Assembly (NCBI RefSeq): GCF_900141715.1
Contig: NZ_FQYK01000003.1
Coordinates: forward strand, 1 to 64,000
Source of the DNA: Algibacter luteus
GTDB lineage: Bacteria; Bacteroidota; Bacteroidia; Flavobacteriales; Flavobacteriaceae
Direction: 5' to 3'
Length of the DNA: 64,000 nt
Shown here: one piece after another, positions 1-64,000 of the stretch
How positions within the stretch are numbered: the stretch's first letter is position 1
Layout: each line of letters begins with the position of its first letter
Position numbers and translations under genes: made by a program
The notes under the pieces: generated by a model
What the model was told of the DNA's origin: nothing
The model's database searches: none
Seen by the model: the letters and a program-made list of their open reading frames with translations, nothing else

Positions 1-2131
1 CAATTTGATCGGAGCTTAAGGCGCTATCAAATATGCGAATCTCATCGATATTCCCTTGAAAATATTGAATAGGTGTACCTCTTGATAAACGTCCTACCTC
101 AAACTTGCCATTCCATAAACTCGCATCGGCTTCTATAGTTTGTCCAATCCATGATGCATTGGTAACCGTAGAAATTAATTCACCATCAACATATAGTGTT
201 TGGGTTCCTGTTGTGCCTGAAAAAGTTCCGGTAACATGATGCCACTCATCTGGATTAACTGAACTAGCACTTAATGTATTTGTTGTTCCTGAAGATAATC
301 GTATCCCAAATGATGGTCTGTTTCCATGCTTTCTATATAACCTACAAGACACATCTTCACCTAATATCGTCCTGTCTGAAACACCTGTGAGTGTTCCATC
401 AATTTTTATCCAAGCCATAAGTGTTACTTCGCCTAATCCTTGCAATAACGCATCACCCATTAAATAATCGTCCGACCCATCAAAATCTATCGTTGCGGCT
501 GACGGTGGGTTAACATTAAATAAATCGCGGTAATCTAAATCGCCGCCAGAAGCTAAATCACCATCCGCATCTGGAAGTATCGATAAATCTGAAGGATTTT
601 CAATATCCTCATTAATATCCCAAGTCGTATCAAGAACACCATTGGTTTCAAAGACATTATCTAAACCATCTGAATCTGCATCAACCGATAATACGGCATT
701 TGCCATTCCATTTTCTTGTATATCTGGAATGCCATCATTATCACTATCTAAATCCAAGAAATCTGGGTAAAAATCAAAATCGGTAAATACCACGTCTAAT
801 CCCGTACCGTAATCTAAATCTATACCTTCAGTAGAAACAGGGCCAGATGGGGCAATGTAACCAATAGTATATTGTGCTTCCACATTATCTGGAATTCCAT
901 CATCATCACTATCTAAATCTAAATGATTAAAAACACCATCGCCATCAAAATCTTCTCCAGAAACGATATTTAAAGAATTCGCATTAAAATCTAAAAACTG
1001 ACATTGTGTAAATGACATACCAAATTGCCTTGTTCTAGAGCCAGTAGCGGTCTTAAGAGCCTGCATTCTCATAGTAAATGAATTACCAACAAATTGATAA
1101 TAAGCTCGTAGAACTCTTAAAGTTGAAAAACCAGGACCTTCTTGTAAACCAGAAGCACTAATTTGAATATCACCAGCTCCTAAATCGAGAACCTCAAGAG
1201 AAGTTGGGTTTTCAGTTCCGTATGCTGCTGCATCATTATAAACTACAGATTCTCTTAAACTACCGCTTCCATCACAATCCCAAGTAATTCCGTTTATTCT
1301 AAATATGTCTGTTGAAGGAATTGTTGTACCAGAATTAACAATTGTAAATTTAAAAGTAACTCCGGGTGTTCCTACTCCCGTGAAAGTAAGTTCAGTTTGT
1401 AAATACTCAGGATTACCGGTGGTATCATTATCTATATTAGCGATAGTGGTATTGGACATTTCCATAATCTCCATAAGAACATCATGTCCTGCTATGGTAT
1501 TACCAAATCTATACACAGCCCCAACAGTTCCAACAGAACCTGAACTTGCCCCAGCATCATAATATCCATTTTCAAAATCTAAAGAGGGTAATGTACATTC
1601 AAACCTATTTTCACCCAAATTTTCTATGGCATCTGTTATACCATCGCCATCATCATCATAATCTAACTTATCGATAACTCCATCTTCATCGGTGTCTATT
1701 TGTGCATTACAAGTTGCATCTCCACCAGCCACATTAAAATAAATAGTTTGCCCAGAAGTATCGGCAGTGCTACCATTATTATTAATCACCTCTAAACCTG
1801 CAACAACAACCGAAACATAGCTTCCACTACCGTTCCAACCATCGTTTGCAAAATCGTAAATTTTTATATAATAATTATTACCGTTTGCAACGCAACCTAA
1901 ATCGTATTTTGATCCATAGGATTGAGTTACACCAGATTGCGACCCTTGATAACATTGATTATCGTCACATATTGTAGCAATTAAATCGTTTGCCGTATTG
2001 TAAATTTCAATTTTATTCTCATAAGCCCTATTAGGCCAAACTACAGTTATTTGTACGTCGGAGAATTGTGCAAAAGAAAAATTGCACATGAAAAAGATAA
2101 AAAATAGACTACAGAGTAGATTTTTTTTCAT
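1..2131 (-). CDS. Secreted multi-domain surface protein with TSP3-like Ca-binding repeats and LamG domain (partial, runs off left edge)
   Basis: An uninterrupted minus-strand frame of 710 codons starts at ATG 2131 and is still open at base 1, so the C-terminus is missing. The first ~25 residues form a signal peptide (MKKNLLCSLFFIF, then FSFAQ). Acidic thrombospondin type 3-like repeats follow: DTDEDGVIDKLDYDDDGDG near residue 155, then DFDGDGVFNHLDLDSDDDG, DLDSDNDGIPD and DADSDGLDN around residues 395-485. A Laminin-G/concanavalin-like domain follows (DFDGSDDYLMGD, then WIKIDG, DEWHHVTGTFSG, LYVDGELIST, GNIDEIRIF). Known proteins of this design in Flavobacteriaceae are exported by type IX secretion and act in adhesion or gliding. 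A C-terminal sorting domain would lie outside the window, so the secretion route is inferred. No enzyme motif was seen. Confidence 0.85.
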   Translation of the reverse strand, partial: MKKNLLCSLFFIFFMCNFSFAQFSDVQITVVWPNRAYENKIEIYNTANDLIATICDDNQCYQGSQSGVTQSYGSKYDLGCVANGNNYYIKIYDFANDGWNGSGSYVSVVVAGLEVINNNGSTADTSGQTIYFNVAGGDATCNAQIDTDEDGVIDKLDYDDDGDGITDAIENLGENRFECTLPSLDFENGYYDAGASSGSVGTVGAVYRFGNTIAGHDVLMEIMEMSNTTIANIDNDTTGNPEYLQTELTFTGVGTPGVTFKFTIVNSGTTIPSTDIFRINGITWDCDGSGSLRESVVYNDAAAYGTENPTSLEVLDLGAGDIQISASGLQEGPGFSTLRVLRAYYQFVGNSFTMRMQALKTATGSRTRQFGMSFTQCQFLDFNANSLNIVSGEDFDGDGVFNHLDLDSDDDGIPDNVEAQYTIGYIAPSGPVSTEGIDLDYGTGLDVVFTDFDFYPDFLDLDSDNDGIPDIQENGMANAVLSVDADSDGLDNVFETNGVLDTTWDINEDIENPSDLSILPDADGDLASGGDLDYRDLFNVNPPSAATIDFDGSDDYLMGDALLQGLGEVTLMAWIKIDGTLTGVSDRTILGEDVSCRLYRKHGNRPSFGIRLSSGTTNTLSASSVNPDEWHHVTGTFSGTTGTQTLYVDGELISTVTNASWIGQTIEADASLWNGKFEVGRLSRGTPIQYFQGNIDEIRIFDSALSSDQI

Positions 2132-2464
2132 GGTTTATAGATTTGGGCATTACAAAATTAACTGACTCACAACTCTTTACATATTTAATTCGATAAAAAT
2201 TAAAAAATACTCTATCAAATACACATAATCGATGAATGGTTGCTATTCAACTGATTTGAATCATTTCATTGATACAAACAGCGCCATAGTACTGAAATTA
2301 AGTTGAGGGAAGGTTATTTCAGTGTGAGAACCAAATTCGAATTTTTCGATTAAAATAAGGGTCAATATTAGAAAAAAAAATCGATAAAAACTAATATATA
2401 TCAGATAAAATGCATGTTTTTTACGATGAATTGCACTTTGTCGGTTTCGAAATCAAAAATAAAA
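2132..2464. other. Intergenic region without a recognisable gene
   Basis: These 333 AT-rich bases lie between the start of the surface protein and the stop of radA, both on the minus strand. No open frame of note, RNA gene or strong terminator hairpin was found. It should hold the promoter of the surface protein, but no clear TAnnTTTG box could be picked. Confidence 0.5.
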
Positions 2465-3823
2465 TTAAACGATTAAACCTATTAAATCTTCAATTTTAGA
2501 AATTAATTGAATTTTTATAACCGTGTTTTTTAGAGAAATTTTATTGTATTTAGACACAAAAATGGTTGAAAACCCCAGTTTTTCAGCTTCTAAAATACGT
2601 TGTTCTACACGCTGAACCGGCCTAATTTCGCCTGATAATCCCACCTCAGCAGCGTAACAAAAATCTTTAGGAAGGGCAACATCTTCGTTTGAAGATAAAA
2701 TTGAAGCCACAACCGCCAAATCTATAGCCGGATCATCAACAGATATGCCTCCGGTAATATTTAAAAAGACATCTTTTGCACCTAAACGAAAACCAGCCCG
2801 CTTTTCTAAAACAGCCAGCAACATGTTAAGTCGTTTTGCATTAAATCCAGTCGCGCTCCGCTGTGGCGTACCATAAACAGCGGTACTTACAAGGGCTTGT
2901 ACTTCAATCATTAACGGTCGCATCCCTTCTAAAGTAGCAGCTATGGCATTACCAGATAGTTCTTCATCTTTTTTTGAAATTAATATTTCAGAAGGGTTTG
3001 AAACTTCTCGCAATCCAGAACCTTGCATTTCATAAATACCTAATTCATTTGTTGAGCCAAAACGATTTTTATGTGCTCTTAAAATTCGGAAAACATGATT
3101 TCTATCACCCTCAAATTGTAATACGGTATCTACCATATGTTCTAATATTTTTGGGCCTGCAATATTACCATCTTTTGTAATGTGCCCAATCAACAAGACA
3201 GGTGTTGCCGTTTCTTTTGCAAATTTTATCAACTCGGTAGTACATTCTTTTATTTGAGAAATACTTCCTGAAGACGATTCAATATAATCGCTATGTAAGG
3301 TCTGGATAGAATCAATAATAACAATATCGGGCTCTAAAGCCTCTATTTGTTTGAATATATTCTGAGTTTTGGTTTCAGTTAAAATATAACAGTTGTTATT
3401 TTCTGGATTAATACGTTCTGCACGCATTTTTATCTGTTTTTGGCTTTCTTCACCAGAAACATAAAGCGTTTTGTAAGGTAGTTTTAATGAAATTTGAAGC
3501 AGCAAAGTACTTTTTCCAATTCCAGGTTCACCTCCCAATAACGTTAAAGAACCTGGTACAATGCCACCGCCTAAAACGCGATTAAATTCTGCGTCAAAAG
3601 TATCTAATCGAGGTTCTTTAGAGGTATCGATTTCATCAATTCGAAGAGGAATTGATGCTTTTTTTACTTTAGAAGTAGGTGATTTCCAATCGCTTTTTTC
3701 TGGTTTCTGAATTAGTTCTTCAACAATGGTATTCCACTCTTTGCAGGCATTGCATTGTCCTTGCCATTTAGCATATTGAGAACCGCAATTTTGGCAGAAA
3801 AAAGTAGTTTTGATTTTAGCCAT
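2465..3823 (-). CDS. radA: DNA repair protein RadA
   Basis: RadA (Sms) is a RecA-like ATPase that helps branch migration and recombination intermediate processing. Length, 452 residues, is normal. Visible parts: an N-terminal four-cysteine zinc finger (C10, C13, C24, C27), the Walker A motif GEPGIGKST at 98-106, the RadA-specific KNRFG motif near residue 255, and a C-terminal Lon-protease-like domain (SVDDPAIDLAVVASILSS, GEVGLSGEIRPV-like). It is the last gene of the minus-strand run that begins with panC, with only two bases between its ATG and the stop of the preceding esterase-like gene, which suggests one transcript. Confidence 0.97.
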   Translation of the reverse strand: MAKIKTTFFCQNCGSQYAKWQGQCNACKEWNTIVEELIQKPEKSDWKSPTSKVKKASIPLRIDEIDTSKEPRLDTFDAEFNRVLGGGIVPGSLTLLGGEPGIGKSTLLLQISLKLPYKTLYVSGEESQKQIKMRAERINPENNNCYILTETKTQNIFKQIEALEPDIVIIDSIQTLHSDYIESSSGSISQIKECTTELIKFAKETATPVLLIGHITKDGNIAGPKILEHMVDTVLQFEGDRNHVFRILRAHKNRFGSTNELGIYEMQGSGLREVSNPSEILISKKDEELSGNAIAATLEGMRPLMIEVQALVSTAVYGTPQRSATGFNAKRLNMLLAVLEKRAGFRLGAKDVFLNITGGISVDDPAIDLAVVASILSSNEDVALPKDFCYAAEVGLSGEIRPVQRVEQRILEAEKLGFSTIFVSKYNKISLKNTVIKIQLISKIEDLIGLIV

Positions 3824-3825
3824 TA

Positions 3826-4977
3826 TTAGTATCCAAAATCTTCTTTAATTAATTCTGCTTTTTCGAGCATCATATCTTTAGTAAGTCCAGCAACTTCTTC
3901 AAGTGTGTAAGCAGACTGATATGTTCTCATGGCCTTTTTGGGTTCCCCATTTTCTTCATAAAATCTTGCAATATAATATGCTCCTAAAAGTGTTTCGGGG
4001 TATGCCTTACGTGCTAATTTGCCAAGAGCTTCGTAATATTCGTAATATTCGTTTTTTTCTATTGCAGCAGAAATAGCTTTAAAATCGTTTATTAGGATTT
4101 TTTTATCGATACCAAATAAATTGGATATTGCCTGATACTTTTCTTCTAAATAGAGCACTGGCGAGATTTCTAATTCCAGAATAACCTCTTTATATTCCTT
4201 TTTTGAAATTGGTTGAAAAACCTGAAAAATACGCTCAATAGCGCTTGGTATAGCATGTGCTGGAACAGAGTAATGCGATGGCCCGTTGAAACTTTTAAAA
4301 TAATATTCTAATTGGTCATTCTCTATTGCTGAAAGATCTGAATTAAGAGCTTCAGTCATTTGCGTTATCGATTTATTATCGTTAGAAGTATTTGCTAAAT
4401 AATAAAATGTTTTAGATGGAATTTTATTTAAGACCTCTGGCAAATAATCTATCATATTAGGAGCTAGTTCTGGGCTTATTGATATATAAGCTTGAAATAA
4501 CGCATTAGGTTTTAATAAGTAATAATTTATAAAATTCGCAGTTTCTCCATGGCCTACAGCTATTCTAAAATTACCTGCTCGATATGTTTTTTCCACATAT
4601 GGCATTAATTCCATACCAATAAACTCGAAAAATACAGCTCCTGTCTCTATTGGTAACGAATTTTGTTCAGAATACAAACAATCATCAAATCGATTATCTA
4701 TTTGATTTACTCCTACAACTATAGCTTCTGGCATATCATCCCAATACGAGTAATAATCAACATTTCCAGCAACAATTTCAAACATATAATCGCCATCTAA
4801 AACTATAAATATAGGATAAGTTTTATCTTCATTAGCGGCATAACCCCTAGGCAATTGAATTTTAATTTGTCGCTCCTCGCCTAGTTTTGAAGAATGAATA
4901 GTTTCATATTTAACTTGAGCCTTTGTAATATTCAAAGCCAATAAACAAAGTATAAAAAGAATTGCAGATTTTTTCAT
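3826..4977 (-). CDS. Secreted esterase-like alpha/beta-hydrolase protein, probable nucleophile loss
   Basis: This 383-residue protein has an N-terminal signal peptide (MKKSAILFILCLLALNITKAQ) and the fold of the PF00756 putative esterase family (IroE/Fes, esterase D type): YPIFIVLDGDYMF, VGVNQIDNRFDDCLY and AYISISPELAP are recognisable blocks, with a late His in GPSHYSVPAHA. At the nucleophile elbow, where the family has GHSxGG, the sequence reads GHGETA, so the serine is replaced by Gly144 (codon at 4546-4548). About 110 C-terminal residues look helical and TPR-like (YYIARFYEENGEPKKAMRTYQSAYTLEE). It lies directly upstream of radA. A periplasmic binding or scaffold role is possible; esterase activity is doubtful. 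Confidence 0.8.
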   Translation of the reverse strand: MKKSAILFILCLLALNITKAQVKYETIHSSKLGEERQIKIQLPRGYAANEDKTYPIFIVLDGDYMFEIVAGNVDYYSYWDDMPEAIVVGVNQIDNRFDDCLYSEQNSLPIETGAVFFEFIGMELMPYVEKTYRAGNFRIAVGHGETANFINYYLLKPNALFQAYISISPELAPNMIDYLPEVLNKIPSKTFYYLANTSNDNKSITQMTEALNSDLSAIENDQLEYYFKSFNGPSHYSVPAHAIPSAIERIFQVFQPISKKEYKEVILELEISPVLYLEEKYQAISNLFGIDKKILINDFKAISAAIEKNEYYEYYEALGKLARKAYPETLLGAYYIARFYEENGEPKKAMRTYQSAYTLEEVAGLTKDMMLEKAELIKEDFGY

Positions 4978-5063
4978 TATGAAAATAATTGAGAAATTTT
5001 AGTGGCAAGGTAAGAAATTAAGATAGAGTTTAAAAGCAAAGATTTTTATGCTTCTAAGCCCCT

Positions 5064-6026
5064 TTAAACTGTTTTTTTTCTATTGAAAATAGGTAAATAG
5101 ATTAATGAAAGTCCTCCAAAAACTATAATTAGTAAGGTTTGCGAAGACCAAACAATCCAACCGAAAGCACGACTAGGGTCCTCAGGAATAAAAAATAACG
5201 ATGTAAAAACTAACACGACAGCCTCTGGATAAGAGCCAATACCTCCATTTGTTGCAGCAATACTAAAACTGGCTGCTATAAATCCTATTAAAACAGCAGC
5301 AAATGGAATGTCATTCATTTCTGCTAATGAAAAAGTGGTAACGTAAAACATGAGCACATACATGGTCCAGATAAAGAGCGTGTGAAAAATAAATGCCCAT
5401 TTCTTTTTCATTTTAAAAATACTTAAAGCACCCTCAACTAAACCTGCAACGAAATGCTTAATTTTTAGGGCAATTTTAGAGTTACTTCTATTGATAAATC
5501 TTAAAAAGAAAAGAATTAAAATGAATACCGCTAGTAAAGCTATACCTATTTTGAAAGGGTCGAATTTTTCAACTAAAAAACCATAGATAAAATCAAATTG
5601 AAGAAAAAGTGTAACGACAATAATACCTAACATGACAAGCATATCGGCAATACGCTCTGCTACAATAGTTCCAAATCCTTTTTCAAAAGGTACATCCTCG
5701 TAATTTGTCAGTATGGAAGCCCTTGCAACTTCTCCTGCCCTAGGAATCGTATAATTTATTAAATAGGTCGCAAAAACAGCCATAATACTATTCCCTAATT
5801 TAATTTCATACCCCATTGGCTCCAGCTGAAACTGCCAACGATAAGCTCTAGATAAATGGCTTAATAAGCCAAAAAACATCCCTAGTAAAATATAGGTGTA
5901 ATCAGCCTTCTTGAAATATTCTAAAAGTTCTTTAATTGAAATTTGCGACAGAGAATACCAAACTAAAAAAACTCCCAGTAATAATGGGAGCGTAATTTTT
6001 AAAGTATTTTTAAGTTTTTTATTCAA
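5064..6026 (-). CDS. YbhN/UPF0104-type integral membrane protein (lysylphosphatidylglycerol synthase TM-like)
   Basis: A 320-residue polytopic membrane protein of the UPF0104/LPG_synthase_TM family. Many hydrophobic segments are visible, starting with a helix at about residues 10-25 (LKITLPLLLGVFLVWYSL). The family hallmark region near residues 75-110 is present (YTIPRAGEVARASIL and FEKGFGTIVAERIADML). Members such as E. coli YbhN and the membrane half of MprF are linked to lipid transfer or flipping, but no substrate can be read from the sequence. It starts four bases after the stop of panD in the pantothenate gene run; this order is common in Bacteroidota. Confidence 0.88.
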   Translation of the reverse strand: MNKKLKNTLKITLPLLLGVFLVWYSLSQISIKELLEYFKKADYTYILLGMFFGLLSHLSRAYRWQFQLEPMGYEIKLGNSIMAVFATYLINYTIPRAGEVARASILTNYEDVPFEKGFGTIVAERIADMLVMLGIIVVTLFLQFDFIYGFLVEKFDPFKIGIALLAVFILILFFLRFINRSNSKIALKIKHFVAGLVEGALSIFKMKKKWAFIFHTLFIWTMYVLMFYVTTFSLAEMNDIPFAAVLIGFIAASFSIAATNGGIGSYPEAVVLVFTSLFFIPEDPSRAFGWIVWSSQTLLIIVFGGLSLIYLPIFNRKKTV

Positions 6027-6029
6027 AGC

Positions 6030-6380
6030 CTATTTTAATAAGTTAGTGGCTTCATCAGGGAAAACTAAAGATGGTTTAAAATTTTTAGCCAGTTCAATAT
6101 CCATAAACGCATAGGTGATAAGAATTAAAGTATCTCCCACAGATACTTTTCTTGCTGCGGCACCATTTAAAGTGATTTCTCCTGTTTTACGGGGTCCTGG
6201 AATACAATAGGTTTCTAATCGTTCTCCATTATCATTATTTACAATCTGAACTTTTTCACCTTGTATTATATTGGCAGCATCCATTAAGTCCTCATCAATA
6301 GTTATACTACCAATGTAATTGAGTTCTGCACCCGTGCATTTAACTCTATGTATTTTAGATTTTACTACTTGAATTTGCAT
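6030..6380 (-). CDS. panD: Aspartate 1-decarboxylase PanD
   Basis: PanD makes beta-alanine from L-aspartate for pantothenate and coenzyme A synthesis. The 116-residue pro-enzyme cleaves itself at a Gly-Ser bond to generate the pyruvoyl cofactor; the motif YIGSITID places this at Gly24-Ser25, the family position. The NGAAAR block near residue 73 of the active site is also present. It sits 13 bases downstream of panC, so both halves of the pathway (beta-alanine supply and pantoate ligation) are made from one transcript. Confidence 0.97.
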
Positions 6381-6393
6381 GTGGCAAAGATAA

Positions 6394-7245
6394 TTAATTT
6401 AAAGCGATATTATCAATTAGTCTAATATCATCGGCATATACGGCAATAAACGCTCTATATGCTTTTTTGTTTGATTTTCGTTTAACCGGTTTTAAGGTTT
6501 TAACATCGGCAATAATGAAATATTCCAATTGCAATAATTCATGTTTAGCAAACTGTCTTTCAACCCATTCCGAAACTTTACCAGCACTTTTTGTGCCAAA
6601 TTTTTCCTTGGCAGTTTTTAAAGTTTTGTAAATAAAAGGTGCTGCGTCTTTATATTCGGGCTTTAACCTTGTATTTCTGGAACTCATGGCTAAACCATTA
6701 GTTTCTCTATGAATTTTGCAACCAACAATAGTTACAGGAATATGATATTTTTCAACGAGCTTTTTGATAATTGTCAGTTGCTGAAAATCTTTCTCTCCAA
6801 AATAAGCTTTGTGCGGTTTTACAATCTCAAAAAAGCGTTTTACTATGGTGCCGACACCATCAAAATGGCCTTTTCTGAATCTGCCTTCCATTTCAAACTC
6901 TAATCCATCAAAATCAAATTCCTGTGAAACGGTCTTTCCTTCGTAAATATCCTTCACAGTAGGTGCATATACTAAAATTTTACTTGTGCTAACCGTTTGC
7001 AAAAGTGATACATCTGCATCTAAGGTCCGAGGGTATTTTACTAAATCGTTTTTATTATCAAATTGGGTTGGGTTAACAAAAATACTAACAACAACCATAT
7101 CATTTTCATTCAAGGCTTTTTTAACCAATTGTAAATGACCTTGGTGCAAAGCGCCCATGGTAGGAACCATTCCAAAAGTTAGCTTTTTAGCTTTAAAGGC
7201 TTCAATAGCCTTAATTATTCCTTGTTTGTCTTTGTAAACTTCCAA
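6394..7245 (-). CDS. panC: Pantothenate synthetase PanC
   Basis: PanC joins pantoate and beta-alanine with ATP to give pantothenate. The 283-residue length is typical. ATP-binding and family motifs are visible: [13 protein letters not shown] (HxGH-type nucleotidyltransferase motif) near residues 29-41, [10 protein letters not shown] near 54-63, FGEKDFQQL, and MSSRNTRL (KMSKS-equivalent) near residue 187. First gene of the minus-strand run panC-panD-YbhN-like-esterase-radA, with a good -7 box at 7270-7277 some 25 bases upstream. Confidence 0.97.
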
Positions 7246-7269
7246 CTTTTAATAAAAAATTAACGCGTG

Positions 7270-7277
7270 CAAACTTA
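7270..7277 (-). promoter_or_regulatory. Promoter -7 box for panC run
   Basis: On the minus strand the bases read TAAGTTTG, a full match to TAnnTTTG, followed by a 25-base leader to the panC ATG. No convincing -33 TTG at the usual distance. Confidence 0.55.
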
Positions 7278-7308
7278 AGATTTTACAACCAATTAGCATA
7301 AAATTTTG

Positions 7309-7316
7309 TACTTTTG
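7309..7316 (+). promoter_or_regulatory. Promoter -7 box for glycogen-synthase-like gene
   Basis: The bases TACTTTTG match TAnnTTTG. The box lies back to back with the panC promoter in a 200-base divergent gap and would leave a leader of about 125 bases. Confidence 0.5.
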
Positions 7317-7445
7317 CGTGTTTTTTATTTCGAAATTTTAAATAAAGTGTACCCTTCAATTAGGCAAGACTAGTTTTAATTTCTAAAAAACAAATCATTA
7401 ATTGCTATTGCATTAGTGCTATTTTAAGTCAACAAAAACAAACAT

Positions 7446-8255
7446 ATGAAAGATAAGAGGGTATTATATGTATCATCTGAAGTAGTTCCTTATTTACCTG
7501 AAACCGAAATTTCTTCTATGTCGTTCGAAGCACCAAGATTGGTGAATCAACAAGGCGGTCAAATTAGAATTTTTATGCCCCGATACGGCAACATTAACGA
7601 AAGAAGACATCAATTACACGAAGTTATAAGGTTATCTGGTATCAATTTAGTTATAAATGATTTAGATATGCCTCTTATAATCAAAGTGGCTTCCATCCCA
7701 AAAGAACGTATTCAAGTTTATTTTATTGATAATGACGAATATTTTAAAAGAAAAGCAACCTTGACTGATGAAGATGGGAAATTGTTTTCTGATAACGATG
7801 AGCGCGCTATCTTTTTTGCAAAAGGCGTAATTGAAACAGTTAAAAAATTAAACTGGGCACCAGATATTATTCACGTGCATGGTTGGTTGGCATCACTACT
7901 TCCTATTTATTTAAAAGAATACTACAAGGATGAACCTTTATTTAATGAAAGTAAAATTGTAACATCTATTTACAATCAAAGTTTTGAAGACACGTTAAAT
8001 AAAGACATGTTTAATAAAATTAGATTCGATAACATAAATGAAGATGCTATTAAATCTCTCGAAGAGCCTTCATATAGTAATTTAATGAAAATAGCGATAG
8101 ATTACTCCGATGCTCTAATTATTGGGTCTGAAGATATTCCTGAAGATTTAAACTCCTATTTACAGGCCACAGATAAGCCTATTTTAGAATACAAAAGTAA
8201 AGATGAATTTGGTGAAGCTTACACAACATTTTTTAATGAAACCGTTTTAAGTTAA
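7446..8255 (+). CDS. Truncated glycogen/starch synthase-like protein (GT5 N-terminal domain only)
   Basis: The 269 residues match only the N-terminal half of a GT5 glycogen synthase: YVSSEVVPY at the start, APRLVNQQGGQIRIFMPRYG, and PDIIHVHGWLASLLPIYLK near residue 140. Full enzymes have about 470-490 residues and a second Rossmann domain, absent here. The ADP-glucose-binding KxGGL motif expected after the first strand is replaced by ETEISSMSF, so catalysis looks unlikely. The reading frame is clean and followed 25 bases later by the DUF4270 lipoprotein gene, which argues for a maintained protein with another role. This short form divergent from panC is a recurrent arrangement in Bacteroidota as far as I recall. 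Confidence 0.85.
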   Translation: MKDKRVLYVSSEVVPYLPETEISSMSFEAPRLVNQQGGQIRIFMPRYGNINERRHQLHEVIRLSGINLVINDLDMPLIIKVASIPKERIQVYFIDNDEYFKRKATLTDEDGKLFSDNDERAIFFAKGVIETVKKLNWAPDIIHVHGWLASLLPIYLKEYYKDEPLFNESKIVTSIYNQSFEDTLNKDMFNKIRFDNINEDAIKSLEEPSYSNLMKIAIDYSDALIIGSEDIPEDLNSYLQATDKPILEYKSKDEFGEAYTTFFNETVLS

Positions 8256-8280
8256 TACATTTGAATTCATTACATATTTT

Positions 8281-9921
8281 ATGAAAAAGACATTGAAAGC
8301 CCTTAAATTTCCCAGCGTTTTTCTACTCATGTTATCTACGTTTATTGCTTGCGATAAAGATTTTAGTGTTATAGAAAGTGATGTACTTGGTATTGATAAC
8401 GCCAATTTTTATATAGATTCGTTAGTTTTACCTATTAATGCATATAATAAAAAACTAGATACGGTTCAAATTAATAATTTACCATCAAACTTACTTGGTG
8501 TTTTTAACGATTTAGAATTTGGAAAAACTAGCGCTAGTATAATAACACAGATTACGCCAGCCTCTTACAGTGAAGATTTTGATATCAATCCGATTATAGA
8601 CTCTGTAGTAATAAACATTCCATATTTTAGTACTGTAACTGGTACAAATGCTGAAAATACTGATGCCGCTGATTATAAAATAGATTCGTTATATGGGAAT
8701 ATTGATGCAACATTTAAATTAAAAATTTATCAGAACAATTATTACTTAAGAGATTACGATCCATCGGACGTCGATTTTGGTACCCAAAAATATTATTCAA
8801 GAACCGAAAATCTTGTAGACCCGACTCATAATTATATCTCTAATGGCAATCAAGAAATTGATTTTGACAATCATTTAGGTGAATTATTATATGAGAATGA
8901 TGAATTTAAGCATAGCGCCGGTTATATTGAATTATGGAATGTTACGGAAACAGATACCACTATAACTTATAACGCGCCGGCATTACGAATTTTGTTTGAT
9001 AGTAATAATACAAACGATGCTGATGCTATTGCCTTTTGGCAACAAACCATAGTAGACAAGCATGATGACGCTGTTTTAAGTAATGCCAACAATTTTAAGA
9101 ATTATTTTAGAGGCTTATACTTTAAAACAGAAGCCATTGGTGACGATGGAAGTATGGCATTAATGAATTTATTTGCATCGGATGCAAACATAACAATCTA
9201 TTATACTAAAGGTGAAGAAACCGATAGAACACAAGATGAATATGTTCTAAATTTTTCTGGAAATATATTGAACACTTATGTAAACGCTTTTAATGTAACT
9301 TTAGAAGACGGCGATAAGGACAATGGTGATGAAACGTTATATCTTAAAGGATTAGAAGGCTCAATGGCGGTAGTTGATTTATTTCCAACCGATGAAGATT
9401 TGCAGGATTTTAAAGATCAATTTCGAGATTCAGAAGGAAATCAAACAAAGTTTATTAACGAAGCCCATTTAGTAATTTACGAAGATGAAACTAAAGTGAT
9501 AAACACAGAAGATGCTTATGGAGATGTTTACCATAAATTCGATCGTATCTATGCATATGATATCAAAAACAACACAACCACTCTAGATTACCAAATTGAC
9601 CCTTTTGAAGATAATGATCCTATTGTATCTAAAATATTTAGTTTAAGTCAGAGAAGCACACAAGGCAAGTATAAAATTCGAATTACCGAACATTTAAATA
9701 ATATTATACAAAACGATTCTACAAATTATAAACTTGGTTTAGTATTATCAAATAATGTAAATGTTACTGCAACTTCTGAAGTATTAAATAGTACAGATGA
9801 TGTAACAGCTATTCCAAGTATGTCGACAATAACACCAAGAGGGACTATTTTGCATGGTAGCAATGCTATTGATGTAGATAAAAGACTAGAATTAAAAGTG
9901 TTTTTTACAGCTTCTAAATAA
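8281..9921 (+). CDS. DUF4270 family lipoprotein
   Basis: A 546-residue exported lipoprotein. The signal peptide (MKKTLKALKFPSVFLLMLSTFIAC) ends in a lipobox with Cys at residue 24, followed by DKDF, and the acidic start after the Cys is typical for outer-membrane or surface-exposed Bacteroidota lipoproteins. The body has the DUF4270 pattern: VLGIDNANFYIDSLVLP, QINNLPSNLLGVFNDLEFGKT, DSVVINIPYF, and a C-terminal RGTILHGSN. The function of the family is unknown. It follows the glycogen-synthase-like gene and precedes glmS. Confidence 0.88.
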   Translation: MKKTLKALKFPSVFLLMLSTFIACDKDFSVIESDVLGIDNANFYIDSLVLPINAYNKKLDTVQINNLPSNLLGVFNDLEFGKTSASIITQITPASYSEDFDINPIIDSVVINIPYFSTVTGTNAENTDAADYKIDSLYGNIDATFKLKIYQNNYYLRDYDPSDVDFGTQKYYSRTENLVDPTHNYISNGNQEIDFDNHLGELLYENDEFKHSAGYIELWNVTETDTTITYNAPALRILFDSNNTNDADAIAFWQQTIVDKHDDAVLSNANNFKNYFRGLYFKTEAIGDDGSMALMNLFASDANITIYYTKGEETDRTQDEYVLNFSGNILNTYVNAFNVTLEDGDKDNGDETLYLKGLEGSMAVVDLFPTDEDLQDFKDQFRDSEGNQTKFINEAHLVIYEDETKVINTEDAYGDVYHKFDRIYAYDIKNNTTTLDYQIDPFEDNDPIVSKIFSLSQRSTQGKYKIRITEHLNNIIQNDSTNYKLGLVLSNNVNVTATSEVLNSTDDVTAIPSMSTITPRGTILHGSNAIDVDKRLELKVFFTASK

Positions 9922-9998
9922 AATTAGTTGCTCAAAATAAACCACTTTAAATTTTTGGAGTGAGTTTTATCGTATAAATCAAATAGTTCATATAAAAA

Positions 9999-10031
9999 TT
10001 GACTCATGTTAGAATATATTTTTCATATTTG
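9999..10031 (+). promoter_or_regulatory. Promoter of glmS
   Basis: TTGAC at 9999-10003 and CATATTTG at 10024-10031 (one mismatch to TAnnTTTG) are 20 bases apart, the usual Bacteroidota spacing. The leader to the glmS ATG is about 35 bases. Confidence 0.6.
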
Positions 10032-10070
10032 CTTTAAGTTTTAATAACCCCCAAAATCAAATAAAAAATC

Positions 10071-11924
10071 ATGTGTGGAATTGTAGGATATTTAGGGACA
10101 AGGGATGCTTACCCAATTATTATCGAAGGACTTAAGCGACTTGAATATAGAGGTTATGATAGTGCTGGAATTGCCTTGTTTGATGGAACAGATTTAAAAG
10201 TTTCTAAAACCAAAGGTAAAGTTGCAGATTTAGAAGATCGTGCTGATAAAGAAATAACCAAACATGGAAACGTTGGCATTGGTCATACACGTTGGGCAAC
10301 TCATGGTGTACCTAATGATATTAATTCTCACCCACATCTTTCAAACTCTGGTGATTTAGTAATAATTCATAATGGAATTATTGAGAACTACGAATCTCTA
10401 AAGCAAGAGTTAATTAAAAGAGGATATACTTTTCAATCTGACACAGATACCGAAGTTTTAATCAATTTAATTGAAGACGTTAAAAAACAAGAAAACGTTA
10501 AACTTGGTAAAGCAGTACAAATAGCCCTTAATCAAGTGATAGGAGCCTATGCTATTGCTGTTTTCGACAAAAATAAACCTGAAGAAGTTGTTGTTGCTCG
10601 ATTAGGAAGCCCATTGGCTATTGGAATTGGTGAAAATGAAGATGAGTTTTTTATTGCAAGTGATGCTTCGCCTTTTTTAGAATACACTAAAAACGCGATT
10701 TATCTTGAAGATGAAGAAATGGCTGTTATAAGATTTCATAAAGGTGTAAAAGTTAGAAAAATTAAAGATGATTCCTTAGTAGATACTTATGTTCAAGAAT
10801 TACAATTAAATTTAGAACAAATTGAAAAGGGTGGTTACGATCATTTTATGCTTAAAGAAATTCATGAGCAACCTAAGGCCATAACAGATACTTACCGAGG
10901 TAGATTATTAAGAAATGAAGCCATTATTAAAATGGCAGGTGTTGAAGATAACATGAAAAAGTTTCTTAATGCCAATCGTATCATTATCGTTGCATGTGGT
11001 ACCTCATGGCATGCTGGCTTAGTAGCCGAATATATATTTGAAGATTTAGCAAGAATCCCAGTTGAAGTTGAGTACGCTTCAGAATTCAGATACAGAAACC
11101 CTGTTATTAGAGAAAATGATGTACTTATTGCAATCTCCCAATCAGGTGAAACTGCAGATACTTTAGCTGCTATAAAACTAGCCAAATCGAAAGGCGCATT
11201 TGTTTTTGGCGTATGTAACGTTGTTGGTTCTTCTATCGCTAGAGAATCTGATGCTGGTGCATATACCCATGCCGGACCAGAAATTGGGGTAGCATCAACA
11301 AAAGCTTTCACAACTCAAATAACGGTGTTAACATTAATCGCATTACGATTAGCACGAGCTAAAGGAACAATTTCAAGTTCAGATTTCAGAACCCATCTTT
11401 TAGAATTAGAAATGATTCCTAAAAAGGTAGAAAAGGCGCTTCAATCTGATGATAATATAAAAGCCATAGCCAGTGTATACAAAGATGTTAGTAATTTTCT
11501 TTACTTAGGAAGAGGATATAATTTCCCAGTGGCACTTGAAGGTGCTCTCAAATTAAAAGAGATTTCATATATTCATGCTGAAGGATATCCGGCTGCCGAA
11601 ATGAAACATGGGCCAATAGCATTAATAGATGAAAATATGCCTATAGTTGTTATTGCGACTAAAAAAGGCCATTATGAAAAAGTGGTAAGTAATATTCAAG
11701 AAATAAAGTCTAGAAAAGGAAAAATTATTGGGATTGTTACAGAAGGAGATGTTCAAGTAAAAGCACTTGCAGACCACGTCATTGAAGTTCCAGAAACTTT
11801 AGAATCCCTTTCACCATTACTTACAACCATTCCATTACAATTATTGTCATACCATATTGCAGTAATGCTTGAAAAAAATGTAGATCAACCAAGAAATCTA
11901 GCAAAATCTGTAACTGTAGAATAA
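10071..11924 (+). CDS. glmS: Glutamine-fructose-6-phosphate aminotransferase GlmS
   Basis: GlmS converts fructose 6-phosphate and glutamine to glucosamine 6-phosphate, the first step to UDP-GlcNAc for peptidoglycan and lipid A. The 617-residue length is standard. The N-terminal Ntn glutaminase domain begins MCGIVGYLG, exposing Cys2 as nucleophile; GHTRWATHG and HNGIIENY are present. Two SIS isomerase domains follow (ACGTSWHAG, SQSGETADTLAA, STKAFTTQ, YLGRGYNFPVALEGALKLKE), and the C-terminus LAKSVTVE is the family ending. It has its own promoter and a terminator 26 bases downstream. No sign of a glmS ribozyme in the short leader. Confidence 0.98.
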   Translation: MCGIVGYLGTRDAYPIIIEGLKRLEYRGYDSAGIALFDGTDLKVSKTKGKVADLEDRADKEITKHGNVGIGHTRWATHGVPNDINSHPHLSNSGDLVIIHNGIIENYESLKQELIKRGYTFQSDTDTEVLINLIEDVKKQENVKLGKAVQIALNQVIGAYAIAVFDKNKPEEVVVARLGSPLAIGIGENEDEFFIASDASPFLEYTKNAIYLEDEEMAVIRFHKGVKVRKIKDDSLVDTYVQELQLNLEQIEKGGYDHFMLKEIHEQPKAITDTYRGRLLRNEAIIKMAGVEDNMKKFLNANRIIIVACGTSWHAGLVAEYIFEDLARIPVEVEYASEFRYRNPVIRENDVLIAISQSGETADTLAAIKLAKSKGAFVFGVCNVVGSSIARESDAGAYTHAGPEIGVASTKAFTTQITVLTLIALRLARAKGTISSSDFRTHLLELEMIPKKVEKALQSDDNIKAIASVYKDVSNFLYLGRGYNFPVALEGALKLKEISYIHAEGYPAAEMKHGPIALIDENMPIVVIATKKGHYEKVVSNIQEIKSRKGKIIGIVTEGDVQVKALADHVIEVPETLESLSPLLTTIPLQLLSYHIAVMLEKNVDQPRNLAKSVTVE

Positions 11925-11949
11925 ATTACGATTCTAATACATTAATTTT

Positions 11950-11990
11950 CAATTCCCATGTTCAGACAAAAACATGGGAATTGCTATTTT
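11950..11990 (+). terminator. Terminator after glmS
   Basis: A perfect 13-base-pair stem (arms 11950-11962 and 11971-11983, containing TTCCCATG/CATGGGAA) with an 8-base loop, followed by CTATTTTTAG. Confidence 0.75.
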
Positions 11991-12137
11991 TAGACCTTTT
12001 TTTTAAGTATTTGATAAAAAAATAACAGTTTTTTTGTTAAAATATACTATGCGTGCATAATTTTTTATATTTTAGACCGCTTGCATAATATAAGTTTTTT
12101 ATGTTATCTTGTTTTTAACTAAAACCTAATTTACTAA

Positions 12138-14891
12138 ATGAAGACAATTCTCCCCTTTTTAATGCTATTGTTTTGTGGCTTATCATACTCACAAACAACA
12201 ATATCTGGTTCAGTACAAGACGATAATGGCCAACCCATTCCTGGTGCAAACATTATTATTGCAGGAACATCCACTGGAACAGTGACAGATTTTGATGGAA
12301 ATTTTTCATTAAACACCAATCTAACACCACCTTTTGAGCTACAAGCAAGTAGTGTTGGTTTTGAAACTGTTGTTGAAGCAGTTACTTCAAACAATCAAAA
12401 AATTAACTTTATCTTAAAAGAAGGAACTTCTTTAGATGAAGTAGTTATTTCTGCATCAAGAACTCCAGAGCGAATTTTTGAATCGCCTGTAACGGTAGAA
12501 CGCCTCGGACTAAAAGAAATAAGAAACACGGCTTCTGCCGATTTTTACGATGGTTTAGAAAATTTGAAAGGTGTAGATGTAAACACTAATAGTTTAACTT
12601 TTAAATCTGTAAACACGAGAGGATTCGCCACATTTGCTAATAACCGATTTATGCAGTTAGTAGATGGAATGGACAATTCAACACCCGCATTAAACTTTCC
12701 AATTGGTAACCTGGTTGGTATGACGGAAACCGATGTACTAAGTGTTGAATTACTACCGGGAGCGTCTTCGGCTTTATATGGTGCAAATGCCTTTAATGGT
12801 ATTTTATTTATGCGAAGCAAAAACCCATTTAATCACCAAGGTATTAGTGGTTCTATTAAAAGAGGAATTACGTCCCAAGAAGCTGCTGGAGACAATGATT
12901 ATACGGATTTGAGTTTTAGAGCTGCTTATAAGTTTAGTAATAAAATTGCTGCAAAAATTAATTTTGGTTACCTAAAAGGAACCGATTGGGCAGCCACAAG
13001 TGAAGTTGATAAAATAAACCCAACAAATACAAGGGCAAATCTAGACTATGATGGCATTAATGTTTACGGTGATGAGGTTTCTGCTAATATTAGAACTGAG
13101 GCACCTGATGCTATAAAAGGTATTATTCCAGATGTTGTAGTAAGTAGAACAGGATATAATGAAAGAGATTTAACTAATTACAATGCAGAAAGTATAAAAT
13201 CGGACTGGGGGTTATATTATCGCCCATGGGAAAATGATTTTGAAATTCAATATGTTGGAAAAGTAGGTACCGGCTCAACCATTTACCAAGGAACAAACCG
13301 ATATAATATTTCGAACTTCTTTCAACAACAACATAAACTAGAATTCAAAAATGATAATTTCTTTTTAAGAGGTTATGTAGTTACCGATAAAGCTGGAGAT
13401 TCTTATGATATGGTATTTACTGGTATTAATATCAATAGAGCTTGGAAAGGTGACAAGCAATGGTTTGAAGAATATATTGGAACTTATGCAGCTGCAACAC
13501 TTGGTGGAGCTACCGAAGCACAATCTCATGCAGCCGCTAGAGCTCAAGCAGAGTCTGGTCGTTATTTACCAGGTTCTCCAGAATACCAATCGGCATTTAA
13601 CAGAAGTATCAACGACCCTGATTTAAGTACTGGGTCTAAATTCCAAGATGCATCTAAATATTATCACTCTGATGCAAACTACAATTTCAGTCATTTAATA
13701 GATTTTGCTGAAATTCAAGTTGGTGGATCTTACAGAAGATATAGTTTAAATTCATCAGGAACAATTTATACAGATCTAGATGGCACTATTGACTATTCTG
13801 AATTTGGTATATATACCCAAATTCAAAAGAACTTAGAATTAAGTGATGCCTTAGATTTGAAATTAACAGGTTCTATCCGTTATGATAAATCAGAATTCTT
13901 TGATGGTTTCTTATCACCTAGAATATCAGCGGGTTTAACAGTTAATAGAAATCATAATATAAGAGCTTCTGTTCAAACAGGTTTTAGAAACCCTACAACA
14001 CAAGATTTATTCATTGGATTAGATGCAGGTAGAGCGATATTGGTTGGTTCTGCTCCAGATAACTTAGATCGTTACGTCAGAACATTTGAAATTAGTGATG
14101 AAGGACAAACTTTAGGTCAGCCATCCTCAGTAACTCAAACGGGACGTGTAGCTTATGAAAACTCATATTCTGCAAGTTCTGTATTGGCATTAGCTGATTC
14201 AGGCAACCCTGCTGACTTAGTAGTTGCAAATCCTGATATTATTAAACCAGAGCAGGTATCTTCAGCGGAAATTGGATATCGTGGAAAATTCAGTAATTTA
14301 ATTGTTGATTTCAGTGCTTACTACAATAAATACACAGACTTTATTTCACAAGAAGTTGTTATCTCCCCATTTTATGGTACCGCAGGTGATAACGGCTTAT
14401 CTGTAGCTGCCATCGCTAATGATGATTATCAAGCTTGGAGTACTTACACAAATTCTAAAGCCGATGTTAATTCTTATGGTGCATCTATTGGATTATCAAC
14501 GAAAGTCTTTGGTGATTTCGATTTAAGTGGAAGTTATACGTATGCTAAACTTGATTTTGATAGAGCTAAATATCCAGACTTTACTACAAACTTTAATACA
14601 CCAGAACACAAGTTTAAAGCTTCTTTTGGTAATACGGATTTGTTTGAAAATTTCGGATTTAATATAGCATACAGATATAGTGATGATTATTTCTGGGAAG
14701 CAACCTTTGGTAATGGTCTTGTTCCAGAATACCACGTGGTTGATGCTCAGATAAACCTGAGAGTCCCAAGTTTTAAATCTACATTCAAGGCCGGAGCTAC
14801 TAACCTTTTAGGAGATGAATACTTTACTGCTTTTGGTACCGGATTCATTGGCTCAATGTACTATGTGTCTTGGACTATTAATAACCTATAA
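12138..14891 (+). CDS. TonB-dependent receptor with carboxypeptidase-like regulatory domain
   Basis: A 917-residue outer-membrane receptor. Signal peptide MKTILPFLMLLFCGLSYSQ; then a CarboxypepD_reg-like domain at about 20-95 (ISGSVQDDNGQPIPGANIIIAGT, TVTDFDGNFSL); then the plug domain (LDEVVISASRTPERIFESPVTVERL, VNTRGFATFANNRFMQLVDGMDN, SSALYGANAFNGILFM); then a long beta-barrel ending MYYVSWTINNL with a terminal aromatic strand. The substrate is not readable. The next gene, a GDSL-type lipoprotein, begins one base after the stop, so the pair is probably co-translated and may form one uptake unit, in the way SusC receptors pair with SusD lipoproteins. Confidence 0.93.
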   Translation: MKTILPFLMLLFCGLSYSQTTISGSVQDDNGQPIPGANIIIAGTSTGTVTDFDGNFSLNTNLTPPFELQASSVGFETVVEAVTSNNQKINFILKEGTSLDEVVISASRTPERIFESPVTVERLGLKEIRNTASADFYDGLENLKGVDVNTNSLTFKSVNTRGFATFANNRFMQLVDGMDNSTPALNFPIGNLVGMTETDVLSVELLPGASSALYGANAFNGILFMRSKNPFNHQGISGSIKRGITSQEAAGDNDYTDLSFRAAYKFSNKIAAKINFGYLKGTDWAATSEVDKINPTNTRANLDYDGINVYGDEVSANIRTEAPDAIKGIIPDVVVSRTGYNERDLTNYNAESIKSDWGLYYRPWENDFEIQYVGKVGTGSTIYQGTNRYNISNFFQQQHKLEFKNDNFFLRGYVVTDKAGDSYDMVFTGININRAWKGDKQWFEEYIGTYAAATLGGATEAQSHAAARAQAESGRYLPGSPEYQSAFNRSINDPDLSTGSKFQDASKYYHSDANYNFSHLIDFAEIQVGGSYRRYSLNSSGTIYTDLDGTIDYSEFGIYTQIQKNLELSDALDLKLTGSIRYDKSEFFDGFLSPRISAGLTVNRNHNIRASVQTGFRNPTTQDLFIGLDAGRAILVGSAPDNLDRYVRTFEISDEGQTLGQPSSVTQTGRVAYENSYSASSVLALADSGNPADLVVANPDIIKPEQVSSAEIGYRGKFSNLIVDFSAYYNKYTDFISQEVVISPFYGTAGDNGLSVAAIANDDYQAWSTYTNSKADVNSYGASIGLSTKVFGDFDLSGSYTYAKLDFDRAKYPDFTTNFNTPEHKFKASFGNTDLFENFGFNIAYRYSDDYFWEATFGNGLVPEYHVVDAQINLRVPSFKSTFKAGATNLLGDEYFTAFGTGFIGSMYYVSWTINNL

Positions 14892-14892
14892 A

Positions 14893-16566
14893 ATGAAATT
14901 AAACATGAAAAACATAAAATATTTATCGCTATTATTTGGTCTTATTGCTTTTATAGGCTGTAACGAACCAGAAGATGTACTTAAAGACACAAATATTGAA
15001 CCCGAAAAAGTTGTAGAATTACCAGCGCTGGTTTCTGGTTCTGCAGATTTTTCAACTTACGTTTCAGTCGGAAATTCTTTAACTGCCGGATTTACCGATA
15101 ATGCCTTGTTTAAAGCCTCACAAGGAAATTCATTTCCAAATATTTTAGCTCAAAAATTTGAAATGTTAGGTGGCGGAAGTTTTAGCCAACCTTTAATGAA
15201 TGACAATTTTGGTGGATTAATAGTAGGAGGTAATATTATTATTAACCCCGTAACAGGCGAACAACTTTTCAAACCAAGATTAGTGACTACGGGCGGTGCT
15301 CCTAAAGACTTATCAGATGTTATTGGACCAATTACACCTACAACAGATTTTGCATTAAATAATCCTACAGGTCCGTTTAATAATATGGGCGTTCCTGGTG
15401 CTAGAAGTTTTCATATGATTGCTCCTGGTTATGGAAATATTGCAAATTTCCCTGCGGCTGCAAATCCTTATTTTGTAAGAATGACAGGCGCAACACCAAA
15501 TGCAAGCATGTTAGAATTAGCCATGGCTCAATCACCAACATTCTTTACACTTTGGGCTGGAAATAATGATGTATTAGGATATGCTACTTCTGGTGGCGAT
15601 GGTTCAAGCCCTATTTCTGATAAACCAACTTTCGACTTTGCGATTTCTACTTTAATAACAACTTTAACATCTGGAGGAGCAAAAGGTGTAGTTGCTAATA
15701 TTCCTTATGTAACGGATATTCCTCATTTTACTACAGTGGCTTATAACTCTTTAGATCCAAATGATGAAGACACAGGCGAAGAATTTAAAGCTCAAGTCCC
15801 ACTATTGAATACTGTTTATGGTGCCATAAATCAAGTATTTGCGGTATTAGACCCTTCTCGCACCATAGTATTCTCTGAAACAGAAGCCAGTGGCGTTGTT
15901 ATTTATGACGAAACATTAGCCGATTTATCTGCTCAAATTACTGGCGCTTTGGGAGCTAGTCCTGCATTCCCTGTCTTTGTACAATCTCTTGGATTACCAG
16001 CGGAAGCTGCCCCGTTAGTTGCCTTATTATTAGGAAATGCTTACGGTCAAGCAAGACAAGCTAACGAAAATGATTTAATAGTATTATCTAGTGCATCAGT
16101 TATAGGCGAAGTGAATAATTTTTCATATCAAGCACTTTTAAATTATGGACTATCTCCAGCCTTGGCAGCTCAGTTTTCAGTTGAAGGAATCACGTTACCT
16201 TTAATTGACAAATGGGTTTTATTACCTAGCGAACAAGCTGAAATTAAAGCGGCAACCGATGAATTTAATGCAACTATTGAAGCTGCTGCAAATAGTGCTG
16301 GATTAGCGTTTGTTGATGCTAATGCATTATTAACAGAATTGGCAACAACTGGAATTGCTTCTGATAATTTTATTCTAACCGCTAACCTGGTAACAGGTGG
16401 TGCTTTTTCTTTAGATGGAGTTCATTTAACCTCTAGAGGGTATGCCATGGCTGCCAATGAATTTATGAAAGCTATTGATGCTACTTATGGTTCTAATTTT
16501 GAAGCTTCAGGTAATTTAGTTGACGTTGGAACTTATCCAACAAACTTTTCACCATTATTACAATAA
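14893..16566 (+). CDS. SGNH/GDSL-hydrolase-type lipoprotein
   Basis: A 557-residue lipoprotein. The signal YLSLLFGLIAFIGC gives a lipobox Cys about 22 residues in. SGNH hydrolase blocks are visible: SVGNSLTAGF (block I, GNSL in place of GDSL), then LWAGNNDVLGY (block III Asn) and DGVHLTSRGYAMAANEF (block V, catalytic Asp-x-x-His). It may hydrolyse lipid or acyl esters at the cell surface. The start is either ATG 14893 or ATG 14905 (MKNIKYL); 14893 is one base after the receptor stop. A longer open frame to 14815 overlaps the receptor gene and was not used. A strong terminator follows. Confidence 0.88.
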   Translation: MKLNMKNIKYLSLLFGLIAFIGCNEPEDVLKDTNIEPEKVVELPALVSGSADFSTYVSVGNSLTAGFTDNALFKASQGNSFPNILAQKFEMLGGGSFSQPLMNDNFGGLIVGGNIIINPVTGEQLFKPRLVTTGGAPKDLSDVIGPITPTTDFALNNPTGPFNNMGVPGARSFHMIAPGYGNIANFPAAANPYFVRMTGATPNASMLELAMAQSPTFFTLWAGNNDVLGYATSGGDGSSPISDKPTFDFAISTLITTLTSGGAKGVVANIPYVTDIPHFTTVAYNSLDPNDEDTGEEFKAQVPLLNTVYGAINQVFAVLDPSRTIVFSETEASGVVIYDETLADLSAQITGALGASPAFPVFVQSLGLPAEAAPLVALLLGNAYGQARQANENDLIVLSSASVIGEVNNFSYQALLNYGLSPALAAQFSVEGITLPLIDKWVLLPSEQAEIKAATDEFNATIEAAANSAGLAFVDANALLTELATTGIASDNFILTANLVTGGAFSLDGVHLTSRGYAMAANEFMKAIDATYGSNFEASGNLVDVGTYPTNFSPLLQ

Positions 16567-16589
16567 AATAATAATAAAAATTATATTCT

Positions 16590-16620
16590 AAAAACACCTT
16601 CAAATTGAAGGTGTTTTTTT
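16590..16620 (+). terminator. Terminator after receptor/lipoprotein pair
   Basis: Hairpin with stem AAAACACCTT/AAGGTGTTTT and loop CAAATTG, followed by seven T. Confidence 0.85.
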
Positions 16621-16666
16621 ATTTAAAAAAGCTTTGTAAACAACTTTTATTTTAAATTAAAAAATA

Positions 16667-16674
16667 TATCTTTG
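16667..16674 (+). promoter_or_regulatory. Promoter -7 box for atpD-atpC
   Basis: TATCTTTG is a full match to TAnnTTTG, followed by GC; leader of about 60 bases to atpD. The -33 region is only T-rich. Confidence 0.55.
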
Positions 16675-16733
16675 CAGCGCGAAAACAAAACATGGTTTTT
16701 GCATAATTAAATCGCATAATATTAAACACATAA

Positions 16734-18245
<1,512 letters not shown>

Positions 18246-18296
18246 TTCAATTGGTTATTATCAATTGACAATAATCAATTTTCAATTATAAAAATT

Positions 18297-18575
18297 ATGT
18301 ATTTAGAAATTGTATCACCCGAAGCAACTTTATTTAGCGGAGAAGTAACTAGTGTTGCCGTTCCTGGTGTAAATGGAGACTTTGAAATGTTAAACAATCA
18401 CGCACCAATAGTATCTATACTTAAGGAAGGCTTTGTTAAAATTTTAGGTGATATTGAATTAAACGAAGAGGTTCAAGATAAATTTACTAAAGGTGATAAT
18501 GGTAGAACATTATTAAAAATAAACTCTGGAACTCTTGAAATGAAAGATAATAAGATTATCGTTCTAGCTGATTAA
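18297..18575 (+). CDS. atpC: F0F1 ATP synthase subunit epsilon, short form
   Basis: The central-stalk epsilon subunit, 92 residues. The N-terminal beta-sandwich is complete (MYLEIVSPEATLFSGEVTSVAVPGVNGDFEMLNNHAPIVS is the recognised opening, and INSGTLEMKDNKIIVLAD the end). The protein stops where E. coli epsilon (about 139 residues) continues into the two C-terminal helices that inhibit ATP hydrolysis. Short epsilon subunits are usual in Bacteroidota. It follows atpD by 51 bases and is closed by a bidirectional terminator. Confidence 0.95.
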   Translation: MYLEIVSPEATLFSGEVTSVAVPGVNGDFEMLNNHAPIVSILKEGFVKILGDIELNEEVQDKFTKGDNGRTLLKINSGTLEMKDNKIIVLAD

Positions 18576-18594
18576 GTTTCAGTTTTAAAATATT

Positions 18595-18630
18595 TAAAAA
18601 AACGCGAAGTAATTACTTCGCGTTTTTTTT
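18595..18630. terminator. Bidirectional terminator between atpC and the LexA-like gene
   Basis: A long palindrome centred at 18612/18613 (ACGCGAAGTAATTACTTCGCGT core) flanked by A and T tracts on both sides, so it can end both convergent transcripts. Confidence 0.85.
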
Positions 18631-18633
18631 ATG

Positions 18634-19398
18634 CTATTTTTTTATGGATTCTAATTCAATCTTTAATTCTTGAAACATATTCATGATACTGCTTAACTTC
18701 AGTTCATCGGCATCATATTCTTGGGTGTTGATGCAGCAGGTAAACTCCCATAGCTCTATAACATCCTCAATTTTAACATCAAATGGTTGATACATTTTAT
18801 TATCAGAATGCAACTCCAAACTGTTTTTCTCTTCTATTTTATTGTAAACACGCTTGTATACCAAACCATCGCTTTTTGTTAAAACAACATAGGTTCTACC
18901 ATTTTTTACATCGTTTACATTATCAACAAACTTCGCTACAATAAAGGAGCCATCTTTAACAGGAAGCATAGAATCACCACTTATAGGAAATGCTCTGTGC
19001 GTACCTGTTGGTAAAAAAGGGAGTTTTATTTTTTGAAGCTGCTCAATATATTCGGGATCTGCATACCCTTGTAAATAACCTGCCGATGCTTTTGCGGGTA
19101 TAATTTCTATTAAATCTTCATTGGCTTCATTAACTGTAATAGGAAACAATACACGCTTATTCCCTACTTCTATAAACGAGGTGTCTTTAGCGCCGCGTAA
19201 ATCGTTTTTCACTAAAATATCTATAGGAATATCAAAGTAATTAGAAAGCTCTATTAAACGGTCTATTGGTGGTTCTGAACGCCCTTCTTCATACGACCCA
19301 ACCATCGAGCGTGTCCACTTTAATTCTTCAGCAAAACGCTCTTGCGAAAACTTCTTAAGACTTCGTAAGTGTTTTATGTTAGATTGGATATGCTTCAT
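18634..19398 (-). CDS. LexA-like XRE-HTH/S24 self-cleaving repressor
   Basis: A 254-residue regulator with an N-terminal XRE helix-turn-helix (IKHLRSLKKFSQERFAEEL, then TRSMVGSYEEGRSEPP at about 28-45) and a C-terminal S24/LexA peptidase domain. With the ATG at 19398, the self-cleavage site KASAGYL is Ala106-Gly107, the nucleophile Ser143 is in SGDSMLP, and the general base Lys182 is in LVYKRVY. These are the residues of LexA, UmuD and lambda-type CI, so RecA-stimulated self-cleavage is expected but not shown. A start at ATG 19419 is possible, but the minus-strand -7 box at 19429-19436 would leave almost no leader for it. It is divergent from two DNA polymerases and probably represses both directions. 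Confidence 0.9.
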   Translation of the reverse strand: MKHIQSNIKHLRSLKKFSQERFAEELKWTRSMVGSYEEGRSEPPIDRLIELSNYFDIPIDILVKNDLRGAKDTSFIEVGNKRVLFPITVNEANEDLIEIIPAKASAGYLQGYADPEYIEQLQKIKLPFLPTGTHRAFPISGDSMLPVKDGSFIVAKFVDNVNDVKNGRTYVVLTKSDGLVYKRVYNKIEEKNSLELHSDNKMYQPFDVKIEDVIELWEFTCCINTQEYDADELKLSSIMNMFQELKIELESIKK

Positions 19399-19420
19399 TA
19401 TAAAAATAAATTTTAACATT

Positions 19421-19469
19421 ATTTGCTACAAATATAAGCAACAAAAACTACAAATAGTAGCTAATTTTG
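19421..19469. promoter_or_regulatory. Divergent promoter/operator region of the polymerase cassette
   Basis: Minus-strand -7 box TATATTTG (19429-19436) and plus-strand -7 box TAATTTTG (19462-19469) face away from each other. The 9-mer CTACAAATA occurs twice, at 19426-19434 and 19448-19456, exactly 22 bases apart. The first copy sits in ATTTG-CTA-CAAAT (19421-19433) and the second in CTAC-AAATA-GTAG (19448-19460). Two same-facing sites two helical turns apart fit dimers of the adjacent XRE/S24 repressor; that assignment is inferred. Confidence 0.65.
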
Positions 19470-19477
19470 TTAATCCT

Positions 19478-22400
19478 ATGTATTTAAATTGTCACACCTA
19501 TTATAGTTTGCGTTACGGCACCATCGCCCCAAGGCAATTACTTGCTATAGCCTCTGCCAATGGGGCTAATACATTGGCATTAACCGACATTAATAACACA
19601 TCGGCCAGTTTAGATTTTGTGCGACTTTCTGAAAAATATGAAATTAAACCTGTAGTTGGTGTCGATTTTAGAAATGGTGCACAGCAACAATTTGTGTTGT
19701 TAGCAAAAAACAATAACGGGTTTCAAAACATCAACAGCTATCTGTCTACATTTTTACACGATAGTCATTTAAAAATCCCTGAAAAAGCACCTCAGCTTGA
19801 TGACACTTTTGTTATTTATCCGTATAAAAATCAAAACGATTATACACTTAAAGACAACGAGTTTTTAGGCATTAAACCTAAAGACCTCAACGCTCTTAAA
19901 TTTTCAAAATGGAATAAACTACAACATAAACTGGTGGTTTTAAAAACGGTTTCTTTTCAAAATAAAAAAGGATTTAACACCCACCGATTATTGCGTGCTA
20001 TTGATAACAACACCTTATTAAGTAAACTTTCTAAAACAGAAGAAGGCGACCCGAACGATATGATGTTGCCATATAATGAGTTATGTGAAACCTATGAAGA
20101 ATTTCCGCAGCTTATTAAAAACACACAATCTGTTTTAGAAAATTGCCAAATTGAATTCGATTTTTCGCAAGAAGTACCTAACAACCAAAAATCGTATACC
20201 GAAAATGAAGATTCAGATTATACGCTACTTAAAAAATTAACTTACGAAGGCTTACCGTATCGCTATAAAAACCCTGATGATGTGATTTATAATCGCATTA
20301 AAAAAGAACTTGAAATTATTAAAGAAAAAGGGTTTGTATCGTACTTTCTTATTAATTGGCGCATTTTAGAATATGCCCGAAGCAAGGGCTATTTCTACGT
20401 TGGTCGTGGTAGTGGCGCCAATAGTATTGTGGCTTATTTACTTCGCATTACCGATGTAGACCCCATAGAGCTCGATTTGTATTTTGAACGTTTTATAAAT
20501 CTGTATCGTAAAAATCCACCCGATTTTGATATTGATTTTTCGTGGACAGACCGCGACGATATTACCAAATTTATTTTCAAAACCTTTAAAAACACCGCAC
20601 TATTAACGGTTTACAACACCTTTAAGTTTAGAGCTTCAGTGCGCGAATTAGGAAAAGTTTTTGGATTACCTAAATCTGAAATGGATATACTTACTCGAGG
20701 TAAATATCAAATCAATCAGCTTGATAAATTATCGCAATTGGTTATTAAATACAGCGAATACATTCAAGGCTTTCCAAACTATTTAGGTATTCATTCTAGC
20801 GGTATTATTATTTCAGAAAAACCCATTCATTTTTACACAGCCACTTTTTTGCCCCCAAAAAACTTTCCTACCACACATTTTGATATGGTTGTTGCCGAAG
20901 ATATCGGGTTGTATAAATTCGATATCTTAAGTCAACGTGGGTTAGGGAAAATTAAAGATACCGTTGAGATTATAGCCTATAATCATCCTAAAAAAAAGCC
21001 AGTTGATATTCACGATATTAAACGATTTAAAGCAGACGAAAACATTAAACACCTGCTGCGAAATGCCAAAGCTATTGGTTGCTTTTATGTAGAGTCTCCC
21101 GCCATGCGTATGCTACTTAAAAAACTACGCGTTGATACATATTTAGGTTTGGTGGCAGCCAGTTCTATTATTCGTCCTGGTGTTGCAAAATCTGGAATGA
21201 TGCGCGAGTATATTTTGCGCTACCGTTATCCTGAACGCATTAAAGAAGCGCACCCTGTTTTATTAAAAATCATGCCCGAAACATATGGCGTTATGGTGTA
21301 TCAAGAAGATGTTATTAAAGTTGCGCATATTTTTGGTGGATTAACTTTAGGTGAAGCCGATAAACTGCGCAGAGGCATGTCGGGTAAGTTTCGATCGCGC
21401 GACGAATTTTTACAAGTAAAGCAACTCTTTTTTGATAATTGCAAACAAAAAGGAGAACCCGAAACAATAACCAAAGATGTATGGCGCCAAATTGAAAGCT
21501 TTGCTGGTTATGCGTTTGCAAAAGGCCACTCCGCCTCTTATGCTGTAGAAAGCTACCAAAGTCTGTTTTTAAAGGCCTATTACCCATTGGAATATATGGT
21601 AGCAACCATTAATAATTTTGGTGGTTTTTATAGAACCGAACTTTATGTACACGAAGCCAGAATGCATGGTGGTATTATTGAAGCACCATGTATAAACCAC
21701 AGCTTCAATATGGCTATTATTAAAGGAAAAACCATTTATTTAGGTTTTATGTTCTTGCATGCTTTAGAAGCAAAAACCATTGCTAAAATTATTGAAGAAC
21801 GCAGAGGTAACGGCCTTTTTAAAAGTCTAGATGGTTTTATTGAACGCGTCCCTATTTCCATAGAACAAATTTCAATACTCATAAAAATTAATGCATTTAG
21901 GTTTACAGAAATTAATAAACGAGAATTGCTTTGGGAAGCACATCTTAAAATTAGCAAAACAGTTATTCAAGAGCATGTAATAACCTTGTTTAAAACCGAG
22001 CGTATAAATTACAAAACACCAAGATTATCTAGCACCGATTTAGAAAACGCTTTTGATGAAATGGAGTTGTTGGGTTTTCCATTATGCAATCCGTTTCATT
22101 TATTGCAAACCCCAACATCAAACACCATGCGAGCAGAACATTTAATCCATTTGCAAAATAAAACCATTACTATTGAAGGCTATTTGGTAGCCACAAAAAA
22201 CACCCGAACTTCCAACGGAAAAAGCATGCACTTTGGTACGTTTTTAGACTACGATGGTAATTTTATTGATACCGTTCACTTTCCGCCTGTGGCAGCAAAA
22301 TACCCGTTTCGCGGAAAAGGTATTTACAGCATTACAGGAAAAATAATGGTAGAATTTGATTGTGTGACTATTGAAGTTTCGGCTATGGAACGTTCTGCGA

Positions 22401-22537
22401 TTGTTGAAGACCCACGTTATGCTGTAAACTCTTTAAATAGCACTTTTCAGAATAAAAAAAGTTTTGCAGACCATAAAGCAAATCAACTGTCTCCCATGTC
22501 TCCAAAAATAATGAGGCGTACTCCAGAAACATTGTAA
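19478..22537 (+). CDS. DnaE-type DNA polymerase III alpha, short damage-cassette form
   Basis: A C-family polymerase of 1019 residues from ATG 19478 (MYLNCHTYYSLRYG). It has an N-terminal PHP domain (TLALTDINN), the polymerase core with YVGRGSGANSIVAYLL, the catalytic PPDFDIDFSW block near residue 350, and PGVAKSGMM; the fingers region includes GVMVYQEDVIKVAHIFGGLTLGEADKLRRGM. A C-terminal OB-fold (TITIEGYLVATKNT) ends the protein. Replicative DnaE of Bacteroidota is about 1400-1500 residues, so this is an accessory form like DnaE2/ImuC. It is controlled from the gap shared with the S24 repressor and followed 13 bases later by a DinB-type polymerase. The open frame extends upstream to 19376 but that would overlap the repressor gene and both promoters. 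Confidence 0.92.
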   Translation: MYLNCHTYYSLRYGTIAPRQLLAIASANGANTLALTDINNTSASLDFVRLSEKYEIKPVVGVDFRNGAQQQFVLLAKNNNGFQNINSYLSTFLHDSHLKIPEKAPQLDDTFVIYPYKNQNDYTLKDNEFLGIKPKDLNALKFSKWNKLQHKLVVLKTVSFQNKKGFNTHRLLRAIDNNTLLSKLSKTEEGDPNDMMLPYNELCETYEEFPQLIKNTQSVLENCQIEFDFSQEVPNNQKSYTENEDSDYTLLKKLTYEGLPYRYKNPDDVIYNRIKKELEIIKEKGFVSYFLINWRILEYARSKGYFYVGRGSGANSIVAYLLRITDVDPIELDLYFERFINLYRKNPPDFDIDFSWTDRDDITKFIFKTFKNTALLTVYNTFKFRASVRELGKVFGLPKSEMDILTRGKYQINQLDKLSQLVIKYSEYIQGFPNYLGIHSSGIIISEKPIHFYTATFLPPKNFPTTHFDMVVAEDIGLYKFDILSQRGLGKIKDTVEIIAYNHPKKKPVDIHDIKRFKADENIKHLLRNAKAIGCFYVESPAMRMLLKKLRVDTYLGLVAASSIIRPGVAKSGMMREYILRYRYPERIKEAHPVLLKIMPETYGVMVYQEDVIKVAHIFGGLTLGEADKLRRGMSGKFRSRDEFLQVKQLFFDNCKQKGEPETITKDVWRQIESFAGYAFAKGHSASYAVESYQSLFLKAYYPLEYMVATINNFGGFYRTELYVHEARMHGGIIEAPCINHSFNMAIIKGKTIYLGFMFLHALEAKTIAKIIEERRGNGLFKSLDGFIERVPISIEQISILIKINAFRFTEINKRELLWEAHLKISKTVIQEHVITLFKTERINYKTPRLSSTDLENAFDEMELLGFPLCNPFHLLQTPTSNTMRAEHLIHLQNKTITIEGYLVATKNTRTSNGKSMHFGTFLDYDGNFIDTVHFPPVAAKYPFRGKGIYSITGKIMVEFDCVTIEVSAMERSAIVEDPRYAVNSLNSTFQNKKSFADHKANQLSPMSPKIMRRTPETL

Positions 22538-22550
22538 TAGATTTTAAGAT

Positions 22551-23768
22551 ATGAGTTACGAGCGTTCTATTGTTCATATGGATTTAGACACCTTTTTTGT
22601 GTCCTGTGAGCGTTTGCTCGATAGCCGCCTTAATGGAAAACCGGTGCTTATTGGCGGTACTTCTGATAGAGGTGTTGTAGCCTCGTGTAGTTATGAGGCA
22701 CGACGCTTTGGTATACATTCTGCAATGCCTATGCGTTTAGCAAAACAACTGTGTCCGGAAGCGATAATACTTAGAGGTAATTCTGGTGTTTATACCAAGT
22801 TTTCGCAAAATGTTACCGAAGTTATTAAAGAAGCTGTACCCTTATATGAAAAAACATCGGTTGATGAATTTTACATAGACCTTACCGGTATGGATAAGTT
22901 TTTTGGTTGCCATAAACTGGCTTCAGAATTACGCCAACGTATTATAAAAGAAACTGGTTTACCCATTTCGTTTGGGTTGTCTATTAACAAAACCGTTTCA
23001 AAAATAGCCACTGGCGAAGCAAAACCCAATAATGAAATACGCATTCTTTCGGGCACTGAAAAACCTTTTTTAGCACCACTTTCCGTAAAAAAAATACCTA
23101 TGGTTGGCAATGTTACTTACAAAGCCTTGTGCGATTTGGGTGTAAAACGCATTAAAACCGTGCAAGAAATGCCCATGGAACTCATGCATCGTGTACTTGG
23201 ACAAAATGGTTTAAGCATTTGGAAAAAGGCAAACGGAATAGATAATAGTCCTGTGGTTCAATACCACGAACGCAAATCTATTTCAACAGAGCGTACCTTT
23301 AATAAAGACACTACCGATGTTGCCAAATTAAAAGGCATTATTATAGCTATGGCCGAAAATTTAGCCTACCAATTGCGTCGAGGTAACAAATTAACCGCTT
23401 GTGTTACCTTTAAAATTAGATATTCTGATTTTCAAACGTATACACAACAACAACGCATTCCGTATAGCGCTATGGATCATACCATTATTCCTGTGGTATT
23501 AGATTTATACAGAAAACTGTACAACCGTCGTTTATTGGTACGACTTATTGGTGTGAAATTTAGCCATTTGGTTGAAGGCGGACATCAAATTAATTTATTT
23601 GAAGACAATGAAAAACAACTGCACTTAAGTGAAGCTATAGATAAAATGCGCGAACGTTATGGCGATAGGGCAGTAATAAATGCGGCAGGAATGGAGGCCA
23701 AAAGCATTAGTAGATGGAATCCTTTTACAGGCGAACCGCCACCACTTTTAGCGAATAGGAGGCAGTAA
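22551..23768 (+). CDS. Y-family DNA polymerase IV (DinB-type), catalytically complete
   Basis: A 405-residue translesion polymerase. The palm acids are intact: Asp11 in HMDLDTFF and Asp105-Glu106 in TSVDEFYID, so this is not the catalytically dead ImuB of proteobacterial cassettes. The steric-gate region FFVSCERL, the helix-hairpin-helix region (VKKIPMVGNVTYKALCDLGV) and the little-finger domain are visible. A clamp-binding motif, QINLF, lies near residue 347 (GGHQINLFEDN). It starts 13 bases after the accessory DnaE and is likely its partner in error-prone bypass. Confidence 0.93.
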   Translation: MSYERSIVHMDLDTFFVSCERLLDSRLNGKPVLIGGTSDRGVVASCSYEARRFGIHSAMPMRLAKQLCPEAIILRGNSGVYTKFSQNVTEVIKEAVPLYEKTSVDEFYIDLTGMDKFFGCHKLASELRQRIIKETGLPISFGLSINKTVSKIATGEAKPNNEIRILSGTEKPFLAPLSVKKIPMVGNVTYKALCDLGVKRIKTVQEMPMELMHRVLGQNGLSIWKKANGIDNSPVVQYHERKSISTERTFNKDTTDVAKLKGIIIAMAENLAYQLRRGNKLTACVTFKIRYSDFQTYTQQQRIPYSAMDHTIIPVVLDLYRKLYNRRLLVRLIGVKFSHLVEGGHQINLFEDNEKQLHLSEAIDKMRERYGDRAVINAAGMEAKSISRWNPFTGEPPPLLANRRQ

Positions 23769-23778
23769 CTTTCTATTT

Positions 23779-24333
23779 TTAAAGTTTTAACAAAATCACT
23801 TCCCATAGTTGATTATTAGAGGTGTAATTTTTTAAAACTTCAAAACCAACCGCTTTATGCGCATTGGAAGACCGTGTGTTTTTAGTATCAACTTCTGTAA
23901 TAATAGCATCAAAATCATCTTTTAGCTGGTTTGCCATATAATAATACAACCCCCTAAAAACCCCATGGCCTCTAAAGTTTTTATCTACACATATTTGCCC
24001 CATTGCTATATAGTTTTTATACAAGTCTTTTTCTTCTAATACCTCATCAATTTCATGGAACATAGGTGCTAACAAAGGGATGTCATTTTTAAAATCTTGC
24101 AGCATCGATAAAGCATATCCAACAACTTCACTTTCGTGTTTGGCGATACAATGTGCACAAGCATCGTTCATTTTTTTGAGCATCTCAAAACTATGATTTA
24201 AAGTAACAAATCCTTCTTCCTGCCTTTCTTGAGTCGATAAAACCATTCTTAAGTTTCGTTCTTGAAGATTTAAAATTTGATGCAACTCTTCATCAGTTGC
24301 AGCTCGAGAGTATATTATGTTCATTTTTACCAT
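23779..24333 (-). CDS. GNAT family N-acetyltransferase
   Basis: A 184-residue protein with the GNAT fold: the acetyl-CoA-binding segment reads QICVDKNFRGHGVFRGLYYYM (close to Q/RxxGxG/A) near residues 110-130, followed by ITEVDTKNTRSSNAHKAVGFEVL, the usual motif B. The acceptor substrate cannot be read from the sequence. It is convergent with the polymerase cassette and ends ten bases from it. The first ATG (MVKMNII) or the fourth codon ATG could be the start. Confidence 0.85.
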   Translation of the reverse strand: MVKMNIIYSRAATDEELHQILNLQERNLRMVLSTQERQEEGFVTLNHSFEMLKKMNDACAHCIAKHESEVVGYALSMLQDFKNDIPLLAPMFHEIDEVLEEKDLYKNYIAMGQICVDKNFRGHGVFRGLYYYMANQLKDDFDAIITEVDTKNTRSSNAHKAVGFEVLKNYTSNNQLWEVILLKL

Positions 24334-24389
24334 AATTTAAATGATAAATAACAAGCAAAGTATTGAAATTAAAAAGACAATGATATTAA

Positions 24390-24842
24390 CTAGAAAATTT
24401 TAGTGTTTTTTATAATGGTATTTCCAACGCGCTTATATTTAACCAACTTTCCATTAGCACAAAATGTATATAATCCTTTTGATTTTTGCTCTGAAACTGT
24501 TAGTAGTAAAACTTCCTCCAGAGTACAGTTGTTATCTTTTGCTACTTTCTTTTTAATATGATTAATTGTAGCACGACCTTTTTTTAATTGTTGTTGTATT
24601 TTTTGATCTAACTTAGGCTCAACAAAAGCATCAATTAATTTACAATGTGAACTTTTATGAGTTTCAGATTTTGCTTTAACGGGCAAATTATTTACAGCAG
24701 GAGCTTCAGCATCAATATATTCCCATGTAAAATCAGCTTTTAATAATACACGCCTACCGTCTTCAGTTTTTACAATGTGATTATTTTGAGCAATACTAAA
24801 TGCTGAAATTAAAAATGTTAATAATAAAATATAGACTTTCAT
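24390..24842 (-). CDS. Secreted hypothetical protein, DUF3157-like
   Basis: A 150-residue protein with a signal peptide (MKVYILLLTFLISAFSIAQ). The stretch TEDGRRVLLKADFTWEYID recalls DUF3157 and other small flavobacterial exported proteins. Two cysteines (HCKLIDAF and NNCTLEEV) and a lysine-rich middle follow. No function known. A GTG at 24852-24854 would add four residues; ATG 24842 was preferred. Confidence 0.7.
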   Translation of the reverse strand: MKVYILLLTFLISAFSIAQNNHIVKTEDGRRVLLKADFTWEYIDAEAPAVNNLPVKAKSETHKSSHCKLIDAFVEPKLDQKIQQQLKKGRATINHIKKKVAKDNNCTLEEVLLLTVSEQKSKGLYTFCANGKLVKYKRVGNTIIKNTKIF

Positions 24843-24884
24843 AACAACGTTCACTAAATTAAACTGATTCTCAAAAATACGAAA

Positions 24885-25001
24885 CTAAACTTCAACATAT
24901 TCTAAAATATCAGATGGTTTACAATTTAGCACTTTGCAAATTGCTTTTAGAACTACAAACCTTAATACATTTACTTTTCCCAGTTTTAAAATAGTAAGAT
25001 T
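24885..25001 (-). pseudogene. Remnant of a small XRE/Cro-CI-type transcriptional regulator
   Basis: On the minus strand, 38 codons before a TAG read NLTILKLGKVNVLRF, VVLKAICKVLNC and KPSDILEYVEV. This is the C-terminal half of the roughly 70-residue XRE regulators of Bacteroidota (pattern NLS-LKxGKxxxxRFxTLxAICKxLxCQPGDILEY). The frame is closed upstream by a TAA just before the NLT segment and no start codon or first helices remain in frame, so the gene is truncated or frameshifted. Confidence 0.65.
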
Positions 25002-25251
25002 TTACTTCTAATGGGCAACAATGTCTCGATTACTCTTAGTAAATTATAATCTTTATGACGTACTTGAAACAATTATAGTCAATTTTCATAATAATGAAAG
25101 TGCTATAAAATAATACTCTAGAATGATGCTAACTTTTACAAAAGTACCATAGAATAAATGTAGATTATCGGATTAAATTACATCTTCCGTTCATTGGTAG
25201 AGAAAAAATATCCATTTATCTAAAAAATTAGAATGCAACTAGCTTTTAAGA

Positions 25252-25259
25252 TACCTTTG
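25252..25259 (+). promoter_or_regulatory. Promoter -7 box for MopE-like lipoprotein
   Basis: TACCTTTG matches TAnnTTTG and lies 43 bases before the ATG. Confidence 0.5.
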
Positions 25260-25302
25260 ACACCAAATCCCTCATTTACAATTAATTAACCTATAATATA
25301 TT

Positions 25303-26157
25303 ATGAGAAATAATTCTTATTTATTATCTTTTAGCGTTTTCTTAGCACTATTTTCCTTTTCTTGTTCTGTTGAAGAAGTAGATGAATTTAGCTTTGAAAC
25401 TGAGGAAACTTTCACATCAAAAATCTCAAGCGAGAGTAAAAAAGGAAAGTCTAAAATTGAGATTTGTCATTATAACGAAGGCACAAATTCTTTTGAACGA
25501 ATTTCAATATCTGAAAATGGCTTAAACGGTCATAAAAATCATAAAAATGATATCTTGGTTTTTGATATTGACGGTGATGGCTATCCAGCCGAAAATGACT
25601 GTGGAATAAATTTTAGAGAAGATGGATTATGGGATTGTGACGATTCCAATGCTGAATTAAACCCTGAAACTGTTTGGTATTTGGATGCCGATGGGGATAA
25701 ATTTGCTGCTTCTTCAATACAAGGTTGTGATTCTCCAGGAGAAGGATATACTTTAGAAGAAATGCCTACCACAGATCTTGATGATAATAATCCTGCGGTT
25801 CAAAATGAAGTTGATTGTTTTAATCATATTGTGGGACATTATTATGGTTCTAAATATCATGGGGCGAATTTATTCGAATTAGATTTTATTGTTTCATACC
25901 AGAATGATGAGTATTATATGAATGGTTCATTAACCGAAACTAAGTCTGACGGTGAAATTAAAGTACATGATTTAAATTTAAATATTCATAGTGTAAATGA
26001 ACTGTATTCAAAATTTTATTCCTTCAGATATGATGAAAGTTATCCTATTAATTCAGGAAGTGGATATTATAGTTGCGAAATAATAACTGTAATGATAGGT
26101 ATTTCAGGCTCTGGAATACCCGGAGTTCAAGCTTTTAATGCAGTGAAAATAAAATAA
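25303..26157 (+). CDS. Lipoprotein with MopE-type putative metal-binding repeats
   Basis: A 284-residue lipoprotein. The signal peptide (LLSFSVFLALFSFSC) gives a lipobox Cys at residue 21. A short domain with ICHYNEGTNSFERISISENGL and GHKNHKNDI follows (compare the ICH...ALxAHLxHGD module of exported proteins). Next come two Asp-rich MopE-like units: DIDGDGYPAENDC with WDCDDSNAELNPE, and YLDADGDKFAASS, which are candidate calcium or metal sites. The C-terminal ~110 residues, with GHYYGSKYHGANLFELDF and a late YYSCEIITVMIGISGS, are not recognised. It has its own promoter and terminator, so it is a single-gene unit. Confidence 0.8.
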   Translation: MRNNSYLLSFSVFLALFSFSCSVEEVDEFSFETEETFTSKISSESKKGKSKIEICHYNEGTNSFERISISENGLNGHKNHKNDILVFDIDGDGYPAENDCGINFREDGLWDCDDSNAELNPETVWYLDADGDKFAASSIQGCDSPGEGYTLEEMPTTDLDDNNPAVQNEVDCFNHIVGHYYGSKYHGANLFELDFIVSYQNDEYYMNGSLTETKSDGEIKVHDLNLNIHSVNELYSKFYSFRYDESYPINSGSGYYSCEIITVMIGISGSGIPGVQAFNAVKIK

Positions 26158-26183
26158 TACATGTTAATATATTTTTAATAAAG

Positions 26184-26212
26184 AGACCTTCAAAAATGAA
26201 GGTCTTTTTTTC
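26184..26212 (+). terminator. Terminator after MopE-like lipoprotein gene
   Basis: Stem AGACCTTCA/TGAAGGTCT (9 base pairs), loop AAAA, followed by seven further T. Confidence 0.88.
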
Positions 26213-26353
26213 TATTTATAAATGTAATCTAAAAAAGCATTAGTCAGCTTATTTAAATAATCGGTTTGATTAGTAAAAGGCTTTATTTATGATATTATAA
26301 TTCCTTTATTTTCATTCTTATAATTTTAAAACTTCAATACCAAAAGCGTTATT

Positions 26354-26361
26354 TATATTTG
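26354..26361 (+). promoter_or_regulatory. Promoter -7 box for DUF2007 gene
   Basis: TATATTTG, a full match to TAnnTTTG, with a leader of about 110 bases to the DUF2007 start. Confidence 0.5.
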
Positions 26362-26367
26362 TTAACG

Positions 26368-26475
26368 ATGAAAGACTTTTTAAAAAACTACGAGTTCACC
26401 AAGCGAATTAATGACTTCTTACCATTTGGAAATCAAAATAATTTTTTCGCTTTTTCGACAAATGTTTGTTTATAA
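26368..26475 (+). CDS. Possible 35-residue ORF (low confidence)
   Basis: ATG at 26368 opens 35 codons (MKDFLKNYEFTKRINDF, then LPFGNQNNFFAFSTNVCL) and stops at 26475, two bases before the DUF2007 ATG. The ATG falls where transcription from the box at 26354-26361 should begin, so translation would be nearly leaderless. It may be a leader peptide, a gene fragment or chance. Confidence 0.2.
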   Translation: MKDFLKNYEFTKRINDFLPFGNQNNFFAFSTNVCL

Positions 26476-26477
26476 AT

Positions 26478-26909
26478 ATGAGCGACACTTTTAAAACTAT
26501 AGCCAGATTCCAATATTCAAGCGAAGCTCAAATTATTAAAGGGCGTTTAGAAGCTGAAGGTATTCAAGTATTCTTAACTGATAACTTAACAATAGATACC
26601 GATCCTTTGGTAAGTAACGCCATTGGTGGTGTGAAACTTAAAGTTTTGACACATCAAGCTTCAGAAGCACAAGACATTTTAAAATCCATAGAAAAATATT
26701 CTATTGATGATGACGGTAATACTATTATTTGCCCAAATTGTAATAGCGAAAAAATAGAACTATTTTCAACTATAAAAAATGCTAAATCATTTTTTGCGTT
26801 TGTTTTTGCGCTTGTTTTAAACGTCTTTGTAAATGTACTTCCACTTTACGAGAAACACAGATACAGATGTGAAGATTGTAATGCTGAATTTGATATGGGT
26901 AAACACTGA
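26478..26909 (+). CDS. DUF2007 domain protein with C-terminal zinc ribbon
   Basis: A 143-residue protein. The N-terminal ~70 residues match DUF2007 (FKTIARFQYSSEAQIIKGRLEAEGI, VFLTDNL, GGVKLKVLTHQASEAQDIL), a small ferredoxin-like fold thought to bind signalling partners. The second half has two cysteine pairs, CPNCNSEK and CEDCNAEF, that flank a hydrophobic stretch (SFFAFVFALVLNVFVNVLPLY), i.e. a zinc ribbon split by a possible membrane segment. The ATG at 26478 was chosen over an upstream TTG. Function unknown. Confidence 0.8.
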   Translation: MSDTFKTIARFQYSSEAQIIKGRLEAEGIQVFLTDNLTIDTDPLVSNAIGGVKLKVLTHQASEAQDILKSIEKYSIDDDGNTIICPNCNSEKIELFSTIKNAKSFFAFVFALVLNVFVNVLPLYEKHRYRCEDCNAEFDMGKH

Positions 26910-26922
26910 ATATAAAAACATC

Positions 26923-28425
26923 CTAATTATAAACTGAAGACACAACTTGATACGCTTTCTTTAACTTCTTAATTACACGTTCAATTTCTTCCTCATTTAA
27001 ATGCCCAAAGCCAAAACGAATGGCGCAGATTTTTTTATCTTGATATAATGATGTATTTGGAATAAATAAACCTTCCTTTTCGGCTGCTTCGGCTAATTTT
27101 ACTAATGAAATTTCAGATTGAAATTGCAACCAAAGAGCTAAACCACCAGATGGTGTTTTCCAGCTTAAAATATCCTTAAAATTACTTTCTAAACACTTAC
27201 ATAAATAATCGCGCCGTTGCTTATAAGTGATAATGTTTTTTTTCATAAGACGATATATTTCACCTTCTGAAATTAACTCAGTAAGCATTTGTTCTTGAAT
27301 AACATCACCTTGCTTATCTAATAGTTGTAGATAATTTTTAGCTTCAGAAATCAAATTTTCTGGTGCCACAACAAAACCTGTTTGAAAACTTGGAAATAAT
27401 GACTGACCAAATTTTCCTAGATAAATAACTACTCCGCTAGCATCGGCTGTTGCCATTGGTAATATGGCAGATCCTTCAAACTGAAAATCGTAATCGTAAT
27501 CGTCTTCAATAATAGCAAATTGATAGGCTTTTGCTAATTCTAACAATTGCAATCGTCTTTCTGCTCGTAACGTCGTAGTTGTTGGATATTGCCTATGTGC
27601 ACAAACATACACACAGCGAATACTTCGTTTAACAAAATGAGTTTTTAAATAATTTACATCTATGCCATCGGCATCAATAGGAATGGTTTTTATCGTTGCC
27701 CCTGCTTGTTGAAAAATCATATTAGAGGCATAATTACTTAAACTTCCCACTAAAACCACATCATTTTGTTTTATTAAAAGCCTTGAAACAATGTACAAAC
27801 TCATTTCGGTACTTCTTGTACTAATTAAATTCTCAGGTTTTATATGAAATCCTCTGGTGGCGTTTAAGTAATTACAAAGTTGAATCTCAAATAAAGAATA
27901 ACTGGATTGATTAGGCTGGTTCCATTTATTAATTAATGTTTTTCGTTTCATAACGGCACTATACCATCTAGAAAATTGATAAACAGGATGCAGTCGTAAA
28001 TCTGGACTACCATCATTAATACTATACTTAGCTTCTGTTATTTGCGAAGTTGAAGCTAAATTAAAGGAAGGTTGAAATGGAAACCCTGTTATTTTTGAAT
28101 ATTGATAAACGGCATCTAACTTCTGTGTGCCAGCTTTTATAGTTGCAGTTGTTTGCTCTGGCACTAATACGAACGTACCCTTATTTGGTATAATTTCTAC
28201 CCAACCTTGTGAGGCAAGCTCATCGTAAACTGCAACTACAGTATTTCTATGAATTTTTAAAATCTGACTTAAAACTCGCGTTCCTGGTAAAACTGAACCT
28301 TTAGAAATATAACCACGTTGAATAGCATTTATAATTTGCTGAGCAATTTGTATATATACAGGTTGTATGTTCGATTTATCAAAATCTACTAATTGTTTAA
28401 GAAGTACGCCAACCGGACTATTCAT
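26923..28425 (-). CDS. MocR/PdxR-type regulator (GntR HTH plus aminotransferase domain) lacking the PLP lysine
   Basis: A 500-residue fusion. The N-terminal GntR winged helix (YIQIAQQIINAIQRGYISKGSVLPGTRVLSQ, HRNTVVAVYDELASQGW) covers about residues 18-90. The remainder is a fold-type I aminotransferase domain (YSINDGSPDLRLHP, STEMSLYIVSRLL, AIIEDDYDYDF). Where family members have the PLP-binding lysine (pattern GTFSKxLxPxxRxGY), this protein reads GKFGQSLFPSFQTGF: the lysine position is Gln341 (codon 27403-27405) and the phosphate-binding Arg is also Gln. It is divergent from a TonB receptor, which it probably regulates. Sensing something other than PLP, or PLP without a covalent bond, is inferred. 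Confidence 0.88.
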   Translation of the reverse strand: MNSPVGVLLKQLVDFDKSNIQPVYIQIAQQIINAIQRGYISKGSVLPGTRVLSQILKIHRNTVVAVYDELASQGWVEIIPNKGTFVLVPEQTTATIKAGTQKLDAVYQYSKITGFPFQPSFNLASTSQITEAKYSINDGSPDLRLHPVYQFSRWYSAVMKRKTLINKWNQPNQSSYSLFEIQLCNYLNATRGFHIKPENLISTRSTEMSLYIVSRLLIKQNDVVLVGSLSNYASNMIFQQAGATIKTIPIDADGIDVNYLKTHFVKRSIRCVYVCAHRQYPTTTTLRAERRLQLLELAKAYQFAIIEDDYDYDFQFEGSAILPMATADASGVVIYLGKFGQSLFPSFQTGFVVAPENLISEAKNYLQLLDKQGDVIQEQMLTELISEGEIYRLMKKNIITYKQRRDYLCKCLESNFKDILSWKTPSGGLALWLQFQSEISLVKLAEAAEKEGLFIPNTSLYQDKKICAIRFGFGHLNEEEIERVIKKLKKAYQVVSSVYN

Positions 28426-28435
28426 TGTTTTAAAA

Positions 28436-28475
28436 CTGGACTATTAAACTCGTCCGGAAAGTTACGACTTTTGCA
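28436..28475. promoter_or_regulatory. Divergent control region between MocR-type regulator and TonB receptor
   Basis: An inverted GGAC/GTCC pair (28438-28441 and 28452-28455, spacer of 10) lies within CTGGAC ... GTCCGG, next to a weak -7-like GACTTTTG at about 28466-28473. This is a candidate operator for the MocR-type protein; no binding data are implied. Confidence 0.35.
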
Positions 28476-28497
28476 GCGTTTTAAACAAGATCATATT

Positions 28498-30324
28498 ATG
28501 AAAAGAAAATTATCTATTATTTCGTTAATATTTTTATTCACATTATCTGCTCAAGCACAAGTAGAACCTATAAAAACAGATTCTTTACAAGAAATTATTA
28601 TTACTTCAACTAGAATAAATTTGCCTTTTAAAGAAAATTCTAGAACGATTGATATTATAACTTCAGAAGATATAAAAAATAGTGCTTCTACAAATGTTGC
28701 CGACTTATTACAACAAGTTGCTGGAGTTGATATTCGTCGTCGTGGAACAGCTGGAAGCCAAGCTGATTTATATATTAGAGGTGGTAGTTTCGACCAAACA
28801 TTACTACTAATTGACGGTATAAAAATGGACGATGCTCAAACTGGGCACCACACCATGAATGCCGCATTACCGCTTGAAGTTATCGAACGCATTGAAATTA
28901 TTAAAGGGCCTGCTGCTCGTGTTTTTGGACAAAATGCATTTAGTGGCGCCATTAATATTGTTACTAAAAAAGAATTAAGCAACTCTATATCGGTTAAAGC
29001 AGAAACAGGATCTTTTGGACAATTAAACGGAGGCGTAACCATCGGTTCGAGCTTAGAAAATTCATCACATATTGTGCATGTTGATAAAATGTCTTCCGCA
29101 GGTTATCGTCATAACACCGATTACGACAACAGTAATTATTTTGTGAAAAGTGTATTTAATAAAAACAAAAAAGCTATTGAAATGATTGCCACGTTCCAAG
29201 AGCGCAAGTTTGGTGCCAACGGTTTTTATGCCAGAGCAAGTGCCACCGAACAATATGAAGAAACTCAAAACAGTTTGATTGGGTTTTCTACACAATTTAA
29301 CACCGAAAAACTAACCATCGCACCACGTATTTACTGGAAAAGAAACCAAGATAAATATGTATACCTTAGAAACGACCCAACGGTTTACAGAAATTTGCAT
29401 ATTACTAATAAAATTGGCGCAGAAGTGAATGCCAACTATAAATCGAAAGCAGGAACTACTGGGTTTGGTATCGATATGTCTAAAATTTATATTAGAAGTA
29501 ATAATCTAGGAGACCGAAATAGATTTATGACGACGCTTTTTTTAGAACATGAGTTTAAGGTATTTAATGATAATCTAGACATTACTCCTGGTGTTGCAGT
29601 AACCTATTTCTCAGATTTCGATTTTTATGCATTTCCTGGAATTGATATTGGTTTAAAAATTACCGACCAGTTAAAAGCTTACGGAAATATTGGTTACACG
29701 TATAGAATACCAACTTATACCGATTTGTATTATAACGATTCAAGTACCATTGGAAACCCCGATTTAGAAGTAGAAGAAGCTTTTGCTCAAGAAATTGGAA
29801 TTAAATTTTTCTCACCAAAGTTTACAGGTTCATTAGCATTATTTAATAGAGATGCTCAAAATTTGATTGATTATATTCGCCCAAACACCACAGAAACCAT
29901 CTATACAGCTACAAATATTGCCGAGGTTAACACTAAAGGATTTGAGGTAGATGCAGCCTATCATTTTAAATGGAGTGGTTTCAACCAAACACTTGCTGTA
30001 GGATATAATTTTTTAGATGATGACATTTTAGATCAGAATAAAGACTTATCTCGATATTCATTAAATACACTAAAGCATCAATTCACCACGCGTTTAAGTA
30101 CACAATTATTTAAAAATGTAAGTCAGAATATAATTTATAAACATGCTGAACGTACTACTGGAGACAGCTATAATGTTTGGGATGCATCCTTAGCACTTCA
30201 ATTAAAACAAATTGAATTCACCATAACAGCAAGTAATATCTTTGATGCCGATTATATTGAAGCCGGATTTGTACCAATGCCACCAAGCAATGTGCTTTTT
30301 GGATTGCGATATAATTTCAATTAA
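28498..30324 (+). CDS. TonB-dependent receptor (BtuB-like size)
   Basis: A 608-residue receptor from ATG 28498 (MKRKLSIISLIFLFTLSAQAQ signal peptide). No CarboxypepD domain precedes the plug. The TonB box region is likely LQEIIITSTR near residue 30; the plug includes NVADLLQQVAGVDIRRRGTAG, SQADLYIRGGSFDQTLLLIDG and PAARVFGQNAFSGAINIVTKK. A beta-barrel follows, ending PPSNVLFGLRYNFN with a terminal aromatic. The short plug-barrel layout resembles vitamin and siderophore receptors. The divergent MocR-type regulator hints at a B6-type or amine-type substrate, which is speculation. A longer frame reaching 28393 overlaps the regulator gene and was rejected. Confidence 0.92.
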   Translation: MKRKLSIISLIFLFTLSAQAQVEPIKTDSLQEIIITSTRINLPFKENSRTIDIITSEDIKNSASTNVADLLQQVAGVDIRRRGTAGSQADLYIRGGSFDQTLLLIDGIKMDDAQTGHHTMNAALPLEVIERIEIIKGPAARVFGQNAFSGAINIVTKKELSNSISVKAETGSFGQLNGGVTIGSSLENSSHIVHVDKMSSAGYRHNTDYDNSNYFVKSVFNKNKKAIEMIATFQERKFGANGFYARASATEQYEETQNSLIGFSTQFNTEKLTIAPRIYWKRNQDKYVYLRNDPTVYRNLHITNKIGAEVNANYKSKAGTTGFGIDMSKIYIRSNNLGDRNRFMTTLFLEHEFKVFNDNLDITPGVAVTYFSDFDFYAFPGIDIGLKITDQLKAYGNIGYTYRIPTYTDLYYNDSSTIGNPDLEVEEAFAQEIGIKFFSPKFTGSLALFNRDAQNLIDYIRPNTTETIYTATNIAEVNTKGFEVDAAYHFKWSGFNQTLAVGYNFLDDDILDQNKDLSRYSLNTLKHQFTTRLSTQLFKNVSQNIIYKHAERTTGDSYNVWDASLALQLKQIEFTITASNIFDADYIEAGFVPMPPSNVLFGLRYNFN

Positions 30325-30336
30325 CCAAAAAATACA

Positions 30337-30390
30337 TAATAAATTTAGATTTGCTAACGTTTTCATAACTTTGCACATCTAAATTTATTA
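30337..30390. repeat. Perfect 14-base inverted repeat around the cupin-gene promoter
   Basis: TAATAAATTTAGAT (30337-30350) and its exact reverse complement (30377-30390) enclose a 26-base spacer that carries the -7 box TAACTTTG (30366-30373). The right arm ends one base before the start codon of the cupin gene. Confidence 0.75.
30366..30373 (+). promoter_or_regulatory. Promoter -7 box for JmjC-like cupin gene
   Basis: TAACTTTG matches TAnnTTTG; leader about 18 bases. Confidence 0.5.
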
Positions 30391-30391
30391 A

Positions 30392-31255
30392 GTGTTGTCA
30401 TTAAACTTACAAGACATTCCTCGCGTTAAAACGTTAACTAAAGAGGATTTTATAAAGCACTATTTTAAGCCGCAAAAACCTGTGGTTATAGAACGTTTTA
30501 TTGAAGATTGGCCAGCTTATACCAAATGGAATTTAGATTACATGAAAGCAGTAGGCGGCGATATTATTGTCCCACTTTATGATGACAGACCCGTTGACTA
30601 TAAAGATGGTTTTAATGAACCCCATGCTAAAATGAAACTTGGTGAGTATATCGACTTACTAAAAAGAGAACCAACCAAATTCCGTATTTTTTTATGGAAT
30701 GCGCTTAAAGAAATTCCGCAACTACAGCAAGATTTCACGTTTCCTGATTTTGGTTTGCGCCTTATGAAAGGTATCCCGATGCTGTTTTTTGGAGGAAAAG
30801 ACTCCCATACCTTTATGCACTATGACATTGATTTAGCAAATATTTTCCATTTTCATTTTGAAGGCAAAAAACAGGTTATATTATTTGACCAAAATCAAAA
30901 TGATTATTTATATAAAATACCCCATTCTTTAATAACCAGAGAAGATATCGATTTTAATAACCCTGATTTTGAAAAATGGCCAATGCTAAAAAAAGCAAAA
31001 GGCTTTAAAACCGAGCTCAATCATGGTGAAGTTTTGTATATGCCAGAAGGCTATTGGCACTATATGCGTTACGTTACCCCAGGATTTTCGATGAGTTTAC
31101 GCGCCATTGCTAGAAACCCTAAAAATTTTAGTAAAGCTGTTTATAATGTTTTCGTCATGCGAAATATAGATAACGTTATGCGACGGATACAAGGGCAAAA
31201 ATGGATAGATTGGAAAAACGAGCAAGCTATTGTAAAGACCAACAAACAATTATAA
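30392..31255 (+). CDS. Cupin-8/JmjC-like putative 2-oxoglutarate- and iron-dependent oxygenase
   Basis: A 287-residue protein of the Cupin_8 family. N-terminal FIKHYFKPQKPVVIERFIEDWPAYTKW is the typical opening. The iron triad is readable: HYDID (His-x-Asp) near residues 142-146, and a distal His in MPEGYWHYM near residue 216. These match JmjC hydroxylases such as FIH-type enzymes; the substrate, protein or small molecule, is unknown. The start is a GTG at 30392 (a TTG follows at 30395); no ATG is near. The start lies right after a perfect inverted repeat. Confidence 0.88.
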   Translation: MLSLNLQDIPRVKTLTKEDFIKHYFKPQKPVVIERFIEDWPAYTKWNLDYMKAVGGDIIVPLYDDRPVDYKDGFNEPHAKMKLGEYIDLLKREPTKFRIFLWNALKEIPQLQQDFTFPDFGLRLMKGIPMLFFGGKDSHTFMHYDIDLANIFHFHFEGKKQVILFDQNQNDYLYKIPHSLITREDIDFNNPDFEKWPMLKKAKGFKTELNHGEVLYMPEGYWHYMRYVTPGFSMSLRAIARNPKNFSKAVYNVFVMRNIDNVMRRIQGQKWIDWKNEQAIVKTNKQL

Positions 31256-31261
31256 ATAAAG

Positions 31262-31291
31262 TTTGATATTGAAAAACTTGTAATATATTTG
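31262..31291 (+). promoter_or_regulatory. Promoter of DUF6646-type gene
   Basis: TTTG at 31262-31265 and TATATTTG at 31284-31291 are separated by 18 bases: a near-ideal Bacteroidota sigma-A-type promoter with a leader of about 20 bases. Confidence 0.7.
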
Positions 31292-31316
31292 CCCACTTAA
31301 ATTTAAAACTCAAATC

Positions 31317-31832
31317 ATGAAAAATTTAATTTTATTAATAACCTTGTTAAGTGTTTCTCTTATTAACGCCCAAGCCTATATAGGAAAAGGCGACAACAAA
31401 TTTCAAGTTGGTGCCAACCTACAAGAAAACGGATCTGGTATAAATATTAGTTACGACTATGGTATTGGAGAAAATATTTCAATAGGTATATCTTCAACTT
31501 ATCTTTTAGGTATTAACGATATTCTAAAAAATAACGCTAATGAAGATTTAAATGCCGATTTTGATAACCGTTTTGATGTTAGAGCAAGATTTAATGCCAA
31601 TTTAGGAAATGTTATTAATGTTGACCCAAATTTTGATCTTTATCCAGGTTTAAGCCTAGGGCTTAAAAATTTTGGTGGTCATTTAGGAGCGCGTTACTTT
31701 TTTACAGAAGGTTTTGGTATTTACACAGAATTAAATGTGCCATTCGCAAAATATAAAACTGAAAATTTAACTGCAGCCGAAACTTTACACAATCAATTTA
31801 CAATTAATTTTGGCGCAAGTTTTAACTTGTAA
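31317..31832 (+). CDS. Small outer-membrane beta-barrel protein, DUF6646-like
   Basis: A 171-residue protein with a signal peptide (MKNLILLITLLSVSLINAQ) and alternating hydrophobic strands with Gly/Asn turns (GDNKFQVGANLQENGSGINISYDYG, NISIGISSTYLLG, FDLYPGLSLGLKNFGGHLGARYFFTEGFGIYTELNVPF), ending NFGASFNL with a terminal aromatic-type strand. This is an 8-strand-like barrel. Function unknown. Strong promoter and terminator make it a single-gene unit. Confidence 0.82.
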   Translation: MKNLILLITLLSVSLINAQAYIGKGDNKFQVGANLQENGSGINISYDYGIGENISIGISSTYLLGINDILKNNANEDLNADFDNRFDVRARFNANLGNVINVDPNFDLYPGLSLGLKNFGGHLGARYFFTEGFGIYTELNVPFAKYKTENLTAAETLHNQFTINFGASFNL

Positions 31833-31853
31833 AAAAAACATAAGAGAATTTAT

Positions 31854-31889
31854 AAAACGGGTTAAATTTAGCATTTAATCCGTTTTTTT
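31854..31889 (+). terminator. Terminator after DUF6646-like gene (possibly bidirectional with recX)
   Basis: Stem of 14 pairs with one G-T pair (AAAACGGGTTAAAT/ATTTAATCCGTTTT), 5-base loop, T tract. recX ends seven bases to the right on the other strand. Confidence 0.8.
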
Positions 31890-31895
31890 ATGTCG

Positions 31896-32375
31896 TTACC
31901 CGAAAAGCTCCTTAGCCTTTTCATATACTAAGTGCGTTTCCCAGCCTCTATATAGCAGATAATCGATTAATTTTTGCTTTTTTTTGTATTTGTTAGTTTC
32001 TGTGATGGAATTCGCTCTTTTTTCGGCTAAAACATTGAAAACCTCGTTGTATTCCGTAATATCTATTTCAGCAAGTGCTTGATTTATATTAACTTTGCTT
32101 ATGTCTTTTTTCTTTAATTCATGAGTTAATCGACGTATACCCCACTTCTTAATTTTAAACTTACCGCTTACAAATGTTTTGGCGAAACGTTCTTCATTTA
32201 GAAAGTTATGCTCCAAAAGGTGGACTATAATAATATCGATAGCTTCGGGTATCATATTCATAGACACTAACTTTTGTCTTACTTCTTGATGACAACGTTC
32301 TTGATACGCACAATAATGCTCTAGTTTTCTAGTGGCTTCTTGTACCGTATATGTTTTTTTTGTTTGCATTGGCAT
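31896..32375 (-). CDS. recX: Regulatory protein RecX
   Basis: RecX binds RecA filaments and inhibits recombinase activity. The protein is about 159 residues from ATG 32375 (MPMQTKK) or 157 from ATG 32369. The three tandem three-helix repeats are visible: ATRKLEHYCAYQERCHQEVRQKL, then LEHNFLNEERFAKTFVSGKFKIKKWGIRRLTHELKKKDI, then KKQKLIDYLLYRGWETHLVYEKAKELF. The open frame continues to a TTG at 32387, which was not used. It is not linked to recA here. Confidence 0.92.
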   Translation of the reverse strand: MPMQTKKTYTVQEATRKLEHYCAYQERCHQEVRQKLVSMNMIPEAIDIIIVHLLEHNFLNEERFAKTFVSGKFKIKKWGIRRLTHELKKKDISKVNINQALAEIDITEYNEVFNVLAEKRANSITETNKYKKKQKLIDYLLYRGWETHLVYEKAKELFG

Positions 32376-32476
32376 CAAAAATAACAATGTTAGAGAAACA
32401 AAGAGTTAAAAAAATAAAAAAACCAAATCAAAATTGCTCAGAGTATTTCGAGTAAAAGATTTAAAACTTAACAGCT

Positions 32477-34741
32477 ATGAATAACAAAACCCTCATAAAG
32501 TCCTTCTCTTTTTTTATTGCACTATTTTGTGTTGTTTCTTTGGGGTACGGGCAAAGTATATTCAATAACCCAATTACAGATACTAACCCCGGGTTTATAA
32601 GCCCTTACACGAATAATCAAGTAGTTAATGCTAATATTTCTGTAACTGGAATTTCTAGAGGACCTGATATTGCAGGAAATAATGGATCAAATAGATATAA
32701 TGCTCGTAGTTGGAATTCAGCATCATTAAATTTAAACGATTATTTTGAATTTACCCTTACTCCAAATTCAGGTTACGAAATTGATTTTGTAAGTTTTGTA
32801 TACACTGGGCAAATTTCTGGTACAGGTCCATCAAATTTTTTATTTAGATCAAGTTTAGACGGATTTACCTCAAATATTGGAACGCCAACAGCTGGTGGCG
32901 CAACTATTGATTTAACTGCTGCCGCTTATCAAGGCATTACAGGCGCAATAACTTTTAGAATTTATGCTTGGGGAGCAAGTTCAGGTTTAGGAACTTTTAG
33001 TATTAATGATTTTACATTTAATGGTACTGTAGGTGCCCTTGGAACTTGTACATCAGTTTCTACTTGGGATGGAACTACTTGGGATGTCGCACCAAGTGCT
33101 ACTGCTGTGGCAATAATCGATGGAGATTTTAATGCTAATTTAGCCAACAGTTTTACTGCTTGTAGTTTACAAATTAATGCCGGAAATACTCTAACAGTTA
33201 ATAATTCTGGTTTTGTAGAAGTTGAAAACGACGTTATAGTTGATGGCGAATTAATTGTTCAAACTGAAGGTAATTTTGTACAGCGTGATAACGCTGGAAC
33301 ATTTACGGTTAATACTGGTGGATTAGCAAGAGTCAATAAATCAACAGCATCGAAAGCAGATTGGTTTTATTATACCTATTGGAGTTCTCCTGTAACTGGC
33401 GAAACTATTGGAAGTGTTTTTCCAGATGTAGATGGAGACCGACGTTTTTGGTTCAATGCTGGTAATTTTGTTGATACTGATGGCGATGACATTGATGATA
33501 ATGGTGATGATTGGCAACCTGCCTATGCTGCAGATGCCATGATTCCTGGTGTTGGTTATGCTGCTACCGAAAGTAGATTCTTCTTTGGTGGCTCAGGAAC
33601 AGCTAGTTTTGAAGGACCTTTTAATACAGGAGATATTAATGTAAACATAACTCTTAATGGTGCTAATCCAGGAATTAATTGGAATTTTATTGGAAACCCT
33701 TACCCTTCAGCTGTTGACTTTGATGCTTTTCATTCTGCTAATGCAACGGTTGTTGATGGTGCAGCCTATTTCTGGTCGCAAGCAACACCGCATGCAGAGT
33801 CGAATCCTGGTAACGAGCAAAGTAACTTTAGTAAAAATGATTATGCCACATATACAGTTGGATCTGGCGGTGTTGCAGGAGCTAGCGGTGTTACACCAGC
33901 GCAATATATCCCTTCTGCACAAGGCTTTTTTATTCCAGCTTTAACTACAGGTACTGCCACATTTACTAATGCTATGCGTATGGCAGATGGCACAAGTAAT
34001 TCATTATTTTTCAAAGGTTCAAACAAATCAGAATCTAGTAATATTGCTAATAGGCTTTGGCTTAACTTAACTACAGAAAATGGTGTATTTGGTCAAATAT
34101 TACTAGCTTATGTTGAAGGAGCAACTAATGGAAATGATGGTTTATCATATGATGCACCAAAACTGGTAAGTGAAGATTATGCTGCTATTTTGTATTCAAA
34201 AATGGATGCTAGTCCTATGAAGTATGTAATCCAAGGAAAAGATATCAACAGCCTTAATGAAGATGAAATTATCAAACTTGGATTTAGCTCAACTATTGAA
34301 GATAATACAGAATACAAATTATCCATTGCGCAATTTGAAGGTGGTTTTTTATCTAGCAACCCTATTTATATCAAAGATAATTTTCTAAATGAGCTTCATG
34401 ATTTATCTACTTCTGATTATACTTTTAATTCTGAAGATGGTACTTTTAATGACCGCTTTGAAATCGTATTTAGTAATAAGGTACTTTCAACCAATGAGTT
34501 TGACAAAGAGCCTAATAGCTTAAGGATTTTAGAAATTGATGACAACCATGTTCAATTTACAACGTCTAGCCCAATTAAAACAATTAAAATATATGATTTA
34601 TTAGGAAGACAATTATACGAGCTTGAAGGCAATACTAATCAAGAAACATATACCCTTTCTAGTTTAGAAAATACCATTTTTATAGCCAAAGTTGAACTTT
34701 TAAATGGTGCTACTATTACTAAAAAAGCGATTAATAAATAA
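32477..34741 (+). CDS. Secreted protein with T9SS type A sorting domain
   Basis: A 754-residue exported protein. The signal peptide ends near VVSLGYGQ (residue 25). The body is rich in Gly, Asn, Thr and beta-strand and includes parallel-repeat-like stretches (NAGNTLTVNNSGFVEVENDVIVDGELIV). The last ~75 residues (NHVQFTTSSPIKTIKIYDLLGRQLYELEG, then FIAKVELLNGATITKKAINK) form the type A C-terminal sorting domain used by the type IX secretion system for outer-membrane export and surface anchoring. No catalytic motif was found; adhesion or structural role is inferred. PorZ, a part of the same secretion machinery, is encoded nearby. Confidence 0.9.
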   Translation: MNNKTLIKSFSFFIALFCVVSLGYGQSIFNNPITDTNPGFISPYTNNQVVNANISVTGISRGPDIAGNNGSNRYNARSWNSASLNLNDYFEFTLTPNSGYEIDFVSFVYTGQISGTGPSNFLFRSSLDGFTSNIGTPTAGGATIDLTAAAYQGITGAITFRIYAWGASSGLGTFSINDFTFNGTVGALGTCTSVSTWDGTTWDVAPSATAVAIIDGDFNANLANSFTACSLQINAGNTLTVNNSGFVEVENDVIVDGELIVQTEGNFVQRDNAGTFTVNTGGLARVNKSTASKADWFYYTYWSSPVTGETIGSVFPDVDGDRRFWFNAGNFVDTDGDDIDDNGDDWQPAYAADAMIPGVGYAATESRFFFGGSGTASFEGPFNTGDINVNITLNGANPGINWNFIGNPYPSAVDFDAFHSANATVVDGAAYFWSQATPHAESNPGNEQSNFSKNDYATYTVGSGGVAGASGVTPAQYIPSAQGFFIPALTTGTATFTNAMRMADGTSNSLFFKGSNKSESSNIANRLWLNLTTENGVFGQILLAYVEGATNGNDGLSYDAPKLVSEDYAAILYSKMDASPMKYVIQGKDINSLNEDEIIKLGFSSTIEDNTEYKLSIAQFEGGFLSSNPIYIKDNFLNELHDLSTSDYTFNSEDGTFNDRFEIVFSNKVLSTNEFDKEPNSLRILEIDDNHVQFTTSSPIKTIKIYDLLGRQLYELEGNTNQETYTLSSLENTIFIAKVELLNGATITKKAINK

Positions 34742-34764
34742 TTGAATATTTCAAATAAGTAACC

Positions 34765-34797
34765 AAAGCTCTAACCATTCGTTAGGGCTTTTTTATA
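34765..34797. terminator. Terminator between T9SS cargo gene and heme-type receptor
   Basis: Stem AAAGCTCTAAC/GTTAGGGCTTT (one T-G pair) with loop CATTC and a T tract. The minus-strand receptor gene ends inside the T tract at 34793. Confidence 0.8.
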
Positions 34798-37201
34798 TGC
34801 TGTATTTTAAAGTCAAAATTAAATTTCTTCCAGCAGCAGCAATACCAGAAGAATACGTTTTGTAACGCTGGTCGGTAATATTTTCTAAACTTGCCATTAT
34901 TGAAATGGATTTATTTACCTGATATTGTGTTCGAAAGTTTAAAGTATACCAAGAAGGGCTGTAGGGATTTCCATTGGTGTCAAGTGCATAAATATAATCT
35001 TTCTCTATTTCTGATGGTGCCAGTTGATTGTATGATATGGAACCATTATAGTTAGCAAATAAATCAAATTTTAGATTATTTGAAGACCAAATAAGATGAG
35101 AATTTCCAAAATTTGGAGCCACATGTCTTATCGGTACTTCAATATTACCTTCAACCTCTGTTCCACCAATAATAGAATATTGCGATGTGAATTTTAAGTG
35201 ATTACTAATTGCCAATTTCATACCTATTTCGTAGCCATAAATCCATGCTTTTGAAGCATTTTGTATAGCCTGTACATTACTTAACTCGCCATCATAAACA
35301 ATCTCAGATTCGCCATTTAAGGTAAAATCTCGTCTTACTAAAGCATTGTCTAAATACGTGTAGTATGTACTCATATCAAATACCAGCAAATCATTAAAGT
35401 TTAGTTTCAAACCAATTTCACCACCATAGGCATATTCTGGTCTTAAATGCTCATTTGGCACCACAACCGATCCAGGTTCAGAATCAAATACCTTACCAAC
35501 ATCGTCTATATTTGGTGCTCGGAAAGCAGAAGAAGCGTTTAATTTCCATTGTATGGTTTGATTTGGCGACCAACTGATACCAGCTGTTCCAGTTAAGGCT
35601 TCCGACTCATTTCTCGAAGTATCAAAAGGCAAATTCAAATACATATTATTTTCAGTAAAATCGGCTTCAGAACCTACATAGTTAAATCTTAAACCAGACT
35701 GAAAAACGAACTTCGGATTTGGCTTGTATTTTATACTAGAATAAATTGCAGCAGATTGCCAACTTGCTCCATTTGGATATCTGGAAACTGTTTTAGTTGC
35801 TGTATTATTTACAATATCTTCCTCAGCACCAATGGATTTCACTTTATTAAAAACATATTCAGCACCATAAAAAAACTGTGTTTTAGGTGATATTCTTTTC
35901 TCTAAATCTAAATTGAAAGAATAAGCATCAACGGCTTCTTCTCGAACATTTCGGGTTGAAGATTGAAAATCTCTATCATATCTGCTTTCTTGAAAATTTT
36001 GATAGGCTAAAGTTGCTTTTATCTTATCGTATAAATTTGATTTACTACTTAATTTGGTGACTTGAAAGTTAGACATAAACCAATTTTGAGGGCCATAGCT
36101 CCATTCTGCAGAACGCAAAGTCTCCCCTTTATAACGAATTAATCGATCGTATCTGGGAATATCTGAAGTTGTGGTATAATATAATCCGAAATCGAAACTT
36201 AAATCTTCATACGGTTCAAAATGTACCTTTTGCATTAAATTGAGTTGATCGTATCCAGTATATTTTTGAACCAAAGGATTATCGTTACTAATAATAACAT
36301 CGCCAGTAGTTGTAGCCAGTGCAAACTCGGGTCGTAAATAATCGTCTGGACCATGGCTTCCCATGAATAAATCATCAAAACTATTATAACTAACACTTGT
36401 GGCTAGAGCCCATTTTTCATATCCTAAATTAAAATCGAAATGCCCCGTTTTTTCTTGACTAGCCGATGCATATCTAACTTGAGTATTTCCATTAAACAAT
36501 AATGATTTTGTATAGGATAACTTTGGTTTTTTAGTATAAAAAGACATAACTCCACCAATGGCATCGCTTCCATAAATAACAGAGCCTGCACCTAAAGTTA
36601 CCTCGGCATTTTCAATTGCAAACGGATCAATAGATATTACGTTTTGCAGATTTCCGCCTCTAAAAATGGCGTTATTCATTCTTACACCATCCACGGTTAT
36701 TAAGAGTCTATTAGTAGAAAAACCTCTAATCATAGGGCTTCCGCCACCTAATTGGCTTTTTTGAATATAAACCTGTCCAGAATTTTCTAATAAATCTGCA
36801 CTGGTTTGTGGGTTTGCAAATTGAATTTGATTTGCATCTATACTTAATATTTTTTGCGGAATATCTTTTTTGTTTTGCCTAAACTTTGATGCCGAAATTA
36901 CAATTTGTTCTAGCCCTTGTGTATTAGATTCTAAATACACCTTATTAGATTTTATTTGTTGCTTAGTTAAAGACTTAAGTACATGTGATAAATGCTTGAA
37001 ATAAATAATTTCAGAGTCTGTAAACTCATCTAAATCGGCTTCTCCTCTAAAGTTCGAGACTGCACTTTTAGATTTATCAACATTATAAATTGCTACTCCA
37101 AAAACGGGCTCTTTTGTAACCTTATTGAGAATTTTTATATTTTGAGCACGAGATAATGAAGAAAAAAGTATAAAGAAAAAAATAATAATACGGAACTTCA
37201 T
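34793..37201 (-). CDS. TonB-dependent receptor, hemoglobin/heme-type
   Basis: An 802-residue receptor with signal peptide (MKFRIIIFFFILFSSLSRAQ), a short carboxypeptidase-like N-domain (IKILNKVTKEPVFGVAIYNVD), then a plug with LLENSGQVYIQKSQLGGGSPMIRGFSTNRLLITVDGVRMN, NAIFRGGNLQNVISIDP and GAGSVIYGSDAIGGVMSF. This plug is characteristic of the TonB hemoglobin/transferrin/lactoferrin receptor family. The barrel ends AGRNLILTLKYSI with the usual terminal strand. Heme or heme-protein uptake is inferred from the plug; no heme-utilisation genes lie next to it. Its start is four bases from the end of recO, both on the minus strand. Confidence 0.92.
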   Translation of the reverse strand: MKFRIIIFFFILFSSLSRAQNIKILNKVTKEPVFGVAIYNVDKSKSAVSNFRGEADLDEFTDSEIIYFKHLSHVLKSLTKQQIKSNKVYLESNTQGLEQIVISASKFRQNKKDIPQKILSIDANQIQFANPQTSADLLENSGQVYIQKSQLGGGSPMIRGFSTNRLLITVDGVRMNNAIFRGGNLQNVISIDPFAIENAEVTLGAGSVIYGSDAIGGVMSFYTKKPKLSYTKSLLFNGNTQVRYASASQEKTGHFDFNLGYEKWALATSVSYNSFDDLFMGSHGPDDYLRPEFALATTTGDVIISNDNPLVQKYTGYDQLNLMQKVHFEPYEDLSFDFGLYYTTTSDIPRYDRLIRYKGETLRSAEWSYGPQNWFMSNFQVTKLSSKSNLYDKIKATLAYQNFQESRYDRDFQSSTRNVREEAVDAYSFNLDLEKRISPKTQFFYGAEYVFNKVKSIGAEEDIVNNTATKTVSRYPNGASWQSAAIYSSIKYKPNPKFVFQSGLRFNYVGSEADFTENNMYLNLPFDTSRNESEALTGTAGISWSPNQTIQWKLNASSAFRAPNIDDVGKVFDSEPGSVVVPNEHLRPEYAYGGEIGLKLNFNDLLVFDMSTYYTYLDNALVRRDFTLNGESEIVYDGELSNVQAIQNASKAWIYGYEIGMKLAISNHLKFTSQYSIIGGTEVEGNIEVPIRHVAPNFGNSHLIWSSNNLKFDLFANYNGSISYNQLAPSEIEKDYIYALDTNGNPYSPSWYTLNFRTQYQVNKSISIMASLENITDQRYKTYSSGIAAAGRNLILTLKYSI

Positions 37202-37205
37202 AGCT

Positions 37206-37925
37206 TTAACTAAACACTTGATTTAATACCTGCAAAGATTTAGGGGTTTTAAAACTCCCCAAATGTAGTTCAAAATAAAGCAAAATCATACTTAAAAAAT
37301 ATTGCCTTTGTTTTGCATTTATTTTAATACTAGGTAAAGCATCAAATGTTGTGCCTAAAAGTTGTTTTAGTAGTATTAAATTTTCTCCAGTTACTGCGTA
37401 TTTATTACTTGGTTTATTTTCAAACCTGCCTTCTTGTAAATTAAAAAAAGACCACTCCATTTGGGAAGTATCTGGATAAAACCCCAAGTATTTAGTAAGT
37501 TTTAATAGAAAAAGCAAATGAAAATTTGCGTAATCGGTTTGAGAATCTAGCCACAAAAAGGTGTTTTCTAAATAACCATATAAACTATCATTTTGCTCCT
37601 CTTCTTGCAATGTATTTGATAAAACTTCAGATAAAAACATTACGATAGCACTTTTTAAAACATTACTGTGTACACTAGAATATATAAAATTTAATCGAGA
37701 CTCTTTTATGGTTTGCAACGACCTGTTGTTTTTTTGGTCAAACTCTAATTGTAATTGGGATAGTAACTGAAAATGTGCTGTTTTAGAACCACCTTTTTTA
37801 CTTTTTAAAACACCTCTAAGTAAAAAACTAACAATGCCAATTTTTTGGGTATAACACTTAACAATTAAGTCGTTATCTCTATATCTTAATTTTGAAAGTA
37901 CAATGGCATTTGTAGTGATAAACAT
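37206..37925 (-). CDS. recO: DNA repair protein RecO
   Basis: RecO loads RecA on SSB-coated single-strand DNA with RecR. The 239-residue protein has the N-terminal OB fold (ITTNAIVLSKLRYRDNDLIVKCYTQKIGIVSFLLRGVLKSKKG) and a helical C-terminal part (YLENTFLWLDSQTDYANFHLLFLLKLTKYLGFYP). The zinc cysteines of some RecO proteins are absent, as is common in Bacteroidota. Its first base is the last base of porZ; a recO-porZ pair is a conserved arrangement in this phylum. Confidence 0.94.
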   Translation of the reverse strand: MFITTNAIVLSKLRYRDNDLIVKCYTQKIGIVSFLLRGVLKSKKGGSKTAHFQLLSQLQLEFDQKNNRSLQTIKESRLNFIYSSVHSNVLKSAIVMFLSEVLSNTLQEEEQNDSLYGYLENTFLWLDSQTDYANFHLLFLLKLTKYLGFYPDTSQMEWSFFNLQEGRFENKPSNKYAVTGENLILLKQLLGTTFDALPSIKINAKQRQYFLSMILLYFELHLGSFKTPKSLQVLNQVFS

Positions 37926-40294
37926 TATCTAACAACCATTAATTTTAAGACTTTAGTTTCGAAAGTATCTAAATCTGATAGCATAACCAAGTAAACCCCT
38001 GAGGCTACAATATTATTGGCTAAGTTTTTCCCATTCCAATAAGCTGTTCCGCCATCAATTTCTAAATTATAACCACGATGTCTCAAGTTAATTCGAGATT
38101 GCGCTTCTGCAACCAAATTACCTTCTATATCTGTAATTTTTATATTTATATTTTCTGAAATATCTTTAATTTTAATCTTATCATCTAAAATATTAAACCC
38201 TGGTCTTACTGGATTTGGGTAAGCATATGCACTGGCTAAATCGTCTGTAGTACTTGAACCTCCAGATTTAAAAGAAAGCAACCCTTTACTTGTAGCAATA
38301 TAAACCACACCGTTTGTCTGATCTAAAGACACATCGCTTATACTGTTTGATGGCAAAGGCGAATTATCTTTTGTGAAATGATATATTGTGTTTTGCCCAT
38401 CAGAGGAGAGGTAAAATAAACCAGAATCAGAAGTTCCAATCCATTTATTATTTGAGCCATCAACTTCAATATCGGTTACATACTGCTCAAAAAGAAGTTC
38501 TTTTGCAATACCATCTTCTTCAATAATTATCTCATCTACAGTAATGTTATCATTGGTGAAAAAACTTGAGGTGTTGTATAAAACTCTTAGGCCTCTAAAG
38601 GTTCCAATCCACAATTGATTTCTATTATCAAGCGCAACTGCAGTGGCTAACTCTGTGGGCATATTTTCTTCATTTTTACTAATATTTTTGATTAAAGGAT
38701 TGTTTCCATTCTCGTTAAAACCGATTACTCCATATTTATATGAAGCAATCCATTTTGTTTGATCGTTACCTATAACAATATCTGCATAACCTAAATTTCC
38801 CCCCGTAAAACCATCTACTATAACATCGGTAAAATCATAAGATCGCCATTGATTGTTTGCTGGATTATACGATTTTAAAGGCTCGTCAATAAGTGTGCTT
38901 AACGTCCATAATACACCATTGTCATCAAACAAGGGATTTAAAACCCTCACACTTACAATACTTGGGTTACTAGGAACAACTAAAGATTCTAATCCGCTAT
39001 TATTTTGATCGTATAACATGGTTGGCACGTTTTCGTTTAACTCCACAAGCCCATTATGGAATGAACTGATAAACACTTGATCTCTGTTCTGCGGATTTAT
39101 GGCTACTCCGTTTAAATCTCTAGCTTGAAAAGCATCTTGATTTGACACGTTAACCCAACTTTCATCTCTTAAATGACTTACCCCTCTTAATCTTGAAAAA
39201 GGCACATAAAACAGACTATAGCCACCAAACGTTACCCAAACACCATTGGTCTCTGCTTCAATTGAAAAAGGGGTGTTAAAAAGAGGCCCTTCTGGATGAA
39301 TCTCTTCAAAACTCAATCCCTCATTAATATTTGTTTTCAAAATCCCAAAATCAAAGGTCCCAATAAATATATTCTCTAGATTAACTGTTGCACAAGTAAA
39401 TCGTGTTGGGAATTCTGTACTCACAGGTACCTGATTAATCACATTAAAATTCGCGTCATATACAAATACTTCATTTATGGTAGTAACCACTAAATTTGAA
39501 TTTACAGCTCTTAAATCTAGCGGTAAATTCGGGTATGTGAATAATTCAGTTACAGAATTGCCAACTACTTGATAGATTTTACGATTATTATTTATGGCAA
39601 ATAAGTTGTTATCAATAGCTTCAATAGATTGCCAGTTTCCAGAACTAACAGACTCCCAATTTTGAAAATCGATTAAATTAGTACTTGCCACTGGGGCTCT
39701 TTTTATACCGTTCCCGCCCAAACAGGAAGCATAAATATAATCTTCAAAAACAGTGGTTTGCGTAATTGGTATTTGGCCGCCTCCATTACCTATAAAGTAA
39801 GTATCTCCAAACTCGAGTCTTTGCAAATCAAAAGCCGAAATTCCATAATTAGTTGACAAATAGATAAGGTTGTCGTTAGCACTAATATGATTTATTTTTT
39901 TATCTGATGGTGAAATTGTAGGTTTATCTATAATATCAACTACCGTTAAGATCTCGGAATCGTTATCAAATACAATTTCTAGTAGTCCGTTTTCATAACC
40001 AATAACTAATAATTCATAGGCCTCACTGTAATAAATAGTTGAAATACTTTCTCCAGAAATACCATTTACAGTTGTAATTTCATCTATTTCATTTGTTTGG
40101 GAATCTAGTTTAAAAATGGCATTATCTGCCGCCGCATAAATGGTATTAGTCCCTTGAGAAACATCCTTAATTTCATTATAAGAATAATGCCCTTCCCAAA
40201 GTGCCGAATAATCTTGTGAAAAGTGAAATAATGGGAAAAGAAAAAAGACAACTACTAGTAAACTCCTTAACATAAGTGTTTTTTGAATGGTCAA
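37925..40294 (-). CDS. porZ: PorZ, type IX secretion system beta-propeller protein
   Basis: A 789-residue exported protein. Signal peptide near residues 8-27 (MLRSLLVVVFFLFPLFHFSQ), then DYSALWEGHYSYNEIKDVSQGTNTIYAAADNAIF, the recognised PorZ start. Two beta-propeller domains follow with repeated two-component-regulator-propeller units (NQLWIGTFRGLRVLYN, NNKWIGTSDSGLFYLSSDG, GVVYIATSKGLLSF). The C-terminal ~90 residues form a sorting-type domain (AYPNPVRPGFNILDDKIKI, IVASGVYLVMLSD, FETKVLKLMVVR). In Porphyromonas, PorZ is part of the cell-surface attachment complex and binds anionic LPS; here the call is by architecture and by the neighbour recO. Confidence 0.9.
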   Translation of the reverse strand: MTIQKTLMLRSLLVVVFFLFPLFHFSQDYSALWEGHYSYNEIKDVSQGTNTIYAAADNAIFKLDSQTNEIDEITTVNGISGESISTIYYSEAYELLVIGYENGLLEIVFDNDSEILTVVDIIDKPTISPSDKKINHISANDNLIYLSTNYGISAFDLQRLEFGDTYFIGNGGGQIPITQTTVFEDYIYASCLGGNGIKRAPVASTNLIDFQNWESVSSGNWQSIEAIDNNLFAINNNRKIYQVVGNSVTELFTYPNLPLDLRAVNSNLVVTTINEVFVYDANFNVINQVPVSTEFPTRFTCATVNLENIFIGTFDFGILKTNINEGLSFEEIHPEGPLFNTPFSIEAETNGVWVTFGGYSLFYVPFSRLRGVSHLRDESWVNVSNQDAFQARDLNGVAINPQNRDQVFISSFHNGLVELNENVPTMLYDQNNSGLESLVVPSNPSIVSVRVLNPLFDDNGVLWTLSTLIDEPLKSYNPANNQWRSYDFTDVIVDGFTGGNLGYADIVIGNDQTKWIASYKYGVIGFNENGNNPLIKNISKNEENMPTELATAVALDNRNQLWIGTFRGLRVLYNTSSFFTNDNITVDEIIIEEDGIAKELLFEQYVTDIEVDGSNNKWIGTSDSGLFYLSSDGQNTIYHFTKDNSPLPSNSISDVSLDQTNGVVYIATSKGLLSFKSGGSSTTDDLASAYAYPNPVRPGFNILDDKIKIKDISENINIKITDIEGNLVAEAQSRINLRHRGYNLEIDGGTAYWNGKNLANNIVASGVYLVMLSDLDTFETKVLKLMVVR

Positions 40295-40344
40295 ATATAT
40301 TTATAACTAACGAGTTTTACTTAAAAATAATATATTTTAAACAA

Positions 40345-40375
40345 AAAAAGCTTCCATAAAATCTGGAAGCTTTTT
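40345..40375 (-). terminator. Terminator after gdhA
   Basis: Stem AAAAAGCTTCCA/TGGAAGCTTTTT with a 7-base loop, T-rich in the minus direction, 20 bases past the gdhA stop. Confidence 0.85.
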
Positions 40376-40394
40376 AATTTATATTTAAATGCCT

Positions 40395-41738
40395 TTAAAC
40401 AATTCCTTGTGCCAACATCGCATCGGCTACTTTTACGAAACCTGCAATGTTTGCTCCCTTTACGTAATCAATATAACCATCGTCATCTTTTCCATATTCT
40501 AAACAAGACTTATGAATATCAGACATGATGTCTTTTAACTTGTTATCTACTTCTTCTCTGGTCCATTTATATCTCAATGAGTTTTGAGTCATTTCTAAAC
40601 CTGAAGTAGCTACTCCGCCTGCATTTGAAGCTTTTCCTGGTGCAAATAATATTTTTGCTTTGTGGAACGCTGCAATAGCTTCTTTGGTTGATGGCATATT
40701 TGCACCTTCACTTACACATATACATCCATTTTTTAATAATATATTAGCGTCTTCTTCATGTAATTCATTTTGTGTTGCACATGGCAGGGCAACTTCACAT
40801 TTTACACCCCAAGGTGTTTTTCCTTTATGAAATTCAGCATCAGGGTATTTATCTAAATACTCACTTATTCTTCCTCTTTTCTCATTTTTCAATTGCATTA
40901 CAAATGCTAATTTCTCTTTATCAATTCCTTCTGAATCATAAATATAACCTCCAGAATCAGAAAGTGTTAGCACTTTGCCTCCAAGTTGCAAGACTTTTTC
41001 GGCTGCATACTGTGCTACATTACCAGAACCAGATATAACCACATTTTTACCCTTAAAGCTATCTCCTTTAGTTTCTAGCATTTTTTCGGCAAAATAGACA
41101 TTTCCATAACCTGTGGCTTCTGGTCTTATTAAAGATCCACCCCAAGACATGCCTTTTCCTGTTAAAACACCTGTAAATTCGTTTCTTAATTTTTTGTACA
41201 TCCCGAATAAAAATCCTATTTCTCTAGTTCCTACACCAATGTCGCCTGCTGGAATATCGGTATTAGGGCCTATATATCTAAATAATTCGCTCATAAATGC
41301 ATGGCAAAATCGCATAATTTCATTATCAGACTTTCCTTTTGGGTCAAAATCGCTTCCCCCTTTTCCACCTCCCATAGGCAGTGTAGTTAAAGCATTTTTA
41401 AACACTTGTTCAAAAGCTAAAAATTTTAAAATACTGGCATTAACAGTAGGATGAAAACGTAAACCCCCTTTGTAAGGACCTATAGCAGAGTTCATTTGAA
41501 TTCGGTACCCTCTATTTACTTGAATTTCACCACTATCATCAACCCATGAAACTCTAAAAGATATTAATCGTTCTGGTTCAACCATTCTAAGTAGTATGTT
41601 CTTGCCATAATAAATATCATGTTCTACAATGTAAGGAATTACAGTTTCTGCTACTTCCTCCACAGCCTGTAAGAACTCTGGCTCATGACTGTTTCGCGAT
41701 GTTACCATAGCCAAAAATGATTCAATGTTTTGTTTCAT
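40395..41738 (-). CDS. gdhA: NADP-specific glutamate dehydrogenase
   Basis: Hexameric glutamate dehydrogenase (447 residues) that forms glutamate from 2-oxoglutarate and ammonium. Motifs: substrate site KGGLRFHPTVN, the catalytic lysine segment PMGGGKGGSDFDPKGKSD near residues 124-141, GPNTDIPAGDIGVG, and the Rossmann segment KNVVISGSGNVAQYAAEK near 228. The length and the KGGSDFDPKGKSD form point to the NADP-dependent, biosynthetic class. Single-gene unit with promoter box 41787-41794 and a strong terminator. Confidence 0.97.
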   Translation of the reverse strand: MKQNIESFLAMVTSRNSHEPEFLQAVEEVAETVIPYIVEHDIYYGKNILLRMVEPERLISFRVSWVDDSGEIQVNRGYRIQMNSAIGPYKGGLRFHPTVNASILKFLAFEQVFKNALTTLPMGGGKGGSDFDPKGKSDNEIMRFCHAFMSELFRYIGPNTDIPAGDIGVGTREIGFLFGMYKKLRNEFTGVLTGKGMSWGGSLIRPEATGYGNVYFAEKMLETKGDSFKGKNVVISGSGNVAQYAAEKVLQLGGKVLTLSDSGGYIYDSEGIDKEKLAFVMQLKNEKRGRISEYLDKYPDAEFHKGKTPWGVKCEVALPCATQNELHEEDANILLKNGCICVSEGANMPSTKEAIAAFHKAKILFAPGKASNAGGVATSGLEMTQNSLRYKWTREEVDNKLKDIMSDIHKSCLEYGKDDDGYIDYVKGANIAGFVKVADAMLAQGIV

Positions 41739-41786
41739 ATATACAATTATTGCACTGTTATTTATTAAATAAGTAATTTATCGGTA

Positions 41787-41794
41787 CAAATATA
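41787..41794 (-). promoter_or_regulatory. Promoter -7 box for gdhA
   Basis: Minus strand reads TATATTTG, a full match, with a leader of about 42 bases. Confidence 0.55.
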
Positions 41795-41875
41795 CATTAT
41801 CTTCAAAAAGATATGCGATTTTTTTTGAATTTCGCAATAAATATTTTTCGAATATTTTCGTTGTATTTATTAATG

Positions 41876-41906
41876 TTTGTTTGTTTTCTTAGTTTTTATA
41901 TATTTG
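41876..41906 (+). promoter_or_regulatory. Promoter of outer-membrane protein gene at 41940
   Basis: TTTG at 41876-41879, 19 bases, then TATATTTG at 41899-41906. This placement decides the start: an ATG at 41877 lies inside the promoter, so ATG 41940 (or 41916) must be used. Confidence 0.7.
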
Positions 41907-41939
41907 CTCTTAATCATGCCCTCAAAAAATAAACCTTTT

Positions 41940-42743
41940 ATGCTTAACTTAAAACATTTAGCTTCTGGTTTTTGCTTGTTTCTGCTAGTTCAAACTGCAA
42001 GTGCTCAACTAGGATTTTCTCATGAAATTGGCGTTATTGCTGGGCCTCTTCAATTTAGATCGGACTACGGAGTACGTGGCGACGAAGAAACCAATTTTGG
42101 TAATTCAGGCTTTGGAGTTGGAATTATTCATTATATAAATTTCGCTTACAGGGCAGACTGTAATTGCTATACTACCGATACTTTTTTTAACGACCATTTT
42201 AAATTAAGAAACGAAGTTTCCTATAACAAAACCAATTTAGAACATTTGGGCAAATGGGTTGACCCAAGTAGAACAACTATTGAGGCTAACCAGCTAAGAG
42301 GCCATAAAGGGGTAGCTAAGAACTTAGATATTGGTACTCAATTGGAATTTTTTCCATTAAGTATTCGTGATTTTCAAGGATTTGCATACAGCTTTGCTCC
42401 TTTTGTGAGTATTGGTGTGCATTATACGTCGTTTACACCAGAAGTAAGCACAACGTATGCTAACCCAAACCCAGATGCTGTGGGAGATGTTACAGACCCT
42501 AGTAACTTTTATACAGCTTGGGAGCCAGGATCGGTTGACGCATCACCTGGCAGCACATGGTCTGTTGTTTCAAGTGTAGGTGTAAGATACAAACTAACTA
42601 AGCTTTCCGACCTCATGTTAGATATGAGATGGCAATATTATTTTCATGATCGAATTGATGGGTTAGACCATCAATTAAGCTTTAATAAATACAATGACTG
42701 GTTGGTATGGCTTAACTTCGGTTATATTTATTATCTAGACTAA
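41940..42743 (+). CDS. Outer-membrane beta-barrel-like protein, THC0290_0291 family
   Basis: A 267-residue exported protein from ATG 41940 (MLNLKHLASGFCLFLLVQTASAQ signal peptide). The mature start LGFSHEIGVIAGPLQFRSDYG, the acidic RGDEETNFGNSGFGVGI and a C-terminal membrane-strand pattern (YNDWLVWLNFGYIYYLD) identify it as the flavobacterial family annotated THC0290_0291, to my recollection. Function unknown. It ends convergent to metB with a four-base overlap of coding ends. Confidence 0.8.
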   Translation: MLNLKHLASGFCLFLLVQTASAQLGFSHEIGVIAGPLQFRSDYGVRGDEETNFGNSGFGVGIIHYINFAYRADCNCYTTDTFFNDHFKLRNEVSYNKTNLEHLGKWVDPSRTTIEANQLRGHKGVAKNLDIGTQLEFFPLSIRDFQGFAYSFAPFVSIGVHYTSFTPEVSTTYANPNPDAVGDVTDPSNFYTAWEPGSVDASPGSTWSVVSSVGVRYKLTKLSDLMLDMRWQYYFHDRIDGLDHQLSFNKYNDWLVWLNFGYIYYLD

Positions 42744-43879
42744 TTTAAGGCTTGCTTTAAATCGGCAATCAAATCTTCTATATCTTCAATTCCAACACTT
42801 AGCCGTATTAAAGAATCTACAACGCCTGTTTTTTCGCGTTCTTCTTTTGGTATACTAGCATGTGTCATACTCGCTGGATGGCCAGAAAGTGACTCTACAC
42901 CACCTAAAGATTCAGCCAAAGTAAATACCTTTAGCTTTTCTACTATTTTTATGGCTTCTTTGTAATTGTTCCCTTTTGTTGTAAAAGAAATCATCCCACC
43001 AAAATCGTTCATTTGGCTTTTAGCTATATCATGATTAGAGTGGTTTTCAAAACCAGGCCAGTATACATTTTCTATTTTAGGGTGACTCGCTAAAAATAAA
43101 GCCACAGCTTTTCCATTTTCGCAATGACGTTGCATTCTAACATGTAATGTTTTAATACCTCGCAACACTAAAAAACTATCTTGTGGCCCGCAAATTGCTC
43201 CACTTGCGTTTTGAATAAAGTAAAGTTTATCGGCCAATGCTTTGTCTTTAACAACAAGCGCTCCCATAACCACATCGCTATGGCCACCTAAATATTTTGT
43301 GGCGGAATGCATAACGATATCTGCACCTAAATTTAATGGTTGTTGTAAGTATGGCGTAGCAAACGTATTATCTACAGCCAATAAAATATTATTGTTTTTA
43401 GCTATCGTTGAAACCGCCTTTATATCTATAATATTCATCATGGGATTAGTTGGCGTTTCTACCCAGATAAGTTTTGTATTTTGGTTAATAAAGGCTTCAA
43501 TATTAGATGCATTTTGCATACCTATAAAATGAAACTTTATCCCAAAATCTTGAAATATTTTAGTAAATAATCTAAAAGAGCCTCCATACAAATCGTTGGT
43601 AGACACAACTTCGTCTCCAGGCTTTAATAATTTGATTATCGCATCAATTGCTGCTAAACCAGAGCCAAATGCTAAACCGTAAGTTCCGTTTTCAATACTG
43701 GCTAGTGCGTTTTCTAGTGCGTTTCTGGTAGGATTATGAGTTCTTGAGTATTCATAACCTTTATGGCCTCCTGGAGTTGTTTGAGCATATGTTGAGGTTT
43801 GATAAATAGGTGGCATAACCGCGCCATAAGCAGCATCATGCTCCTGTCCTCCGTGAATTACTTTAGTATTGAATTTCAT
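42740..43879 (-). CDS. metB: Cystathionine gamma-synthase / trans-sulfuration enzyme
   Basis: A 379-residue Cys/Met-metabolism PLP enzyme from ATG 43879 (MKFNTKVIHGGQEHD). Typical motifs: PPIYQTSTYAQ, YEYSRTHNPTRNALE (Tyr and Arg that contact PLP), FGSGLAAIDAI, ETPTNPMM, and the PLP lysine in MHSATKYLGGHSDVVMG near residue 195-198. Cystathionine gamma-synthase, gamma-lyase and O-acetylhomoserine sulfhydrylase are hard to tell apart by eye; gamma-synthase is the best fit by length and by the AESLGGVESL block. The longer frame to 43900 crosses the promoter box and was not used. Confidence 0.9.
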   Translation of the reverse strand: MKFNTKVIHGGQEHDAAYGAVMPPIYQTSTYAQTTPGGHKGYEYSRTHNPTRNALENALASIENGTYGLAFGSGLAAIDAIIKLLKPGDEVVSTNDLYGGSFRLFTKIFQDFGIKFHFIGMQNASNIEAFINQNTKLIWVETPTNPMMNIIDIKAVSTIAKNNNILLAVDNTFATPYLQQPLNLGADIVMHSATKYLGGHSDVVMGALVVKDKALADKLYFIQNASGAICGPQDSFLVLRGIKTLHVRMQRHCENGKAVALFLASHPKIENVYWPGFENHSNHDIAKSQMNDFGGMISFTTKGNNYKEAIKIVEKLKVFTLAESLGGVESLSGHPASMTHASIPKEEREKTGVVDSLIRLSVGIEDIEDLIADLKQALN

Positions 43880-43897
43880 AAAAATATATCTTTTGTA

Positions 43898-43905
43898 CAA
43901 ATGTA
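43898..43905 (-). promoter_or_regulatory. Promoter -7 box for metB
   Basis: Minus strand reads TACATTTG, full match to TAnnTTTG, 18 bases before ATG 43879. Confidence 0.5.
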
Positions 43906-43966
43906 ACTTTTAATTCGGTGTATTCAAATGCAATAATTATCTTTAGTCTAGGTTTAAATTTTTCAT

Positions 43967-44686
43967 ATGAATCACTCTAAAATCACTGTACTAATTTGGT
44001 GTTTTTTAATACTCTTTAGTTGCAAAGAAGAACAAAAAATCACATTTACCGACGTAAACATTTCTTCTGAAAACAATTCAATTGTCGTTGTTAATATTCC
44101 TGAAGCTATTGGAAACTCAACAATTGCAGATCGAATAAATTCTGAAATTGAACAAACTATCATTTCTGAATTACACATAGGAAATCGCGATGATATTACA
44201 TCAAACAGCATAAAGGAAGGCATATTAAACTTTAACAATGAGTATCAATCTTTTGTGAAAAACTTTCCTGAATCTGAATCTATATGGGAAGCGCAAATTG
44301 ATGGTGAGGTTATGTATCAATCTTCAGAAGTTATCAGTATTGCCTTAACCACATTTATTAATACTGGTGGCGCCACTGGCATTTTAAATATAACTTTTTT
44401 GAATTTTGAATCGGAATCTGGAAAGCGTCTTGAAAACAATCAACTAATAAATAACCTTAAAGCTTTTAAAACTCTAGCCGTACCCTATTTTAATGATGCC
44501 ATTGCAGACCAAGATGTGCCATTAGATGCTATACAATTTAAATTGCCTGCAAATATAGGCTATAGTGAAGATGGTCTAGTATTATTGTATAATATTCAAG
44601 ACCTTTCGCCGTATTTAAATGACATATTGGAATTTGCTATCCCGTTCGAGGTTGTTCAAGATATTTTAGTATATAACAGTCTTTAA
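43967..44686 (+). CDS. DUF4163/DUF3298-type lipoprotein
   Basis: A 239-residue lipoprotein: signal peptide ILIWCFLILFSC-like with lipobox Cys at residue 19 followed by KEEQ. The body shows the paired DUF4163 (INSEIEQTI, IWEAQIDGEVMYQSSEVISIALTTFINTGGA) and DUF3298 (FNFESESGKRLENNQLI, DDG-like LVLLYNIQDLSPYL, FAIPFEVVQDIL) modules found in RsiV-type proteins, without an anti-sigma domain. It precedes the ArsC-like gene by 43 bases. Confidence 0.85.
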   Translation: MNHSKITVLIWCFLILFSCKEEQKITFTDVNISSENNSIVVVNIPEAIGNSTIADRINSEIEQTIISELHIGNRDDITSNSIKEGILNFNNEYQSFVKNFPESESIWEAQIDGEVMYQSSEVISIALTTFINTGGATGILNITFLNFESESGKRLENNQLINNLKAFKTLAVPYFNDAIADQDVPLDAIQFKLPANIGYSEDGLVLLYNIQDLSPYLNDILEFAIPFEVVQDILVYNSL

Positions 44687-44729
44687 GAATCGATTCTTAT
44701 CATAAAAGTTGAATATTAAAATACATCAT

Positions 44730-45083
44730 ATGAAGAAAGTTTATTATCTAAAAACGTGTAATACTTGCCTTAGAATTTTAAAGGAATTGAATTTATCATC
44801 AGATTTTATTTTACAAGACATTAAATCAGATGAGATAACAGTCAAGCAGGTTGATGAAATGAAAGAACTAGCAGGAAGTTATGAATCACTTTTTAGTAAA
44901 CGAGCGAAACTTTACAAGGAAATGGATTTGAAAAACCAAAATTTAACAGAGCGCGATTACAAGCAATACATCCTTGAACATTATACATTTTTAAGCAGAC
45001 CTGTCATAATTGTCAACGATAAAATTTTTGTTGGTAATTCTAAAAAAACGGTTGAGGCTGCTAAGGCTTATTTAAATTCTTAA
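44730..45083 (+). CDS. ArsC/Spx-family thioredoxin-fold protein
   Basis: A 117-residue protein from ATG 44730 (MKKVYYLKTCNTCLRIL). CNTCLRIL gives a CxxC at residues 10-13, where ArsC has C-x5-R and Spx has CxxC. SRPVIIVNDKIFVGN at the C-terminal half is the family Arg-Pro segment. Homologs include arsenate reductase (glutaredoxin type), YffB and Spx; the CxxC suggests a redox regulator or reductase and not a proven arsenate reductase. A TTG at 44709 would add seven residues. A strong terminator follows. Confidence 0.85.
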   Translation: MKKVYYLKTCNTCLRILKELNLSSDFILQDIKSDEITVKQVDEMKELAGSYESLFSKRAKLYKEMDLKNQNLTERDYKQYILEHYTFLSRPVIIVNDKIFVGNSKKTVEAAKAYLNS

Positions 45084-45096
45084 AATTTTAAAAAAT

Positions 45097-45128
45097 AAAA
45101 AAGTCCAACATAAATGTTGGACTTTTTT
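45097..45128. terminator. Terminator between ArsC-like gene and tRNA-Asn
   Basis: Perfect 14-pair stem (AAAAAAGTCCAACA/TGTTGGACTTTTTT) with loop TAAA. A and T tracts on both sides let it work for the plus-strand ArsC-like gene and for the minus-strand tRNA. Confidence 0.88.
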
Positions 45129-45129
45129 G

Positions 45130-45203
45130 CTCCCCCTCTTGGGCTCGAACCAAGGACCCTTTGATTAACAGTCAAATGCTCTAACCAACTGAGCTAAGGA
45201 GGA
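45130..45203 (-). tRNA. tRNA-Asn (anticodon GTT)
   Basis: A complete cloverleaf reads on the minus strand: acceptor TCCTCCT pairing with AGGGGGA, D-arm GCTCAGTTGGTTAGAGC, anticodon arm TTTGA-CTGTTAA-TCAAA with GTT, and a T-arm with TTCGA. Discriminator base G; CCA is not encoded. Length 74. Confidence 0.97.
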
Positions 45204-45228
45204 GTGTTATTTTTCGCCTAAGCGAGCG

Positions 45229-45259
45229 CAAATATATATATCTTTTTACTTACTGCAAA
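45229..45259 (-). promoter_or_regulatory. Promoter of tRNA-Asn
   Basis: Minus strand: TTTG (45259-45256), 19 bases, TATATTTG (45236-45229). An ideal Bacteroidota promoter 25 bases before the mature 5' end. Confidence 0.75.
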
Positions 45260-45276
45260 CATTTTTTTGAAAATTT

Positions 45277-46608
45277 TTATCCAAAAATAGCTTTATAAAT
45301 ATCATTGCCGTTTGCAAACAATACTAAAGCAATTAAGATAAAGAATCCTAGCATTTGGGCATACTCCATAAATTTATCTCCAGGCTTTCTTCCAGAGACC
45401 ATTTCATATAATAAAAACATGACATGACCGCCATCTAATGCTGGGATAGGCAATAAATTTAAAACGCCTAACATAATAGATAAAAACGCTGTTAAATACC
45501 AAAACGCTTGCCAGTTCCAAACTGGAGGAAACATATTGCCAATTGCAGCAAAACCACCTATTTGAGTAGCTCCTTTTTTAGTGAAAATGTATTTAAACTG
45601 CGCCAAATAGTCTTTTACTTCCCAATAGCCGTTACTTATACCTGCAGAAACACTCTCAGCAAAACCATAATCCTTCTGATTAAACTTAATAAATTCTAAA
45701 TCACTTGGTCTTGCATAAATACCAATTATTTTATCTTCATTAGGTTTTATACGTAACTCTTCTGGCTGATTATTGCGTTCTATTTTTACTAATAACTCAT
45801 CTGAATCGCTGTTTTTTATTTGATAAGTTAAATCTGCATAATATTCAACAGGATTACCATTTATCGCTACAATTTTATCAGTCGGTTGTAAACCTGCAAT
45901 TTCTGCTGGAGAATTTGGGGTAATAGAATCTAATTCAAAAGGATAACGAGGTGTTAATGCGGGTAAATCACCAGCTTCAAAAAGTTGTGTTCCAATATCT
46001 TCAGGTATCTTAATATCTTCAACACTTCCGTCTGAATGCTCTACTTTAATATTATTGACATCCCTAAACATGATATATTTATTAATATCGATGGTTAGAT
46101 CTTCAAAAGATTCCCCATTTATAGAAATAACTCGATCACCTTGCTGAAAACCATAGTTTTCTAAGGTTTTGGCAACACTATAACCATACTTTATATCATC
46201 TTTCGTTGAATATTTTGTTCCCCAAACAAATAGCATCATAATGAATAAAAAGAAGGCCAGTAAGAAATTTACAGTTACTCCACCAAGCATGATTATTAAG
46301 CGTTGCCATGCAGGTTTAGATCGAAACTCCCACGGTTGCGGTTCTTGGGCCATTTGTTCGGTATCCATGCTTTCATCAATCATACCCGAAATTTTAACAT
46401 AGCCACCTAAAGGTAACCAGCCAATACCGTAAACGGTTTCACCTATTTTCTTTTTAAATAAAGAAAACTTCACATCGAAAAATAAATAGAATTTTTCAAC
46501 GCGTGTTTTAAAAATTTTAGCTGGTATAAAATGTCCTAACTCGTGCAGAACTACCAATATAGAAAGGCTCAAAAGTAATTGAGCTCCTTTTATTAAAAAT
46601 ACAGACAT
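45277..46608 (-). CDS. rseP: RIP metalloprotease RseP
   Basis: A 443-residue site-2 intramembrane zinc protease. The zinc motif HELGH is at residues 22-26 in the first membrane helix, and the partner LDGGH lies in the third-quarter membrane segment (LLPIPALDGGHVMFLLYE). Between them lie two PDZ domains (NYGFQQGDRVISINGESFEDL and SITPNSPAEIAGLQPTDKIVAINGNPVEYYADL). In other bacteria it cleaves anti-sigma factors or signal-peptide remnants; the substrate here is not known. No rpoE-type gene is adjacent. Confidence 0.95.
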   Translation of the reverse strand: MSVFLIKGAQLLLSLSILVVLHELGHFIPAKIFKTRVEKFYLFFDVKFSLFKKKIGETVYGIGWLPLGGYVKISGMIDESMDTEQMAQEPQPWEFRSKPAWQRLIIMLGGVTVNFLLAFFLFIMMLFVWGTKYSTKDDIKYGYSVAKTLENYGFQQGDRVISINGESFEDLTIDINKYIMFRDVNNIKVEHSDGSVEDIKIPEDIGTQLFEAGDLPALTPRYPFELDSITPNSPAEIAGLQPTDKIVAINGNPVEYYADLTYQIKNSDSDELLVKIERNNQPEELRIKPNEDKIIGIYARPSDLEFIKFNQKDYGFAESVSAGISNGYWEVKDYLAQFKYIFTKKGATQIGGFAAIGNMFPPVWNWQAFWYLTAFLSIMLGVLNLLPIPALDGGHVMFLLYEMVSGRKPGDKFMEYAQMLGFFILIALVLFANGNDIYKAIFG

Positions 46609-46738
46609 GTATTACAATTTTTTTTTAACCGCACAAAAGTAAGCTTTTAAACCAAGTTTAAAAAGTCATTCGCCGAAAGCCTTGTGTTTTAACAATAATT
46701 TATGCTGGAATTGAACGCTTTCAAAATTAAAATCGTCG

Positions 46739-46746
46739 TATTTTTG
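46739..46746 (+). promoter_or_regulatory. Promoter -7 box for SCO gene
   Basis: TATTTTTG matches TAnnTTTG; a TTG at 46711-46713 is 25 bases upstream, rather far. Confidence 0.45.
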
Positions 46747-46775
46747 CAACTACTTTTAATGTTAACGAGTTAAAA

Positions 46776-47450
46776 ATGCTATCTTTTTTTAAGGATTACA
46801 AGATTTTCGCAATTGTTTTTGGTGTTATATCTATCATTATTGTTTCAATTATTTATAATACGTTAAACGTTTACAGACCGCTTCCTATTTACCAACCAGC
46901 TATGGTTAGTACAGAATTGGTTGACAGCACCATTCAACATCAAAAAAAATATCATAAAATAGCAGATTTCGCACTTATTAATCAAAATGGCAAAACGGTG
47001 ACCCAAAATAATTATAAAGATAAAATTTACGTAGCCGATTTCTTTTTTACAACATGCCAAACCATTTGCCCGATAATGACAAATCATATGGTTGATATTC
47101 AAAAAGAAATTTTAAATGACGACGAAGTCATGCTACTATCACACTCGGTTACCCCAGAAATTGATACCGTTGCACAACTAAAACGATATGCCATTGAAAA
47201 AGGGGTTATAGACCGCAAATGGAATTTGGTTACAGGCAATAAAAAAGATATTTACAAATTGGCGCGTAAAAGTTATTTAGCTGTAAAAGATAATGGTGAT
47301 GGTGGCCCTTTTGATATGATACATACTGAAAACTTTATGCTAATTGACAAGAAACGTCAAATAAGAGGGTTTTATGATGGCACCAATTCTGAAGAAATAG
47401 AACGACTACTTAATGATATCGCTATTTTAAAAGAAGAATACAAAAACTAA
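46776..47450 (+). CDS. SCO1/SenC family copper chaperone
   Basis: A 224-residue membrane-anchored thioredoxin-fold protein. An N-terminal helix (FAIVFGVISIIIVSIIY, residues 11-27) anchors it. The copper site is intact: CQTIC at Cys94 and Cys98 in FFTTCQTICPIM, and a distal His in FDMIHTENFMLID near residue 185. SCO proteins deliver copper to the CuA site of cytochrome c oxidase. A good hairpin terminator follows; no oxidase subunit gene is adjacent. Confidence 0.93.
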   Translation: MLSFFKDYKIFAIVFGVISIIIVSIIYNTLNVYRPLPIYQPAMVSTELVDSTIQHQKKYHKIADFALINQNGKTVTQNNYKDKIYVADFFFTTCQTICPIMTNHMVDIQKEILNDDEVMLLSHSVTPEIDTVAQLKRYAIEKGVIDRKWNLVTGNKKDIYKLARKSYLAVKDNGDGGPFDMIHTENFMLIDKKRQIRGFYDGTNSEEIERLLNDIAILKEEYKN

Positions 47451-47462
47451 TTAATTGGATAT

Positions 47463-47492
47463 AAAAAAAGCCCTTTCAAAAAGGGCTTTTTT
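47463..47492. terminator. Bidirectional terminator between SCO gene and small ORF
   Basis: Stem AAAAAGCCCTT/AAGGGCTTTTT with loop TCAAA. A and T tracts flank both sides, so it can also end the minus-strand 35-residue ORF, whose stop is 18 bases away. Confidence 0.85.
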
Positions 47493-47509
47493 GTGTTTTA
47501 AAGTTTATT

Positions 47510-47617
47510 TTATTTGAAACGTCTTTTGTTGTTCCAAACTAATGAACTAGCGTTACTAAATTGTTTCGTTTTAGTTCCAACTTTACTTTCTGTTGCAATA
47601 CTATTACTTGTTTTCAT
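47510..47617 (-). CDS. Unannotated 35-residue small protein
   Basis: ATG at 47617 opens MKTSNSIATESKVGTKTKQ followed by FSNASSLVWNNKRRFK and a TAA at 47510-47512. It is Ser/Thr/Lys-rich with a basic-aromatic end (WNNKRRFK). Support for a real gene: a full-match minus-strand -7 box at 47728-47735, a leader of roughly 105 bases, and an intrinsic terminator just downstream. It is too short for most gene finders. The leader holds the perfect palindrome ATTACATTATGTAAT (47702-47716). No family is recognised. Confidence 0.55.
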   Translation of the reverse strand: MKTSNSIATESKVGTKTKQFSNASSLVWNNKRRFK

Positions 47618-47727
47618 ATTTTTAAATTTTACGTTCTTTAAAAGTTAAAATGTAGTTTGCCTAATCACTTTTTATCATTATCAACATGATTGTTATGGCG
47701 CATTACATTATGTAATTAATTCTGGTG

Positions 47728-47735
47728 CAAAGATA
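47728..47735 (-). promoter_or_regulatory. Promoter -7 box for the 35-residue ORF
   Basis: Minus strand reads TATCTTTG followed by C, the same box as for atpD. Confidence 0.55.
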
Positions 47736-47959
47736 AGCCTCACTTCAACTTGCTGAAAACAACAGATTTAGCATATTTATATGCTATATTAACATAAAAG
47801 CCTTCAAAAATGCTTTTAGCCTGCAAAATGACATAATTGGTAACATATTTCAATAGGAATTTTTGTCAAAAGCTCTCATTTGGTAGATTAGACTAACGGC
47901 ATACAGAAGCCCGATCAATTATTTATATTTAAAACTTTTATACTTCTAAACTTTTACAT

Positions 47960-47967
47960 TACTTTTG
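47960..47967 (+). promoter_or_regulatory. Promoter -7 box for feoA-feoB
   Basis: TACTTTTG matches TAnnTTTG; leader about 20 bases to the TTG start of feoA. Confidence 0.5.
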
Positions 47968-47993
47968 CTTCTTTAAAATCAATCTAAATAAGC

Positions 47994-48230
47994 TTGAAGA
48001 CAACTTTAGCACATTTAAAACGAGGTGAAAGCGCTGTAATTACTGATGTTTCATCATCTGATATCCCTTTAAAACTTTTAGAAATGGGTTGTTTACCTGG
48101 AAATACAGTTGTTCTTGTTCAAGTAGCTCCGTTTCAAGACCCTATGTATCTAAATATTAACGGATCGCATTTAGCCATAAGAAAAGAAACCGCCTCTCTT
48201 ATTTTAATTGAAAAAGTAGCACATGAGTAA
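47994..48230 (+). CDS. feoA: Ferrous iron transport protein A
   Basis: A 78-residue SH3-like cytosolic partner of FeoB (LAHLKRGESAVITDV, LKLLEMGCLPGNTVVLVQVAPFQDPMYLNINGSHLAIRKETASLILIE). The start is a TTG at 47994 (TTGAAGACAACT); there is no upstream ATG between the promoter and the conserved start. It overlaps feoB by eight bases (ATGAGTAA), a sign of translational coupling. Confidence 0.93.
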   Translation: MKTTLAHLKRGESAVITDVSSSDIPLKLLEMGCLPGNTVVLVQVAPFQDPMYLNINGSHLAIRKETASLILIEKVAHE

Positions 48231-50322
48231 ACAAATTAATGTGGCACTTATTGGGAACCCAAATACTGGGAAAACCTCAGTTTTTAATGCTTTAACAGGG
48301 TTAAACCAAAAGGTTGGAAATTATCCAGGAATTACGGTCGAAAAAAAACAAGGTATTTGCAAACTACCACGTGGTGTTAAAGCACATATTATTGATTTAC
48401 CTGGAACTTACAGCTTAAACGCTTCTTCTCTTGATGAAAATGTAGTAATCGAGCTTCTTCTGAATAAAAATGATAAAGATTTTCCTGATATAGCTGTTGT
48501 TGTTACCGATGTTGAAAATTTAAAACGAAATCTGTTACTTTTTACCCAGATTAAAGATTTAGAGATCCCTACAATTTTGGTTATTAATATGGCCGACCGA
48601 ATGCTTTACAAAGGTATTTCCTTGGATATTGATTATTTGGAAGATAAACTTAATACCAAAATTGCACTTATAAGTACTCGAAAAAATGAGGGCATTGAAA
48701 ACTTAAAACAACTTATTTCGAATTATAAAGAGGTTTCTATAGAACCTTGTATTGATACTACAGAAATAGACAAAGACTATTTTGAAAATTTAAAAAACGC
48801 CTTTCCTAATCAATTATTATACAAACTCTGGTTGGTAATTACTCAAGATGTCAATTTTGGAAAAACCGATAGAAATAAAATTGATGCAGTAGCTAATTTT
48901 AAAACTAAAACGAAAGCCGATTTAAAGCGATTACAACAAAAAGAAACAATAAAGCGCTATCAATTTATTAATGAAGCTCTGGATAAAGGACAAACGATAG
49001 ATTTAAGTCAAGCAAAGGACTTACGTATAAAACTTGATAGAATTTTAACCCATAAAGTTTGGGGCTATTTAATTTTTGGAATTATTCTGCTTACTATTTT
49101 TCAAGCCATTTACGACTGGTCAAGTATTCCAATGGATTTTATTGATGGGTTGTTTGCCAATTTAAGCGAATGGACTAAAAACCAATTACCATCTGGTGCT
49201 TTTACAAGTTTGTTGTCGGAAGGTATTATTCCAGGATTGGGTGGCATCGTCATTTTTATTCCACAAATCGCCTTTTTATTTCTATTTATTGCCGTGTTGG
49301 AAGAAAGTGGTTATATGAGTCGCGTTGTGTTTTTAATGGACCGAATTATGCGCCGTTTCGGGCTTAGTGGTAAAAGTGTTGTACCACTAATTTCGGGTAC
49401 TGCATGTGCTATTCCAGCCATTATGGCGACTAGAAATATTGAAAGTTGGAAAGAGCGTTTAATCACTATTTTAGTAACGCCTTTTACCACTTGTTCTGCA
49501 CGTTTACCTGTTTATTTAATTATCATAGCCTTGGTTATTCCAGAAGGCCGCATTTTTGGATTGGGTTATCAGGCCCTAACCTTAATGTTACTCTATCTTA
49601 TAGGTTTTGGAACCGCTATACTTTCGGCTTATATTTTAAATAAAATATTAAAAATTAGAAGTAAAACGTTTTTTGTAGTCGAAATGCCAAACTACAAACT
49701 ACCACTTTTTAAAAATGTAGTGCTTACAGTTATCGAAAAAACTAAATCCTTTGTTTTTGGAGCAGGTAAGATAATTTTAGCCATTTCAATCATTTTGTGG
49801 TTTTTGGCGTCTTACGGTCCTGGAGAACAATTTAACAACGCCGACGAAATTATAAAAACGGAATACGCTTCTCAAAATTTAACTGATGATGATTTACAAC
49901 AAAAAATAGCATCTCATAAGTTAGAGCATTCGTTTATTGGGATTACTGGTAGAGCCATAGAGCCTGCAATACGTCCTTTAGGTTACGATTGGAAAATAGG
50001 TATTGCCATAGTGAGCAGTTTTGCAGCTCGTGAAGTGTTTGTTGGTACTCTTGCCACCATTTACAGTGTTGGAAATGATGATGAAGCTACAATAAAAAAC
50101 AGAATGGCAGCCGAAGTAAACCCCGTTTTAGGTGGGCCACTATTTACCTTTGCTTCTGGTATTTCATTAATGCTGTTTTATGCTTTTGCAATGCAATGTA
50201 TGAGCACGCTAGCCATTGTAAAAAAAGAAACCAATAGTTGGAAATGGCCAATTTTACAACTCGTTATTATGTCCGCTTTCGCATATATTGTGGCCTTAAT
50301 TGCGTTTCAACTATTGAAATGA
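48223..50322 (+). CDS. feoB: Ferrous iron transporter FeoB
   Basis: A 699-residue Fe(II) permease. N-terminal G domain: G1 GNPNTGKTSVFNALTG at residues 9-24, GNYPGITVEKK (switch I), IDLPGTYSL (G3), NMADR (G4). The membrane part holds the two Gate-type repeats (GIVIFIPQIAFLFLFIAVLEESGYMSR; SGKSVVPLISGTACAIPAIMATR; FTTCSARLPVYLIIIAL). C-terminal residues include FAAREVFVGTLATIY. Co-transcribed with feoA and followed by a Cys-rich accessory peptide gene. Confidence 0.97.
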   Translation: MSKQINVALIGNPNTGKTSVFNALTGLNQKVGNYPGITVEKKQGICKLPRGVKAHIIDLPGTYSLNASSLDENVVIELLLNKNDKDFPDIAVVVTDVENLKRNLLLFTQIKDLEIPTILVINMADRMLYKGISLDIDYLEDKLNTKIALISTRKNEGIENLKQLISNYKEVSIEPCIDTTEIDKDYFENLKNAFPNQLLYKLWLVITQDVNFGKTDRNKIDAVANFKTKTKADLKRLQQKETIKRYQFINEALDKGQTIDLSQAKDLRIKLDRILTHKVWGYLIFGIILLTIFQAIYDWSSIPMDFIDGLFANLSEWTKNQLPSGAFTSLLSEGIIPGLGGIVIFIPQIAFLFLFIAVLEESGYMSRVVFLMDRIMRRFGLSGKSVVPLISGTACAIPAIMATRNIESWKERLITILVTPFTTCSARLPVYLIIIALVIPEGRIFGLGYQALTLMLLYLIGFGTAILSAYILNKILKIRSKTFFVVEMPNYKLPLFKNVVLTVIEKTKSFVFGAGKIILAISIILWFLASYGPGEQFNNADEIIKTEYASQNLTDDDLQQKIASHKLEHSFIGITGRAIEPAIRPLGYDWKIGIAIVSSFAAREVFVGTLATIYSVGNDDEATIKNRMAAEVNPVLGGPLFTFASGISLMLFYAFAMQCMSTLAIVKKETNSWKWPILQLVIMSAFAYIVALIAFQLLK

Positions 50323-50349
50323 AACTAGTTTAAACTCGACTACTTTATT

Positions 50350-50487
50350 ATGAATGAGATTATTCAAAACATATTAGTCTTTACAGCAATAGCATTAGCT
50401 ATAGCATTTCTAGTTAAAAAATTCTTCTTAAAAAAACCGAAGTCTAAAAAAGCTTGTGGAAATGACGACGGTTGCGGTTGTCATTAA
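50350..50487 (+). CDS. FeoB-associated Cys-rich membrane peptide
   Basis: A 45-residue ORF, ATG 50350 to TAA 50487: one membrane helix (IIQNILVFTAIALAIAFLV, residues 4-22), a basic stretch (KKFFLKKPKSKK), then CGNDDGCGCH. This is the layout of the FeoB-associated Cys-rich family (PF12669). It is 27 bases downstream of feoB and ahead of a terminator, so it belongs to the feo operon. The cysteines may bind iron or aid FeoB; the exact role is unknown. Confidence 0.88.
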   Translation: MNEIIQNILVFTAIALAIAFLVKKFFLKKPKSKKACGNDDGCGCH

Positions 50488-50510
50488 ATCAAATTGATAC
50501 CTTATAACTT

Positions 50511-50548
50511 AAATTAGTTACAGATTTTATTCGTAACTAATTTTTTTT
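50511..50548 (+). terminator. Terminator of feo operon, or hairpin operator upstream of the MntR-type gene
   Basis: Perfect inverted repeat AAATTAGTTAC (50511-50521) / GTAACTAATTT (50533-50543), 11-base loop, then T tract to 50548. A third TTAGTTAC copy (50547-50554) overlaps the next promoter. Confidence 0.65.
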
Positions 50549-50551
50549 AGT

Positions 50552-50559
50552 TACTTTTG
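50552..50559 (+). promoter_or_regulatory. Promoter -7 box for the metal operon
   Basis: TACTTTTG matches TAnnTTTG, 45 bases before the DtxR-type gene and overlapped by a TTAGTTAC copy, a candidate autoregulatory site. Confidence 0.5.
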
Positions 50560-50603
50560 AAAAATATTTAAGCTTACTTAAATATTGTTTAAAGCAATTA
50601 AAA

Positions 50604-51263
50604 ATGTCTATAGCCATAGAAAATTTTGTAAAAGCCATTTACAAAAACGGAAAACGAGATAATAATGATACCAAACCAGGTAACATAGCAAAAAAACTTG
50701 GCATTTCTAACGCAGCAGCCACAGATATGGCACAGAAATTAGCCTCAAAAGATTTACTGCATTACGAAAAATATCAAGCTTTAAAACTAACAGATAAAGG
50801 CAATAAAATGGCTTTAAATGTGGTGCGAAAGCATCGTTTATGGGAAAGTTTATTATTTAAATTGTTTGATATGTCTTTACACGATATTCATCGCGAAGCT
50901 GAATTATTAGAACATCAAACTTCAGATTTATTGGCAAACAAAATAAGTGAATATTTGGGGAACCCTAAGTTCGACCCGCACGGAGACCCCATTCCAAATG
51001 CTAACGGCGAAATAACAACCACTGATACCTCAATAGCGCTATCTCAGACCAGTGAAGGGAAAAAATACATGATTTCTAGATTAATGAGCGACGATAAAGA
51101 GTTTTTTGAATTTTGCGCGCAACACGGATTGAAATTCGGGAACACACTATTTGTTTCAAAGCAATTCAACAAAAATAAAATGACACAAATTTTAATAAAC
51201 AATAATACCATTTTACTTAACGAAGACTTTACTTCAATAATATATGTCAATGAAAGCAATTAA
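50604..51263 (+). CDS. DtxR/MntR-family metal-dependent transcriptional regulator
   Basis: A 219-residue regulator: N-terminal winged helix (ENFVKAIYKNG, TKPGNIAKKLGISNAAATDMAQKLASKDLLHYEKYQALKLTDKGNKMA), then the metal-binding dimer domain (HRLWESLLFKLFDMSLHDIHREAELLEHQTSDLLANKISEYLGNP, with the conserved His/Glu ligands and DPHGDPIPN), then a C-terminal SH3/FeoA-like domain. This is the longer DtxR/IdeR-like layout; Mn or Fe sensing cannot be separated by eye. It heads a run of six genes for metal transport, overlapping the next gene by 20 bases, and probably represses the run. Confidence 0.92.
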   Translation: MSIAIENFVKAIYKNGKRDNNDTKPGNIAKKLGISNAAATDMAQKLASKDLLHYEKYQALKLTDKGNKMALNVVRKHRLWESLLFKLFDMSLHDIHREAELLEHQTSDLLANKISEYLGNPKFDPHGDPIPNANGEITTTDTSIALSQTSEGKKYMISRLMSDDKEFFEFCAQHGLKFGNTLFVSKQFNKNKMTQILINNNTILLNEDFTSIIYVNESN

Positions 51264-52059
51264 ATACACTCTTTTTTCACTTAGTTTATCATTTTCTTTT
51301 TTAACTTTTTCTCAAGAAGATGACAGACTTTCTCAACCCTTAGTTACCGACCGACCAGATGCTACAGAAGCATCATCAACTGTAGGGAAAGGCACTTTAC
51401 AGTTTGAAACAGGCGGATTGTATGAATCCTACGAAGCAGGAAACATAAAATCTGAGAACTACACTTTTAATACGATGTTGATTCGATACGGAGTTCTAGA
51501 AAACTTAGAATTACGATTAGGTTGGGATTTTGTTGAAGGCACTAATAAAATAAACAATAATAAACTGGATAATGTAACGAGCGGTTTATCCCCATTGCTT
51601 TTAGGGATGAAAATCGACATTGCAGAAGAAAATGGCTGCATGCCCGAAATAGCATTAATAGGACATGTGTTTCCTGTTTTTAGCGCATCTGCCGATTACA
51701 GACCCGAATATACGAGCATTGATTTTAGATTATCATTATCTCATACACTTAGTGAAAAATCAAGTTTAGGGTACAATATAGGTGCCGAATGGGGAAATGA
51801 TTCTCCAGAAGCTTCAGCTATTTATACACTTGCTTATGGTTATAGTATTAATGATAAATTTGGCATGTACGCAGAACTTTACGGCGATTTACCAGAAGAC
51901 AATAAAGCAAACCACTATTGGGATGCCGGATTCACCTATTTAGTTTCAAACGATTTACAATTTGATACCTATTTAGGAACAAGCATTACGGAAGGACAAG
52001 ATATTTTATTCGGACTTGGGTTGAGTTATCGTGTTAAGCCTACAAACAAATTAAAATAA
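51244..52059 (+). CDS. Outer-membrane transporter-like protein (MetA-pathway phenol degradation family fold)
   Basis: A 271-residue exported beta-barrel protein. Signal peptide (IKYTLFSLSLSFSFLTFSQ); mature start LSQPLVTDRPDATEASSTVGKGTLQFETGGLYE is typical for the PF13557 family. Alternating strands with aromatic ends run to FGLGLSYRV. The start ATG 51244 (or 51250) lies inside the regulator gene, a translational coupling sign. In this metal operon it may be an outer-membrane channel for the metal; that is inference from position. Confidence 0.82.
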   Translation: MSMKAIKYTLFSLSLSFSFLTFSQEDDRLSQPLVTDRPDATEASSTVGKGTLQFETGGLYESYEAGNIKSENYTFNTMLIRYGVLENLELRLGWDFVEGTNKINNNKLDNVTSGLSPLLLGMKIDIAEENGCMPEIALIGHVFPVFSASADYRPEYTSIDFRLSLSHTLSEKSSLGYNIGAEWGNDSPEASAIYTLAYGYSINDKFGMYAELYGDLPEDNKANHYWDAGFTYLVSNDLQFDTYLGTSITEGQDILFGLGLSYRVKPTNKLK

Positions 52060-52066
52060 ATTCGAT

Positions 52067-52972
52067 ATGAAAAAAATACTTATCATACTTCTTCTTTCTA
52101 CTGTTTGCATGAGCTGTAAAGAAGAAAAAAAGACAAACGGTAAACTAAATATAGTTACAACCACCACCATGATTACCGATTTAGTTAAAAACATTGGTGG
52201 CGACCACATTAATTTACAAGGATTAATGGGTAGCGGTGTCGATCCGCATTTATATAAAGCTAGTGAAGGCGATGTTGCCAAATTATCAAACGCCGATATT
52301 ATTTTTTACAACGGGTTGCACTTAGAAGGCAAACTAGTTGAGGTTTTCGAGAAAATGAAAAACAAAAAAACCATTGCGATTTCTGATGCTTTAGACAAGT
52401 CAACTTTAATCGGTTCAGAATATTTTGCTTCTAACTACGACCCGCATATATGGTTTGATATAAACTATTGGAAACAAGCTACAGAATTTGTGGTAAAAAC
52501 ACTTTCAGAAGCTATACCTGAGCAAAAAACAACCTTCGAAACCAACGGAAATGTCTATATCGAAAAATTAAATGCGCTTAAAAATAAATTAGAGCAAACC
52601 ATAAGTAGTCTTCCAAATGAGCAGCGTATTTTGGTAACGGCGCATGATGCGTTTAACTATTTCGGTAAAGCTTTCGATTTTGAGGTAGTAGGCCTACAAG
52701 GACTTTCAACCGCAACCGAAGCTGGCGTAAAAGACGTTCAAAAATTATCAGCCTTCATCATTGAAAATAAAGTTAAAGCTATATTTGTAGAGAGCTCGGT
52801 ACCAAAACGCACCATTGAAGCGCTTCAAGCAGCAGTAAAATCTAAAGGGCACGAAGTTACCATTGGCGGCACATTATATTCCGATGCGTTGGGCGATGCA
52901 GGAACCATTGAAGGCACATATATAGGCATGTTCGAGTATAACGTGAACACTATTGTAAATGCACTAAAATAA
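52067..52972 (+). CDS. Metal ABC transporter substrate-binding lipoprotein (ZnuA/TroA type)
   Basis: A 301-residue cluster A-I binding protein. Lipobox Cys17 (LLLSTVCMSC). The metal ligands are His61 (GVDPHLYK), His127 (DPHIWFD), His193 (TAHDAFNYFG) and Asp273 (LYSDALGD). The His at the third position matches TroA/ZnuA; Mn-specific PsaA and MntC have Glu there. No His-rich loop is present. Zn or mixed Zn/Mn binding is therefore the better guess, in spite of the MntR-like regulator. Gene 3 of the operon; a 378-base gap with repeat-like sequence separates it from the ATPase. Confidence 0.93.
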   Translation: MKKILIILLLSTVCMSCKEEKKTNGKLNIVTTTTMITDLVKNIGGDHINLQGLMGSGVDPHLYKASEGDVAKLSNADIIFYNGLHLEGKLVEVFEKMKNKKTIAISDALDKSTLIGSEYFASNYDPHIWFDINYWKQATEFVVKTLSEAIPEQKTTFETNGNVYIEKLNALKNKLEQTISSLPNEQRILVTAHDAFNYFGKAFDFEVVGLQGLSTATEAGVKDVQKLSAFIIENKVKAIFVESSVPKRTIEALQAAVKSKGHEVTIGGTLYSDALGDAGTIEGTYIGMFEYNVNTIVNALK

Positions 52973-52979
52973 AATGTTA

Positions 52980-53330
52980 ATTTGAAGCTATTTCCTGCTA
53001 TTCGCTGTATCTTTTTTTCGTGCCTCAAAAAAGGATGCCGCTTCTATCAGGGCTAGATTATCAGCCAAAAGTAGTTTAAAGCATGTAATTACAGATTAGT
53101 TTGCAAGAACATTTACATAAGAAATGAGAACAAATAACAAAAAGTCAACACCCAAATCAATTCGTAGAATTGAACGTCAAGGCGCAGAATAGATGAAGAA
53201 AAGCTCCGAGAACAGGAGAACGCAGTTCGACGCGGAGTTTTCAAATCGGTTTTTATCCTGATAAAATCAGGATAAAAAATTCCTCGGCTTGAATTTGATT
53301 TTTTGGTTCGTTTTGTATCAAGACAAAATG
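52980..53330. repeat. Dispersed-repeat-like non-coding sequence inside the metal operon
   Basis: The 378-base gap between binding-protein and ATPase genes has three unlike parts. 52981-53047: CTATTTCCTGCTATTCGCTG ... CCTCAAAAAAGGATGCCGC, resembling a repeat I recall scattered in flavobacterial genomes. 53155-53240: a comparatively GC-rich block with CTCCGAGAACAGGAGAACGC and GACGCGGAG. 53250-53278: a perfect 13-pair hairpin (TTTTTATCCTGAT/ATCAGGATAAAAA, loop AAA). No coding frame fits. Whether it is truly repeated needs a genome-wide search. Confidence 0.5.
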
Positions 53331-53350
53331 AACAAATAGATAAAATAAAG

Positions 53351-54088
53351 ATGGAACAAAAAATAGCCGTAAAAGTAGACGATTTAACCGTAGCCTATAA
53401 CTACAAACCCGTGCTTTGGGATATCGATTTAGAAATCCCCGAAGGCGTTCTTATGGCTATTGTAGGGCCCAACGGTGCTGGTAAATCTACGCTTATAAAA
53501 TCTATTTTAGGTATTTTAAAACCTATAGCAGGCAGCGTTAGCATCTACGATAAACCCTATGACAAACAGCGATCTCTCGTAGCTTACGTACCCCAAAAAG
53601 GCAGTGTAGATTGGGATTTTCCAACAACGGCTTTAGATGTCGTGATGATGGGCACTTACGGCAGTTTGGGCTGGATAAAACGTCCAGGACAAAAAGAAAA
53701 AAAGGCAGCATTAGAAGCTTTAGAAAAAGTAGGTATGCTTCCTTTTAAAAACCGTCAAATTAGTCAGCTTTCAGGCGGACAACAACAACGAATATTTTTA
53801 GCTCGAGCTTTAGTACAAAACGCATCCATCTATTTTATGGATGAACCCTTTCAAGGAGTTGATGCCACTACTGAGATTGCCATCATAAACATCCTTAAAG
53901 AATTACGGAAAGCCGGAAAAACGGTTATAGTAGTACATCACGATTTACAAACTGTCCCAGAATATTTCGATTGGGTAACCTTTTTAAATGTAAAAAAGAT
54001 TGCTACAGGTCCGGTAAAAGATATTTTTAATGATGATAACCTTACTAAAACCTATGGTATTAATTACAAAGTAAGTATTCAGGAGTAA
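53351..54088 (+). CDS. Metal ABC transporter ATP-binding protein
   Basis: A 245-residue ATPase from ATG 53351 ([25 protein letters not shown]). Walker [10 protein letters not shown] at 39-47, signature LSGGQQQR, Walker B IYFMDEPF, and the switch His in [10 protein letters not shown]. The [23 protein letters not shown] segment is characteristic of MntA/ZnuC-type cluster A-I importers. It starts two bases before the first permease. A longer frame to 53303 runs into the repeat-like gap and was not used. Confidence 0.96.
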
Positions 54089-54090
54089 AA

Positions 54091-55218
54091 ATGGACATAA
54101 CAGAATACATAAAACTGGTCTTTACAGACTACACCTTAAGAACCATAACTATGGGAACCGCCATTCTTGGTGCAGTTACAGGTATGCTAGGCAGTTTTGC
54201 TGTATTACGTAAACAAAGTTTACTAGGTGATGCTATTTCTCATGCAGCCTTACCCGGAATTGCCATTGCTTTTTTAATTACGGGAACCAAAGACACTAAT
54301 GTGTTACTGTTGGGAGCTTTAATAAGTGGACTTTTAGGCACGTTTTGGATTCGAGGTATTATTAGTAAAACCCATTTAAAGTCAGATACCGCTTTGGGAT
54401 TAATACTATCCCTGTTTTTCGGATTCGGTATGTTGTTGCTAACATTCATCCAAAAACAACCTAATGCCAACCAAGCAGGACTCGATAAATATCTTTTTGG
54501 TCAAGCCGCAACTCTTGTTGAAAGTGATGTCTGGTTAATGGCCATAGTAACGGGTATTTGCCTTTTTGTTTTATTACTTTTCTGGAAAGAATTTAAAATT
54601 TTATTGTTCGATGCCGATTATACCAAAACTCTAGGTTTCAATACTAATTTTATTGATGTATTAATAACGTCCTTTATCGTATTAGCCATTGTACTCGGCC
54701 TTCAAACGGTTGGCGTGGTATTAATGAGTGCTATGTTGCTTGCGCCGGCGGCTGCGGCAAGACAATGGACAGACAGCCTAGGAATAATGGTATTTCTTGC
54801 TGCTGTTTTTGGTGCTTTTTCAGGTGTATTTGGTACAGCAATAAGTGCCACTCAAAATAACCTTTCAACAGGACCTGTAATCGTTATTGTTGCAGGAGTT
54901 TTTGTGCTTGTTTCTTTCGTTTTTTCACCAAGTCGAGGATTGCTGTTTAAGCAAATTCGATTTATTAAAAACCGAAGAGATTTACAGCTTCATAACACCT
55001 TAGCTTTTATGTTCAGAATTGCTGAAACTCATGAAAATATTTCACACCCACATGCTATTAAAATATTAAACAACTTTCAGGGTTTTACCAAAGGGACGCT
55101 TCAAAAATTAGTACGTAAAAATTATGTGAAATTAGACGGGAGCATGTGGAGCTTGACCGAAGAAGGTTTTAAAATTGCATCAAATTTGTACAACCAACAA
55201 TCCGATAACAATGAGTAA
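54091..55218 (+). CDS. Metal ABC transporter permease 1 with C-terminal winged-helix-like extension
   Basis: A 375-residue ABC-3-type permease (TroC/MntB/ZnuB). Membrane core about residues 12-285: GTAILGAVTGMLGSFAVLRKQSLLGDAISHAALPGIAIAFL and LGLQTVGVVLMSAMLLAPAAAARQW are the hallmarks. Ordinary members stop near 280-290; this one continues for about 85 soluble residues that end in GTLQKLVRKNYVKLDGSMWSLTEEGFKIASNL, resembling the wing of DtxR/MntR-type DNA-binding domains. It may sense or bind partner proteins. It overlaps the next permease by eight bases (ATGAGTAA). Confidence 0.92.
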   Translation: MDITEYIKLVFTDYTLRTITMGTAILGAVTGMLGSFAVLRKQSLLGDAISHAALPGIAIAFLITGTKDTNVLLLGALISGLLGTFWIRGIISKTHLKSDTALGLILSLFFGFGMLLLTFIQKQPNANQAGLDKYLFGQAATLVESDVWLMAIVTGICLFVLLLFWKEFKILLFDADYTKTLGFNTNFIDVLITSFIVLAIVLGLQTVGVVLMSAMLLAPAAAARQWTDSLGIMVFLAAVFGAFSGVFGTAISATQNNLSTGPVIVIVAGVFVLVSFVFSPSRGLLFKQIRFIKNRRDLQLHNTLAFMFRIAETHENISHPHAIKILNNFQGFTKGTLQKLVRKNYVKLDGSMWSLTEEGFKIASNLYNQQSDNNE

Positions 55219-56371
55219 TGCACAATTAGAAATACAGGTTATTGCTAGTTTAGTTGCTATTGCATGTGCAATTCCAGGTACGTTTTTAGTGCTTCGAAAA
55301 ATGGCCATGATTAGTGACGCAATTAGTCATTCTATCTTGCCTGGTATCGTTATTGGATTTTTTATAACACAAGATTTAAACTCCCCATTATTAATATTAC
55401 TTGCAGCCATAACTGGTATTATTACTGTGGTTTTGGTAGAATATATTCAAAAAACAGGGTTAGTAAAAGAAGACACCGCTATTGGATTAGTATTTCCTGT
55501 ACTCTTTAGTATTGGTGTAATTATGATTGCTAAAAATGCTAACGACGTCCATTTGGATGTAGATGCGGTTTTATTGGGTGAGCTCGCATTTACGCCATTC
55601 GACAGACTCATTATTTCTGGAGCCGATGTTGGCCCAAAATCCATGTGGATTATTGGAAGTATTTTAATTATTACCATCGGGCTATTAATCGCATTTTTTA
55701 AAGAACTAAAAGTAAGCACTTTTGATGCTGGGTTATCTGCTTCGTTAGGTTTTTCGCCTGCAGTTATTCATTACGGATTGATGACGGTTTCTTCGGTTAC
55801 AACTGTTGGGGCTTTTGATGCGGTAGGCGCCATATTAGTCGTTGCTTTAATTATTGCTCCAGCAGCAACAGCCTATTTATTGACAAACAATTTGAAGCGC
55901 ATGCTCTTATATGCCATCTGTTTTGGTGTATTTAGTGCCATTTCAGGATATTGGTTAGCACATGTTTTGGATGCCTCAATTTCAGGATCGATAACCACCA
56001 TGCTCGGTTTACTGTTTTTTATGGTTTACTTATTTGCGCCTAACAAAGGTGTTATTGCTGTTATGTATAGAGAAAAGCAACAACGTACTGAAGTATCATT
56101 ATTAACGTTTTTGTTACACCTTAAAAACCATACTGAAGAAAGTGAGCGCCATGTTAATCACCTCAACGAACATATCAATTGGCAAAAAGTGCGTTCTAAA
56201 ACAGTTTTAGATTTGGCTTTAAAAAACAATATGATTCAGTTTGATAAAAACATAGTTTCATTAACCGAAAAAGGTGATGAATTTACATCAAAAGCTATCG
56301 ACTATATCATTACTAACAAAGATGCTCAAATTGAGCACATGAAAGATGATTTCTTTTTGTTTAGAGGTTAA
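55211..56371 (+). CDS. Metal ABC transporter permease 2 with C-terminal winged-helix-like extension
   Basis: A 386-residue paralog of the preceding permease, from ATG 55211 (MSNAQLEIQVIASLVAIACAIPGTFLVL). The core has ISDAISHSILPGIVIGFF and TVGAFDAVGAILVVALIIAPAATAYLL. After the last helix (GLLFFMVYLFAPNKGVIAVM) a ~100-residue tail follows: LLTFLLHLKNHTEESERHVN, KVRSKTVLDLALKNNMIQFDKNIVSLTEKGDEFTSKAIDYI, again winged-helix-like. The two permeases probably form a heterodimer. ATG 56375 of the YraN gene comes three bases after the stop. Confidence 0.92.
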   Translation: MSNAQLEIQVIASLVAIACAIPGTFLVLRKMAMISDAISHSILPGIVIGFFITQDLNSPLLILLAAITGIITVVLVEYIQKTGLVKEDTAIGLVFPVLFSIGVIMIAKNANDVHLDVDAVLLGELAFTPFDRLIISGADVGPKSMWIIGSILIITIGLLIAFFKELKVSTFDAGLSASLGFSPAVIHYGLMTVSSVTTVGAFDAVGAILVVALIIAPAATAYLLTNNLKRMLLYAICFGVFSAISGYWLAHVLDASISGSITTMLGLLFFMVYLFAPNKGVIAVMYREKQQRTEVSLLTFLLHLKNHTEESERHVNHLNEHINWQKVRSKTVLDLALKNNMIQFDKNIVSLTEKGDEFTSKAIDYIITNKDAQIEHMKDDFFLFRG

Positions 56372-56374
56372 ACT

Positions 56375-56734
56375 ATGGCACAACACAACGAACTCGGTAA
56401 AAAAGGCGAACAACTGGCAGTAGATTTTCTTATGAAAAACAATTATGATATCGTTGAACGCAACTACAGGTTTGATAAAGCTGAAGTGGATATTATTGCC
56501 CAAAAAGAAGGTGTTCTAGCTATTATTGAAGTTAAAACACGTTCTACTTCCGATTTTGGAGATCCGCAAGATTTTGTTAAACCCAAGCAAATTCAACGCT
56601 TAGTAAAAGCTGTTGATGAATATGTAACCGTAAACGATTTAGATGTGGAGGTACGTTTTGATATTATCGCCATTGTAAAAGAAGGTAAAGGCTTTAATAT
56701 TGAGCATCTAAAAAATGCATTTTACCATTTTTAG
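56375..56734 (+). CDS. YraN/UPF0102 family endonuclease-like protein
   Basis: A 119-residue member of UPF0102. HNELGKKGEQLAVDFLMKNNYDIVERNYRF, then the restriction-endonuclease-like core KAEVDIIAQKEGVLAIIEVKTR (Asp-x-Glu-x-Lys type) and a C-terminal RFDIIAIV. The fold is nuclease-like; a DNA repair or structure-specific role is proposed for the family but unsettled. It follows the permease closely and may be co-transcribed without a functional link. Confidence 0.94.
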   Translation: MAQHNELGKKGEQLAVDFLMKNNYDIVERNYRFDKAEVDIIAQKEGVLAIIEVKTRSTSDFGDPQDFVKPKQIQRLVKAVDEYVTVNDLDVEVRFDIIAIVKEGKGFNIEHLKNAFYHF

Positions 56735-56736
56735 TT

Positions 56737-58071
56737 TTATTCTTCTTCGCCTTGAATATACTTTACCAAAGATTTAAAGTCTGATGGCTTTTCGAGAATT
56801 CTTTTATCCTTATCTAATATAAAATACGTTGGTGTTGAAGTTACACCATAGGCGTCACCGATTTCGTTATCCCATTTGCCTTCACCATAAACATGAATAA
56901 AATTAGGAAAATCATAAGTTAGATTTTTCCAGCTGTAAGGCTCATCTTCTAAACCAACAGCAACTACTTTTACTTTGCTTTTTTCCAAAGTATTTACAAA
57001 ATCTCTTAATTGAGGTATTTCTTCTAAACAGTGCGAACAACCACTACTCCAAAATACGACTATGTAATTTTCGGCAACATTTAATTGTGTTAATTTCTTA
57101 GTAATAAGCTTTCCTTTTTCTTTGACTTCAACATCAAAATCTGGCGCTATATTACCTTTCGAAAGATTTTTATATAAAATTAATGCATGTAAAAGATCTT
57201 GATCATTTAAAGACACAGCAACATTCATTAAATAATTTTCTGCTATATAATTTGAAATAGATTCAAATCCTAAATCAGACATTTGCTGCCATAAATCAAA
57301 CAACAAGATGCGTTGCACTTCTTTTGGAGCTGTCTTCATATGGCGATAAACCACATCGATATTCTTTTTGTAATTTTCAAGTTCATCTTCAGAATTTGCA
57401 GACATTCCAAATACATAATTCAACATTTTTTCTTCAAGAAAGTTAGAGCTCTGTAAGGTTTTATTATTAAAATCTACATGGTCAAAATAATGTTTTTCTA
57501 AGTTTTTAATATAAGTTTTAACATCTTCAACCTTTGATGGAATATAGGGCCTGTTCGCTTTTATAAAATCAAAGGCCATAGTGCCTTTTGCAGCTTTCTC
57601 GAAACTTTCCTGTGTTTCTTTCTGAGTTTTAAAAATAGCCTTTAACGCTAGGGTATCTTTACTTGCTTTTCCATAGTAATTTCCTATACTTTGAGTTACC
57701 ATAGACATGCTATTGGTATAAGAAGCTAATAATTTATTAACCGTAGATTTCTTGAATTCCACACCAGTTTCTGACATAAACGTGAGTTCAATGTCTTCAT
57801 TCCCGTTGTACATAATATCAAAATTATAATCTTCTTGAGGAACTGCATACACCAATCGATACATACCTTTAGTAGCCGTAGAATCTAATTTGAACTCAAA
57901 ACTACCATCTTCTTTTATTTCTGCATTGGATATATAATCTGAAATGGTTGGATTAACCTTATAAAGAAGTGCAAAATTAAAATCTTCTGCGGGATAAAAA
58001 ACACCTTTAATACTGTGTTGTGCAAGTAACATACTTGGTATTAAAAAAGCTATAAAAAGTAATCGTTTCAT
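56737..58071 (-). CDS. TlpA-like exported thioredoxin-domain protein
   Basis: A 444-residue exported protein. Signal peptide MKRLLFIAFLIPSMLLAQ. The first ~110 residues have a DUF4369-like strand pattern (SIKGVFYPAEDFNFALLYKVN, EIKEDGSFEFKLDST, MYRLVYAVP). A helical middle follows, and the last ~135 residues form a TlpA/AhpC-type thioredoxin domain: NYIVVFWSSGCSHCLEEIPQL with the redox CSHC, GVTSTPTYFILDKD with the cis-Pro. Probably a periplasmic disulfide reductase or a factor for cytochrome c maturation; the partner is unknown. It ends two bases from the convergent yraN gene. Confidence 0.9.
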   Translation of the reverse strand: MKRLLFIAFLIPSMLLAQHSIKGVFYPAEDFNFALLYKVNPTISDYISNAEIKEDGSFEFKLDSTATKGMYRLVYAVPQEDYNFDIMYNGNEDIELTFMSETGVEFKKSTVNKLLASYTNSMSMVTQSIGNYYGKASKDTLALKAIFKTQKETQESFEKAAKGTMAFDFIKANRPYIPSKVEDVKTYIKNLEKHYFDHVDFNNKTLQSSNFLEEKMLNYVFGMSANSEDELENYKKNIDVVYRHMKTAPKEVQRILLFDLWQQMSDLGFESISNYIAENYLMNVAVSLNDQDLLHALILYKNLSKGNIAPDFDVEVKEKGKLITKKLTQLNVAENYIVVFWSSGCSHCLEEIPQLRDFVNTLEKSKVKVVAVGLEDEPYSWKNLTYDFPNFIHVYGEGKWDNEIGDAYGVTSTPTYFILDKDKRILEKPSDFKSLVKYIQGEEE

Positions 58072-58105
58072 GTATTTTAGATATTCCTTATTTTAAAATC
58101 AATAA

Positions 58106-61100
58106 TCAAGCCACAATAGGTTGTAAAACCTCTAACGCTTTTTTTACAGATTTAATATTCTCGAAAGTTAGCATTAATCGTAAACCACTTCGGGTTTGTT
58201 TTTCTTTCATTTTACACGCGTTAGGATGTGTTTGTACAAACTGTAACACTTTAGTAAAATTATGACTTTGGTAAAAACTACTCTGTTGGTCGTTAATAAA
58301 ATAACCTATTAACTTACCTTTTTTCATGATGATTTTTTCAAATCCAATTTTAGTAGCTAACCACTTTATTTGGACACTGTTTAACAAATCGGTCACTTGT
58401 TTGGGTAATTCTCCAAAACGGTCTATCAATTCCTTTTCAAAGGTAATCAAATCACCTTCAGTTTTTAAGTTGTTTAATTGGGTATAAAGGTTCAGTCTTT
58501 CAGCAATATTATTAACATAGCTATCTGGAAACAACAATTCAAAATCTGTGTCTATCGTCACATCTTTTACATATACTTTCTCAGAGTTATCATCATTATA
58601 CAAGTCTTTAAACTCGTTTTCTTTCAACTCATCAATCGCTTCATTTAATATTTTTTGATAAGTATCAAATCCTATTTCATTTATAAACCCACTTTGTTCA
58701 CCACCCAGTAAATCGCCAGCACCTCTAATTTCTAGATCTTTCATGGCAATGTTGAACCCGCTACCTAATTCGGTAAATTGCTCTAAGGCGGTGATACGTT
58801 TTCTAGCATCATCAGTCATTGCTGAATATTCTGGAGTAATGAAATAACAAAATGCCTTTTTGTTGCTACGTCCTACTCGTCCGCGCATTTGGTGCAAATC
58901 GCTAAGCCCAAAATTATTCGCATTATTTATAAAAATGGTGTTGGCGTTTGGCACATCTAAACCACTTTCTACAATGGTGGTACTTACTAAAACATCAAAC
59001 TCACCATCCATAAACGAAAGCATGAGTCGTTCTAATTTTTTACCTTCCATTTGCCCATGACCAATACCAATTTTAGCATCGGGCACTAGGCGTTGTAGCA
59101 TGCCTGCTACCTCTTTTATATTCTCAATTCTATTATGAATGAAGAATATTTGTCCACCACGTTGAATTTCGTAACTAATAGCATCACGAATAGTTTCTTC
59201 GCTAAAACGAATAACATGACTTTCTATTGGATAGCGATTTGGAGGGGGTGTTGTAATAACCGATAAATCTCTAGCGGCCATTAAACTAAACTGAAGCGTT
59301 CTAGGTATTGGTGTTGCGGTTAAGGTTAGTACATCAACGTTATCTTTTAAGGTTTTTAGCTTTTCTTTTACAGCTACTCCAAATTTTTGTTCCTCATCAA
59401 CAATAAGTAAGCCTAAATCTTTAAACTTTACGTTTTTATTTACGAGTTGATGTGTACCAATGATAATATCAACCTTGCCTTGTTCTAGAGCTTCTAAGGT
59501 TTCTCGTTTTTCTTTCGCGGTTCTAAATCGGTTTAGATAATCGACGGTTAATGGGAAGTCTTTTAAGCGGTCTTTAAAGGTCCTTGAGTGTTGATATGCC
59601 AAAATAGTAGTTGGCACCAACACAGCTACTTGTTTGCCATTATCTACCGCTTTAAATGCTGCACGAATTGCAACTTCTGTTTTTCCGAAACCTACATCGC
59701 CACAAATAAGCCTATCCATGGGGCGTTCGCTTTCCATATCAGCTTTAATATCGGCCGTTGCAGTACTTTGGTCAGGAGTGTCTTCATAAATAAACGAAGC
59801 TTCCAGCTCGTGTTGCATGTAACTATCGGGATTGTATTGATAGCCTTTTTCGGTTTTACGTTTTGCGTAGAGTTTTATTAAGTTGAAAGCGACGTGTTTT
59901 ACACGGGCTTTTGTTTTTTGTTTTAAGGTTTTCCAAGCATTGCTCCCTAATTTGTAAATTTTAGGTGGTTTGCCATCTTTACCATTAAATTTAGTGATTT
60001 TATGAAGCGAGTGAATACTTAAATACAATACATCGCGCTCGCCATAAATAAGTTTTATGGCTTCTTGCTTTTTACCTTCTACATCTATTTTTTGAAGTCC
60101 GCCAAAACGCCCAATGCCATGATCGATATGAGTGACATAATCGCCAATAACTAGATTAGTGAGCTCTTTTAAAGTTATGGCCTGTTTTTTAGCATACCCA
60201 TTTTTTAAATGAAACTTATGGTAGCGCTCAAAAATTTGATGATCGGTATAACAGGCTATTTTATTATCATGGTCTATAAAACCTTGGTGTAATGATAAAA
60301 TTATGGTTTGATATGCTTTAACATCGAGATGAGAATCGTCAAAAATATCATGAAACCGTTTAGCTTGCTGCTCACTTACGCAAGCTATATAATTGGTATA
60401 ACCGTTATCTGTGTTAGCATTTAAATTTTCAATTAATAAATTGAATTGCTTGTTAAATGCGGGTTGTGGTGTGGTGTTAAATTCTATATGTTGAGAAGTC
60501 TCGACGGAGCCAGCGCTTGGCACAGCAGAAGTACTCGACATGATAGCAGAAGTCCCAAATTCAACAATAGAGAAATCATGTAATTGCTTTTTTAGTAATG
60601 CGGCATCACAAAATAATTCTTGAGGTTCGGCATGTTTTATATCTTCTGAAAGGGTTTTAAAGGCTTCTTCGGCTTTTGCATAAAAATCGTCGATTCGAGA
60701 AAAAAGTAAATCGGCATTTTTTATACACACTACTGTTTTTTGAGCAATGTATTTTAAGAAACTTTGCCTGCTTTCTTGCAATAATTTATTGGCAACATTG
60801 GGTATGATGTTGATTTTTTTAATTTGCTCGATAGACAATTGTGTTTCTACATCGAATGTACGGATACTATCAACCTCATCGCCAAAAAATTCGATACGAT
60901 AAGGCTCGTCGTGCGAGAATGAAAATACATCTACAATACCACCACGCACTGAAAACTCTCCAGGTTCGGTTACAAAATCGACACGTTTAAATTGATAATC
61001 AAAAAGGACTTCATTTACAAAATCGATTGATAACTTATCGTTTACACCAACTTTTAAGGTATGTCGTTCCAGTTCTTTTCGTGTTACCACCTGCTCGAAA

Positions 61101-61483
61101 AGTGCATCGGGATAAGTAACAATAATTGCTGGTTTTTTTTGTGAGTTGATGCGGTTTAAAACTTCAGCACGTAATAATACATTGGCATTATCAGTTTCTT
61201 CAATTTCGTATGGCCTTCTGTAGCTTCCTGGGTAGAAAAGTACATCTTTATCGCTTAAAAGTTGTTCTAAATCGTTAAGGTAATGCGCTGCCTCTTCTTT
61301 GTCGTTAAACACTAATAAAAAAGGCTTTTGAACCTCTTTAAAAACAGCAGCAATAACAAAGGATAATGAAGATCCTACGAGGCCTTTTAAATGTGTTTTT
61401 GCTTGGGTTTGGGCAATAGCACTTTGCAGATTTTGCTTTTGCAAAGTCTGTAAATAGGTTTGAGAGATAAGGGTTTTACTCAC
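58106..61483 (-). CDS. mfd: Transcription-repair coupling factor Mfd
   Basis: An 1125-residue Mfd that removes stalled RNA polymerase and recruits UvrA. Order seen: UvrB-like N-domain (DKDVLFYPGSYRRPYEIEETDNANVLLRAEVL, VTEPGEFSVRGGIVDVF), the RNA-polymerase-interacting domain (GDYVTHIDHGIGRFGGLQKIDVEGKKQEAIKLIYGERDVLYLSIHSLHKITKF), the helicase core (ICGDVGFGKTEVAIRAAF, LIVDEEQKFGV, LTATPIPRTLQ, TTIVESGLDVPNANTI, HQMRGRVGRS) and the C-terminal TRCF domain. Unusual: around residues 311-331 a Ser-rich insert (SAIMSSTSAVPSAGSVETSQ) with distinct base composition sits between the N-domain and the RID. ATG 61483 has a -7 box 21 bases upstream. Confidence 0.96.
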   Translation of the reverse strand: MSKTLISQTYLQTLQKQNLQSAIAQTQAKTHLKGLVGSSLSFVIAAVFKEVQKPFLLVFNDKEEAAHYLNDLEQLLSDKDVLFYPGSYRRPYEIEETDNANVLLRAEVLNRINSQKKPAIIVTYPDALFEQVVTRKELERHTLKVGVNDKLSIDFVNEVLFDYQFKRVDFVTEPGEFSVRGGIVDVFSFSHDEPYRIEFFGDEVDSIRTFDVETQLSIEQIKKINIIPNVANKLLQESRQSFLKYIAQKTVVCIKNADLLFSRIDDFYAKAEEAFKTLSEDIKHAEPQELFCDAALLKKQLHDFSIVEFGTSAIMSSTSAVPSAGSVETSQHIEFNTTPQPAFNKQFNLLIENLNANTDNGYTNYIACVSEQQAKRFHDIFDDSHLDVKAYQTIILSLHQGFIDHDNKIACYTDHQIFERYHKFHLKNGYAKKQAITLKELTNLVIGDYVTHIDHGIGRFGGLQKIDVEGKKQEAIKLIYGERDVLYLSIHSLHKITKFNGKDGKPPKIYKLGSNAWKTLKQKTKARVKHVAFNLIKLYAKRKTEKGYQYNPDSYMQHELEASFIYEDTPDQSTATADIKADMESERPMDRLICGDVGFGKTEVAIRAAFKAVDNGKQVAVLVPTTILAYQHSRTFKDRLKDFPLTVDYLNRFRTAKEKRETLEALEQGKVDIIIGTHQLVNKNVKFKDLGLLIVDEEQKFGVAVKEKLKTLKDNVDVLTLTATPIPRTLQFSLMAARDLSVITTPPPNRYPIESHVIRFSEETIRDAISYEIQRGGQIFFIHNRIENIKEVAGMLQRLVPDAKIGIGHGQMEGKKLERLMLSFMDGEFDVLVSTTIVESGLDVPNANTIFINNANNFGLSDLHQMRGRVGRSNKKAFCYFITPEYSAMTDDARKRITALEQFTELGSGFNIAMKDLEIRGAGDLLGGEQSGFINEIGFDTYQKILNEAIDELKENEFKDLYNDDNSEKVYVKDVTIDTDFELLFPDSYVNNIAERLNLYTQLNNLKTEGDLITFEKELIDRFGELPKQVTDLLNSVQIKWLATKIGFEKIIMKKGKLIGYFINDQQSSFYQSHNFTKVLQFVQTHPNACKMKEKQTRSGLRLMLTFENIKSVKKALEVLQPIVA
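60490..60550 (-). repeat. GC-rich in-frame insert within mfd with short internal repeats
   Basis: About 60 bases contrast with the AT-rich gene: GAGAAGTCTCGACGGAGCC, then the near-palindrome GCCAGCGCTTGGC (60509-60521), then AGCAGAAGTACTCGAC. GAAGT(n)CTCGAC occurs twice about 33 bases apart, and AGCAGAAGT recurs at about 60545-60553. The design resembles CTCGAC-containing dispersed repeats of Flavobacteriaceae; it keeps the reading frame. Confidence 0.55.
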
Positions 61484-61503
61484 CTAATTTTGTTTTACGA
61501 ATG

Positions 61504-61511
61504 CAAATATA
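61504..61511 (-). promoter_or_regulatory. Promoter -7 box for mfd
   Basis: Minus strand reads TATATTTG, 21 bases before the mfd ATG. Confidence 0.5.
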
Positions 61512-61571
61512 AGGTTTAGGTTTATTTAAATGTAGGTTAATTATAATTTCGCAATTTTTTATGTAGCTAAA

Positions 61572-61672
61572 AAAGTGTTGTGCACACGCGTTAGGGATTG
61601 TAGTGGAAAGCCAACAGCGAAGGAACGAAGCGAGGACTTGTAGCGGAAAGCCCGACCCTTGTGGTAACGCCC
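61572..61672. repeat. Dispersed-repeat-like element upstream of mfd and the TerB-like gene
   Basis: A GC-rich block in an AT-rich gap: GTGTTGTGCACACGCG, then two imperfect copies of one unit, GGGATTGTAGTGGAAAGCC (61593-61611) and GGACTTGTAGCGGAAAGCC (61634-61652), separated by CAGCGAAGGAACGAAGCGA. I recall close variants scattered in Bacteroidota genomes. No coding frame is plausible. Confidence 0.6.
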
Positions 61673-61713
61673 AAAAAATTAAAATTTCGGTTTAAAATCT
61701 TAAAAAAAATATG

Positions 61714-61721
61714 TACGTTTG
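61714..61721 (+). promoter_or_regulatory. Promoter -7 box for TerB-like gene
   Basis: TACGTTTG matches TAnnTTTG and is followed by C; leader about 15 bases. Confidence 0.5.
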
Positions 61722-61742
61722 CAGCACTAAAAAGAAGTATAT

Positions 61743-62174
61743 ATGTCGTTTTCAGATTTATTTGACAGTGGGTTTAAAAAGCGTAATGAAAGTCATTTTG
61801 CTGCAATTGTTCGTGTGGCTATGGCAGATGGCGTGATTACTGATGAAGAGAAGAAGTTTTTGGATAGATTAGCGAGTAATTTAAATATTAGTGATGAGGA
61901 TTATAAACTCATTTTGAAAAATTACCAATCGCACCCAATAAACCCTCCTGTATCTTACGATTTGAGGTTAGAGCGTTTGTATGATTTGGTTCGAATGATA
62001 CATGTTGATACGATTAAAGGCGATGCTGAAATGATGCTTTTAAAGAAAATTGGTGTTGGTCTTGGTTTTCATGCGGTAAACGTAAAGTATATTGTAGATA
62101 AAGCTTTAACTCTTGTTAGCAATGGTGTGGATTTAGACACGTTTGTACAGGAAATAAAGAATATGAATAGGTAA
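61743..62174 (+). CDS. TerB-like (DjlA N-domain type) protein
   Basis: A 143-residue all-helical cytosolic protein. FAAIVRVAMADGVITDEEKKFLDRLASNLNISDEDYKLIL is the TerB/co-chaperone DjlA N-terminal domain signature with the acidic ADGVITDEE loop. A second helical half ends DTFVQEIKNMNR. Despite the family name, no other tellurite-resistance genes are nearby, so the role is unknown; metal sensing has been proposed for the acidic loop in the family. Confidence 0.85.
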   Translation: MSFSDLFDSGFKKRNESHFAAIVRVAMADGVITDEEKKFLDRLASNLNISDEDYKLILKNYQSHPINPPVSYDLRLERLYDLVRMIHVDTIKGDAEMMLLKKIGVGLGFHAVNVKYIVDKALTLVSNGVDLDTFVQEIKNMNR

Positions 62175-62189
62175 ATTCTATTTTACAAG

Positions 62190-62226
62190 AAAAAAAATGC
62201 GAACCATTGGGTTCGCATTTTTTTTT
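62190..62226. terminator. Bidirectional terminator between TerB-like and DsrE-like genes
   Basis: Stem AAAAAAATGCGAACC with its complement, loop ATTG, long T tract; A tract on the other side serves the minus-strand DsrE-like gene ending at 62236. Confidence 0.85.
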
Positions 62227-62235
62227 GCTTTAAAA

Positions 62236-62709
62236 TTAAATAAAGAGGAGCTGGCAGCCTTCTTGATCTGCTCTACTATAAAAATCTCCAATTGTTAGAA
62301 TTCCATCTAATTCATCAATTAAATCTTCTTCTTTTAAATGGAACATATCTACAGCCAATTTACATGCCCATAGTTTACACCCTGAATCTGAAAGAATTTC
62401 TAAAAACTCGCCAATAGGTGGCATATCTAGTTTTTCCATTTCTTTTTTCATCATTTTGGTTGCCAATGCTTCCACTCCTGGTAAACCGCCTAACATAGTT
62501 GGAATATGCATTCCTGGGTTACCAACGGTAGCCACGTGTAAATGTTCTAATTTTTTCTTTTGAATAGCTTCTAAACCAAAGAAAGTAAAAAATATTTCGG
62601 ATTCTATGCCTTCCATTCTTGCTCCATTTGCCATTACAAATGCTGCATAAGCATTTTCAATGGTAGCTTTGGATAATATAAATAGCATTTTTTTGACTTT
62701 TGTGCCCAT
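62236..62709 (-). CDS. DsrE/DsrF-like (DsrE2-type) sulfur-carrier protein
   Basis: A 157-residue protein of the DsrE/DsrF/DrsH-like group (DsrE2 type). KKMLFILSKATIENAYAAFVMANGARMEGIESEIFFTFFG is the usual start. Two cysteines in SGCKLWACKLAVDMF (near residues 111-116) match the conserved persulfide site of DsrE2 (pattern GxKLxAC). Probably carries sulfane sulfur between a flavoprotein or rhodanese and a DsrC/TusE-type partner, encoded just upstream in the same transcript. Confidence 0.9.
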   Translation of the reverse strand: MGTKVKKMLFILSKATIENAYAAFVMANGARMEGIESEIFFTFFGLEAIQKKKLEHLHVATVGNPGMHIPTMLGGLPGVEALATKMMKKEMEKLDMPPIGEFLEILSDSGCKLWACKLAVDMFHLKEEDLIDELDGILTIGDFYSRADQEGCQLLFI

Positions 62710-62738
62710 AATTTCTTGTGTTTGATGTGTTAGTTAAC

Positions 62739-63047
62739 TTAAATACAGCTTTTCGGCTTTGGGATTCCTGCAATTAGTGTTGATTTTTTCAATGGCCCTC
62801 CAGGGAAAAGTTCATAAAACTCTTTTATGTTTATAACGCCACTTTTTTTAATGCCACGAATAGATAATGGCTCATCTTTATGATGCTTGTCTTGCAAGTA
62901 CTCTATTACTTCCCAGTGTTTTTCGGTCATTACCACATTACACTCACCTGCTATACACTCACAGACTTCGCGGTCCCATTGTTTAAAGTCTACTAAGTAG
63001 CCTTCTTCGTTTACATCGATTTCTCTATTTGCGATTACTTTTTTCAT
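62739..63047 (-). CDS. DsrC/TusE-family sulfur relay protein, single-cysteine type
   Basis: A 102-residue protein with the DsrC/TusE fold: NREIDVNEEGYLVDFKQWDREVCECIA at the start and ELFPGGPLKKSTLIAGIPKPKSCI at the end. The penultimate Cys (CysA) is present. The second DsrC cysteine, CysB, 11 residues earlier in the pattern ACKxAG, is replaced by Thr (STLIAG). This makes it TusE-like, a single-Cys persulfide carrier, and not a full DsrC partner of sulfite reductase. It lies between an SQR-like and a DsrE2-like gene, 27 bases from the first. Confidence 0.9.
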   Translation of the reverse strand: MKKVIANREIDVNEEGYLVDFKQWDREVCECIAGECNVVMTEKHWEVIEYLQDKHHKDEPLSIRGIKKSGVINIKEFYELFPGGPLKKSTLIAGIPKPKSCI

Positions 63048-63074
63048 TATTTCTAAAATTTATAAGGTTATTAA

Positions 63075-64000
63075 CTAGTTATCTGCTTTTATATCGAATT
63101 TTTTTCCTTTAAAACTCATGTTTCTACCAACAAATGGTATTGGTATACCCTTTAACAACATGTTCCAATAAATCCACCTGAAAGCTAATTTTCCCCAATG
63201 GTTAAATACACTTTCTTTTAATAATTTTAGGGGGCCTATTTTTGCAAATGGAAATGTGCCATGAACTGGTTCTTGGTCATAATTAAAGTCAATCAATAGC
63301 GCTTTATTATTACCTGTTTCTATAAAACAATTGGCGTGACCATCAAACTCTTGTTTTAGTTTAAAGCCTTTAGTATATAAGATAATATTATCTGTTAATG
63401 TTTCTGCTTGAAAGTGTGCTACAGAACCCGCTTTAGAAGCTGGTAAATTTGTGGCATCACCGATTACAAAAATATTTTCATGAGCTTTAGATTGTAAGGT
63501 ATGTTTATGTGTTGGAATAAAATTTAAATCATCTCCCAAACCTGATCGTTCTATTACTTCATCTCCCATATTGGTAGGTACAGTTACTAACAAATCAAAA
63601 GGAATTTCTCTGTCCACATAATCCACAATGGCTTTCTTATCATTATCAACCTCCATGATTGCAAAATCGGTCTCTATCTTTATTTGCTTTTCCTTCAACA
63701 AATAATTTAGGGCTTTGGTGCAAGTTGGCTTTGTAAATGCACCATCTAAAGGCGTTACATAAGTAATATCTACCTTATCTCGCATGCCTTTATTTTTGAA
63801 GTAAGAATCGGCTAAAAATGCAAATTCCAATGGTGCAACAGGACATTTAATAGGCATTTCGGTGATATGAACTACTAATTTACCACCTTCCCATTCTCGT
63901 AATTTGTTTCGTAAAGCTAAAGCGCCTTCATACGTATAAAAATCAAAGATATCCTTCTTCCACAATGGCCCTAATAAACCATCCGTTTCGTCTGGTGCAA
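63075..64000 (-). CDS. SQR-like FAD-dependent oxidoreductase (partial, runs off right edge)
   Basis: The C-terminal 308 residues of a flavoprotein; the frame is open at base 64000 (APDETDGLLGPLW), so the N-terminal FAD domain is outside the window. It resembles sulfide:quinone oxidoreductase: MPIKCPVAPLEFAFLADSYF (conserved Cys in the KCPVAP context), TPLDGAFTKPTCTKAL, and NIFVIGDATNLPASKAGSVAHFQAETLTDNI (second FAD segment). The C-terminal tail has amphipathic and aromatic stretches (WGKLAFRWIYWNMLLKGIPI) that may bind the membrane. It likely oxidises sulfide or sulfane sulfur and hands sulfur to the DsrC/TusE-like and DsrE2-like proteins encoded downstream. Confidence 0.9.
   Translation of the reverse strand, partial: APDETDGLLGPLWKKDIFDFYTYEGALALRNKLREWEGGKLVVHITEMPIKCPVAPLEFAFLADSYFKNKGMRDKVDITYVTPLDGAFTKPTCTKALNYLLKEKQIKIETDFAIMEVDNDKKAIVDYVDREIPFDLLVTVPTNMGDEVIERSGLGDDLNFIPTHKHTLQSKAHENIFVIGDATNLPASKAGSVAHFQAETLTDNIILYTKGFKLKQEFDGHANCFIETGNNKALLIDFNYDQEPVHGTFPFAKIGPLKLLKESVFNHWGKLAFRWIYWNMLLKGIPIPFVGRNMSFKGKKFDIKADN

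Follow-up and report, generated by a model that had tools for sequence, protein, structure and literature searches.

We describe a locus of Algibacter luteus that is very probably a Bacteroidota SOS module, in which an S24 repressor acting on paired operators controls its own gene together with a dnaE-dinB translesion operon. The locus lies within a window of 64,000 nucleotides (the whole stretch analysed, from contig NZ_FQYK01000003.1) of an assembly of 3.38 Mb in 17 contigs that is 99.99% complete, and it comprises the following features:

18634..19398, minus strand: gene for an XRE/S24 repressor, 254 aa
19425..19439, no strand assigned: operator-like site A, GCTAC-AAATA-TAAGC, an imperfect dyad with one weak half-site
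19447..19461, no strand assigned: operator-like site B, ACTAC-AAATA-GTAGC, a perfect CTAC-N5-GTAG dyad
19478..22537, plus strand: accessory dnaE, 1019 aa
22551..23768, plus strand: dinB, 405 aa

The repressor gene is divergent from dnaE-dinB, with an intergenic gap of 79 nt before dnaE, and dinB follows dnaE on the plus strand after 13 nt. Genes for ATP synthase beta and epsilon lie upstream of the locus and a GNAT gene downstream (Pfam). The three genes, their coordinates and the residues cited in an earlier note on this DNA all hold on inspection of the sequence, the Pfam matches and the residue alignments.

The repressor has an HTH_3 and a Peptidase_S24 domain, both above the Pfam cut-off, with HTH_19 also matched, while the winged-helix N-terminal domain of LexA type (PF01726) was absent from its Pfam matches at E 0.001. 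Ala106-Gly107, Ser143 and Lys182 are present, counting Met as 1 (A105, G106, S142 and K181 in P0001, the repressor sequence without its Met), and these Ala-Gly, Ser and Lys columns are invariant in 26 aligned repressors, that of the window included. The earlier description as a LexA-like S24 repressor stands. An alternative upstream ATG at 19419 would give a protein of 261 aa. The N-terminal domain is CI-like and matches PHROGs repressor families. In a Foldseek comparison LexA came top, with the lambda and 186 repressors lower and P22 c2 among the lower matches, based on a low-confidence model (mean pLDDT 67.8, pTM 0.51) that served for fold-level matches only; a PDB sequence search gave no match at E 0.001. 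S24 repressors with a CI-like HTH have been described in Bacteroidetes as non-canonical LexA proteins with two operator types (main text of PMC8565304, 2021), and the sequence of our repressor fits this family, in a class with CTAC-type promoter dyads.

The accessory DnaE contains PHP and C-family polymerase domains (Pfam), and a residue alignment shows that it retains the acids corresponding to D401, D403 and D555 of E. coli. We placed its start at the ATG at 19478, a Met column that is nearly invariant in 18 aligned sequences; the mechanical open reading frame (ORF) begins at 19376 (1053 aa). In the PHP domain N4 and I38 stand where DnaE1 of the same genome has His, so proofreading by this domain seems unlikely. 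Two DnaE proteins were found by genome search. Placement with NCBIfam models was tried and rejected, as the protein fell below the cut-offs of both PRK05673 (DnaE) and PRK05672 (error-prone) and passed only the broad TIGR00594 (488.2 against a cut-off of 434.35 bits). A small, unrooted tree of 27 rows, with 16 from Bacteroidota, six DnaE1, four DnaE2 annotated as error-prone and no DnaE2B reference, gathered the 16 Bacteroidota rows into one clade (100/100) apart from the DnaE1 and DnaE2 rows. Three of the four error-prone DnaE2 rows adjoin a gene annotated as a Y-family polymerase. A further row, a Streptomyces sequence with a long branch, fell on the side of DnaE2. The accessory DnaE is probably DnaE2B; the phylogeny suggested in the earlier note separates a Bacteroidota clade from DnaE1 and error-prone DnaE2 within those 27 unrooted rows.

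DinB shows IMS and IMS_C domains (Pfam) and, by its sequence, is a PolY2-type Y-family polymerase with its catalytic acids intact and a clamp-type motif, QINLF, at 346-350; D11, D105 and E106, together with Q346 and F350 of that motif, are invariant in 17 aligned sequences. The pairing of an accessory DnaE with a catalytically intact DinB, as the earlier note had it, is confirmed by the acids in both. At about residues 356-380 DinB has a RecA-NT-like tail. A profile of 72 DinB tails scored 14.3 bits against the E. coli RecA N-terminus, a value reached by none of 2000 shuffles; against the genome's own RecA (the only one found by genome search) the score was a weak 6.0 bits (6/2000 shuffles as high). 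The same profile gave no match to the second DinB of the genome, and missed the tail of E. coli UmuC, an expected positive (0.0 bits). In a weak single-sequence RecA-NT test both DinB proteins had a raw score of 21, equalled in 26/5000 shuffles for the DinB of the locus against 251/5000 for the other. A RecA-NT motif in the DinB tail is thus likely but not firmly established.

Pairs of this kind are known. An accessory DnaE2 and a PolY2 of Bacteroidetes, both apparently active, with RecA presumed to take the place of ImuA, appear in the available text of PMC6511836 (2019), and that of PMC12926913 (2026) names the pair DnaE2B-PolY-RecA. The locus resembles the latter in having an accessory DnaE beside a Y-family polymerase whose acids are intact and whose tail is probably RecA-NT-like, and in that no ImuB was found; no distinguishing feature emerged against the available text. 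In our locus dnaE precedes dinB, and many relatives have the opposite order. The earlier note had suggested a Bacteroidota-specific mutasome with its own repressor and had named prior description under another name as grounds for abandoning that idea; since the pair is already in these two papers, a reading of the locus as an undescribed mutasome does not hold. Common to the locus and the ImuA-ImuB-DnaE2 cassette are an accessory DnaE and a Y-family protein that bears a motif of clamp type. However, the Y-family partner retains its catalytic acids, and the DnaE does not fall into the clade formed by the four sampled DnaE2 rows of error-prone type. Neither of the two PF00817 matches in the genome, the DinB of the locus and one further DinB-like protein, is of ImuB type. 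As to the absence of imuA stated in the earlier note, one ImuA query, a weak test run without a positive control, found no match in the genome. With D11, D105 and E106 intact, we rejected membership of the ImuA-ImuB-DnaE2 type.

The gene pair recurs in relatives. Full-length relatives of the accessory DnaE were found in 20 of 40 genomes, own included, the others having only a distant match to replicative DnaE, and DinB lay within the fetched flank in 18 of those 20. A scan of named relatives confirmed at least 586 DnaE relatives, and the best 80 of these are the named loci analysed here; the closest among the matches listed was Hyunsoonleella flava (84%). The synteny survey proposed in the earlier note was thereby carried out: a same-strand DinB is in the flank of 72 of these best 80 (54 within 300 bp, 18 at 371 to 2901 bp), and an S24 relative of either class in 30. 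The order was divergent S24, dnaE, dinB in 15 of the 80; divergent S24, dinB, dnaE in 13; a tandem S24 with dinB, dnaE in two; dnaE, dinB without S24 in nine; dinB, dnaE without S24 in 33; and dnaE alone in eight, of which seven are truncated by the end of a contig. DinB adjoins DnaE in most named loci, so the pairing is more than chance. An Emticicia oligotrophica plasmid, typed as conjugative, has dinB and dnaE together with a divergent HTH gene.

The repressor also occurs apart from the polymerase cassette. It had matches in 29 of the 40 genomes, own included; genomes G014 and G019 have close relatives of it (65% and 64%) without the accessory DnaE, and G013 has a repressor of 81% identity, a DnaE of 55% and an inverted order of the genes. 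At five loci, L055 (G013), L057 (G003), L058 (G014), L060 (G019) and L112 (Gelidibacter salicanalis), the gene after the repressor encodes an exonuclease; RNase_T and GIY-YIG domains (Pfam) were identified in that of L058, and the other four were assigned by likeness. An exonuclease of RNase_T/GIY-YIG type is listed in both regulons given in the main text of PMC8565304.

Within the 79-bp gap, 22 bp separate the centres of sites A and B. The repressor's own promoter has an N5 dyad, with arms CTAC/GTAG and not CTAA/TTAG or GGA/TCC. Two TAnnTTTG boxes, which we take to be the Bacteroidetes -7 element, accompany the sites: one inside site A (19429-19436, minus strand) faces the repressor gene, and the second (19462-19469) abuts site B and faces dnaE.

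In the sample examined, the type of operator that precedes the polymerase genes tracks the class of the adjoining repressor. Operator pairs were counted at the 77 of the best 80 of at least 586 named loci with enough upstream DNA, of which 22 have a near repressor (divergent, within 400 bp) of class c (CTAC-type dyad), four have one of class g (GGA-type dyad) and 51 have neither, four of the last (L112, L117, L135 and L160) nonetheless possessing an S24 gene at a greater distance or in tandem orientation. A CTAC pair at 22 bp was present in 17 of the 22 class-c promoters, none of the four of class g and none of the 51; a GGA-N5-TCC pair at 19 bp in none, all four and 17, respectively. Neither pair type was found in five class-c promoters and in 34 of the 51 without a near repressor. 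Dinucleotide shuffles yielded the CTAC pair in 6/7700 and the GGA pair in 0/7700, figures that flatter the rule because it was fixed after CTAC pairs had already been seen in relatives. CTAC-type dyads without an adjoining repressor, at L028 and L162, suit a repressor acting from elsewhere. A tree built from 56 repressors grouped the 11 whose own promoters carry GGA sites into one clade (100/99) and placed all 22 labelled CTAC within another set of 29 rows (98/86); it has long-branch warnings elsewhere, and its start codons were chosen by a rough rule. Among these 56 rows the two classes agree with operator type. Its labels contain some noise (L053 is labelled 'other' despite CTACATTATGTAG in its promoter, and L052 despite half-sites) and its rows some redundancy (L056 and L118 come from one genome, and L055 is nearly a copy of L112); the S24 fragment of L125, being too short, was excluded.

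The locus is like the non-canonical LexA systems in the main text of PMC8565304 in its S24 domain with Ala-Gly and Ser/Lys, its HTH_3, the N5 dyad in its own promoter and the adjoining error-prone polymerase genes. For other members of the family that text reports mitomycin C induction and gel-shift binding, and it describes dinB-dnaE operons under a GGA-N5-TCC motif. The dyad of our locus is unlike the published GGA-N5-TCC or CTAA-N5-TTAG; the nearest site found there is TTAC-AAATT-GTAA of E. anophelis, where the repressor is likewise opposite an error-prone polymerase gene. CTAC-N5-GTAG was not found in the literature searched, nor was a paper on Flavobacteriaceae with the SOS response, mitomycin, DNA polymerase IV and LexA. 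CTAC and GTAG are absent as words from the main text of PMC8565304, but its supplement reportedly lists diverged palindromes, so the dyad may be in print there. The paired CTAC-N5-GTAG operator thus appears to be a variant without a description in the literature that we searched.

Alongside the observed gene content, residues, synteny, paired operators and match of operator to repressor class, we infer how the module would operate. Repressor dimers would sit on the two CTAC-N5-GTAG-type operators, their centres 22 bp apart, and shut off both the repressor gene and the divergent dnaE-dinB operon. Upon DNA damage, RecA filaments would trigger cleavage at Ala106-Gly107 by Ser143/Lys182, which would free both promoters and induce the operon. 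The accessory DnaE, its PHP site degraded and presumably without proofreading, might then form a mutagenic translesion complex with the active DinB, which would supply the clamp contact and whose RecA-NT-like tail may bind RecA where other systems use ImuA. Several observations weigh against this reading: the low score of the tail profile on the genome's own RecA and its miss of the UmuC tail, the imperfect dyad of site A, the promoters with neither operator pair, the CTAC-type dyads that lack an adjoining repressor, and the absence of scanned dyads at recA and the second dinB.

How far the repressor reaches was examined by pattern scans of its own genome. The exact patterns of site A and site B occur in the gap and nowhere else, a trait that sets the locus apart from the published non-canonical LexA operators as given in the main text of PMC8565304. 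CTAC-N5-GTAG occurs at 24 sites and its reversed control at 49; 15 of the 24 were examined in context, and 14 lie inside a mechanical ORF of at least 100 aa and one (L014) outside. CTACAWATNNTAG has three exact matches besides the gap, all inside ORFs, and with one mismatch 164 matches against 181 for the reversed control. With two mismatches, site A gave 14 matches (gap included) against 11 for its reversed control, slightly above it, and site B 105 against 188 among the matches listed. Sixteen near matches besides the gap were examined; 13 are inside mechanical ORFs of at least 100 aa and three (L194, L195 and L196) between ORFs. L197, L198, L200 and L204, four of the 13, are at most 130 nt from the first start codon of their ORF, which is a candidate start only. 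Beside L195 and L196 lie genes for a SpoU methylase, a rhomboid protein and an M20 peptidase, and beside L194 genes without a Pfam family match; no SOS gene was seen among them. No dyad of the scanned types was found at recA or at the second dinB, the latter having two bare TTTGTAG half-sites, both within ORFs, and none was seen ahead of the genome's own relative of the exonuclease (40% identity). These results, from a pattern scan limited to one genome, suggest a very small regulon.

Two readings of this regulon deserve weighing, and each of them seems to us possible at somewhat short of an even chance. The repressor may be the general SOS regulator of the genome, the operators of its further targets being too degenerate for the patterns used. 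It is the only Peptidase S24 match in the genome, where neither UmuD nor a further LexA-like protein came to light; repressors of its class stand beside the DnaQ/GIY-YIG exonuclease gene in relatives and occur in genomes without this DnaE (G014, G019), and published members govern multi-gene regulons (main text of PMC8565304). Yet such a general role sits uneasily with exact sites confined to the gap, with a recA locus free of scanned dyads and a second dinB with only its two half-sites within ORFs, and with the bare upstream region of the exonuclease relative. Those same absences, and the lack of SOS genes beside near matches between ORFs, speak for a repressor that controls its own gene and the dnaE-dinB operon only, a one-locus SOS regulon to which we would give a little less than even odds. 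Minimal S24 regulons, mainly of error-prone polymerases, are known in HdiR and UmuDAb, and some clades of Bacteroidetes reportedly have small regulons, regulon size varying by clade (both from the main text of PMC8565304). Like HdiR and UmuDAb as presented there, our repressor is a non-LexA S24 protein placed over error-prone polymerases, but those systems belong to other lineages and the polymerases here are an accessory DnaE and a DinB. Against a single-locus regulon, the scan used patterns and not a calibrated matrix, in one genome; the two-mismatch results for CTACAWATNNTAG and site B cover the matches listed; and the near matches of site A besides the gap, 13 against 11 in the reversed control, are slightly above it. 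The earlier note's view of the regulator as a local protein is not supported in the sense of a local oddity, as it fits the published family in the main text of PMC8565304, but it may act locally, because within its own genome the exact operator was found at this locus only.

That the locus is instead a degenerate prophage remnant, a phage repressor beside phage-like polymerases, is very improbable. The CI-like N-terminal domain, with its PHROGs matches and P22 c2 among the lower Foldseek matches, would suit such an origin; yet the DnaE matches 1282 phage records that are all under 60% identity, the dnaE/dinB pair is conserved over many Bacteroidota genera, and the flanks are the ATP synthase beta/epsilon genes and the GNAT gene. 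We rejected a prophage remnant because of these flanks and the synteny, and retain the SOS module as our reading.

In summary, the locus is a well-formed example of systems already known; its operator is a variant, and its regulon may be unusually small. It unites two published predictions, the LexA-like repressors of Bacteroidetes and the DnaE2B-PolY pair. With a sole S24 match and an exact operator at this locus only, the SOS regulon may have shrunk to one promoter region. Our boldest suggestion, tentative and on balance rather unlikely, is that SOS in this flavobacterial lineage has shrunk to a single divergent promoter region, where the genome's only LexA-like protein would control only itself and a two-polymerase mutasome via a paired CTAC-N5-GTAG operator, as a self-contained switch for damage-inducible mutagenesis uncoupled from recA. 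If the one-locus regulon is true, Algibacter luteus would offer a compact natural case of SOS mutagenesis parted from the rest of repair.

In the window, the stretch separating the ATP synthase epsilon gene from the repressor gene contains an inverted repeat, read by eye:

18596-18630, repeat flanked by A and T runs

This repeat is likely a two-way terminator common to both genes. On the other side of the repressor gene, the gap before dnaE holds the operator-like dyad ACTAC-AAATA-GTAGC (site B, 19447-19461). Different dyads, TGATACAAATTGTATCA and CTATAAATAATAG, lie upstream of dinB in more distant relatives (loci L039 and L040), which suggests further drift of the operator.

At five loci (L055, L057, L058, L060 and, in Gelidibacter salicanalis, L112) the repressor stands away from dnaE and is followed by an exonuclease gene, the product of which carries RNase_T and GIY-YIG domains in L058. 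The A. luteus genome also has a one-mismatch match to site B about 90 nt inside an open reading frame (L204, 1412-2068; C7), the start of which, read by eye, resembles a DnaQ-type exonuclease.

The DnaE matches of relatives G001 and G037 (L026 and L033) each contain one in-frame stop, which may reflect either decay or sequencing error.

On the Emticicia oligotrophica plasmid pEMTOL01 (L188, 2203-7952), dinB and dnaE occur with an HTH gene divergent from both, and an SOS response-associated peptidase adjoins the set. Because this plasmid is typed as conjugative, the dinB and dnaE pair can travel.
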